Below, piece after piece: positions 1-43,017 of a stretch of 43,017 nucleotides of DNA. Below the pieces are notes generated by a model that saw nothing but the letters and a program-made list of their open reading frames with translations, did no database searches and was not told where the DNA came from. The DNA comes from Chlorobiota bacterium (lineage in GTDB: Bacteria; Bacteroidota; Bacteroidia; Bacteroidales; Prolixibacteraceae). A program made the translations under genes and the position numbers. The stretch's first letter is position 1, and every line of letters begins with the position of its first letter. Where the stretch lies: NCBI GenBank assembly GCA_013152355.1, contig JAADGO010000012.1:1-43017 (forward strand), in the 5' to 3' direction.

Positions 1-565
1 GCCGGATAAACTCCTTGTCAGTGAGTGTAACCGGGTGCTTTTTGCCTCCATGCCGGTAATCCTTTGCGGTAAAAGTTACGCTGCCATTTCCTATGTTTTT
101 AATGCGGTGGTTGTTGATTGCTATTTTATGGGTATAACGCCCGATGTACTCAATAACTTGCGGTGGCCCGAAAAACGGGCGTTTGCAATACACCCCCCAG
201 TTCTTTTCAAAAAGTTTTTTATACAGTCTGCCATCCGGTTCCAGTTGTTTTCGCAAGCCTTCTGCAAAACGGGCACGGAACACCCTTGACATTGCTTTTA
301 CCGGGAACAGAAACTTGCCTTTGCCGCTGGCATATTTCCACTTCATCGGTGGCAACACCCCGCCGCCCGGCACAATGCAATGCAAGTGCGGGTGCAGCGA
401 CAGGTCCTGCCCCAGGTATGCAGGATGGCAACCATCCCTGTTTTTGCACCAAGGAATTTAGGGTTTGCAGCAAACCCTTTAATTACCTCCCATGCTGTTT
501 TGAACAGCAGGTTGTATAAGGCCTTGGGCTCATAAAGGCAAACTTTGTTAAGGCAGGCAGGCTTT
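1..565 (-). pseudogene. IS91-family-like transposase remnant, N-terminally truncated and frameshifted; runs off the window start
   Basis: Minus-strand translation gives LNKVCLYEPKALYNLLFKTAWEVIKGFAANPKFLGAKTGMVAILHTWG, then in another frame DLSLHPHLHCIVPGGGVLPPMKWKYASGKGKFLFPVKAMSRVFRARFAEGLRKQLEPDGRLYKKLFEKNWGVYCKRPFFGPPQVIEYIGRYTHKIAINNHRI. Typical of IS91-type (Y2) transposases. Frame changes near 408-412. Confidence 0.85.
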
Positions 566-669
566 ACGTTTATTATGCGTCTTTTTGTGCCATTTTGTGC
601 AAATAATATATCAGATTATCCATTGGAATTCACTAATAATTAGAGTTTATTTGTGAATAAACTGAAGAA

Positions 670-3600
670 ATGGAAGGTACGATTAGAAACACCAGGCATA
701 TCCCTACTGAGAAATTATTTACCGTAATTTACTTACTTGCTTTTTTAGTTTTTTATATCCCCGGTAAAAGCAGGGCACAGCAGGCTAAAAACATTATTGG
801 GGGACGTATCTCTGATTTTGAGACATTGAGAAATGGCTTTAAGCAACCAGCCAAAGAGTATGGTACAATCCCTTTTTTTGTTTGGAATGGAGAAATCACA
901 AAAGCTGCTATTGATGAGAAAATGCAGGATTTTAAAAATGCAGGATGCGGGGGAGTTATTGTGCACCCCAGGCCCGGAATGATTACAGAATACCTTTCTC
1001 CTGAATGGTTCGGGCTGTTTCAACATACTGTAGAAAAAGGGAAAGAGCTGGATCTGGACGTTTGGATTTATGATGAGAACTCATACCCCAGCGGGTTTGG
1101 AGGGGGGCATGTACCTGCCGAAATGCCGGAATCATATAACCAGGGGCAGGGGCTGCAACCAACTGAGGCAGATACAATCCCTTCCGATTACACAAAATAT
1201 TTCCTCATCTTAAAGAATGTCGATGGAAAGTACACAGATGTGTCCAAAACGATAACAGATGAACTCAACAAAAAAGGCAACTATATTCTGTTCTCAAAAA
1301 CATACAATAAAAAGTCCGATTGGTTTGGGGGATTCTCTTACGTTGACCTGCTTTATCCAGGGGTTACGGAAAAATTCCTTGAAGTCACCATGCCCGGATA
1401 TAAAAAACAATCAGGAAATGAGTTTGGGAAAATAATCCCGGGGGTTTTTACTGATGAACCGGAAATAAGGTCTTCGGGGGGACTTCGCTGGACACCTGAT
1501 TTATTTGATGTTTTTAAGAAACAATGGGGGTATGATTTAAAAGTAAACATCCCATCTCTTTATAAAAAGGTTGGCAATTGGAAAAAAGTACGCCATAATT
1601 ACACAAAAACACTCCTTTGGCTGTTTACCGACAGGTGGTCGAAGCCGGCAAGTGAATACTATAAGAAACTCGGGTTAAAATTTACCGGGCATTATTGGGA
1701 ACATGGATGGCCATCCATGAGATTAGGCGGCGATAATATGGCAATGTATGCTTACCATTCCGTCCCCGGGATCGATATGTTGTTTAATCGGTTTAATGAA
1801 GAATCGCCTAATGCCCAATTTGGGAATATCCGCTCTGTAAAAGAGTTGGCCAGCGTGGCCAATCAATTCAACCGTTCCAGGACACTTTGTGAAACGTATG
1901 GAGGTTCAGGTTGGGAAATAACCTTCCAGGATTTAAAAAGGCTTGGAGATTGGGAGTATGCGTTAGGGGTCAATCTAATGAATCAACATTTGTCGTTTTT
2001 TACTATCGCCGGAGCCCGGAAATATGATTACCCACCTTCATTCTCATACCATAACCCCTGGTGGAAAAGCTACAGCTACCTGAACAATTATTACGCCCGC
2101 TTGTCTCTTGCCCTTTCTTCAGGAGAACAAAAAAATGATATACTTATTATTGAGCCAACAACAACTGCATGGTTATACGACTCATACATCAATGAAGGAA
2201 GAGATTCGATGATTGACCGGGTAGGAAACACTTTCCAGCAATTTGTTACAACATTAGAAAAGAACCAGGTTGAGTATGACCTTGGCTCCGAGGATATTAT
2301 TCAAAATCATGGGAAATCAGGTAAAAACGGATTTGAGGTCGGCAACCGTATCTATTCTACGGTTGTGATTCCTCCGTTAATGGAGAACCTGAATAAGAAA
2401 ACATTTAGTTTAATAAAAAAGTTTGTCAGAAATGGCGGGCATTTGATTATTTTTTCAAGGCCTGGCCTGGTTGACGGAAACTCCTCTGCCGAAGCTTCCG
2501 GTTTTTTCAAACAAAAAGCTTCAAATATTATTTATCGGCCCGGGCTGGATGAGAGTTCTCTCGGCCTATTACTGAAGAAACAAGGCCTGAAATTTATTGA
2601 TGTTAAGGGAGGAAACCTATACCATCACCTTCGCCGGTTAAAAGACGGGCAGGCCGTCTTCCTGGCTAATTCAGATATGAATGAGAAAACAACAGGGAGG
2701 CTGGCAATCAGCGGTAAAGATGCTATTTTGCTGAATGTGTTTACAGGAGGGATTGTTGACTACCCTGAAGAAGTTGACGGGGAAAATATAAATCTTAATT
2801 TTTCATTGGAGCCGGCAGGAAGTATGCTTTTATATATTGCTGATAAGAGGCAAGAAGGATACCCCCCGTATGAAAAAAAGGAGAATCTAAGCCTGGTTCC
2901 ATCAGTATCTGATATTGTTATTGAAAAAGAGGAAGACAATGTACTGCCCATTGATTTTTGCGACCTGAAAACAAATGGTAAAGAACTAAACGATGTTCAT
3001 GTATATGATGCAACCCAGGAAGTTTTCACAGAACATGGTTTCCCAAATGGTAATCCATGGAATCATTCAATCCAATATAAGACTAATATTATCGACCGTG
3101 CAAATTTCCCTGAAAACAGTGGTTTTGAAGCTACATACTATTTTAATATCGATGGTGAGTTCAACTATTCCGATTTTAAACTAGTTGTTGAAAGGCCCGG
3201 CCAATTATCTGTTTCAATCAACGGGCATCAGTTAAAGCCACTTCCTGGTAACTGGTGGCTAGACCATTCATTTGGGGTGTTTTCAATCGGGGAATGGGTG
3301 CAGGCTGGCGAGAATAATATTGTAATAAGCTGCGTGCCAATGCATATCCGTGCTGAAATAGAACCGGTTTATATTTTAGGAGATTTCTCGCTTGCCCCGG
3401 CAACAAAAGGCTGGGTTATTCAGGCTCCGAAGAAAGAAATCTCAACCGGCAGTTGGAAAGGCCAGGGGCTTCCTTTTTATTCATGGGATATGGTTTACCG
3501 CAGGAACTTTGAAATACAAAACAAGGGGGCTTATTATGAGGTTGGGCTCGGAGACTGGAAAGGTACTGTAGCCGAGGTATTTGCAAATGGGGAACATGCC

Positions 3601-3840
3601 GGGACAATAGCCCTTCATACCGACCGTATTAATGTAACTGATTTTATTAAAGAAGGGGATAACCAGATTGAGGTGAGGATTACCGGAAGCCTGAAAAACC
3701 TGCTGGGGCCTCATCATAATAATCCGAAACCTGGCCTTTCAAGCCCATGGAATTGGAGAAATGTAAAAAAATATCCACCAGGTAAAGAGTACCAGCTATT
3801 GGATTATGGATTAATGGGTGACATTTATTTATATAAATAG
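670..3840 (+). CDS. Secreted glycoside hydrolase, alpha-L-rhamnosidase / GH106-like, with C-terminal sugar-binding-like region
   Basis: 1056-aa ORF with N-terminal hydrophobic signal; motifs PFFVWNGEITKAAIDEKMQDFKNAGCGGVIVHPRPG, WIYDENSYPSGFGGGHVPAE, GVFTDEPEI; C-terminal beta-sandwich-like segment. Family from memory of motifs. Confidence 0.65.
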   Translation: MEGTIRNTRHIPTEKLFTVIYLLAFLVFYIPGKSRAQQAKNIIGGRISDFETLRNGFKQPAKEYGTIPFFVWNGEITKAAIDEKMQDFKNAGCGGVIVHPRPGMITEYLSPEWFGLFQHTVEKGKELDLDVWIYDENSYPSGFGGGHVPAEMPESYNQGQGLQPTEADTIPSDYTKYFLILKNVDGKYTDVSKTITDELNKKGNYILFSKTYNKKSDWFGGFSYVDLLYPGVTEKFLEVTMPGYKKQSGNEFGKIIPGVFTDEPEIRSSGGLRWTPDLFDVFKKQWGYDLKVNIPSLYKKVGNWKKVRHNYTKTLLWLFTDRWSKPASEYYKKLGLKFTGHYWEHGWPSMRLGGDNMAMYAYHSVPGIDMLFNRFNEESPNAQFGNIRSVKELASVANQFNRSRTLCETYGGSGWEITFQDLKRLGDWEYALGVNLMNQHLSFFTIAGARKYDYPPSFSYHNPWWKSYSYLNNYYARLSLALSSGEQKNDILIIEPTTTAWLYDSYINEGRDSMIDRVGNTFQQFVTTLEKNQVEYDLGSEDIIQNHGKSGKNGFEVGNRIYSTVVIPPLMENLNKKTFSLIKKFVRNGGHLIIFSRPGLVDGNSSAEASGFFKQKASNIIYRPGLDESSLGLLLKKQGLKFIDVKGGNLYHHLRRLKDGQAVFLANSDMNEKTTGRLAISGKDAILLNVFTGGIVDYPEEVDGENINLNFSLEPAGSMLLYIADKRQEGYPPYEKKENLSLVPSVSDIVIEKEEDNVLPIDFCDLKTNGKELNDVHVYDATQEVFTEHGFPNGNPWNHSIQYKTNIIDRANFPENSGFEATYYFNIDGEFNYSDFKLVVERPGQLSVSINGHQLKPLPGNWWLDHSFGVFSIGEWVQAGENNIVISCVPMHIRAEIEPVYILGDFSLAPATKGWVIQAPKKEISTGSWKGQGLPFYSWDMVYRRNFEIQNKGAYYEVGLGDWKGTVAEVFANGEHAGTIALHTDRINVTDFIKEGDNQIEVRITGSLKNLLGPHHNNPKPGLSSPWNWRNVKKYPPGKEYQLLDYGLMGDIYLYK

Positions 3841-3848
3841 GTATTCTT

Positions 3849-3883
3849 AGAGACTGTTTAAAAATAAAATTTAACCAGTCTCT
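3849..3883. terminator. Inverted repeat between convergent genes, possible bidirectional terminator
   Basis: AGAGACTGTTTAAA-aataaaa-TTTAACCAGTCTCT, 14-nt arms with one mismatch, between the GH gene and rnhA. Confidence 0.55.
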
Positions 3884-4344
3884 TATAATGGCTTATACCC
3901 TTCATCCTCTAATAACTCCGGTTGCATAGAAGCCTCAACCGCCAGTTGGTCGCATCGTTCGTTCAGTGGGTTATTGGCATGGCCTTTTATCCATACAAAA
4001 CGCACCGTGTGTTTCTTGTATACTTTGAGGAACCGCATCCACAGGTCAGGATTTTTTTTCCCTTTAAACCTTTTCTGAGCCCAGGAAAATACCCACCGCT
4101 TTTCAACTGCATCGGCTACATATTTCGAATCGGTATAAATGGTAACATCACAGTTCTCTATTTTAAGTGCCTCAAGGGCAACAATTACGGCCAACAGTTC
4201 CATCCTGTTGTTGGTGGTCAGTTTATACCCCTGCGATAACTCTTTCCTGTGCCTGCCCGAGATTAAAACGACCCCGTACCCACCGGGGCCCGGATTCCCC
4301 CTTGCTGCGCCGTCAGTATAAATTGTAATTTTTGGTACTGCCAT
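3883..4344 (-). CDS. rnhA: Ribonuclease HI
   Basis: ITIYTDGAARGNPGPGGYGVVL, NNRMELLAVIVALEAL, IYTDSKYV, WIKGHANNPLNERCDQLA motifs. Confidence 0.95.
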   Translation of the reverse strand: MAVPKITIYTDGAARGNPGPGGYGVVLISGRHRKELSQGYKLTTNNRMELLAVIVALEALKIENCDVTIYTDSKYVADAVEKRWVFSWAQKRFKGKKNPDLWMRFLKVYKKHTVRFVWIKGHANNPLNERCDQLAVEASMQPELLEDEGYKPL

Positions 4345-4350
4345 ATTTCA

Positions 4351-4382
4351 AAAAAAAAGACCCGTGAAAATACGGGCCTTTC
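4351..4382 (-). terminator. Terminator of the S46 peptidase gene, just upstream of rnhA
   Basis: Minus strand AAAGgCCCGT-attttc-ACGGGtCTTTTTTTTT, hairpin with one mismatch plus T-tract. Confidence 0.7.
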
Positions 4383-4399
4383 ACTGAAGAATATAATTT

Positions 4400-6553
4400 T
4401 TACCGTATTATTTTCATTTCATCGATTAAATGCGATGCGCCTGCGAACTTATCAATGACCCATAATACATAACGGATATCGACATTGATGCACCGTTGTA
4501 GTTCTGGCTCGAAAGCAATATCGCCGCTCATTGCCTCCCAGTTACCATCGAAAGCAACCCCTATCAATTCGCCCCGCCCATTCATCACCGGGCTACCCGA
4601 ATTACCTCCTGTAATATCGTTATTCGTAATAAAACAGGTGTGGAGCGTACCGTCTTCGTCAGCATAATCACCATAATCACCTGCGGCATAAAGCTCTTTT
4701 AGTTTTTCAGGGACATCAAATTCCATATCCCCCGGAATTTCTTTTTCTATATAACCTTTCAGGGTGGTATAATACTTATAACGGACTCCGTCTCTGGGGT
4801 CATAATCAAGTACCTTCCCATAAGTCAGGCGCATAGTAGAATTTGCATCGGGATAAAATTTTTTGCCTTTGTCCATTTCCATTAAGCCGGCCAGGAAAAG
4901 CCTTTCCCCTCTGTTGAGCAGTGGCTTGGTTTGATCAATAATGCTACTTATATTATTAAACTCCTGGAAAATTGAGACAGAAGATTTGAAAGCCATGTCT
5001 TTCTTCAGGGTTTTTAAGTCCGGGGAATCTAAGAAATCTTCAAATTTAGCTTTATCAGCAAATATTGTTTTCTCAAACATTTTCGTTGCAAACTTGTCAA
5101 AATTGCCTTTATATTTCGACTTTACCTCGGCAAAAAACGAAGGGTGGTATAAAGGGTCAACATTATCGTTGTACAACTTTAACAGAGAGCTTACAATTTT
5201 CCTGTCTGTTTCGGCATCATAATTCCTGAAATACCTGTCATGCCCTTTCCTCAGGGCTTCAGTCATCCTTTCAATGCGGCTTTCATTTTTTTTAGGGTCT
5301 TCTAATAATTCGTACAACAGCCTTGTCCTTTTTGCAAACATGAAAATTTCAGGGCCGCGTATCATCGCCTCTACCATATATTCCTTTGCAACCTCTGCAG
5401 AAGGGTCGGAGTATCCCGTTTTTATCAGAGCAAGGGCTTTGCCATATTTTTCTTTCCTCGTTTCGTCTTCATTCACCCATTTGGTAAACTCGTCTTCTAT
5501 AGCTTCTTTTTGTGCCAACACGTTTAATCTCTTCAGGCCGTTGTTTTGCCCGATACTATATTTATAATAATTGGAACTTATGGCATATTTTGATGAATAT
5601 TGTATCTGTGCTTTTTGGCTGGTCTCCATATAACTTTTAATGATACTCAGTTTTTTGCCTCTCACCTGTATCCTGACAGGGTTGGCTATCTGCATGGTGT
5701 ATTTTATAGCGGTTGAGGTTTCGTACCTGTTGGTTCTTCCCGGAAAGCCAAGTATCATTGAGAAATCGCCCTCTTTTACCCCTTTCAATGAAATAGGGAG
5801 GAAACTCTTAGGAGTAAGGGGGATATTGTCTTTTGAATAATCGGCAGGTTTTCCGTCAGGCCCTGCATAAACCCTGAACAGGCAGAAGTCGGCAGTATGC
5901 CTTGGCCACATCCAGTTGTCGGTATCGCCGCCAAATTTACCCAGCGATTTGGGCGGGCAGCCTACCAGCCTGACATCTCTGAACGTTTCTGAAATAAATA
6001 AATAAAATTTATTAGAACTAAACAGGCTTTGTACATTCGCATCGTAATGCGTATCCTTTTCGGCTTCGTTGGCAATCTCCCTTGAATTAGCCCTGATTAG
6101 CTGATTCCTTTCATTATACGACATGGTGTCGCTTACGCCTTCCAGTACCTTGTCGGTAACATCTTCAGCACTTATTAAAAATGATACCGTTTTGCCAGGA
6201 TTTGACAATTCTTCATCGCGCGACTGAGCCCAGAAACCATCTTTTAAATAATCGTGTTCTACGGTCGAATGAGCCTGTATCTCACCAAATCCACAATGGT
6301 GGTTTGTTAGCAACAAGCCATCTTTCGAGATAAGCTCCGCAGTACATGACCCATGGTCTAACGCAACTACTGCATCTTTTAAACTGGAATTGTTGATATT
6401 GTATATCTGGTCTGCACTCAGCTCACAACCCATTTTTTGCATCTCGCCAATATTCAACTTTTGAATAAGCGATGGCAACCACATCCCCTCATCAGCTACA
6501 GATGTGCTGAAAAACCCTAACAACAGTATTAAAACTAAATAAAAATTCTTCAT
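4400..6553 (-). CDS. S46 family serine dipeptidyl peptidase, DPP7-type
   Basis: 717 aa with signal peptide; LTNHHCGFGEIQAHST, FGGDTDNWMWPRHTADFCLFRVY, TGGNSGSPVMNGRGELIGVAFDGNWEAMSGDI. Confidence 0.92.
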   Translation of the reverse strand: MKNFYLVLILLLGFFSTSVADEGMWLPSLIQKLNIGEMQKMGCELSADQIYNINNSSLKDAVVALDHGSCTAELISKDGLLLTNHHCGFGEIQAHSTVEHDYLKDGFWAQSRDEELSNPGKTVSFLISAEDVTDKVLEGVSDTMSYNERNQLIRANSREIANEAEKDTHYDANVQSLFSSNKFYLFISETFRDVRLVGCPPKSLGKFGGDTDNWMWPRHTADFCLFRVYAGPDGKPADYSKDNIPLTPKSFLPISLKGVKEGDFSMILGFPGRTNRYETSTAIKYTMQIANPVRIQVRGKKLSIIKSYMETSQKAQIQYSSKYAISSNYYKYSIGQNNGLKRLNVLAQKEAIEDEFTKWVNEDETRKEKYGKALALIKTGYSDPSAEVAKEYMVEAMIRGPEIFMFAKRTRLLYELLEDPKKNESRIERMTEALRKGHDRYFRNYDAETDRKIVSSLLKLYNDNVDPLYHPSFFAEVKSKYKGNFDKFATKMFEKTIFADKAKFEDFLDSPDLKTLKKDMAFKSSVSIFQEFNNISSIIDQTKPLLNRGERLFLAGLMEMDKGKKFYPDANSTMRLTYGKVLDYDPRDGVRYKYYTTLKGYIEKEIPGDMEFDVPEKLKELYAAGDYGDYADEDGTLHTCFITNNDITGGNSGSPVMNGRGELIGVAFDGNWEAMSGDIAFEPELQRCINVDIRYVLWVIDKFAGASHLIDEMKIIR

Positions 6554-6770
6554 CTTAGCGTAACCTTAATTTTAAGGTGCAAATATATATGTTCCTTTTT
6601 ATTCAAAATCAATTTTAACCTTTTATAACATTTGGGCAAAAAAAATACTGGCTTTTTTTGCCTTTATAACTCTTCATCCAATCTTCGGGTATGTGGAAAG
6701 GATAATATTTTATACAGCTTCTAAGAAAGTTCATCAATTCTTTATAAATTTGCTGTCTCATACAAAAAGG

Positions 6771-7631
6771 ATGGCGAGCAAAAAGGCTAAAAAGAAGATA
6801 GTAGAGAAATTGCGTGGCCGCTACAGGCTTATCATATATAACGATACCACCTTTCAGTCGGTATGGAGCATGAAGCTGACAAGGCTGAAAGTATTCACAA
6901 TAACCAGCCTGGTCTCTTCATTTTTGGTGGCATTGGTCATAATACTCATTGCCGCTACTCCGCTGAAAGAGTATATCCCGGGGTATCCAAAAAAAGAGTA
7001 CCGGCAGATGCTGATCAATAATGCCCTGCTGGTCGATTCGCTGGAAAAAGAGATTCACACCAGGGACGAATTTTTTAGTAAAATCAAGACGATCATTGAA
7101 GGGGGTATCCCTAAAGGGAATATGTCTTATGATACCTCATTAAAAAATAAATCAATAAATTTTAAGGAGTACAACCACGATTCTATATTCCACGATAAGA
7201 TTATAGAAGAACAATTAAATTTATCAATAAATTCAGAAAACAAAACAAGTGACAACTTATATAACATTCATTTTTTCACTCCTGTAAAAGGGCTTATCAC
7301 CAATAAATATGATGCACCCACCAATCATCTTGGTGTTGACCTGGTAAGTAAAGCCAATTCGCGTATTTCGGCGGTTTTGGACGGGACAGTTATTTTTGCC
7401 GGAAGGACTCTTGACACAGGTTATGTTATTTATATACAGCACACTAATAACCTGGTGTCGGTATACAAGCACAATGCAGAGCTCCTGAAAAAAGTAGGGG
7501 ATAAAGTAAAAGCGGGTGGGGCAATTGCTATAATCGGGAACTCGGGAGAGTTATCGACAGGCCCACATTTACATTTCGAACTTTGGTACAACGGCATTGC
7601 CCTTGACCCTGAACGTTATATAGATTTCTAA
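6771..7631 (+). CDS. M23 (LytM) family metallopeptidase, single TM anchor
   Basis: Supplied ORF starts at 6693; the likely start is MASKKAKKK at 6771. Contains NHLGVDLVS and TGPHLHFELWYNG motifs. Confidence 0.88.
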   Translation: MASKKAKKKIVEKLRGRYRLIIYNDTTFQSVWSMKLTRLKVFTITSLVSSFLVALVIILIAATPLKEYIPGYPKKEYRQMLINNALLVDSLEKEIHTRDEFFSKIKTIIEGGIPKGNMSYDTSLKNKSINFKEYNHDSIFHDKIIEEQLNLSINSENKTSDNLYNIHFFTPVKGLITNKYDAPTNHLGVDLVSKANSRISAVLDGTVIFAGRTLDTGYVIYIQHTNNLVSVYKHNAELLKKVGDKVKAGGAIAIIGNSGELSTGPHLHFELWYNGIALDPERYIDF

Positions 7632-7637
7632 AAATAA

Positions 7638-8798
7638 ATGAAAAAAAGTATTGCCATTTTAGGGTCAACCGGTTCAATCGGCACACAATCTCTTGAAGTT
7701 ATTGAAACCCACCCTGATAAATTTGAAGTAGAGGTTATTTCGGCGTTTAACAACACCAGGTTGTTAATTGAGCAGGCAAAAAAATACCACCCGAATGTGG
7801 TTGTAATTGCCAATGAAGAAAAATATGCGGAGGTAAAAGCAGCACTGGCAAGCGAGCCGGTAAAAATTTTTGCAGGGGAAGAAGCACTAAACCAGGTAGT
7901 ACAAATGGACTCTATTGATATGGTTTTAACTGCCCTGGTGGGTTTCTCAGGGCTTTTGCCTACCTACCATGCCATTAAAGCCGGTAAAGATATTGCCCTG
8001 GCAAACAAAGAAACACTGGTAGTTGCCGGTGAAATAATAACAAAACTTGCCAAAGAAAAAGAAGTAAATATATTGCCTGTCGATTCAGAACATTCTGCTA
8101 TTTTTCAGTGCATGGCAGGCGAATACATGAATCAGATAGAAAAAATTTACCTTACCTGCTCCGGTGGCCCGTTCAGAGGCAGAACCCTGGATGAAATGCA
8201 GCATATTACCCCTGAAGATGCCCTTGACCACCCAAACTGGGAAATGGGGGATAAAATAACGATTGACTCGGCATCGCTCATAAACAAAGGGTTTGAAGTG
8301 ATTGAAGCCCATTGGTTATTTGGGTTGCCTGCCAGGGATATTGAGGTGGTAGTCCATCCGCAATCAATTATCCATTCTATCGTACAATTTACCGATGGGG
8401 CAATGAAAGCTCAAATGGGGCTGCCTGATATGAAACTGCCCATTCAGTATGCACTCAGTTTCCCTGAACGGTTTGCAACTAACTTTCCCAGGTTCAATTT
8501 TTTAGATTTCCCAACGTTAGATTTCGAACGCCCAAATACAAAAATTTTTCGTAACCTTGCACTTTCTTACGAAGCGTTGGAGCAGGGGGGTAATATGCCG
8601 TGTGTGTTAAATGCTGCTAACGAAATAGTAGTTAGTGCTTTCCTCGAAGGGCAGGTGAGGTTTGTCCAACTTCCTGAAATAATTGAGGAAGTAATGCAGA
8701 AAGCCGAAATAATACAACATGCTTCGCTCGAAGATTTTGTTTTGACCGACAACGAAACAAGGAAGATTACAAGATTGTTGATTGAAAAACGGAAATAG
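7638..8798 (+). CDS. dxr: 1-deoxy-D-xylulose-5-phosphate reductoisomerase
   Basis: SIAILGSTGSIGTQSLEVIE, LANKETLVVAGE, PVDSEHSAIFQC, CSGGPFR, HPNWEMGDKITIDSASLINKGFEVIEAHWLF. Confidence 0.97.
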   Translation: MKKSIAILGSTGSIGTQSLEVIETHPDKFEVEVISAFNNTRLLIEQAKKYHPNVVVIANEEKYAEVKAALASEPVKIFAGEEALNQVVQMDSIDMVLTALVGFSGLLPTYHAIKAGKDIALANKETLVVAGEIITKLAKEKEVNILPVDSEHSAIFQCMAGEYMNQIEKIYLTCSGGPFRGRTLDEMQHITPEDALDHPNWEMGDKITIDSASLINKGFEVIEAHWLFGLPARDIEVVVHPQSIIHSIVQFTDGAMKAQMGLPDMKLPIQYALSFPERFATNFPRFNFLDFPTLDFERPNTKIFRNLALSYEALEQGGNMPCVLNAANEIVVSAFLEGQVRFVQLPEIIEEVMQKAEIIQHASLEDFVLTDNETRKITRLLIEKRK

Positions 8799-8813
8799 AA
8801 AGGATAATAGTTA

Positions 8814-10142
8814 ATGGAGGTAATAATAATTAAAACGGCTCAGTTGCTGCTGAGTTTATCAATATTAGTGATTTTACACGAATTCGGGCATTTTTTGTTT
8901 GCCCGCCTTTTTAAAACCAGGGTAGAAAAGTTCTATTTGTTCTTTAATCCATGGTTTTCTTTATTCAAAGTAAAAAAAGGAGAGACAGAATACGGTATTG
9001 GGTGGCTGCCGCTTGGCGGATACGTGAAGATATCGGGGATGATTGACGAGTCGATGGACAAGGAGCAGATGAAGTTGCCTCCTCAGCCTTATGAATTCAG
9101 GGCAAAACCAGCCTGGCAAAGGTTATTAATCATGACCGGAGGAGTACTTATGAACTTCGTTTTTGCAATACTGATATACATTGGCGTGCTGTATGCATGG
9201 GGCGAAGAATACCTGCCCACCGAGAATGTCAAATATGGGATTGTTGTTGGCGAAACAGGTGAACAAATAGGGTTTCAAACCGGAGATAAAATTTTATCGG
9301 TTGACGGGAAGTATATTGATAACTTCTTTAAAATAATCCCAACGATTGTACTGGACAATGCCAAAACAGTCCAGGTTGAAAGGGGTGGAAAGAAAGTTGA
9401 TGTTGAAATCTCTAACGAAGATTTGGCACTGTTGTTAAAAAGCAAGAATGTTTTTGACCTCAGGAGGCCTTTTGACATTCAGGTTGGAAAATTAGTTGAA
9501 AACTCACCCGCACAAAAAGCCGGGCTTCAGGAAGGAGATGTATTTGTCTCTGTAGATGGACTGAAATTTGATTTTTATGATGAGTTCACAAACTACCTTG
9601 AGGCTAATAAAGATAATAATATTCAGATTGAATGCCTTCGTGATGGAGTAAAAAAATCAATCCCGGTAGTTGTTGGCAAAAACGGGAAAATCGGATTTTA
9701 CCCTGCGTTTAACAAAAGTGCAATTTTTAAAACCAAAACCATAAAATACGGATTCTTAGGATCGTTCCCGGCAGGTATGAACCGAGGGGTGCAAACCACC
9801 AAAGACTACCTGAAGCAGTTTAAACTCTTTTTTAAACCCGAAACCAAGGCATACGAGTCGTTGGGAGGGTTTATTACCATAGGTAATATTTTCCCGGGAG
9901 TTTGGAACTGGCAGGCATTTTGGAACATGACCGCTTTTATTTCAATTATATTGGCGATAATGAACCTGTTGCCAATACCGGCACTCGATGGGGGGCATGT
10001 CATGTTTACCCTTTACGAAATGGTATCGGGCAGGAAACCTAACGAAAAATTCCTTGAATATGCCCAGATAACCGGGATGGTTATACTGTTGGCACTGGTA
10101 CTTTATGCTAATGCTAATGATATTATTAAACTGTTTAATTAA
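8814..10142 (+). CDS. rseP: Site-2 intramembrane zinc metalloprotease with PDZ domain
   Basis: VILHEFGHFLFARLF (HExxH), PLGGYVKISGM, PDZ-like QKAGLQEGDVFVSVDG, NLLPIPALDGGHVMF. Confidence 0.94.
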   Translation: MEVIIIKTAQLLLSLSILVILHEFGHFLFARLFKTRVEKFYLFFNPWFSLFKVKKGETEYGIGWLPLGGYVKISGMIDESMDKEQMKLPPQPYEFRAKPAWQRLLIMTGGVLMNFVFAILIYIGVLYAWGEEYLPTENVKYGIVVGETGEQIGFQTGDKILSVDGKYIDNFFKIIPTIVLDNAKTVQVERGGKKVDVEISNEDLALLLKSKNVFDLRRPFDIQVGKLVENSPAQKAGLQEGDVFVSVDGLKFDFYDEFTNYLEANKDNNIQIECLRDGVKKSIPVVVGKNGKIGFYPAFNKSAIFKTKTIKYGFLGSFPAGMNRGVQTTKDYLKQFKLFFKPETKAYESLGGFITIGNIFPGVWNWQAFWNMTAFISIILAIMNLLPIPALDGGHVMFTLYEMVSGRKPNEKFLEYAQITGMVILLALVLYANANDIIKLFN

Positions 10143-10160
10143 ATTTAGTTAAAAAATTCC

Positions 10161-10168
10161 TATTTTTG
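10161..10168 (+). promoter_or_regulatory. Putative Bacteroidota -7 promoter box (TATTTTTG) upstream of tatA
   Basis: TATTTTTGCA matches TAnnTTTG, about 26 bp upstream of the tatA ATG. Confidence 0.5.
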
Positions 10169-10193
10169 CATAGACCAATTTAAACTAAGAAAC

Positions 10194-10400
10194 ATGAATT
10201 TATTTGTAATAGCAGGATTTATTGGACCTCAGGAAATAGTAATCATTTTAATCATTGTACTTATATTCTTTGGCGGGCGTAAGATACCTGAGCTAATGAA
10301 AGGATTGGGTAAAGGGATTAAAGAATTCAAAAATGCCACTAAGGAAGAAGAAGAACCGGCTGATAGTCCGCAAAAAAAATCGGATAAAATTGAAAGTTAG
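10194..10400 (+). CDS. tatA: Sec-independent twin-arginine translocase subunit TatA/E family
   Basis: 68 aa; [37 protein letters not shown]. Confidence 0.93.
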
Positions 10401-10431
10401 TTTATAGGGACTTAAATTATTATCCCACGTT

Positions 10432-10472
10432 TATCTTTTTTCTACAGGGCAGGTAAAGGTGGGATTTTTTTA
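10432..10472 (+). terminator. Intrinsic terminator downstream of tatA
   Basis: ATCCCAC ... GTGGGATTTTTTT with inner TTTA/TAAA pairing. Confidence 0.65.
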
Positions 10473-10543
10473 TGCCTGCTTTAATTTGGTAAGATTTTTG
10501 TTGAAAAATAGATCATTCATTAATTCCTTAAAATTAAACAGTT

Positions 10544-11581
10544 ATGAAAAAGTTCCTCTTTAAAGCCGTTATTTTAATTAGCTATAGCTTATTCATTATT
10601 TCATGCACCAACCCTTCGGGGCAGGTTATGAAGAAGAGTGCTACCGGGAAACCCGGCGAGATGATTGTTGTAATTTCAAAGGAATCGTGGGAATCTTCAC
10701 CGGGCAATCTGATCAGGGAAACACTTGGGCAGCCACAATCGGCATTACCTCAGGAAGAGCCTTTATTTAACCTGATTAATGTCCCTCACGAAGCATTCAA
10801 AGATATTTTTAAAAGCACCGGCAATATTGTCATAACAAAAATCTCACCCACTGCCGAAGAGACAGGCATTACTTTTAAAAACGATGTGTGGGCACGCCCA
10901 CAGGCTACGGTAAAAATATCAGCTGCAAGCAGTGAAGATTTTGAAAATCTGTTTAAGGAAAATGCCGATAAGATCCTTGCTTATTTTTTGCATGCAGAAA
11001 AAAAACGTTTAATGGATTCATATAAAAAGATTCCTGAAAAAACCGTTTTAAATACATTGCAGAAACACGGCATTTCCCTGTATGTCAAGCCGGGTTTTAT
11101 AATTGCTGAGGAGAAGGACGACTTTTTCTGGTTCCGTTACGAAACCCCGGAAATTTCCCAGGGGATATTTGTTTATTGGTTCGACTATTCCTCCGGCAGT
11201 ACATTTACCTCTGACTTCCTGGTGGCTAAACGCGACTCTCTTTTGAAAAAATATGTACCAGGCCCTCTCGAAGGTGGTTTTATGACAACTGAAAAAAGTG
11301 TTGACCAGGTTTTTAATATCTTTGAACATAATGGCAATTATGCTGCCGAAATGCGCGGGCTCTGGAAGGTTGAAAATGATTTTATGGGAGGCCCCTACAT
11401 ACTGCTTGCAGAACTTGACGCCTCCAGCCAGAGGGTTGTTGTGGCAGATGGCTATGTTTATGCTCCAAGTAAGAAGAAACGCAACCTCCTACGCGAGGTT
11501 GAAGCGATGATTTATTCGCTGAAATTCAAAGATCAAAAGAAAAACGACAAGATAAACAGCCAGGTGAAAATGGGGAATTAA
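10544..11581 (+). CDS. DUF4837 family lipoprotein
   Basis: 345 aa; lipobox-like LFIISCTN; overall sequence typical of the Bacteroidota DUF4837 family (from memory). Confidence 0.75.
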   Translation: MKKFLFKAVILISYSLFIISCTNPSGQVMKKSATGKPGEMIVVISKESWESSPGNLIRETLGQPQSALPQEEPLFNLINVPHEAFKDIFKSTGNIVITKISPTAEETGITFKNDVWARPQATVKISAASSEDFENLFKENADKILAYFLHAEKKRLMDSYKKIPEKTVLNTLQKHGISLYVKPGFIIAEEKDDFFWFRYETPEISQGIFVYWFDYSSGSTFTSDFLVAKRDSLLKKYVPGPLEGGFMTTEKSVDQVFNIFEHNGNYAAEMRGLWKVENDFMGGPYILLAELDASSQRVVVADGYVYAPSKKKRNLLREVEAMIYSLKFKDQKKNDKINSQVKMGN

Positions 11582-11584
11582 CTT

Positions 11585-11623
11585 AATATTCAGCGGGCGA
11601 CTCGGAGTCGCCCGCTGAATATT
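11585..11623. repeat. 39-bp near-perfect palindrome, GC-rich core
   Basis: AATATTCAGCGGGCGACTC-G-GAGTCGCCCGCTGAATATT: 19-bp perfect arms around a single central base. Confidence 0.9.
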
Positions 11624-11682
11624 ACTCCAAAATTTCTTACACCAGTATATAGTTTACCCCGATATTCCTATCGAAAATCCTA

Positions 11683-11702
11683 TTTAACTTTAAACAACTT
11701 CA
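11683..11702 (+). repeat. Dispersed intergenic 20-mer, copy 1
   Basis: TTTAACTTTAAACAACTTCA, identical to 30275-30294 and 36926-36945. Confidence 0.85.
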
Positions 11703-12059
11703 GTATTTGTAGATTAAATAATCTTCAGATAAAGAATTATAAAAGTCCTGGTTAGTAATTACAATATTATTACCTGAACAATCATATGTATTATACACTG
11801 ATGATGTCAATCCAAAATTTATGATTACAATATACTCTCCCTCAAATTCCTTGATCCACACACTCTCGACAAAATTTATGTTTGAAGGATCTTTCCCGTC
11901 TCTTATTTTTGAGTTCAGCCATCCCAGTTGATTTAACGGATCCTCTTTCCCACAGGCATTAAAGTCGTTTAAAGGTTTAATGTAGGTATCGTTTTCCTTT
12001 TTACACGACAGTGTAAAAAAGATGATTAATAATAGAGGAAATAATACTTTTGGTTTCAT
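11700..12059 (-). CDS. Small putative lipoprotein
   Basis: 119 aa; MKPKVLFPLLLIIFFTLSCKKEN signal with lipobox. Confidence 0.65.
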   Translation of the reverse strand: MKPKVLFPLLLIIFFTLSCKKENDTYIKPLNDFNACGKEDPLNQLGWLNSKIRDGKDPSNINFVESVWIKEFEGEYIVIINFGLTSSVYNTYDCSGNNIVITNQDFYNSLSEDYLIYKY

Positions 12060-12421
12060 TTTTTTTGTTTGTATAACTAACTGTTCAGGTAAATAGATGA
12101 CATAAAGTTACAAAAGGTTGCGTGAAGTATTTTATATTATGCGACATTTCGTAGTTCTGTATGATAAGTAATCTATGGGGTTTTTAGGGGCAACTTTCAT
12201 GCTGAGTGGTGCAGGACAATGTATCCCTGTGGTATTGCATTAATATTCAGGCAAGAGCCCTGTAAAGGTGATGGCCGGCCGGCAAACAAATTGCTAATCC
12301 CAAACATAAGCATATCAAACATTGCCTCTTCAATTGTGTTAACTTCTAACAGACCGTTTAAAATTTGTTATTTTAGCGTTTTAGAAAAAATAATGATGCA
12401 ATTAATCACAAACCAGCAAAT

Positions 12422-13846
12422 ATGAATACCATTATATCAAAAATTCCAGAAGTCAAAAAAGGAATCTCTACTGCATCAATCTTTGAAAAAACAGGGCAGC
12501 TTGCTTCAATTAACCTGGATGAACAGGAAAGGAAGTACCTGGATAAGAAGATTGATAAAGAGAAAACCAATGTGACGATATTCCGTTACCCGCACTTACT
12601 GCAATTTGTTAAAATTGAAGAAGAAAAGCCACTCCCTTCTCAGATGGAATCAATACGGAAAGCAGGGGCAACATTATTAACACTGCTTAAAGAGGATAAT
12701 GTTGAAGAAATACAGGTTGTGGGGCTGGCAAATGCAGGTTTCACAATTGCTTTTACCGAAGGGTTATTATTGGCGGGCTACAGTTTCTCGAAATACAAAA
12801 AAGAAAAAGACGAGTACTCTCTCAAAAGAATTTTTATTGTTGACAGCCATGTCTCAGAAAAAGAGATAGAAAACTTAAAGGCGGTAACAGATGCGGTGTT
12901 TATTGCGCGCGACCTGGTTAATGAGCCGCTTTCAACATTAACAGCTGCTAAATTGGCAGAAGAGGTCAGCCGGCTGGGCGAAGAGGCAGGGTTCAGTGTT
13001 GAGGTTTTCCAACATCAAAAGATCAAATCGTTAAAAATGGGTGGATTATTGGCAGTCAACAAAGGCAGCATCGACCCGCCTACCTTTTCCATCCTGGAAT
13101 GGAAACCTGAAAATGCCCGCAATAAAAAACCTGTAGTTTTAGTGGGCAAAGGAATTGTTTTCGATACCGGGGGGTTAAGCCTGAAGCCCACCCCGAATTC
13201 AATGGATTATATGAAATCAGATATGGGCGGGGCTGCATCCGTTATTGCCACAATTTATGCACTGGCAAAATCAAATGCCCCGGTTTATGTAGTTGGGCTC
13301 ATCCCGGCAACCGATAACCGCCCCGATGGGAATGCATACGCCCCGGGCGATATTATTACCATGTTCGACAAAACTACGGTGGAAATAAAAAACACCGATG
13401 CCGAAGGCAGGCTCATCCTTGCCGATGCGCTGAGCTATGCCGGTAAATTTAGCCCGGAATTGGTAATTGATTTGGCCACATTGACCGGGGCAGCGGCGAT
13501 GATTGCCGGGAAAGCTGCAATAATTGGTATGGGGAACAGCCCTGGTAATATAGAAAAGCTAAAACAATCAGGTAATGATGTACACGAAAGGATAATTGAG
13601 TTACCCTTGTGGGACGACTTTGCCGAACCTTTAAAATCGCCCGTTGCTGATTTAAATAACCTGGGTACACGCGAGGGGCAGGCAGCAATTGCAGGTAAAT
13701 TCCTCGAACATTTTACCGATTACCCCTGGGTACACCTGGATATTGCCGGGACAGCATTCCTTTTTGAAAACGATGGATACCGGTTGAAAGGGGGGACAGG
13801 AAGTGGCACACGGTTGCTTTTCCACCTATTAAATAATTTATTTTGA
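12422..13846 (+). CDS. pepA: M17 leucyl aminopeptidase
   Basis: VLVGKGIVFDTGGLSLKP, MKSDMGGAASV, NTDAEGRLILADAL, DLATLTGAA. Confidence 0.95.
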   Translation: MNTIISKIPEVKKGISTASIFEKTGQLASINLDEQERKYLDKKIDKEKTNVTIFRYPHLLQFVKIEEEKPLPSQMESIRKAGATLLTLLKEDNVEEIQVVGLANAGFTIAFTEGLLLAGYSFSKYKKEKDEYSLKRIFIVDSHVSEKEIENLKAVTDAVFIARDLVNEPLSTLTAAKLAEEVSRLGEEAGFSVEVFQHQKIKSLKMGGLLAVNKGSIDPPTFSILEWKPENARNKKPVVLVGKGIVFDTGGLSLKPTPNSMDYMKSDMGGAASVIATIYALAKSNAPVYVVGLIPATDNRPDGNAYAPGDIITMFDKTTVEIKNTDAEGRLILADALSYAGKFSPELVIDLATLTGAAAMIAGKAAIIGMGNSPGNIEKLKQSGNDVHERIIELPLWDDFAEPLKSPVADLNNLGTREGQAAIAGKFLEHFTDYPWVHLDIAGTAFLFENDGYRLKGGTGSGTRLLFHLLNNLF

Positions 13847-13903
13847 ATACGAGGCCGTTTTAAACAGCCTTTAAAAATGAGGTGCTGATTTTCGTAATAC
13901 CGA

Positions 13904-13935
13904 TTTCCTTCAGTATAAATAAAAACGTAACTTTG
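13904..13935 (+). promoter_or_regulatory. Putative Bacteroidota promoter for pdxA-ruvA-sprA
   Basis: TTTC at 13904-13907, 20-nt spacer, TAACTTTG at 13928-13935 (consensus TTTG-N19..21-TAnnTTTG). Confidence 0.6.
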
Positions 13936-13980
13936 CACCCTTTGGATTGGAGGAGTCTTTAAATCAATATTCCTGAAAAA

Positions 13981-15084
13981 ATGAGAAACACAGATAAAAT
14001 AAAAGTTGGGATTTCACATGGCGATATAAACGGGATCAGTTATGAAGTTATTATGAAAACACTTCTTGATAACCGGATACTTGACCTGTGCACACCCATT
14101 GTATACGGTTCGCCCAAAGTAGCAGCTTACCACAGAAAAGCATTAAATATCAACAACCTGAGTTTTAACCATATCCGTAATGCGAACGAAGCTATTGGCA
14201 AAAAAGCAAACATAATCAATTGCATAAGCGATGATGTACGTGTTGAGTTAGGAAAATCGACCCCTGCTGCCGGAGAATCGTCTTTCAACGCTTTAGACCG
14301 TGCAGTTAACGACCTTATGAATGATGAAATAGATGTATTGGTAACCGCGCCAATAAATAAGGACAACATTCAAAGCGAAAAGTTTTCCTTTCCGGGGCAT
14401 ACCGAATACCTCACCCAGAAGTTTAAGGTAAACGATTATGTAATGCTCATGGTTAGCGAACAGATAAAAGTAGGTGTCGCCACAGGGCATATACCGCTTT
14501 CCGAGGTTTCCAAAAATATCTCAAAAGAACTAATCCTGTCGAAACTACGGATAATCGCCCAATCGCTCAAACAGGATTTTAGCTTAACCAACCCGCGGAT
14601 TGCTGTATTGGGGCTTAATCCCCATGCCGGCGACAATGGACTTTTAGGGAACGAGGAGCAAACCATAATTATACCGGCTATTAATGCAGCAAAAGATGAG
14701 GGGATTGTTGTATTAGGACCCTACCCGGCTGACGGTTTTTTCGGGTCGAACGACTATACGAGGTTTGATGCAGTCCTTGCCATGTACCACGACCAGGGGT
14801 TGATTCCTTTTAAACTGGCATCTTTCGAACATGGCGTGAATTTTACGGCAGGATTACCCATAATCAGGACATCGCCAGCCCACGGTACGGCATACAGCCT
14901 GGCAGGCGAAGACAAAGCATCTCCGGTTTCATTCAGGCAGGCTCTTTATCTAGCTATCGACATTTTTAAAAACAGGCAGATTTACAAAGAGATATCAAAA
15001 GACCCATTGAAAAAATATGAAATTAATCCTTCGCAGGTCGATGAAAGCATTGACATTGAAGCGGAAGAGGATGAAACATTATAA
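13981..15084 (+). CDS. pdxA: 4-hydroxythreonine-4-phosphate dehydrogenase
   Basis: VGISHGDINGISYEVI, LVTAPINKDNI, FPGHTEYL, LGLNPHAGDNGLLGNEE, HDQGLIPFK, TSPAHGTAYSLAG. Confidence 0.95.
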   Translation: MRNTDKIKVGISHGDINGISYEVIMKTLLDNRILDLCTPIVYGSPKVAAYHRKALNINNLSFNHIRNANEAIGKKANIINCISDDVRVELGKSTPAAGESSFNALDRAVNDLMNDEIDVLVTAPINKDNIQSEKFSFPGHTEYLTQKFKVNDYVMLMVSEQIKVGVATGHIPLSEVSKNISKELILSKLRIIAQSLKQDFSLTNPRIAVLGLNPHAGDNGLLGNEEQTIIIPAINAAKDEGIVVLGPYPADGFFGSNDYTRFDAVLAMYHDQGLIPFKLASFEHGVNFTAGLPIIRTSPAHGTAYSLAGEDKASPVSFRQALYLAIDIFKNRQIYKEISKDPLKKYEINPSQVDESIDIEAEEDETL

Positions 15085-15095
15085 ACCAGTCCACA

Positions 15096-15677
15096 ATGTA
15101 TGAATTCATAAAAGGGGGAATTGTTGAGATAAATCCGGCATATATTGTGATAGAAGCCGGGGGAATTGGTTATTCGATCAAGATCTCATTGAATACCTAT
15201 ACAAATCTGGGTAAACAGGAAAAAGCAAAGATACTGGTACACCAAATTGTACGGGAAGATGCCCACCTTTTATTCGGGTTTTACGATGAGTTGGAACGTG
15301 AACTATTCAGAAGCCTGATATCGGTTAACGGAGTCGGTGCCAATACGGCAATAATGATGTTATCATCGTTAAGCCCTGATGAAATAGTTACGGCTATATC
15401 AACGGATAATGTTAATGTTTTGAAAAGTATTAAAGGAATTGGAGCAAAAACGTCTCAAAGGATTATTATCGACCTTAAAGATAAGCTTGGAAAAATAAGG
15501 GAAACGGGGCAAATTTTGTCAACGGCAAACAATACAATACGGAATGAATCGTTATCTGCATTAGTTATGCTTGGGTTCACAAAGAAAGATGCAGAAAAAG
15601 CTGTTGATAAAATTCTGCAGGAGTTTCCTGAGATGGCTGTCGAGAATGTTATAAAGCAAGCGTTAAAAAGGTTATAA
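15096..15677 (+). CDS. ruvA: Holliday junction branch migration protein RuvA
   Basis: 193 aa; MYEFIKGGIVEINPAYIVIEAGGIGYSI, LISVNGVGANTAIMMLS, IKGIGAKTSQRIIIDLKDKL. Confidence 0.96.
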   Translation: MYEFIKGGIVEINPAYIVIEAGGIGYSIKISLNTYTNLGKQEKAKILVHQIVREDAHLLFGFYDELERELFRSLISVNGVGANTAIMMLSSLSPDEIVTAISTDNVNVLKSIKGIGAKTSQRIIIDLKDKLGKIRETGQILSTANNTIRNESLSALVMLGFTKKDAEKAVDKILQEFPEMAVENVIKQALKRL

Positions 15678-15683
15678 ATATTG

Positions 15684-18600
15684 ATGAGATTGAGACGTAT
15701 TGAAAAAAAAATACTTTTCCTTAACTTTATTATTATATTTCTCCTTGCCTGGGCTTATCCTTCTGTGGCTTTAGATTATATGGCAGAATACCCTGCACCG
15801 CAGCCACAAGATACTACTGAAATTGAAGAACCCGGCCAATTACCGTTCCCGTTTAAAGATGAGCCTGCTTTCTCAATCCCCAGAGAAGAGAAAGATAGTT
15901 CATATTTATTCCTGCACAAACCTTCAAATATTAAATATGACATTGAATATGACCCTGTTACCGGGGAATATATATTTTACCAAAAAATAGGGAAACTCAA
16001 TTACCGGCTGCCCAAAACCATGTCGCTCCAGGATTATATTGATTATGATTTTAATAAATCGATACAGGATTACTGGAGGCAGCGGTCCAATCTTCAGGAT
16101 ATGGAACACCAGGGGTCACTGATCCCAAAATTAACAGTTGGCGGCGAAGCTTTCAACAGGATATTTGGCGGGAACACGGTAAATATCAACCCGCAGGGGT
16201 ATGTAGAGGTAATCTTTGGATACCAGGTAAATACAACCGAGAACCCTGCAATACCCGAAAAATTGCGTAAAGTACCGACATTCGATTTTGATGAAAAAAT
16301 TCAAATGAACGTAACGGGGCAAATTGGCGAGAAAATGAAAATGCGGGTGAATTATAATACCGAGGCTACCTTCGACTACGAAAATAAAATGAACCTGGAA
16401 TATACAGGCGATGAAGATGAAATTATCAAACGTATAGAAGCAGGTAATGTTTCATTGCCCTTAAACGGCTCCTTGATTACCGGGGCCTCAAACCTTTTTG
16501 GTATTAAAGCTGAAATGCAATTTGGGAAATTAACCCTGACCACACTATTCTCTCAAAACAAAGGAGAAACACAAGTAGTTGAAACACAAGGAGGAGCGCA
16601 GGTATCTAATTTTGAGATCAATGTGGCTGATTACGATGCTAACAGGCACTTTTTCCTGGCTCAGTATTTTAAGAATCAATACAATAAGGCATTACAAGAT
16701 TTACCCGTTATAAGGACGAACATCACTATTAATAAAATTGAAGTCTGGGTGACCAATAAATCCAGCAATTTCGATGATGCCAGGAATTTAATAGCTTTTC
16801 AGGACCTGGGGGAGCACAACCCTGATATTTATAATAATGTCAGTACTTTCCAGGAAAATACCGGATTGCCTTACCCCGAAAACGTTTACCCCTTTAATGG
16901 CGCCAATGGTTTGTATAAAGAGATGTCGACTACTTACAGCGCTATTCGCGAAGCAGAAAATATTACTTCAACCATGGCTGTTTTTGGGACACAGTTTGTA
17001 GGGGGGCGTGATTTTGAGAAGGTGGAACAGGCCCGAAAGCTTTCTTCTTCAGAATACACCGTCAATAAACAGCTTGGATACATTTCGTTAAATTCGGCAC
17101 TAAATGCCGATGAAGTGTTAGCAGTGGCTTTTAATTATACGGCAAACGGAGTAACTTACCAGGTAGGTGAGTTCTCGACTGATGGTGTTGATGCACCACA
17201 AACATTAATCATGAAATTGCTGAAGGGAACCAACCTGACCCCCTCTTTACCAACCTGGGGATTGATGATGAAAAATGTTTATAGCCTGAATGCATACCAG
17301 CTTTCGAAAGAGGATTTTGTTTTAAACGTGTTGTACCTGAACGATTCAACAGGGACATACATCAACTATATACCACAAGGGAGGATTAACGGGCACATCC
17401 TTTTGCAGGTGATGAACCTGGATAACCTGAATACCCAAATGGACCCGTATAGAGACGGGCTTTACGATTATATAGAAGGAATAACAGTAAACTCGCAAAA
17501 CGGGCGGATTATTTTCCCGGTACTGGAGCCTTTTGGCAAGCACCTTGCCGATTCGATTAAGGACCCGGCATTAATCGAGAAATATACATTCCAGTCGTTA
17601 TACGATTCGACTAAAACTTTTGCATTGCAGGATGCCGAACATAATAAGTTCAGGCTAAAGGGGAGTTACAAAGGAGCCTCAAGTTCCGATATATCACTGA
17701 ATGCTATCAATGTTGCGAGGGGGTCGGTAAAAGTATCGGCCGGAGGTATTGTGCTACAGGAGAATGTTGATTATACGGTTGACTATGCTTTAGGGCGTGT
17801 TAGGATTATCAATCCGGGATACCAGGATGCGCAACTTCAAATATCAACAGAAAGCGAAGATTTGTTTACCATGCAGCGGAAAACCCTCATGGGAGCCCAT
17901 GCCAACTATGCTTTTTCCGATAATTTCAACCTGGGTGCAACCGTTTTACACATGCAGGAAAGGCCGCTTACACAAAAAGTCGATTATGGGCAAGACCCGA
18001 TTTCAAATACCATGCTGGGACTGGAGACACGGTATAATACACAAAGCCAGTTCCTCACTAAGCTTATTGACCGGCTGCCTTTTATTAATACAAAAACCCC
18101 GTCATCGATCAATTTCGAGGCCGAATTTGCACAGTTAATCCCGGGCCACTCAAAAATAATTAATAAAAACGGCACCGTTTATATCGATGATTTTGAAGCA
18201 ACAAAAACAGCCATCAGCTTAAAAACAAGGCAGTCGTGGGTAATGGCCAGCACACCGCAGCTACAGAGGCAATTCAAAGAAGCTAATTTAAACAATTCTT
18301 TAGAATATAATTATAACAGGGCAAAACTGGCCTGGTACTTTATCGACCCGCTCTTTTTAAGGGGGAATTCATACACCCCCAACCATATAAAAACTGACGT
18401 CAACCAGCTATCAAATCATTATGTACGTGAGGTTTTCGAAGCTGAAATTTACCCGGCAAAAGAGACTATAGCCGGGCAACCTACCAATATTGGGGTGTTC
18501 GACCTGGCTTATTACCCCAATGAACGTGGCCCGTACAATTTCGACACAAAACCATCTACCTTCTCGGCAGGGATCAATCCCGATGGCTCATTGCGCAACC

Positions 18601-21600
18601 CTGAATCGCGCTGGGGCGGGATCATGCGTAAAATAGAAACTCCTGATTTCGAAACAGCAAACATAGAATTTATTGAGTTCTGGCTATTAGACCCGTTTAT
18701 TTACGATTCATTACATCAAATAGGGGGCGACCTTTATTTCAACCTGGGTGATATCTCTGAAGATATTCTGAAGGACTCGCGTAAATCATTTGAAAACGGG
18801 CTGCCTACATCAGCAGTAGTTAATGATGTTGATACAACAATATGGGGAAGGGTTTCTACCCAGCAGTCGTTAGTAAATTCATTCGCCAATGACCCAAAGG
18901 CCCGGGTATACCAGGATGTTGGGCTAGATGGGTTGAGTGATAATGATGAAAGGAGCTTTTTCGATAATTACTTAAATGATTTATCAGGGGTTGTTGACCA
19001 GGAAGCTTATAATGAGGCATTGAATGACCCTTCAAGTGACGATTACCACTATTTCCGGGGGGCAGACTATGACCAGGAACAATTAAGTATCCTCGAACGG
19101 TATAAGAAATTCAACGGAGTAGATGGTAACTCGCCCGAATCGACAAGCGATATACAACCCTCATATAGCACACCTGATATTGAAGATATCAATGATGACA
19201 ATACATTAAACGAATACGAAAGGTATTACCAGTATAAAATCAGTATCCGCCCGGAAGATTTTGTTATAGGAAAGAATCACATAACAGATATCCAACGAAC
19301 AAGCCCTATCCGGCTAAAAAACGGGAACGAGGAGTCGGTAACCTGGTATCAGTTTAAAATACCTGTTACCAATCCTGATGAGGCATTTGGCTCTATCAGC
19401 GACTTCAAATCAATCCGTTTCATGCGTTTGTTCCTGAAGGGTTTTAAAACCCCGGTGATACTTCGTTTTGCCAGCCTTGACCTGGTGCGTGCCGACTGGA
19501 GGAAATATTCACGCCCACTGACTGATGAAGCCGGCCTTTCGCCCAATTCAACATTCGATGTTTCAGCTGTCAATATTGAAGAGAACGGTAATCGTGAACC
19601 GGTAAATTATATACTCCCTCCGGGTATCAACAGGGTAATAGACCCTGCAAACCCACAATTGAGGAAGCTAAATGAGCAATCGCTTATGTTAAAAGTAAAT
19701 AATCTGGGCCAGGGTGATGCGAAAGCTGCTTACAAAAATATCAATATGGACTTCAGGCGTTATAAAAAACTTCAAATGGAAGTACACGCCGAAGAAATTG
19801 AAGGATATCCGATTAAGGACGGCGACCTGTCTCTTTTTATACGCCTGGGGTCGGACTTTAACTATAACTATTATGAATATGAAGTACCGTTGACACTGAC
19901 TCCGTATGGCAGGTATAATGGAGATATCGAATCGGACAGGTATATTGTATGGCCCGAAGAGAACCGTATTAATATCCCCCTTAATTTGTTTACCGATGCA
20001 AAGCTGGCCAGGAATGCCGATTTAAGGAAAGCGGGCTCCGGGTTAACAATTCAGGATGTTTATGAGATGATAGATAAGAGTTCTTACACCGGGAAAAATC
20101 TCGTAAAAGTAAAAGGAAGCCCTAACCTTGGGAATGTTGCAGTAATGATGATGGGTATTCGTTACAACAAAAAAGATGGTTTTGATCCCGGGCCAAAGTC
20201 AATCGAGGTTTGGCTAAATGAATTGCGCTTATCTGATTTTGATGAAGAAGGGGGTTGGGCGGCAAATGCACGGTTAAGTGCCCGCCTGGCTGACTTAGGC
20301 TCCATTACTGTTGCAGGGAGGAAACGGTCAACCGGATTCGGAAGTATTGAAAGTAACATGAATAGCCGTTCATTAGAAGACCTTACTCAACTCGATGTTG
20401 CGTTGTCTATTGACATGGGCAGGTTCTTCCCTGAAAAGGCCAGGTTGAGGATTCCGATGTATTATGGTTATTCAAGAAATACCAGTACCCCCAAATATAA
20501 TCCCCTGGACCCCGATATTGAGCTTAAAAAGTCATTAAGCATGGCCGAAACAGCACAGGAACGAGACTCACTAAAATCATTATCGCAAGACCTGGTTGTA
20601 CGGAAGAGTATCAAGTTCACCAATGTTAAGATTGACCCGAACCCTAACTCTACAAAAATGCGGATATATGACCTCTCAAATTTTGCAGCAACCTATTCTT
20701 ATAATGAGATTTTCAGAAGGAATGTTAATACGGAATACAACCTTGATAAAACATACAGGGGCATGTTATCCTATAATTATTCCAGCAGGCCAACAACTAT
20801 TACACCTTTCAAAAAAATAAAGTTCCTGCAAAAAGGGCCGTTTAAATTAATCGGCGATTTTAATTTTTCACCACTGCCTGCTCAGATTTCGTACCGCACC
20901 GACCTATACCGCCATTACAATGAAGTTCTGGCAAGGAATATTACTAATCCTGATTTAATTATTCCCCGCACATTCAATAAAGAATTTTTGTGGAATAAAT
21001 ATTTCGATTTGCGTTACAACCTTACACGTTCCTTAAAATTTGATTTCTCATCGAACAGCACGTCCAGGATTGACGAGCCGGAAGGAAGGATCAATAGGCT
21101 AGATGACGATTATGGTTGGAAAAAAGACTCAATTATGTCGAACCTGCTGGATTTAGGGCGGCCAACAATTTATAACCACAACATCAATATTTCATACCAG
21201 CTCCCGCTAAACAGGATCAAGCTTTTGAATTTCCTGTCGGCATCGACACGTTATAGGGCAACCTATAACTGGACTGCCGGGCCGATAACTGCCGACACAA
21301 TCAATTTAGGCAATTTTGTTGAAAATACACGTAACTGGACAATGACCGGAACAGTCAATATGCTTACTATTTACAATAAAGTACCTTTCTTTAAAGAGGT
21401 AAACTCAAAATTTAAGCGGACAGGGAGGTCATACGGAAGGCGACGCAGCCCCGCCCAGGCAAGGGCGCAAAGCCAAAGCCCAAAACCACAGGGACAGGAA
21501 AAAGAGGTGACCTACAACGGGAAAAACATAAAACTTTTTGCCGGGAAGCCGAAAAGGATTACCCATAAGCTTAGTACCGAAAAGGTAAAAGTAACGTTCA

Positions 21601-23192
21601 CAAATGCACAGGGGAAACCGGTAAAAGGGAAATCAACTGTGCTGGATAAAAATCATATCCAGTTCATCCCTGATAGTGATGAGGCCAATGCACAGGTGAC
21701 GATTGTCGGGAAAAGAGAAAGTGCAAACACATTAAAGAAGATACTGTACCTGACTACCCGGATGCTGCTGGGAGTACAGAATATATCAATTAATTACGGG
21801 CTTAACGAAGGAACTGTTTTGCCGGGCTACCTTCCTACGCCAAGATGGTTTGGAGGGGGGAACTATACATCCGGGACAACTGTATTTGGCGATGCAATCA
21901 GTAAAAATTATGCCCCCGGGATACCATTCCTTTTGGGGTGGCAGGACTCCAACTTTGCACGGAGGGCAGCCCGGAATGGATGGATTACTACCGACTCGTT
22001 GCTCAATATGCCTTTTATATTAAATAAAAATGAAAGATTCGACCTGAGGGCAACCATTGAACTATTACCCGATTTACGGATTAGTTTGACCGCAAACAGG
22101 TCGTTTTCCCAAAATACCAGCGAATATTATAACTACAACAATTCAACAGGGGATTTTGATGCCAACAGCCGGACAATACAGGGTAACTTTACCATGTCGA
22201 CCTTTACCTGGGGGACTGCCTTTTTTGCCATAGGCAAAGGCGAGGTACAAAGATCAGAAGCTTTTGAAAGGCTTAAAGAAAACCGTTTAACCATTGCCAG
22301 AAGGCTTGCCGGACGGAGGGTCTCATCCCCGGAACAACAATACGACCCGAATGCCCCTCATACTAATTACCCTGAATACCCGTCCGGCTATGGACCCACT
22401 TCTATCGAAGTATTGGTGCCGGCTTTTTTAGCTGCATATCAAAACCAGGACCCAAATAAAGTATCGCTCAGTTTATTCCCTTCAATTAAAAGTATCAGGC
22501 CCAACTGGCGTATCTCATACGATGGTATGGTTTCGCGGATACCGGCGTTGAATAAAATAATGAAATCGCTTAATATAACACATGCCTACCGTTCAAGTTA
22601 CAGCGTAGGGTCGTTTCTTACCAATTTAAATTATTTTGCTGAAGGAGACGGACTTAGCTACATCCGGGATATCCAGAATAATTTCGTGCCGGCTTTTGAT
22701 TTTAATTCGGTAAATATCAATGAATCCTTCAGCCCTTTAATCAATGTGGATGTTATGTGGGCTAATGACCTTACCACCAGGGCAGAAATTAGAAAATCGA
22801 GGAATATGACCCTGTCATTTGCCAACAACCAGTTAACCGAAGTGATAAGTAACGAATATACTTTTGGGTTGGGCTACCGTTTTACACAAATGGACCTGAT
22901 CATTAAAACTAAAAATTCACAAAAATCTTATTCAAACGATTTAAATATTACAGCCGATGTGTCGTTGCGTAAGAACAAAACAATACTGCGGAAATTGGTT
23001 GAAGGAAACGACCAGATCACTGCCGGGCAAAGTGCTGTGACTATTAAAACTACAGCCGATTATATGTTGAGCGACCGTTTTCAGTTACGGATATTTTACG
23101 ACAGGATAGTAAATAAACCGTTTATATCAACAGCATTCCCAACATCGAATACCAGCTTTGGACTGAGCTTTAGGTTTACTTTGGCACAGTAG
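15684..23192 (+). CDS. sprA: SprA-family outer-membrane protein (type IX secretion / gliding translocon)
   Basis: About 2500-aa secreted protein after ruvA; GKLTLTTLFSQNKGETQVVETQGGAQ, FEINVADYDANRHFFLAQYF, YIDDFEATK, RKTLMGAHANYAFSDNFNLGATVLHM. ATG at 15684 preferred over TTG at 15681. Confidence 0.95.
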   Translation: MRLRRIEKKILFLNFIIIFLLAWAYPSVALDYMAEYPAPQPQDTTEIEEPGQLPFPFKDEPAFSIPREEKDSSYLFLHKPSNIKYDIEYDPVTGEYIFYQKIGKLNYRLPKTMSLQDYIDYDFNKSIQDYWRQRSNLQDMEHQGSLIPKLTVGGEAFNRIFGGNTVNINPQGYVEVIFGYQVNTTENPAIPEKLRKVPTFDFDEKIQMNVTGQIGEKMKMRVNYNTEATFDYENKMNLEYTGDEDEIIKRIEAGNVSLPLNGSLITGASNLFGIKAEMQFGKLTLTTLFSQNKGETQVVETQGGAQVSNFEINVADYDANRHFFLAQYFKNQYNKALQDLPVIRTNITINKIEVWVTNKSSNFDDARNLIAFQDLGEHNPDIYNNVSTFQENTGLPYPENVYPFNGANGLYKEMSTTYSAIREAENITSTMAVFGTQFVGGRDFEKVEQARKLSSSEYTVNKQLGYISLNSALNADEVLAVAFNYTANGVTYQVGEFSTDGVDAPQTLIMKLLKGTNLTPSLPTWGLMMKNVYSLNAYQLSKEDFVLNVLYLNDSTGTYINYIPQGRINGHILLQVMNLDNLNTQMDPYRDGLYDYIEGITVNSQNGRIIFPVLEPFGKHLADSIKDPALIEKYTFQSLYDSTKTFALQDAEHNKFRLKGSYKGASSSDISLNAINVARGSVKVSAGGIVLQENVDYTVDYALGRVRIINPGYQDAQLQISTESEDLFTMQRKTLMGAHANYAFSDNFNLGATVLHMQERPLTQKVDYGQDPISNTMLGLETRYNTQSQFLTKLIDRLPFINTKTPSSINFEAEFAQLIPGHSKIINKNGTVYIDDFEATKTAISLKTRQSWVMASTPQLQRQFKEANLNNSLEYNYNRAKLAWYFIDPLFLRGNSYTPNHIKTDVNQLSNHYVREVFEAEIYPAKETIAGQPTNIGVFDLAYYPNERGPYNFDTKPSTFSAGINPDGSLRNPESRWGGIMRKIETPDFETANIEFIEFWLLDPFIYDSLHQIGGDLYFNLGDISEDILKDSRKSFENGLPTSAVVNDVDTTIWGRVSTQQSLVNSFANDPKARVYQDVGLDGLSDNDERSFFDNYLNDLSGVVDQEAYNEALNDPSSDDYHYFRGADYDQEQLSILERYKKFNGVDGNSPESTSDIQPSYSTPDIEDINDDNTLNEYERYYQYKISIRPEDFVIGKNHITDIQRTSPIRLKNGNEESVTWYQFKIPVTNPDEAFGSISDFKSIRFMRLFLKGFKTPVILRFASLDLVRADWRKYSRPLTDEAGLSPNSTFDVSAVNIEENGNREPVNYILPPGINRVIDPANPQLRKLNEQSLMLKVNNLGQGDAKAAYKNINMDFRRYKKLQMEVHAEEIEGYPIKDGDLSLFIRLGSDFNYNYYEYEVPLTLTPYGRYNGDIESDRYIVWPEENRINIPLNLFTDAKLARNADLRKAGSGLTIQDVYEMIDKSSYTGKNLVKVKGSPNLGNVAVMMMGIRYNKKDGFDPGPKSIEVWLNELRLSDFDEEGGWAANARLSARLADLGSITVAGRKRSTGFGSIESNMNSRSLEDLTQLDVALSIDMGRFFPEKARLRIPMYYGYSRNTSTPKYNPLDPDIELKKSLSMAETAQERDSLKSLSQDLVVRKSIKFTNVKIDPNPNSTKMRIYDLSNFAATYSYNEIFRRNVNTEYNLDKTYRGMLSYNYSSRPTTITPFKKIKFLQKGPFKLIGDFNFSPLPAQISYRTDLYRHYNEVLARNITNPDLIIPRTFNKEFLWNKYFDLRYNLTRSLKFDFSSNSTSRIDEPEGRINRLDDDYGWKKDSIMSNLLDLGRPTIYNHNINISYQLPLNRIKLLNFLSASTRYRATYNWTAGPITADTINLGNFVENTRNWTMTGTVNMLTIYNKVPFFKEVNSKFKRTGRSYGRRRSPAQARAQSQSPKPQGQEKEVTYNGKNIKLFAGKPKRITHKLSTEKVKVTFTNAQGKPVKGKSTVLDKNHIQFIPDSDEANAQVTIVGKRESANTLKKILYLTTRMLLGVQNISINYGLNEGTVLPGYLPTPRWFGGGNYTSGTTVFGDAISKNYAPGIPFLLGWQDSNFARRAARNGWITTDSLLNMPFILNKNERFDLRATIELLPDLRISLTANRSFSQNTSEYYNYNNSTGDFDANSRTIQGNFTMSTFTWGTAFFAIGKGEVQRSEAFERLKENRLTIARRLAGRRVSSPEQQYDPNAPHTNYPEYPSGYGPTSIEVLVPAFLAAYQNQDPNKVSLSLFPSIKSIRPNWRISYDGMVSRIPALNKIMKSLNITHAYRSSYSVGSFLTNLNYFAEGDGLSYIRDIQNNFVPAFDFNSVNINESFSPLINVDVMWANDLTTRAEIRKSRNMTLSFANNQLTEVISNEYTFGLGYRFTQMDLIIKTKNSQKSYSNDLNITADVSLRKNKTILRKLVEGNDQITAGQSAVTIKTTADYMLSDRFQLRIFYDRIVNKPFISTAFPTSNTSFGLSFRFTLAQ

Positions 23193-23296
23193 TATCGAAA
23201 GGCATGGCGAGAGGTGAAAAAACAGGGCACTCAATATATTTAGACAACTTCAATACTCTTCATGGCAACTTTTTTCAAACTTTTATTCCTTTTCGG

Positions 23297-23327
23297 TTGT
23301 TTTTGAAAAAAAAAATTTCTTCTTTTG
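23297..23327 (+). promoter_or_regulatory. Candidate trp operon promoter
   Basis: TTG (23297-23299), 20-nt spacer, TTCTTTTG (23320-23327), 7/8 to TAnnTTTG; 17 bp upstream of the first leader ATG. Confidence 0.4.
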
Positions 23328-23344
23328 GGAAGATTTTTAAGATA

Positions 23345-23398
23345 ATGGTGAAACAAAAAAATACAATATGGCTTCCGTGGTGGGGTCTTCTGACTTAA
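23345..23398 (+). CDS. Trp leader peptide 1, MVKQKNTIWLPWWGLLT
   Basis: 17-codon ORF with three TGG codons (W9, W12, W13), followed by alternative RNA structures and a terminator upstream of trpE. Confidence 0.8.
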   Translation: MVKQKNTIWLPWWGLLT

Positions 23399-23475
23399 AA
23401 CAGTGAGAAGTAACAGCCATATTGTGATTTTTTAAAGATAACATAGGCCTGCTTCTCATAAAAGCAGGTTTTTTT
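23363..23475 (+). promoter_or_regulatory. Attenuator 1: alternative hairpins and intrinsic terminator
   Basis: 1:2 ACAATATGGCT (23363-23373) with AGCCATATTGT (23415-23425). Antiterminator TGAGAAG (23404-23410) with CTTCTCA (23452-23458), extendable with G-U pairs. Terminator CCTGCTT (23448-23454) with AAGCAGG (23462-23468) plus T7. Confidence 0.8.
23448..23475 (+). terminator. Intrinsic terminator of attenuator 1
   Basis: CCTGCTT-ctcataa-AAGCAGG-TTTTTTT. Confidence 0.85.
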
Positions 23476-23489
23476 ATTTTTTAATAAGT

Positions 23490-23549
23490 ATGAAACGATT
23501 TGAATTAAATAATTGGTGGTGGCGCATAATCTTCTCACAAAAACCGTGA
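23490..23549 (+). CDS. Trp leader peptide 2, MKRFELNNWWWRIIFSQKP
   Basis: 19-codon ORF with three consecutive TGG codons (23514-23522), followed by a strong terminator upstream of trpE. Confidence 0.82.
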   Translation: MKRFELNNWWWRIIFSQKP

Positions 23550-23576
23550 AGAGGCACTACGTTATATATTTATAAC

Positions 23577-23613
23577 AAAAAAAGGCTTATCGTAACACGG
23601 TAAGCCTTTTTTT
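23577..23613 (+). terminator. Intrinsic terminator of attenuator 2
   Basis: AAAAAAAGGCTTATCG-TAACA-CGGTAAGCCTTTTTTT, 16-bp stem with one G-U pair and a T-tract. Confidence 0.88.
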
Positions 23614-23668
23614 ATAAGGATAAACTCAGAGACTGTTTAAAGGATTAAAAACATAATACAATCACAAT

Positions 23669-25078
23669 ATGGAAATTTTACATTTCAAACCGGTAGTCAG
23701 GAAGATATTAGCAGATACGGTTACACCTGTAAGTATCTACTTAAGGCTACGCAACCTCTACCCAAAATCCCTTTTATTGGAGAGCTCAGATTACCACGGG
23801 CAAGAGAATGCCTATTCATTCATTTGTTTTAACCCGATTGCCTGTTTTACGGCAAATGAAGGGAAGGTTGTTTACGAACTGCCTGGTAATCAGCCCCAGA
23901 AAGTGGCAATCACCAAAGAGAGGCCTTTACATTCGGAACTCGACCGGTTTTTCAAGATATTCGATGTGGATGATTCGGAGATCGAATTGCCTGCAAACGG
24001 TTTATTTGGTTACATCAACTACGATGCAATCCAATACTTTGAGAAGATAAGCCTTGGGGCAACCAAGAAAGAAGGCTACCAGATCCCCGATGTAAAATAT
24101 TGCTTTTATAAGTACATAGTCGCCATCGACCACCATAAAAACATTATCCATATAATCGAGAACCTGCTGGACGATGAAAAGTCTCAGATCGACTATATCC
24201 ACCACCTGTTGGTCAACCTGAATTTTTCAACATCGGGCTTTGCCACAAAAGGAGACGAGATTTCGAATATTACCGATGACGATTACAAATACATGGTAGC
24301 CAAAGGCAAAGAGCATTGCTTCAGGGGCGATGTTTTCCAGGTAGTCCTTTCCCGCCAGTATTCACATGAGTTTGAAGGCGATGATTTTAATGTTTACCGT
24401 GCGCTCAGGTCGATAAATCCTTCGCCTTACCTTTTTTATTTCGATTATGGCGATTACCGTATCTTCGGTTCCAGCCCCGAGGCCCAGATCAGGATTAAAG
24501 GGGGCAAAGCATACATACATCCGATTGCCGGCACATTTAAACGCACAGGCAACGATGAACAAGACAAAGAACTGGCAAAGCAATTGAGCAAAGACCCGAA
24601 AGAAAATGCAGAGCATGTAATGCTGGTCGACCTTGCCCGGAACGACCTCAGCCGTAATGCCAGCCATGTAACTGTTGAAACCTACCGTGAGGTGCAATTC
24701 TTTTCACATGTTATCCATTTGGTATCGCAGGTTTCCGGGCAGTTGCCCGAAGATGCCAACCTTGTAAAAGTGCTGGGAGAGTCTTTCCCGGCAGGGACAC
24801 TCTCCGGTGCGCCAAAACACAGGGCAATGCAGCTGATCGATACCTACGAAAACCAAAACCGTGGATATTATGGCGGCTGTATTGGTTACATGGGGTTCAA
24901 CCGTACGCTAAACCATGCCATTATGATCCGTTCATTCTTAAGTAAAAACAACAAGTTGTTTTACCAGGCAGGAGCCGGTATTGTTGCTGAATCAAAAGAA
25001 GAAAACGAATTACAGGAGGTAAATAATAAACTGGCAGCACTGAAAAAAGCCATTGAAATGGCAAAAGAGATTAAATAG
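23669..25078 (+). CDS. trpE: Anthranilate synthase component I
   Basis: LLESSDYHGQENAYSFI, FQVVLSRQYSHEF, SPYLFYFDYGDYRIFGSSPEAQIRI, PIAGTFKRTGNDEQD, FPAGTLSGAPKHRAMQLI. Confidence 0.96.
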   Translation: MEILHFKPVVRKILADTVTPVSIYLRLRNLYPKSLLLESSDYHGQENAYSFICFNPIACFTANEGKVVYELPGNQPQKVAITKERPLHSELDRFFKIFDVDDSEIELPANGLFGYINYDAIQYFEKISLGATKKEGYQIPDVKYCFYKYIVAIDHHKNIIHIIENLLDDEKSQIDYIHHLLVNLNFSTSGFATKGDEISNITDDDYKYMVAKGKEHCFRGDVFQVVLSRQYSHEFEGDDFNVYRALRSINPSPYLFYFDYGDYRIFGSSPEAQIRIKGGKAYIHPIAGTFKRTGNDEQDKELAKQLSKDPKENAEHVMLVDLARNDLSRNASHVTVETYREVQFFSHVIHLVSQVSGQLPEDANLVKVLGESFPAGTLSGAPKHRAMQLIDTYENQNRGYYGGCIGYMGFNRTLNHAIMIRSFLSKNNKLFYQAGAGIVAESKEENELQEVNNKLAALKKAIEMAKEIK

Positions 25079-25114
25079 TAGTGAATTTTTAGTAATGAGT
25101 AAGAAAATATTGCG

Positions 25115-25684
25115 ATGAAAATAATAGTTATAGATAATTATGATTCATTTACCTACAACCTGGTTCATGCCATTAAAAAAATTGCAAAATTGCCGGTAGT
25201 AGTTTCCAGGAATGATGAAATTAAAATGGAGGAGCTGGAAAGTTTTGACAAGATTGTCCTTTCTCCGGGGCCTGGCATTCCGTCCGAAGCCGGCCTTCTG
25301 ATGGACATCATCAAAGAGTTTGCCCCTAAAAAAAGTATTCTCGGAGTATGCCTGGGGCATCAGGCTATCGGCGAAGTGTTTGGCGGGCAGATTCTGAACA
25401 TGAATAAAGTACTGCATGGTATTGCCACCCCCGTAACCGTAACCAGCAGGAATACTTGCTTATTTAACAAAATTCCTGATACTTTTGACGCCGGGAGGTA
25501 CCATTCGTGGATTGTTGAAAGAAAAGGGCTGCCGGATTGCTTCGAAATCACCAGCCTCGACAATGTAGGAGAGATTATGTCGATTATGCACAAAGAGTTC
25601 GATGTACAGGGAGTACAATTCCACCCCGAATCGGTATTGACCCCTTACGGAGAACAGATGATAAAAAACTGGCTAAATAATTAA
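25115..25684 (+). CDS. trpG: Anthranilate synthase component II (glutamine amidotransferase)
   Basis: VIDNYDSFTYNLVH, LSPGPGIP, ILGVCLGHQAIGEVFGG, GVQFHPESVLT. Confidence 0.96.
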   Translation: MKIIVIDNYDSFTYNLVHAIKKIAKLPVVVSRNDEIKMEELESFDKIVLSPGPGIPSEAGLLMDIIKEFAPKKSILGVCLGHQAIGEVFGGQILNMNKVLHGIATPVTVTSRNTCLFNKIPDTFDAGRYHSWIVERKGLPDCFEITSLDNVGEIMSIMHKEFDVQGVQFHPESVLTPYGEQMIKNWLNN

Positions 25685-25694
25685 AGAAAAAGAG

Positions 25695-26681
25695 ATGAAA
25701 GAAGTTCTTACATATTTATTTTCAGGCAATAAGCTAAGCCGCGAAAAAGCAAAAGAAGTATTGTTTGAGGTGGGGCAGGGACGTCACTCCGAGGCAGAGT
25801 TTGCTTCGTTGCTAACCGTTTATTTAATGCGCCCGGTCACGTCTGACGAGTTGGCGGGTTTCCGTGATGCCATGCTCGATTTATGCCTTTTCACCGACCT
25901 GTCGGGATACAATGCCATTGACGTAGTAGGTACGGGCGGCGATGGGAAAAATACATTTAATATTTCTACACTTGCTGCATTTGTTATTGCCGGAGCAGGG
26001 TTTAAGGTGGCAAAACACGGTAATTATGCCATCTCTTCCAATTGCGGTTCTTCCAATGTTTTGGAACACCTGGGTTACCAATTCAGCAACGACACAGTGA
26101 AATTGAAAAGCGAACTGGATTCTGCCGGGATTTGTTTCCTACACGCCCCGCTTTTCCATCCGGCGATGAAACATATTGCCCCTGTGAGGCGGGCGTTGAA
26201 GGTAAAGACATTCTTCAATATCCTGGGGCCGATGGTAAACCCGTCCTTCCCAAAATATCAGCTTTTGGGGGTTTATAACCTTGATGTATTTGATCTTTAC
26301 AAAGAAGTATATAAATCATCCGACATAAGTTATTACATCATCAACAGCCTGGATGGGTACGATGAAGTCTCACTCACCAACGGGATACGATATGTTTCAA
26401 ACAATTCGGAAGGAGTTCTTCACCCATCCGATTTTGGTTTTGACAGGGTAAAACCTGAAGAACTGTTTGGCGGAGATAATGTTGAAGAAGCAGCCAAAGT
26501 GTTTACAGGTATTTTAAAAAGGGAAGGAACAACTCCTCAGAACAATGTTGTAATTGCTAACGCAGCCCTCGGGCTAAAGTCTATCCTGCCTGAAAAAGGG
26601 TTGTTGGAGTGCGTTGAGATTGCAAATGATTCATTAAAGAGTGGCAAAGCATTTCAGGCATTTCAAAAGTTAATCGCTTAA
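25695..26681 (+). CDS. trpD: Anthranilate phosphoribosyltransferase
   Basis: DVVGTGGDGKNTFNISTLAAFV, KHGNYAISSNCGSSNVLEHLG, FHPAMKHIAPVRRALKVKTFFNILGPMVNP. Confidence 0.96.
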   Translation: MKEVLTYLFSGNKLSREKAKEVLFEVGQGRHSEAEFASLLTVYLMRPVTSDELAGFRDAMLDLCLFTDLSGYNAIDVVGTGGDGKNTFNISTLAAFVIAGAGFKVAKHGNYAISSNCGSSNVLEHLGYQFSNDTVKLKSELDSAGICFLHAPLFHPAMKHIAPVRRALKVKTFFNILGPMVNPSFPKYQLLGVYNLDVFDLYKEVYKSSDISYYIINSLDGYDEVSLTNGIRYVSNNSEGVLHPSDFGFDRVKPEELFGGDNVEEAAKVFTGILKREGTTPQNNVVIANAALGLKSILPEKGLLECVEIANDSLKSGKAFQAFQKLIA

Positions 26682-26683
26682 TT

Positions 26684-27478
26684 ATGGCAATACTTGATAA
26701 AATAATAGAGACAAAAAGAGTCGAGGTCAAAAACCTGAAAAAAATAACATCAATCCGGGAACTGTGCCAGATACCTATGTATAGCCGAAGGTGCAACTCG
26801 CTGGTTAAAAGCCTGTTGTCTTCAAATGCTTCCGGGATTATTGCCGAGTTCAAACAAAAATCACCATCAAAAGGAGTAATTAATGAATCTGGCTTTGTGG
26901 AAGAGGTTACCAAAGGCTATGTTGCTGCCGGAGCTTCGGGGTTGTCAGTATTAACCGATTTTGAATATTTTGGAGGTAACATGGTTAACCTGGTGAAAGC
27001 CCGTGAGGCTAATCCCGGCACTCCCCTGCTCAGGAAAGATTTTATGGTCGACCCAATACAAATTTATGAAGCGAAAGCCTATGGTGCAGATGTGATTTTG
27101 CTCATTGCCGCCTGCCTCGAAAGTAACCAGTTGAAGGAGTTGGCTCAAACCGCCAAAGAAATTGGGCTGGAAGTATTGGTTGAGGTACATAATGAACAAG
27201 AGCTGGGAAAAATTGAAGGCAAAGTTGACCTGATAGGTGTTAACAACCGTAACCTGAAAACATTTGAGGTGGATATTGAAACGTCTATCAGATTAAGTAC
27301 CCTGATTCCTGAAAGTGTCGTGAAAATCTCGGAAAGTGGATTATCCGAAGCAAAAAGCATAGTACACCTTCGGGAGAATGGCTTTGATGGGTTTTTAATT
27401 GGCGAAACCTTTATGAAAACAAGCAACCCGGCAAAAGCCTGTAATGAGTTTATTTCAGAGGTAAAAAAAATATATTAA
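26684..27478 (+). CDS. trpC: Indole-3-glycerol phosphate synthase
   Basis: IIAEFKQKSPSKGVI, LSVLTDFEYFGG, LLRKDFMVDPIQIYEAKAYGADVILLIAA, IGVNNRNLKTFEVD, ISESGL. Confidence 0.96.
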   Translation: MAILDKIIETKRVEVKNLKKITSIRELCQIPMYSRRCNSLVKSLLSSNASGIIAEFKQKSPSKGVINESGFVEEVTKGYVAAGASGLSVLTDFEYFGGNMVNLVKAREANPGTPLLRKDFMVDPIQIYEAKAYGADVILLIAACLESNQLKELAQTAKEIGLEVLVEVHNEQELGKIEGKVDLIGVNNRNLKTFEVDIETSIRLSTLIPESVVKISESGLSEAKSIVHLRENGFDGFLIGETFMKTSNPAKACNEFISEVKKIY

Positions 27479-27547
27479 TAATATGTGCATGATTAGCGAA
27501 GTCCTTACCAGGAGTAAAAGCCTTAATAAGTAAGTTCAGTAAAAAAC

Positions 27548-28183
27548 ATGAAAAAAGAACTTAAAATAAAAGTATGCGGGATGAAGTTCCCCGATAATAT
27601 GGCAGCTGTTTCAACACTGCCTGTCGATATGCTGGGATTCATCTTTTACCCTCCATCAAAAAGGTATATTGGGAATATATTGCCCAAAGAAGGAGTCCGG
27701 CTGTTCAATACATCAAAAGAAAAGGTTGGGGTATTTGTAAATGAAAAGAGTGAGGTTATAATATCTTTTATTAAAAAGTTCAGGCTTAATTCCATTCAGT
27801 TGCATGGTGATGAAAGCCCTGAGTATTGCAGGCAATTAAAATCAACAGGAATAAAGGCTGTCAAAGCTTTCCGGGTAAACGAAACATTCGACTTCGAAAC
27901 AACATCGGCATACCTCAATACCGTTGACCTGTTTTTATTTGACACAAAAGCTGAACAACCGGGAGGTACCGGGGAAAAATTTGATTGGCAGGTACTGGAA
28001 AATTATCATTATTCCACCCCCTTTTTGCTCAGCGGGGGGATACAACCCGAAGATACCGGTGAAATAAAACAGATTAGCCACCCAATGCTATACGGTGTTG
28101 ACCTGAACAGTGGCTTTGAAGATGAGCCGGGTTTGAAGAATATAGGGAAATTAGAAGCATTTATAAAAATATTAAAACAATAA
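27548..28183 (+). CDS. trpF: Phosphoribosylanthranilate isomerase
   Basis: [68 protein letters not shown]. Confidence 0.94.
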
Positions 28184-28187
28184 AAAC

Positions 28188-29369
28188 GTGGACTACCAGG
28201 TAGATGAGAAAGGATATTACGGAGAATTCGGAGGGGCATGGATTCCTGAGATGATGTATTCGAATATCGAAGAATTACGTAAACGATACCTTGAGATCAT
28301 TTATTCTTCGAAATTCCAGGAGGAATTCACCAGCCTCCTGAAGAATTATGTCGGCAGGCCCTCTCCACTTTATTTTGCGAAGCGTTTGTCAGCGCATTAT
28401 GGCACAGATATATACCTGAAACGTGAAGACCTTAACCACACAGGGTCGCATAAACTGAACAACACCATCGGGCAGATTTTATTGGCCGAGAAGCTGGGTA
28501 AAACCCGTATTATTGCTGAAACCGGGGCCGGGCAGCATGGAGTAGCCACTGCAACCGTATGTGCCCTGAAAGGAATAAAATGCGTGGTTTACATGGGGGC
28601 TCTTGATGTGGGGCGGCAGGCTCCGAATGTAAAAAAAATGAAGATGCTGGGGGCTGAGGTTGTCCCTGTTTACAGTGGGAATAAAACACTGAAAGATGCC
28701 ACCAACGAAGCTATGCGCGACTGGATCAACAACCCGGTTGATACGCATTATATTATTGGCTCGGTGGTAGGGCCGCATCCATACCCTGACATGGTTGCGC
28801 GTTTCCAGGCAATTATCAGCGAAGAGATAAAATGGCAATTGGATGAACAAACGGGCAATGAACTGCCAACCCGGATTTTGGCCTGTGTAGGTGGGGGAAG
28901 CAATGCAGCAGGTGCATTTTATCATTTCCTGGAAGACCGGGAAGTGGAACTGATCGGTGTGGAAGCTGCCGGGAAAGGAATCGACACCAATGAAACTGCT
29001 GCTACGTTAACAGTTGGTTCGCCGGGAGTGCTGCATGCCAGCAAAACCATGTTGATGCAAAATGCCGATGGGCAAATTACCGAACCATATTCTATTTCGG
29101 CAGGGCTCGATTACCCGGGGATAGGGCCAATGCATGCCCACCTGTTTAAAACGGGCAGGGCAAAATACCTTTATGCTACCGACAAGGAGGTTTTAACAGC
29201 AGCCCTTCTTATTACGCAAAAAGAGGGGATTATCCCGGCCCTGGAATCGGCACATGCTCTGGCAGCACTGGAAAAGGCCGAATTTGCAAAAGATGATGTA
29301 ACAGTCGTCAACCTGTCGGGCAGGGGAGATAAGGACATGGAGACGTATTTAAATTATTTTGGGTACTGA
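28188..29369 (+). CDS. trpB: Tryptophan synthase beta chain (GTG start)
   Basis: [66 protein letters not shown]. Confidence 0.97.
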
Positions 29370-29472
29370 TGTGTGGGAAGATTGCTCCTCCACCAGGTTG
29401 CCAAAACGGATGCCACCATGCCATACCAAAAGAATTATGGCTGAGGTATCTTCAATTTTAAAGAAAAACACT

Positions 29473-30249
29473 ATGAATAATAGGATTAACCAACTCTTTG
29501 CAGCAAAAAAAGAAAATATATTATCGGTATATTTTACAGCCGGATACCCCAAATTGAACGATACGGGAAGCATTATTTATGAACTGGAAAAATCAGGAGC
29601 CGACCTGGTCGAAGTAGGTATCCCCTTCTCAGACCCGACCGCCGATGGCCCGGTTATCCAGCAAAGCAGCCATAAGGCACTGGAAAACGGCATGACCCTG
29701 AACTTGCTGTTTGAGCAACTGGCAGGCATCCGTGAGAAAGTATCCATTCCGCTTATTTTAATGGGGTACTTCAACCCGGTTTACCAATTTGGAGTAAAGG
29801 AGTTTTGTGAAAAATGCAATGAAACCGGCATTGACGGAGCTATCCTCCCCGACCTGCCCCTCGATGAGTACCTGGAAAACTACCAGCCTTTTTTCGAAAA
29901 AAACAACCTGCATAATATACTACTTATCACACCACAAACATCAGATAGCCGGATCAGGCAGGTAGATGCGGCCTCTACCGGGTTTATTTATATGGTTTCA
30001 TCGTCATCTACCACCGGGAAGAACCAGAAAGTGGAGGACTTCCATCAGGATTACTTCGAGAGGGTAAATAAGCTGAACTTAAAGAATCCACGATTAATCG
30101 GCTTTGGGATTTCGGATAAAGCAACCTTTAATAATGCCTGTAAATATGCAAGCGGGGCAATTATCGGGACTGCTTTTATTAAATCTTTTAACAAAAAAGA
30201 ACCTGTTACTGAAAGCATCCCAAAATTTATAAAGAGTATTATTGGATAA
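29473..30249 (+). CDS. trpA: Tryptophan synthase alpha chain
   Basis: YFTAGYPKLNDT, LVEVGIPFSDPTADGPVIQQSSHKAL, LMGYFNPVYQFG, ILPDLPLDEY; internal ATG at 29473 is the likely start. Confidence 0.95.
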   Translation: MNNRINQLFAAKKENILSVYFTAGYPKLNDTGSIIYELEKSGADLVEVGIPFSDPTADGPVIQQSSHKALENGMTLNLLFEQLAGIREKVSIPLILMGYFNPVYQFGVKEFCEKCNETGIDGAILPDLPLDEYLENYQPFFEKNNLHNILLITPQTSDSRIRQVDAASTGFIYMVSSSSTTGKNQKVEDFHQDYFERVNKLNLKNPRLIGFGISDKATFNNACKYASGAIIGTAFIKSFNKKEPVTESIPKFIKSIIG

Positions 30250-30274
30250 TCCTATTCGCTAAAAAACAATCCCC

Positions 30275-30294
30275 TTTAACTTTAAACAACTTCA
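30275..30294 (+). repeat. Dispersed intergenic 20-mer, copy 2
   Basis: TTTAACTTTAAACAACTTCA exact. Confidence 0.85.
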
Positions 30295-30440
30295 TATTCA
30301 GATAACATCCGATAATTCAGCAGGATATAAAGAATTAATTGGTTTTTATTTGTTAAATAGTGTTAATCTATATTCTACAACATACTAAAACCGGCCGTAT
30401 TTTGTTATTTTCAAAGCAAGTTCATTAAAACAGATTAGCT

Positions 30441-30632
30441 ATGTTTGAATACGCGAAAATAATTCTGCCAAAAGTTAGTTTTAGTAAACAACTGTTCAGG
30501 AAAGAGCTCCTAAAGTGTATCAGCTGGGTTGAAAAGGGGGAGGTAGAGAATTTACGCAACTGGTGTTTCGAAAACTTTGGGGAGATATACCCCGACATTC
30601 TGGAGGAAGTATTTTCGGGTATTGCCGCATAA
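30441..30632 (+). CDS. Small conserved-looking hypothetical protein (63 aa)
   Basis: MFEYAKIILPKVSFSKQLFRKELLKCISWVEKGEVENLRNWCFENFGEIYPDILEEVFSGIAA; plausible composition and start context; resembles short Bacteroidota proteins from memory. Confidence 0.55.
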   Translation: MFEYAKIILPKVSFSKQLFRKELLKCISWVEKGEVENLRNWCFENFGEIYPDILEEVFSGIAA

Positions 30633-30668
30633 TATGAACCTTGTACTGCTGCAGGCCTTATGCTTTTC

Positions 30669-30703
30669 ACTGAACAGGTTAGCCCTAACCTGCATCATTC
30701 AGT
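30669..30703. terminator. Compound inverted repeat between convergent genes
   Basis: ACTGAA-CAGGTTAG-CC-CTAACCTG-catca-TTCAGT between the 63-aa ORF and the aminotransferase; no strong T-tract. Confidence 0.45.
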
Positions 30704-30767
30704 TTTGGCAATATATACCCAAAAATAATCAATATTAATAATTTGCTCGCAGCTGATCCCCCAATGT

Positions 30768-31997
30768 TTATTCAACAACATTCTCCTGGTATTTTGGCCT
30801 CACCTTGCTCCCCGGGTATACCTTCAATGCTTCTTCCAATATTTTCAGGCATACAGCCAGGCTTTCCTTTTCCAGGACATAAGCGATCCTGACCTCATCT
30901 TTGCCAAGCCCCGATTGGGTATAGAAGCCGGAAGCAGGAGCCAGGAACAACGTTTGGTTCTCATACTCGAAATCTGTTAACAGCCACTGGCAAAACTTGT
31001 CAGCATCATTAACCGGCAACCTGGCTACCGTGTAAAAGGCACCCATCGGTATAGGGGAATATACGCCGTCAATCCTGTTTAAACCGTCAATTAAAAATTT
31101 CCTTCTTTCTACATACTCGTTATAAGTATTGAGCATGTATTCACCATCGTCATCCAATGAAGCCTCGGCTGCAATTTGCCCGATTAACGGAGGGCTCAAC
31201 CGTGCCTGGCAAAACTTCATCAGGTTCTTCTTCACCTCTTCATTTTTACATACTAAAGCACCAATACGCAATCCACATTCACTGTAGCGTTTGGATACTG
31301 AATCTACAAGGATCACATTTTGTTCGATGCCGTCTAAATGAAAAGCTGAAATATAAGGAGCTCCGGTATAGCAGAATTCCCGGTAAACTTCATCAGAAAA
31401 AAGGAATAAATCGTATTTCTTAACCAGGTCACGTATTTTGTTCATTTCGTCCCTGGTATACAAGTAACCGGTCGGGTTGTTTGGGTTGCATATCATAAAC
31501 CCTTTGGTCCTGGAGGTTATCAGTTTTTCAAATTTCTCAACCGGAGGCAATGCAAAACCTTCGTCAATTTTTGCGGCAATTGATTTAATAACTGCTCCTG
31601 CAACAATAGCAAATGCTTCATAGTTGGCGTATGCAGGCTCGGGGACAATGATTTCATCGCCCGGGTCGAGGCATGCCATAAATGCAAAAGTAACTGCCTC
31701 ACTTCCGCCTGTGGTAACTATTATATCATCCGCATCAACATTGATGTTAAATTTATGGTAGTACTTTGCCAATTTCTCCCGGTAAGACTTTATTCCGTCA
31801 CTTGGCGTATATTCCAATATCTTCCGGTCAATCGACCTAATTGCATCAATTGCACTTTGCGGCGTTTGAATATCAGGCTGCCCAATGTTCAAATGATATA
31901 CCTTCCTCCCCATTTCCTTAGCCTTATTGGCATAAGGAACCAATTTCCTGATAGGAGAATCCGGCATTAATCTTCCTCTTTCTGAAGTAACTGGCAT
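30768..31997 (-). CDS. Pyridoxal-phosphate aminotransferase class I/II (aspartate aminotransferase-like)
   Basis: YHLNIGQPDIQTPQSAIDAI, TTGGSEAVTFAFMACLDPGDEIIVPEPAYANY, ICNPNNPTGYLYTRDEM, SVSKRYSECGLRIGAL. Likely start MPVTSERG at 31997. Confidence 0.93.
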   Translation of the reverse strand: MPVTSERGRLMPDSPIRKLVPYANKAKEMGRKVYHLNIGQPDIQTPQSAIDAIRSIDRKILEYTPSDGIKSYREKLAKYYHKFNINVDADDIIVTTGGSEAVTFAFMACLDPGDEIIVPEPAYANYEAFAIVAGAVIKSIAAKIDEGFALPPVEKFEKLITSRTKGFMICNPNNPTGYLYTRDEMNKIRDLVKKYDLFLFSDEVYREFCYTGAPYISAFHLDGIEQNVILVDSVSKRYSECGLRIGALVCKNEEVKKNLMKFCQARLSPPLIGQIAAEASLDDDGEYMLNTYNEYVERRKFLIDGLNRIDGVYSPIPMGAFYTVARLPVNDADKFCQWLLTDFEYENQTLFLAPASGFYTQSGLGKDEVRIAYVLEKESLAVCLKILEEALKVYPGSKVRPKYQENVVE

Positions 31998-32306
31998 ATA
32001 ATAATAAGATAATATTAAAAAAGCGCTAAGATACAACTTACAGTTTGAAATTAAAACAATGTAATTTGTTTTAAAGTATAGTATTATAAATAATTTAACC
32101 TGTATGTTTCCCGTGAAAAAGCATAATTGGCTATTTATGTGGGGGATAATCAGATTAACCCCTGAAAACGAAACAGAAACCAGGCTTTTGGAACATTATT
32201 TTTTATCCTTCGTTTCGTTATCATTTAAATAAAAAAAGCTTATTTTTATCATGTTTTTAAAATAAATTGATATTTAGTTTTGGATTAAACTTAAAAGGCC
32301 AATAAT

Positions 32307-33419
32307 ATGATTATAGGAATACCGAAAGAGATCAAAAATAGCGAAAACAGGGTGGCTTTAATCCCGGCAGGAGCGGCAGAGTTGGTAAAACGCGGACATG
32401 AAGTGTATGTACAGGCATCAGCCGGGGCGGGTAGTGGTTTCCTTGATGATGATTACACCGCTGCAGGTGCAAAGATATTACCTTCGATAGAAGACGTATA
32501 TGGAATAGCCGAGATGATTATTAAGGTAAAAGAACCCATCGAACAAGAATACAGGCTGGTGAAGGAAGGTCAGGTATTATACACCTATTTTCATTTTGCC
32601 TCTTCAGAAAAGCTTACAAAAGCAATGATTGAGAGTAAATCGGTTTGCCTGGCTTATGAAACAGTGGAGCTTGATAACCGTACACTACCTTTATTGATAC
32701 CGATGAGTGAGGTTGCCGGCCGTATGTCAGTCCAGGAAGGTGCAAAATTCCTTGAAAAAACCTTTGGAGGCTATGGGGTATTGCTGGGAGGAGTACCGGG
32801 CGTACCCCCAGCCAAGACCCTTATCATTGGAGGAGGTATTGTTGGTACAGAGGCGGCCAAAATGGCTGCCGGTCTTGGCGCCGATGTTACCATAATGGAT
32901 GTCAGCCTGCCGCGCCTTCGTTACCTGGATGATATTATGCCCGCAAATGTTAAAACAATGATGAGTAACGAATACAATATCCGGGAAATGGTGCAGGTAC
33001 ATGACCTGATTATCGGAGCTGTTTTAATACCGGGGGCAAAAGCACCCAAACTGGTAACCCGCGATATGTTGAAGATAATGAGGGCAGGGACTGTAATGGT
33101 GGACGTGGCTGTAGACCAGGGCGGCTGCTTTGAGACAACAGTTGCCACAACCCATGCCGACCCTACTTTTATAATCGATGATGTGATCCACTATTGTGTG
33201 GCGAACATGCCCGGCGCAGTGCCTCGTACTTCTACGCTGGCACTAACCAATGCAACTTTGCCCTATGCAATCAGGATAGCTGAAAAGGGCTGGAAGAGGG
33301 CATGTGCCGAAGATAGGGCATTGCGGAAAGGATTGAATGTTGTAAACGGCAAAGTAGTTTATGAAGGAGTTGCCGAAGCATTTAACCTTCCTTATGTGGA
33401 AGCAGGAGAGCTACTATAA
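32307..33419 (+). CDS. ald: Alanine dehydrogenase
   Basis: MIIGIPKEIKNSENRVALIPAGAAELVKRGHEVYV, IKVKEPIEQEY, IIGGGIVGTEAAKMAAGLGADVTI, HYCVANMPGAVPRTST. Confidence 0.96.
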   Translation: MIIGIPKEIKNSENRVALIPAGAAELVKRGHEVYVQASAGAGSGFLDDDYTAAGAKILPSIEDVYGIAEMIIKVKEPIEQEYRLVKEGQVLYTYFHFASSEKLTKAMIESKSVCLAYETVELDNRTLPLLIPMSEVAGRMSVQEGAKFLEKTFGGYGVLLGGVPGVPPAKTLIIGGGIVGTEAAKMAAGLGADVTIMDVSLPRLRYLDDIMPANVKTMMSNEYNIREMVQVHDLIIGAVLIPGAKAPKLVTRDMLKIMRAGTVMVDVAVDQGGCFETTVATTHADPTFIIDDVIHYCVANMPGAVPRTSTLALTNATLPYAIRIAEKGWKRACAEDRALRKGLNVVNGKVVYEGVAEAFNLPYVEAGELL

Positions 33420-33451
33420 TTCCAAAAAGACACAAATTTCCTAACTATATC

Positions 33452-33477
33452 AGCCCGGTAATCCGCCGGGCTTTTTA
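33452..33477 (+). terminator. Intrinsic terminator downstream of ald
   Basis: AGCCCGG-taatccg-CCGGGCTTTTTATTT. Confidence 0.8.
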
Positions 33478-33544
33478 TTTCTGTTTTAATACCCTATTAT
33501 TACATTCAATTTCTGTATATTTATATTCAATCAGGCATCTGGAA

Positions 33545-34366
33545 ATGAAAATAACTAAAAACAGGCTATACGAAATCATTTTTGAAGCCGATACAAAGGA
33601 AGGAAAGGCCTTTGATATTGTTTTATTGATCGTCATTGTGTTAAGTATTGCTTTTGTAATGCTCGAAAGTGTTGAGTCGATTAATAATCAATACTCAAAA
33701 GTCTTAAAGGTATCTGAGTGGATGATCACCGTGATATTTACAATTGAATATATTTTCCGCATAGCCATAGTCAGGAAGCCCTGGAAATACATTACCAGTT
33801 TTTTTGGGGTTATTGACCTTTTATCGGTACTTCCGACCTACCTTAGTTTGATTTTTATTGGAAGCCATAGTCTTGTTGTAATCCGTGTTATCAGGCTTTT
33901 GAGGATTTTCAGGGTTCTTAAATTAAGCCGCTACACCAGTGCCGGGAGAAGCCTCGCTAAAGCATTGTGGGCCAGTCGGGGGAAAATAAGTGTCTTCCTC
34001 TTTTTTGTACTTACTCTGGTAATTATTGTTGGTACTATTATGTATCTGATCGAAGGCGAAGAAAATGGTTTTAACAGCATACCACGTAGTATCTACTGGG
34101 CAATTGTAACATTAACAACAGTGGGCTATGGCGATATTTCCCCGGTTACTCCCCTGGGGCAATTATTAGCCAGTATTGTTATGATTACGGGTTACGCAAT
34201 AATTGCAGTACCCACCGGGATTGTTACGGCCGAGATTATAAAACCTTCGGTAAAAGGCAATACCCAGGTTTGCCCTTATTGCCTTTATGATAAACATGAG
34301 GATCATGCAAAGTTTTGTTTAAGATGCGGTACTGAATTGAATCCTGCTTCCAAAGATACTGGCTGA
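33545..34366 (+). CDS. Voltage-gated-type 6TM potassium channel with C-terminal zinc-ribbon-like motif
   Basis: S4-like VIRVIRLLRIFRVLKLSRY, selectivity filter TLTTVGYGDISP, C-terminal CPYCLYDKHEDHAKFCLRCGTEL. Confidence 0.9.
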   Translation: MKITKNRLYEIIFEADTKEGKAFDIVLLIVIVLSIAFVMLESVESINNQYSKVLKVSEWMITVIFTIEYIFRIAIVRKPWKYITSFFGVIDLLSVLPTYLSLIFIGSHSLVVIRVIRLLRIFRVLKLSRYTSAGRSLAKALWASRGKISVFLFFVLTLVIIVGTIMYLIEGEENGFNSIPRSIYWAIVTLTTVGYGDISPVTPLGQLLASIVMITGYAIIAVPTGIVTAEIIKPSVKGNTQVCPYCLYDKHEDHAKFCLRCGTELNPASKDTG

Positions 34367-34503
34367 TGCCCGGGCTGACGGCTACAAAAAGTAGTCAAGG
34401 GAACCTTTAAAAACAAATCAAAAATTGTGAATATTTAAATGTGGTTATAGGATGGTCGGCAAATCCTATTAGCTATATTTGTTTTAGAATAAAAAAATAT
34501 TGC

Positions 34504-35298
34504 ATGAAACAATACCTTGAATTACTGGAGCATGTTTTGTCAACCGGTGCTAAAAAGGAGGACAGGACGGGGACCGGGACGATAAGTGTCTTTGGGCATC
34601 AGATGCGGTTTAATTTAGAAGAAGGTTTCCCTGTATTAACCACAAAGAAACTGCACCTGAAATCTATCATCTATGAGCTTTTATGGTTTTTAAAAGGCGA
34701 CACTAATATAAAATATTTACAGGATCATGGTGTTCGGATCTGGAATGAATGGGCCGATGAGAATGGCAACCTCGGGCATATTTATGGTTACCAATGGCGG
34801 TCTTGGCCAACTCCTGATGGCAACCATATCGACCAGATAACAGAGGTAGTTAAAGGAATACAAAATAACCCTTATTCACGCAGGCTTTTGGTAAGTGCAT
34901 GGAATGTGGGAGAGCTTGATAAGATGAACCTGCCGCCATGCCACATCCTTTTCCAGTTTTATGTGGCGAATGGGAAACTTTCGTGCCAGTTGTACCAACG
35001 CAGTGCCGACATTTTCCTTGGAGTGCCTTTCAATATTGCCTCGTATGCACTTCTCACTATGATGATGGCGCAGGTAACCGGGCTTCAGTTAGGTGATTTT
35101 GTCCACACTTTAGGCGATGGGCATATTTACCTGAACCACATTGAACAGGTTAAGCTGCAACTAACCCGCAAACCTTATTCGTTACCAGAAATGAAAATTA
35201 ATCCCGATAGAAAGTCTATATTCGACTTCGAATTTGAGGATTTTGAACTGGTTAATTACCGGGCGCATCCTCATATAAAGGGGAAAGTCGCTGTATAA
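34504..35298 (+). CDS. thyA: Thymidylate synthase
   Basis: [71 protein letters not shown]. Confidence 0.97.
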
Positions 35299-35339
35299 GA
35301 GCCCTTTCCTTCACACAGTAATTTTAGAAATACATACAG

Positions 35340-35840
35340 ATGATTCATAAAAACATATCAATAATCGTTGCCATTGCTGAAAACTTTGCAATCGGTAAAG
35401 ACAACGACCTGCTTTTCCACCTGCCAAACGACCTGAAACGTTTCAAACAAATAACATCGGGGCATACTATTATCATGGGGCGGAATACATTACTGTCGCT
35501 GCCCAAATGGCCTTTGCCCAACCGCCGGCACATTGTTATTACCGATAATAAGCAGGATAATTTCCCCGGATGTGAAATAGTCTTTTCAATAGAAGAGGCA
35601 GTTAATCTTTTACAAAATGAGGAAGAAGCTTTTATAATCGGGGGCGGCTCAATATACAGGCAGTTTTACCCTTTGTCGGGGAAGTTGTACCTTACACTGG
35701 TACATAAAAGTTTTGATGCGGATGTATTTTTTCCTGAGATTGCATGGGGCGAATGGGAAGAAATATCAAGGGAAGATCATTTTGACGAGAAAAACAGATT
35801 TAATTATTCCTATCTAAACCTGAAACGCAAGGATATTTAA
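35340..35840 (+). CDS. folA: Dihydrofolate reductase
   Basis: ISIIVAIAENFAIGKDNDLLFHLPNDLKRFKQITSGHTIIMGRNTLLSLP, AFIIGGGSIYRQF. Confidence 0.95.
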   Translation: MIHKNISIIVAIAENFAIGKDNDLLFHLPNDLKRFKQITSGHTIIMGRNTLLSLPKWPLPNRRHIVITDNKQDNFPGCEIVFSIEEAVNLLQNEEEAFIIGGGSIYRQFYPLSGKLYLTLVHKSFDADVFFPEIAWGEWEEISREDHFDEKNRFNYSYLNLKRKDI

Positions 35841-35986
35841 CCTACTGTAGGTCAGTAGAAGATGTATTATATCAAGTCGCCAGCAACTAATTATCTGATG
35901 ATATTTTTATTCAAAGATTAAACCTTTTGCAATCTGTTTTATCTAAACGGTTAGTTCCATTTAATTAACAATTAAACATCATTATT

Positions 35987-36823
35987 ATGAAAATCAGGAT
36001 TTATGTACTAATCGCAATACTGGGCATCGTGTTTACTGCCTGTGAAAAGAATAACCCCGTAAAAGAAGGGCTCACAGAAAAATCATTACAGTTGGTAGCA
36101 GATGAGGCTGACGCAACAGCTATAATCGATGATATTATGAAAGATATTGACTTTTACTCTGAAATAGGTGAAGGCATGAATTTAAAATCGGCAGCTGTTG
36201 ACGGCGGTTGTCCTGTAATTACCGTAGAACGAGGAGATGACAATGGTTGGCCGCGCACAGTTACCATTGATTTTGGAGACGGATGCGAAACAAGGAACGG
36301 GAAGATAAAGTCGGGGAAAGTCATTATCACAAAATCAGCTAAATGGAAAGAAGAAGGGGCCACACGCTCAGTCACTTTCGAAGAATTCTATGTCAACGGA
36401 GCATTGGTTGAAGGGACAAAAAATATTATAAACGATGGGGAAAAGAATGGTGTTTGGTCGTTCTCTATCAACAATTCCATTACCATTACCCTGGACGATA
36501 CGATCAAAGTTTCAAGGACAGCAGTCAAAACCCGTGAGTTTATTGCCGGTTTTGACACTCCCAGGAACCGGGCAGACGACCTTATCCATGTAAGCGGCAC
36601 TGTTACGGTTAACCGGAACGGGAAAACCTACACACGTGAAATTACCAGCCCATTGGTAATCAATGGTGCATGCAGGTTTATTGTGGCAGGGGTGGTTGAA
36701 ATCACCAGAAACGATGAAATTATCACACTGGATTATGGCGATGGCTCATGCGACTCAAAAGCAACGATCTCGAAAGGAGGCGAAACCAGAGAGATAGACC
36801 TTGCAAAACGAAGGAGGCATTAA
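35987..36823 (+). CDS. Putative lipoprotein, unknown function
   Basis: 278 aa; MKIRIYVLIAILGIVFTACEKNN lipobox; two related segments TIDFGDGCETRNGKI and TLDYGDGSCDSKATI. Confidence 0.75.
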   Translation: MKIRIYVLIAILGIVFTACEKNNPVKEGLTEKSLQLVADEADATAIIDDIMKDIDFYSEIGEGMNLKSAAVDGGCPVITVERGDDNGWPRTVTIDFGDGCETRNGKIKSGKVIITKSAKWKEEGATRSVTFEEFYVNGALVEGTKNIINDGEKNGVWSFSINNSITITLDDTIKVSRTAVKTREFIAGFDTPRNRADDLIHVSGTVTVNRNGKTYTREITSPLVINGACRFIVAGVVEITRNDEIITLDYGDGSCDSKATISKGGETREIDLAKRRRH

Positions 36824-36839
36824 TATTAATATGGATAAG

Positions 36840-36870
36840 GAAGCCATCTCCTAAAAGGGATGGCTTCTTT
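36840..36870 (+). terminator. Intrinsic terminator downstream of the lipoprotein gene
   Basis: GAAGCCATC...GATGGCTTCTTT. Confidence 0.6.
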
Positions 36871-36925
36871 ATGTTAGGTAAGTAAAAAACTGTTTAAAAA
36901 TATCACTTCCCCTCAATAATTTGAA

Positions 36926-36945
36926 TTTAACTTTAAACAACTTCA
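36926..36945 (+). repeat. Dispersed intergenic 20-mer, copy 3
   Basis: TTTAACTTTAAACAACTTCA exact. Confidence 0.85.
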
Positions 36946-36966
36946 TTATAAGCAAGCATAAGCCTA

Positions 36967-36997
36967 TTGTGTATCACATTAATTTTAATTATTTTTG
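36967..36997 (+). promoter_or_regulatory. Putative Bacteroidota promoter for rpsO
   Basis: TTG (36967-36969), 20-nt spacer, TATTTTTG (36990-36997). Confidence 0.65.
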
Positions 36998-37025
36998 CAC
37001 AGCTTTTTTTTGAAGCCAGATAATT

Positions 37026-37062
37026 TTACACCGTTGTTATTGAGAGCGATGCTGCGGTGTAA
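37026..37062 (+). promoter_or_regulatory. Stem-loop in the rpsO 5' leader, candidate S15 autoregulatory element
   Basis: TTACACCG-(21 nt)-CGGTGTAA, perfect 8-bp stem 28 bp upstream of the rpsO ATG. Confidence 0.5.
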
Positions 37063-37090
37063 TCATTGTATAACGTTAGTAAAATTTAAT

Positions 37091-37360
37091 ATGTATTTAA
37101 CAGGAGAAAAGAAAAAAGAGATTTTTGCCCAGTTAGGCAAAGGAGAACAAGACACAGGTAGTGCAGAAGGCCAGATCGGGCTGTTCACATTCAGGATAAA
37201 TCACCTGACAGAACACCTTAAGGTCAATAAAAAAGACCACAGCACAAGGCGTGCATTGATTAAGTTAGTAGGGAAAAGGCGTAGCTTGCTTGATTACCTG
37301 AAAAGCAAAGATATAGAACGCTACCGGGCTATTATTAAAGAGCTGGGATTACGTAAGTAA
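37091..37360 (+). CDS. rpsO: 30S ribosomal protein S15
   Basis: [44 protein letters not shown]...[27 protein letters not shown]; internal ATG at 37091. Confidence 0.96.
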
Positions 37361-37371
37361 AAAAAATAGAG

Positions 37372-37401
37372 AAAAGGCAATGCTTGACATTGCCTTTTTT
37401 T
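37372..37401 (+). terminator. Intrinsic terminator between rpsO and pnp
   Basis: AAAAGGCAATG-cttga-CATTGCCTTTTTTT. Confidence 0.85.
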
Positions 37402-37463
37402 GTAATTTAGGCAAAATTCCTCACCACCCATTTTTTTAACAATGAAATTATAATTAAAACATT

Positions 37464-39679
37464 ATGGTAAATGCTACAATTAAAACAATCGAACTAGCTG
37501 ATGGCCGTACGGTTACCATTGAAACCGGCAAACTGGCAAAACAAGCTGACGGGTCGGTTGTTGTACAAATGGGTGACACCATGTTGCTGGCCACAGTTGT
37601 ATCGGCCAAAGAAGCCAGAGAAGATATTGATTTTATGCCTCTTTCAGTTGATTACCGTGAAAAGTTCTCATCTGCAGGAAGGTTTCCCGGCGGATTCCTG
37701 AAAAGGGAAGCCCGCCCATCAGACAATGAAATCTTAACAGCACGGTTAGTCGACCGTGTTTTACGCCCTTTATTCCCTGAAAATTACCACGCCGAAACAG
37801 CCGTGATGATTTCTCTCATCTCTGCCGACAAGGATAATATTCCTGATGCCCTGGCAGGGCTGGCAGCATCTGCTGCAATCGCCGTTTCCGATGTGCCGTT
37901 TGAATGCCCGGTCTCTGAGGCCAGGGTAGCCCGCGTAAATGGCGAATTAATTATCAACCCTACTTATTCGCAATTGGAAGAAGCGGATTTGGATATTGTT
38001 GTAGGTGCCTCGCACGACAACATTATGATGGTAGAAGGAGAAATGGACGAAGTGTCGGAAGAAGAAATGCTCGAGGCTATCAAATTTGCACACGATGAAG
38101 TTAAAAAACAGTGTATTGCCCAGAATGAGCTTATTGCCGAGTTGGGGGTAGTGAAACGCGAATACAGCCATGAAACCAATGATGAAGAATTAAGGGAAAG
38201 AGTAAACAAAGACCTTTACCAGCCTTGTTATGAACTTGTGAAAAAGCAAATAGCCAACAAGCAGGAACGCCTGGATAGTTTTGCGGCATTGCGCGATGAG
38301 TTTATTGAGAAATACCTGGAAGAAAATGCGGATAACGAAGAAATTGACCTTGAATTGAATACCAACCTCATTAAAAGGTACTTCCACGATGTGGAAAAAG
38401 AAGCCATGCGCCGTATGATCCTTGATGAGGGCATCAGGCTCGATGGCCGGTCGACCACTGATATCCGCCCAATTTGGGGCGAAACCAATTACCTGCCTGG
38501 AACCCATGGCTCGTCAATTTTCACAAGGGGCGAAACCCAGTCGTTATCATCTGTAACACTGGGGACGAAAAAATTATTGACAATGTCACTATCCAGGGGA
38601 AAGAGAAATTTTTACTACATTACAACTTCCCACCATTCTGTGTTGGCGAAGCTAAAACACCAAGAGGGTTAAGCCGCCGTGAAATAGGGCATGGGAACCT
38701 TGCGCACCGGGCATTGAAAAGGGTGATCCCTGAAGATTTCCCATACATGGTGAGGATTGTTTCCGATATACTTGAATCAAACGGGTCGTCATCAATGGCA
38801 ACGGTTTGTGCAGGTACCATGGCAATGATGGATGCAGGGATAAAAATTACCAGCCCTGTTTCAGGGATCGCAATGGGGTTAATCACCGATAAAGATTCAG
38901 GCAAATATGCTATACTATCCGATATTTTAGGAGATGAAGACCATTTGGGTGATATGGACTTTAAAGTGACCGGTACCGAAAACGGGATTACAGCCACACA
39001 AATGGATATTAAGGTAGACGGGCTTTCTTATGAAATCCTGGCTAAAGCATTGGAGCAGGCCAAAGAGGGTCGTTTGTATATATTGGAGAAAATCCTGGAA
39101 ACAATTCCTGAGCCAAGGCCCGACTTTAAACCGAATGTGCCTCGTATTGAAACCATCATCATCCCAAAAGATATGATCGGCGCAATTATCGGGCCGGGAG
39201 GGAAAGTTATTCAGCAAATGCAGGAAGATACAAGTACCGTTATCGTAATTGAAGAAGTAGACAATGTTGGCATTGTTGAAATTTCGGCACCCAACGTTGA
39301 CTCCATTGAAGCAGCCAAGTCAATAATTAAAGGCATTATTGCAGTGCCCGAAGTTGGAACCGTATACAAAGGGAAAGTTAAGTCTATCGTTTCATTTGGG
39401 GCGTTTGTTGAGATATTACCGGGGAAAGAGGGGTTGCTCCATATTTCCGAGATCGACTGGAAGCGGGTTGAATCAGCCGAAGAGGTTCTTAAAGAAGGCG
39501 AAGAAGTTGAAGTGAAACTGATTGGGTTTGACGATAAAACCGGAAAACTCAAACTCTCCAGGAGAGCCTTATTACCTAAACCGGAAGGCTACGTTGAAAG
39601 GCCTGCAAGGCGCAACAACGACAGAAGGCCTCCACGGAGGAATGATGACAGAAGGCCCCCTCATAGAGGCAGGGACTAA
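37464..39679 (+). pseudogene. pnp: Polyribonucleotide nucleotidyltransferase split by a frameshift near 38564-38575
   Basis: ORF 37464-38672 carries the N-terminal half through [20 protein letters not shown] 38474-39679 (frame -1) resumes with [44 protein letters not shown] and continues through KH ([23 protein letters not shown]) and S1 ([27 protein letters not shown]) domains. Confidence 0.9.
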
Positions 39680-39688
39680 AAAATATCA

Positions 39689-39720
39689 AAAAAAACCGCT
39701 CTTTGCAGAGCGGTTTTTTT
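39689..39720 (+). terminator. Intrinsic terminator downstream of pnp
   Basis: AAAAAAACCGCTCT-ttgc-AGAGCGGTTTTTTT. Confidence 0.9.
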
Positions 39721-39749
39721 GATTCCTTTAAAAATATTAAGAAGCTGCA

Positions 39750-40232
39750 ATGGACAATTGGGAAGAACAAATTAAAGAGGTAATACATTCAAAACTCGAA
39801 GGCATAAAAGACCGGGATTTAAGATTCTTCAGGATTGAGGAATTTATCCGTAATGTAGTCCGTACCGGCAAATTTTCAAATAATTGCCCGGTGTGCAACT
39901 CTAATAAAACAGAGATTAACGCCATCATCGAGAAAATTGACGAGGCAGTTAAGGTCCCGGGGCGATCACGAAGAGAATACAGCCGGTTTATCAGCCGGCT
40001 ATCAGGGCATATAACGAAGAAACACCATTTTTACCCGCCATATCATTTTACCTACCTGTTTTCATTCATTGGACTGTCTGCCGGGTTAATCACCGGCTTT
40101 CTGGGGTCAATGCTTTTCCCGTCAACCGGGTGGACAATCCTTATTGTTGGTTTTATTGTAGGATTGCTTGCGGGGCAGGTACTGGGGAATAGGAAAGACC
40201 ATATTATACGTACTGAAGGCATGTTAATGTAA
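39750..40232 (+). CDS. Hypothetical small membrane protein with CxxC motif and two C-terminal TM segments
   Basis: 160 aa; NNCPVCNSNKTEIN; TYLFSFIGLSAGLITGFLGSMLF and WTILIVGFIVGLLAGQVLG. Confidence 0.7.
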   Translation: MDNWEEQIKEVIHSKLEGIKDRDLRFFRIEEFIRNVVRTGKFSNNCPVCNSNKTEINAIIEKIDEAVKVPGRSRREYSRFISRLSGHITKKHHFYPPYHFTYLFSFIGLSAGLITGFLGSMLFPSTGWTILIVGFIVGLLAGQVLGNRKDHIIRTEGMLM

Positions 40233-40342
40233 CCCTGTATTGTAGTTATACCCAGAAAGTCCGGCTTCTTCATTAGTCTCTGCAAGAAAAATAGTATTTT
40301 TGGATTCTAACAGGATAATTATTTTTGAAAATTCAATGTGGC

Positions 40343-40978
40343 ATGGATATTCGTTTTTTAGTAATTGAAGGGAATATTGGCTCCGGCAAAACATCGTTGG
40401 CAAAAAAATTAAGTGCCGAGTATAATGCTAAACTTGTACTCGAACAGTTTGCCGACAACCCATTCCTGCCTAAATTTTATGAAAACCCGGAAAAATATTC
40501 ATTCCCTCTTGAGCTTTCATTCCTGGCCGAACGGTACAAGCAAATAAAAAAGGAAATACTTAACCCCGGCCTGTTTCATTCACTTATAATTGCCGATTAC
40601 TATTTCTCTAAATCTGCCATATTTGCCAAGAATACGCTGCAAAAGGATGAATACAACCTCTTTAATCAGATTTTCAACATCATATTTGAATCAATGCCAA
40701 AGCCGGACCTTTATGTGTACCTTAGTTTAAGTATTGAAAATTTGCTAAATAATATTCAAATAAGAGGGAGGGCATACGAACAAACCATTGATTCGGGCTA
40801 CCTCGAAAAAATCAGGCAGGGGTATATTAATTACCTCAAACAGGTTACCGATTTCCCTGTCCTCATTTTAGACACCAATAATATCGACTTTGTACATAAT
40901 ATTGAAGGTTATAAACTAATAAAGGACGCAATCTTTAAAAGTGATTATAAATTAGGCATAAACAGGGTAATATTGTAA
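40343..40978 (+). CDS. Deoxynucleoside kinase
   Basis: FLVIEGNIGSGKTSLAKKLS (P-loop), LELSFLAERYKQI, ADYYFSKSAIFA; likely start MDIRF at 40343. Confidence 0.9.
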   Translation: MDIRFLVIEGNIGSGKTSLAKKLSAEYNAKLVLEQFADNPFLPKFYENPEKYSFPLELSFLAERYKQIKKEILNPGLFHSLIIADYYFSKSAIFAKNTLQKDEYNLFNQIFNIIFESMPKPDLYVYLSLSIENLLNNIQIRGRAYEQTIDSGYLEKIRQGYINYLKQVTDFPVLILDTNNIDFVHNIEGYKLIKDAIFKSDYKLGINRVIL

Positions 40979-41065
40979 TCATAAACTTTCAAAAAAGAAA
41001 AGCTTTATTAATTTTGTGTACAAAATTGGAATTAACAAAGAAATCAATCTAAATTCTTGTCTGTT

Positions 41066-42817
41066 ATGAGGAAATATAATTTTAAAGCTTTAGCTTTTGT
41101 AGTTCTTGCTGCAGTCCTTTCCGGTTGTGCCGGGCTGCAAAAAATGAAAAAAAATGCCAACCAGATTCAGTTCAAAGTCACTCCTGAAGTACTGGAGGCC
41201 AATGGTGGCAAAGTCGATGTCGCTATTGACGGTAAGTTCCCCGCAAAATATTTTATTAAAAAAGCCACATTGGTTGCTACCCCGGTGTTGAAATACGAAG
41301 GAGGGGAAACAGCTCTTGAACCGGTAACTTTACAGGGCGAAAAAGTTGAAGCAAACAATAAAGTTATAAATTATATTAATGGTGGGAGTTATAGTTATAA
41401 GGATGATGTTAAGTATATTGACGATATGAGCCTATCCGACCTGGAAATCAGGATAAAGGCATCAAAAGGCTCAAAAAGCATTGACTTTGCACCGATTAAA
41501 ATAGCTAATGGAGTAATTGCTACAAGTACTTTGCTTGTAAATAGGCCAAAACCTATTTTGGGGATACAAAGAGAAAAAAACACCACCGGCAAGTACGACC
41601 CGAATATCGATGCTTTCCAACGCATTGTACCTGATGAGCTGATGGCCGATATCCATTACCTGATCAACCGGGCAAACCTCCGGAAAAGCGAAATTAACTC
41701 TGACGATATCAAAAAACTAAAAGAGTATACAAAAGATGCTTACAGTGCGGAAAGGAAGAAACTGAAAGGCGTTGAGATTTCGGCTTATGCTTCACCCGAT
41801 GGCACACTTGAATTTAATGCCGACCTTGCTGAAAAACGTGAAGAAACTTCTTCCTCATATATCTCAAAAGAGTTAGAAAAAGAAGGTGTTGAAACAGGGT
41901 TGAAAGCAAGGTATACCCCTGAAGACTGGGAAGGATTTAAAAAATTGATGGAGAAATCCAATATTCAGGATAAAGAGTTGATCCTGCGTGTGCTCTCAAT
42001 GTATAAAGACCCTGAAGTACGCGAACGTGAAATTAAAAACCTTTCTGCAGCATTTACCGCTGTTGCCGAAGAGATACTCCCACGGTTAAGAAGGGCAAAA
42101 ATTGTTACCAGCATTGACCTGATCGGGAAAACAGACGAAGAAATTGCAGCACTTGCCGAATCAAATCCGGCTTCACTGAACCCTGCAGAATTGCTTTATG
42201 CTGCGACTCTTACCGAAGACTTAGGCAAACAACTATCAATCTATAAATCATTCATCAAAGTTTACCCTTCAGACTGGAGAGGCCCGAATAATGCTGGTTT
42301 TGTACTTGTCAAGCAAAACAAATATGATGATGCCAGGCCTTTATTCGAAAAAGCTGAACAACTGAAAAACGATGAGCCCATTATTAAAAATAACCTGGGA
42401 GCTGTTGCCCTGCATGGCGGCAATATTCAAAAAGCAGAAGAATTGTTTGGTGCTGCTGCCGGGGCAGGCGATGAGGTTAACTATAATTTAGGAATGGTTA
42501 GCGTTAAAAAAGCTGAATACGACAAAGCAGTAAGGTACTTCAAAAAAGAGGCAGATGTAAACACTGCTCTGGCAAAAATATTAACAGGCGATAACAATGG
42601 TGCACTTAAAGACCTTGAAAGCACCAACATGCCAGGCTGCTTTATGAAGGAATACTTAAAAGCAGTTATCGGAGCCCGTACAGCAAAAGAAAGCCTGCTT
42701 TTCGACAGCCTTGCAAAAGCAGTGGATATGAATCCTGACCTTAAAGCAAAAGCAAAAAAAGATATGGAATTTGCAAAATACTTTACCGACTCAAAATTCA
42801 TCGCAATTGTTGAATAA
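41066..42817 (+). CDS. Lipoprotein with OmpA-like and TPR-like regions
   Basis: MRKYNFKALAFVVLAAVLSGCAG lipobox; GVEISAYASPDGTLEFNADLAEKREE OmpA-like segment; C-terminal NNAGFVLVKQNKYDDARPLFEKAEQL TPR-like repeats. Confidence 0.8.
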   Translation: MRKYNFKALAFVVLAAVLSGCAGLQKMKKNANQIQFKVTPEVLEANGGKVDVAIDGKFPAKYFIKKATLVATPVLKYEGGETALEPVTLQGEKVEANNKVINYINGGSYSYKDDVKYIDDMSLSDLEIRIKASKGSKSIDFAPIKIANGVIATSTLLVNRPKPILGIQREKNTTGKYDPNIDAFQRIVPDELMADIHYLINRANLRKSEINSDDIKKLKEYTKDAYSAERKKLKGVEISAYASPDGTLEFNADLAEKREETSSSYISKELEKEGVETGLKARYTPEDWEGFKKLMEKSNIQDKELILRVLSMYKDPEVREREIKNLSAAFTAVAEEILPRLRRAKIVTSIDLIGKTDEEIAALAESNPASLNPAELLYAATLTEDLGKQLSIYKSFIKVYPSDWRGPNNAGFVLVKQNKYDDARPLFEKAEQLKNDEPIIKNNLGAVALHGGNIQKAEELFGAAAGAGDEVNYNLGMVSVKKAEYDKAVRYFKKEADVNTALAKILTGDNNGALKDLESTNMPGCFMKEYLKAVIGARTAKESLLFDSLAKAVDMNPDLKAKAKKDMEFAKYFTDSKFIAIVE

Positions 42818-42834
42818 TCTTTTAAAAAGATATA

Positions 42835-42867
42835 AAAAAAAAGGCAGCTTAAAGCTGCCTTTTTTTA
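42835..42867 (+). terminator. Intrinsic terminator
   Basis: AAAAAAAAGGCAGCT-taa-AGCTGCCTTTTTTTT. Confidence 0.9.
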
Positions 42868-43017
42868 TGCCCAGCCCCCTCCCCTACTAATTTGTAATTT
42901 TAAAATGCAGGTAATTACAGGCATCTGACACTGATTTAATAGAGCTATCCCCCATAAGGATATAATGCCCGCTTTCAGGGGGCTATCGGCATTTCCCCGG
43001 CTTTTTATTTCCGGATA

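Follow-up and report, generated by a model that had tools for sequence, protein, structure and literature searches.

Two predicted tryptophan leader-peptide attenuators in series upstream of trpEGDCFBA in a Prolixibacteraceae bacterium

Introduction

Two short, tryptophan-rich ORFs, each followed by an intrinsic terminator, lie in the 476-nt gap before trpE of a Prolixibacteraceae bacterium, which raises the question of what a second leader could contribute to control of a single operon. The DNA analyzed here (the window) is a stretch of 43,017 nucleotides, and all its features described below are on the forward strand. As the preliminary description had it, tryptophan pathway genes follow the gap; profile models and operon context identified them as trpE (23669..25078), trpG (25115..25684; TIGR00566), trpD (25695..26681; TIGR01245), trpC (26684..27478; NF001377), trpF (27548..28183; NF002298, 179 bits, below the cut-off of 215, but supported by operon context), trpB (28188..29369; TIGR00263), and trpA (29359..30249; TIGR00262). 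The trpE product scored 434.6 bits with TIGR00564, which is below the model cut-off (517.7) yet the top score among 26 chorismate-binding models. The Trp repressor TrpR (PF01371) was not detected in the host draft genome (98.4% complete).

Results

The distal leader ORF (ORF1, MVKQKNTIWLPWWGLLT; 23345..23398) contains three Trp codons (at 23369, 23378, and 23381), and the proximal one (ORF2, MKRFELNNWWWRIIFSQKP; 23490..23549) contains a WWW run (23514–23522). The two successive Trp-rich ORFs that had been noticed at the outset were thereby confirmed, by sequence, conservation, and shuffling. When the 476-nt gap was dinucleotide-shuffled, at least one short ORF with three or more Trp codons arose in 0.4% of cases and at least two in 0.03%, which rules out that the pair is there by chance. 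Each ORF also has its own terminator, as claimed. Terminator 1, with a T-tract (23445..23479), was found by terminator scan and is supported by folding and covariation. Terminator 2, likewise with a T-tract (23577..23613), was identified by folding; the simple scan missed it because its stem extends into the T-tract. Across Bacteroidota, compensatory changes were observed in 10 of its 11 consensus pairs. Both cassettes fold more stably than shuffled sequence, with z-scores of −4.4 for the distal and −5.4 for the proximal one. Thus, two features expected of an attenuator are present: leader ORFs with consecutive codons for the pathway amino acid, and intrinsic termination ahead of trpE. Upstream, a candidate Bacteroidota-type promoter (TTTTTG...TTCTTTTG; 23300..23327) was read by eye, judged against the Bacteroidota −33/−7 consensus; if used, the transcript would start ∼10–20 nt 5′ of ORF1.

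Between ORFs and terminators, both cassettes contain further pairings. In the distal one, folding and covariation support an outer stem whose 5′ arm (ACAATATGGCT; 23363..23373) overlaps the codons for Thr-Ile-Trp-Leu and whose 3′ arm (AGCCATATTGT) lies at 23415..23425. In the fold of the window, an inner hairpin (CTTCT...AGAAG; 23386..23410) sequesters the putative antiterminator strand E1 (GTGAGAAGTA; 23403..23412); this hairpin corresponds to helix 2 of the alignment, where 93% of cells are paired and three of six pairs changed on both sides. E1 is complementary to the upper 5′ arm and loop of terminator 1 (TGCTTCTCAT; 23450..23459), and the segment 23392–23460, when folded alone, adopts this distal antiterminator (−18.4 kcal/mol, z-score −4.2). 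In the proximal cassette, fold and sequence indicate an inner hairpin (CTTCTCAC : GTGAAGAG; 23531..23553) with the stop codon inside it. The putative strand E2 (ACCGTG, last codon plus stop; 23543..23548) is complementary to CACGGT in the loop and upper 3′ arm of terminator 2 (23596..23601).

If E is an antiterminator strand, it should match the terminator of the same species more closely than those of others. Pairing energies were, therefore, compared between own and other species with 2,000 permutations. Distal E paired with the terminator 5′ arm plus loop at a mean of −14.7 kcal/mol within and −11.7 kcal/mol between species, and none of the 2,000 permutations was as low; with the 3′ arm, the result was null (1,764 of 2,000 permutations). 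For proximal E, it was the loop plus 3′ arm that showed the preference (−10.8 versus −9.2 kcal/mol; 0 of 2,000), whereas pairing with the 5′ arm was null (228 of 2,000). These permutations ignore kinship between the species, to which the null result for the opposite arm in the same species, as an internal control, is a partial answer. Pairs of complementary words also swap together between lineages, for example, in the distal leader GTTAGGAG/CTTCTAAC, GTAAGGAG/CTTCTTAC, and GTGAGGAG/CTCCTCGA, and in the proximal leader TCGTGAA/TTCACGA, CCGCTGTGTA/TACACAGCGG, and ACCGAGAGTT/AACTCTCGGT, where compensation extends to other taxa. Words and own-versus-other tests were used for counting antiterminator pairs, rather than MAFFT columns, because the MAFFT alignments of the antiterminators were one base out of register in places. 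The complementarities show two antiterminator geometries: at the level of sequence, the distal strand would capture the 5′ arm of its terminator, the proximal strand the loop and 3′ arm.

How these strands might respond to translation was modeled by folding the leaders in three states (ribosome at the last Trp codon, ribosome at the stop codon, and ribosome-free), assuming a footprint of 13 nt past the A-site codon. For the distal leader (60 species), the expected number of pairs between E and the 5′ arm was 12.0 with the ribosome at the last Trp codon, 3.2 for free RNA, and 2.6 with the ribosome at the stop codon; the stalled state exceeded the stop state in 60 of 60 species. The corresponding numbers of antiterminator pairs for 157 proximal leaders were 6.75, 0.98, and 0.07, with stall above stop in 153. 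In the window itself, the full-length distal leader is predicted to retain 0.27 terminator pairs with a stalled ribosome, compared with 9.2 when free. In the full-length proximal leader, the modeled terminator beats the antiterminator in every ribosome state. Since the antiterminator is less stable than the completed terminator, the proximal switch needs a kinetic argument. In the model, the distal switch is thus sound at equilibrium, and its proximal counterpart depends on the order of folding; an antiterminator that excludes the terminator can be drawn for both leaders, for the proximal one only given that argument.

Taken together, the window very probably holds two ribosome-mediated transcription attenuators in series before trpEGDCFBA, both sensing charged tRNA-Trp; this reading draws on sequence comparison and folding models. 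In each leader, a ribosome following RNA polymerase would translate the short Trp-rich ORF. When charged tRNA-Trp is scarce, it would stall on the Trp codons and mask the strand that sequesters E, and E, so freed, could pair with the terminator sequence and let polymerase continue. When tryptophan is plentiful, the ribosome would reach the stop codon, on or beside E, and the blocked E would permit the terminator to form. Distal E would seize the 5′ arm of the terminator ahead of synthesis of the 3′ arm; proximal E would seize the loop and upper 3′ arm and work through folding order. RNA polymerase would, thus, probably have to pass two tryptophan checks consecutively and, because both switches must be passed by one RNA, readthrough should approximate the product of the two. 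Such serial checkpoints might, as first suggested, make the response to charged tRNA-Trp sharper or broader in range. The initial proposal of ribosome-mediated attenuation with a Trp leader peptide gains support from the conserved Trp codons, the in-frame ATG and stop codons, the covarying terminators, and the species-specific pairing.

Absence of conservation in relatives had been named at the outset as an argument against this proposal. A search for TrpE covered 199 genomes around the host; the upstream DNA was read for 110 of them, in addition to 80 named genomes. Comparison of the gap in these Bacteroidota revealed Trp runs and covarying stems, and the objection falls, as the family has conserved both leaders. 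The nearest named relatives belong to the Prolixibacteraceae (Maribellus, Draconibacterium, Mariniphaga, Tangfeifania, Sunxiuqinia, and Prolixibacter), most of which encode a distal leader with N-T-I-W-L-P-W-W-G-L-L and a proximal leader with W-W-W-x-x-N-F-x-Q. Other Bacteroidota usually have one leader; in Flavobacteriaceae and Chitinophaga, it is of the W-run type. A covariance model built from the distal cassette matched before trpE throughout the family, but gave no strong match elsewhere among 396 genomes across the phylum (best E-value outside the window genome, 2e-4).

The near-invariance of the distal peptide calls to mind another type of leader. TnaC is a peptide with fixed residues, of which W-x-P-W-W in the distal peptide is reminiscent, and free tryptophan together with the nascent peptide (IWLPWWGLL) could stall the ribosome instead of a shortage of charged tRNA-Trp. 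Stalling at tryptophan excess with antitermination would, however, have the wrong sign for biosynthetic genes, neither the proline nor the spacing is constant across tandem relatives (IWLWWG occurs), and the RNA stems account for the conservation of the peptide; we consider such a mechanism extremely improbable.

When leader states were mapped onto a TrpE tree of 110 rows, which has many weak forks, all distal elements fell within one Prolixibacteraceae clade of 81 rows. States were scored by pattern, except that L030, in which the proximal region is unsequenced, was set to tandem by hand; for L078, the proximal leader is ambiguous. A distal element was present in 77 of 77 assignable rows of the clade (62 with its terminator, 14 without, and one distal-only), four rows not being assignable. 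One locus, L231, was scored by the script as lacking the distal terminator, which is visible on reading. Rows outside the clade were scored single-leader, but L085, from another family of the order, has on inspection two W-W-W leaders before trpE with a terminator after each (L085:1480-1900, minus strand). Because this tandem is independent, tandem leaders arose at least twice. In L012, a nucleotidyltransferase and HepT-like gene pair (PF18765 and PF01934) lies between the distal and proximal leaders, and L005 carries a similar insert; the W-to-W spacing in both is, therefore, ∼760 nt.

That the proximal type by itself suffices in most other Bacteroidota, and that the distal terminator is absent in 14 relatives, could mean that regulation is left to the proximal leader alone, with the distal one being a duplicate in decay. 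Yet the distal cassette is more conserved in sequence than the proximal one and shows compensatory changes in antiterminator and terminator, and the only leader of one relative (G004; L035) is of the distal type. Decay is, thus, very improbable. The preliminary view of a doubled leader–terminator cassette holds in so far as most of the family has kept the arrangement; the two copies are not simple duplicates, as their antiterminator geometries differ and the core of the distal one outlasts its ORF and terminator.

This core was found in 14 fused variants upstream of trpE (L047, L053, L054, L056-L061, L069, L083, L084, L086, and L087), which keep it but lack both the distal terminator and an in-frame ATG within 15 codons. 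Their first Trp codon lies 92–98 nt from the proximal Trp run, ∼50 nt closer than the 140–150 nt of most tandem genomes. A proximal-only state of L053–L061 was ruled out when the covariance model revealed the fused distal element. The fused state requires at least three changes on the TrpE tree. Conversely, an in-frame ATG is present in all scored distal leaders that bear a terminator, and joint loss of ATG and terminator is what would be expected of a terminator that works through translation.

That the core persists where ORF start and terminator are gone is not accounted for by attenuation alone, and is a hint of some further role. Nine fused relatives share an identical 5′ core, ATAAATACAATATGGCTTCCGTGGTGGGG, and L047 has rebuilt its inner hairpin from different bases. 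In the tandem relatives, wobble positions of ORF1 are nearly invariant (AAT in 41 of 42, ACA in 42 of 42, CCG in 38 of 42, and GGT in 40 of 42). Conceivably, though we regard it as doubtful, attenuation is superimposed on a second function of the distal element that does not depend on translation, such as the binding of a protein or small molecule, or a programmed pause of polymerase. If so, lineages without start codon and terminator would retain that function only, upstream of the proximal leader. The unchanged core, the wobble positions, and the retention of the distal outer and inner stems would also suit an element that is mainly a structured RNA with a ligand or protein as its partner, resembling a riboswitch or serving as a pause element, with the Trp-rich ORF being secondary. 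This is improbable, as ATG and distal terminator go together in every scored case and are lost together, stem pairing inside the ORF accounts for part of the wobble invariance, and no known aptamer matched at Rfam thresholds.

Discussion

Two attenuators in series, thus, remain the preferred reading of the gap before trpE. The Bacteroid-trp leader (RF01692) is known as a single element (Table 1, PMC2864571; Weinberg et al, 2010) and has been reported before the trp operon of Flavobacterium psychrophilum (PMC6414381). Like it, the window has a W-run ORF in an outer stem, then a terminator, before trp genes of a member of the Bacteroidota, and both leaders align with it end to end. Unlike it, the window contains two copies in series, both scoring below the gathering cut-off of 49 bits (proximal, 41.9 bits, E-value 0.0013; distal, 25.9 bits, E-value 1.2). 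Leaders at the same site before trpE in some relatives (e.g., G024 and G035) pass this cut-off. The window leaders would, thus, work in the manner of Bacteroid-trp and are probably divergent, homologous relatives of it, but not members by the RF01692 threshold. Because the Rfam model ends within the 5′ arm of the terminator, the antiterminator pairings with either arm lie outside it.

With the Escherichia coli-type Trp leader (RF00513), the window shares the logic of regulatory Trp codons, a sequestering hairpin, and an antiterminator opposing a terminator. Sequence and stop-codon placement differ, E. coli has a single copy, and the best score was 23.1 bits against a cut-off of 41. The early comparison with E. 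coli trpL, therefore, stands for the attenuation logic but not for the type of element, which is RF01692 in divergent form. Tandem T-boxes precede trp operons in Bacillota as serial Trp switches (PMC12452182). They too are two RNA switches in series that sense tRNA-Trp charging for the same pathway; T-boxes, however, bind the tRNA directly, whereas the window would sense it via the translating ribosome, and the origin is independent. Neither a T-box nor any other Rfam family matched the window at gathering threshold. The serial attenuators of Salmonella mgtCBR respond to different signals, ATP and proline-tRNA (PMC3641672). Both systems combine two short ORFs and their attenuator structures within a single leader, but in the window both ORFs carry Trp codons.

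Some weak matches of the distal model at other loci in relatives were, on reading, leaders of other pathways; others resemble plain terminators. Upstream of ilvD in the host genome itself (L234) is a candidate branched-chain leader, MNLISNIILVVVVVILRNSGKG, with a terminator-like hairpin after it; a similar candidate, MKHISTYILVVVIVVLLGFC, lies before ilvD in L226. Cys-rich leader ORFs (MNFIKINMCCCYRSTQRRL and MCCWFLC) with terminators precede a cysteine synthase gene (L227:3113-3300 and L224:2032-2144, the latter on the minus strand); none was seen in the host's own copy of this locus (L232). In another family of the order, the leader MINNTNWWCLFFETKGM with a terminator lies upstream of a trpB-like ORF (L223:1897-2013, minus strand).

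The type of element and the single check are already known. In the open literature, outside of which most subscription journals lie, we found no paper on two Trp leader-peptide attenuators, or tandem Bacteroid-trp leaders, in series; the doubled layout and the two switch designs appear undescribed. What is new, as far as that search extends, is the serial arrangement, the two antiterminator geometries, and the fused variants with their nearly invariant RNA core. A series of two leader-peptide attenuators that answer to one amino acid would represent a ribosome-based, independently evolved counterpart to the tandem Trp T-boxes of Bacillota, and it would occur in a genome in which no Trp repressor was detected. 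The two geometries within one leader region, and a core that outlives its ORF and terminator, pose concrete questions of their own. Tandem, distal-only, and fused leaders, proximal-only ones outside the clade, and an independent tandem form a natural set in which it can be asked directly what a second attenuator adds.
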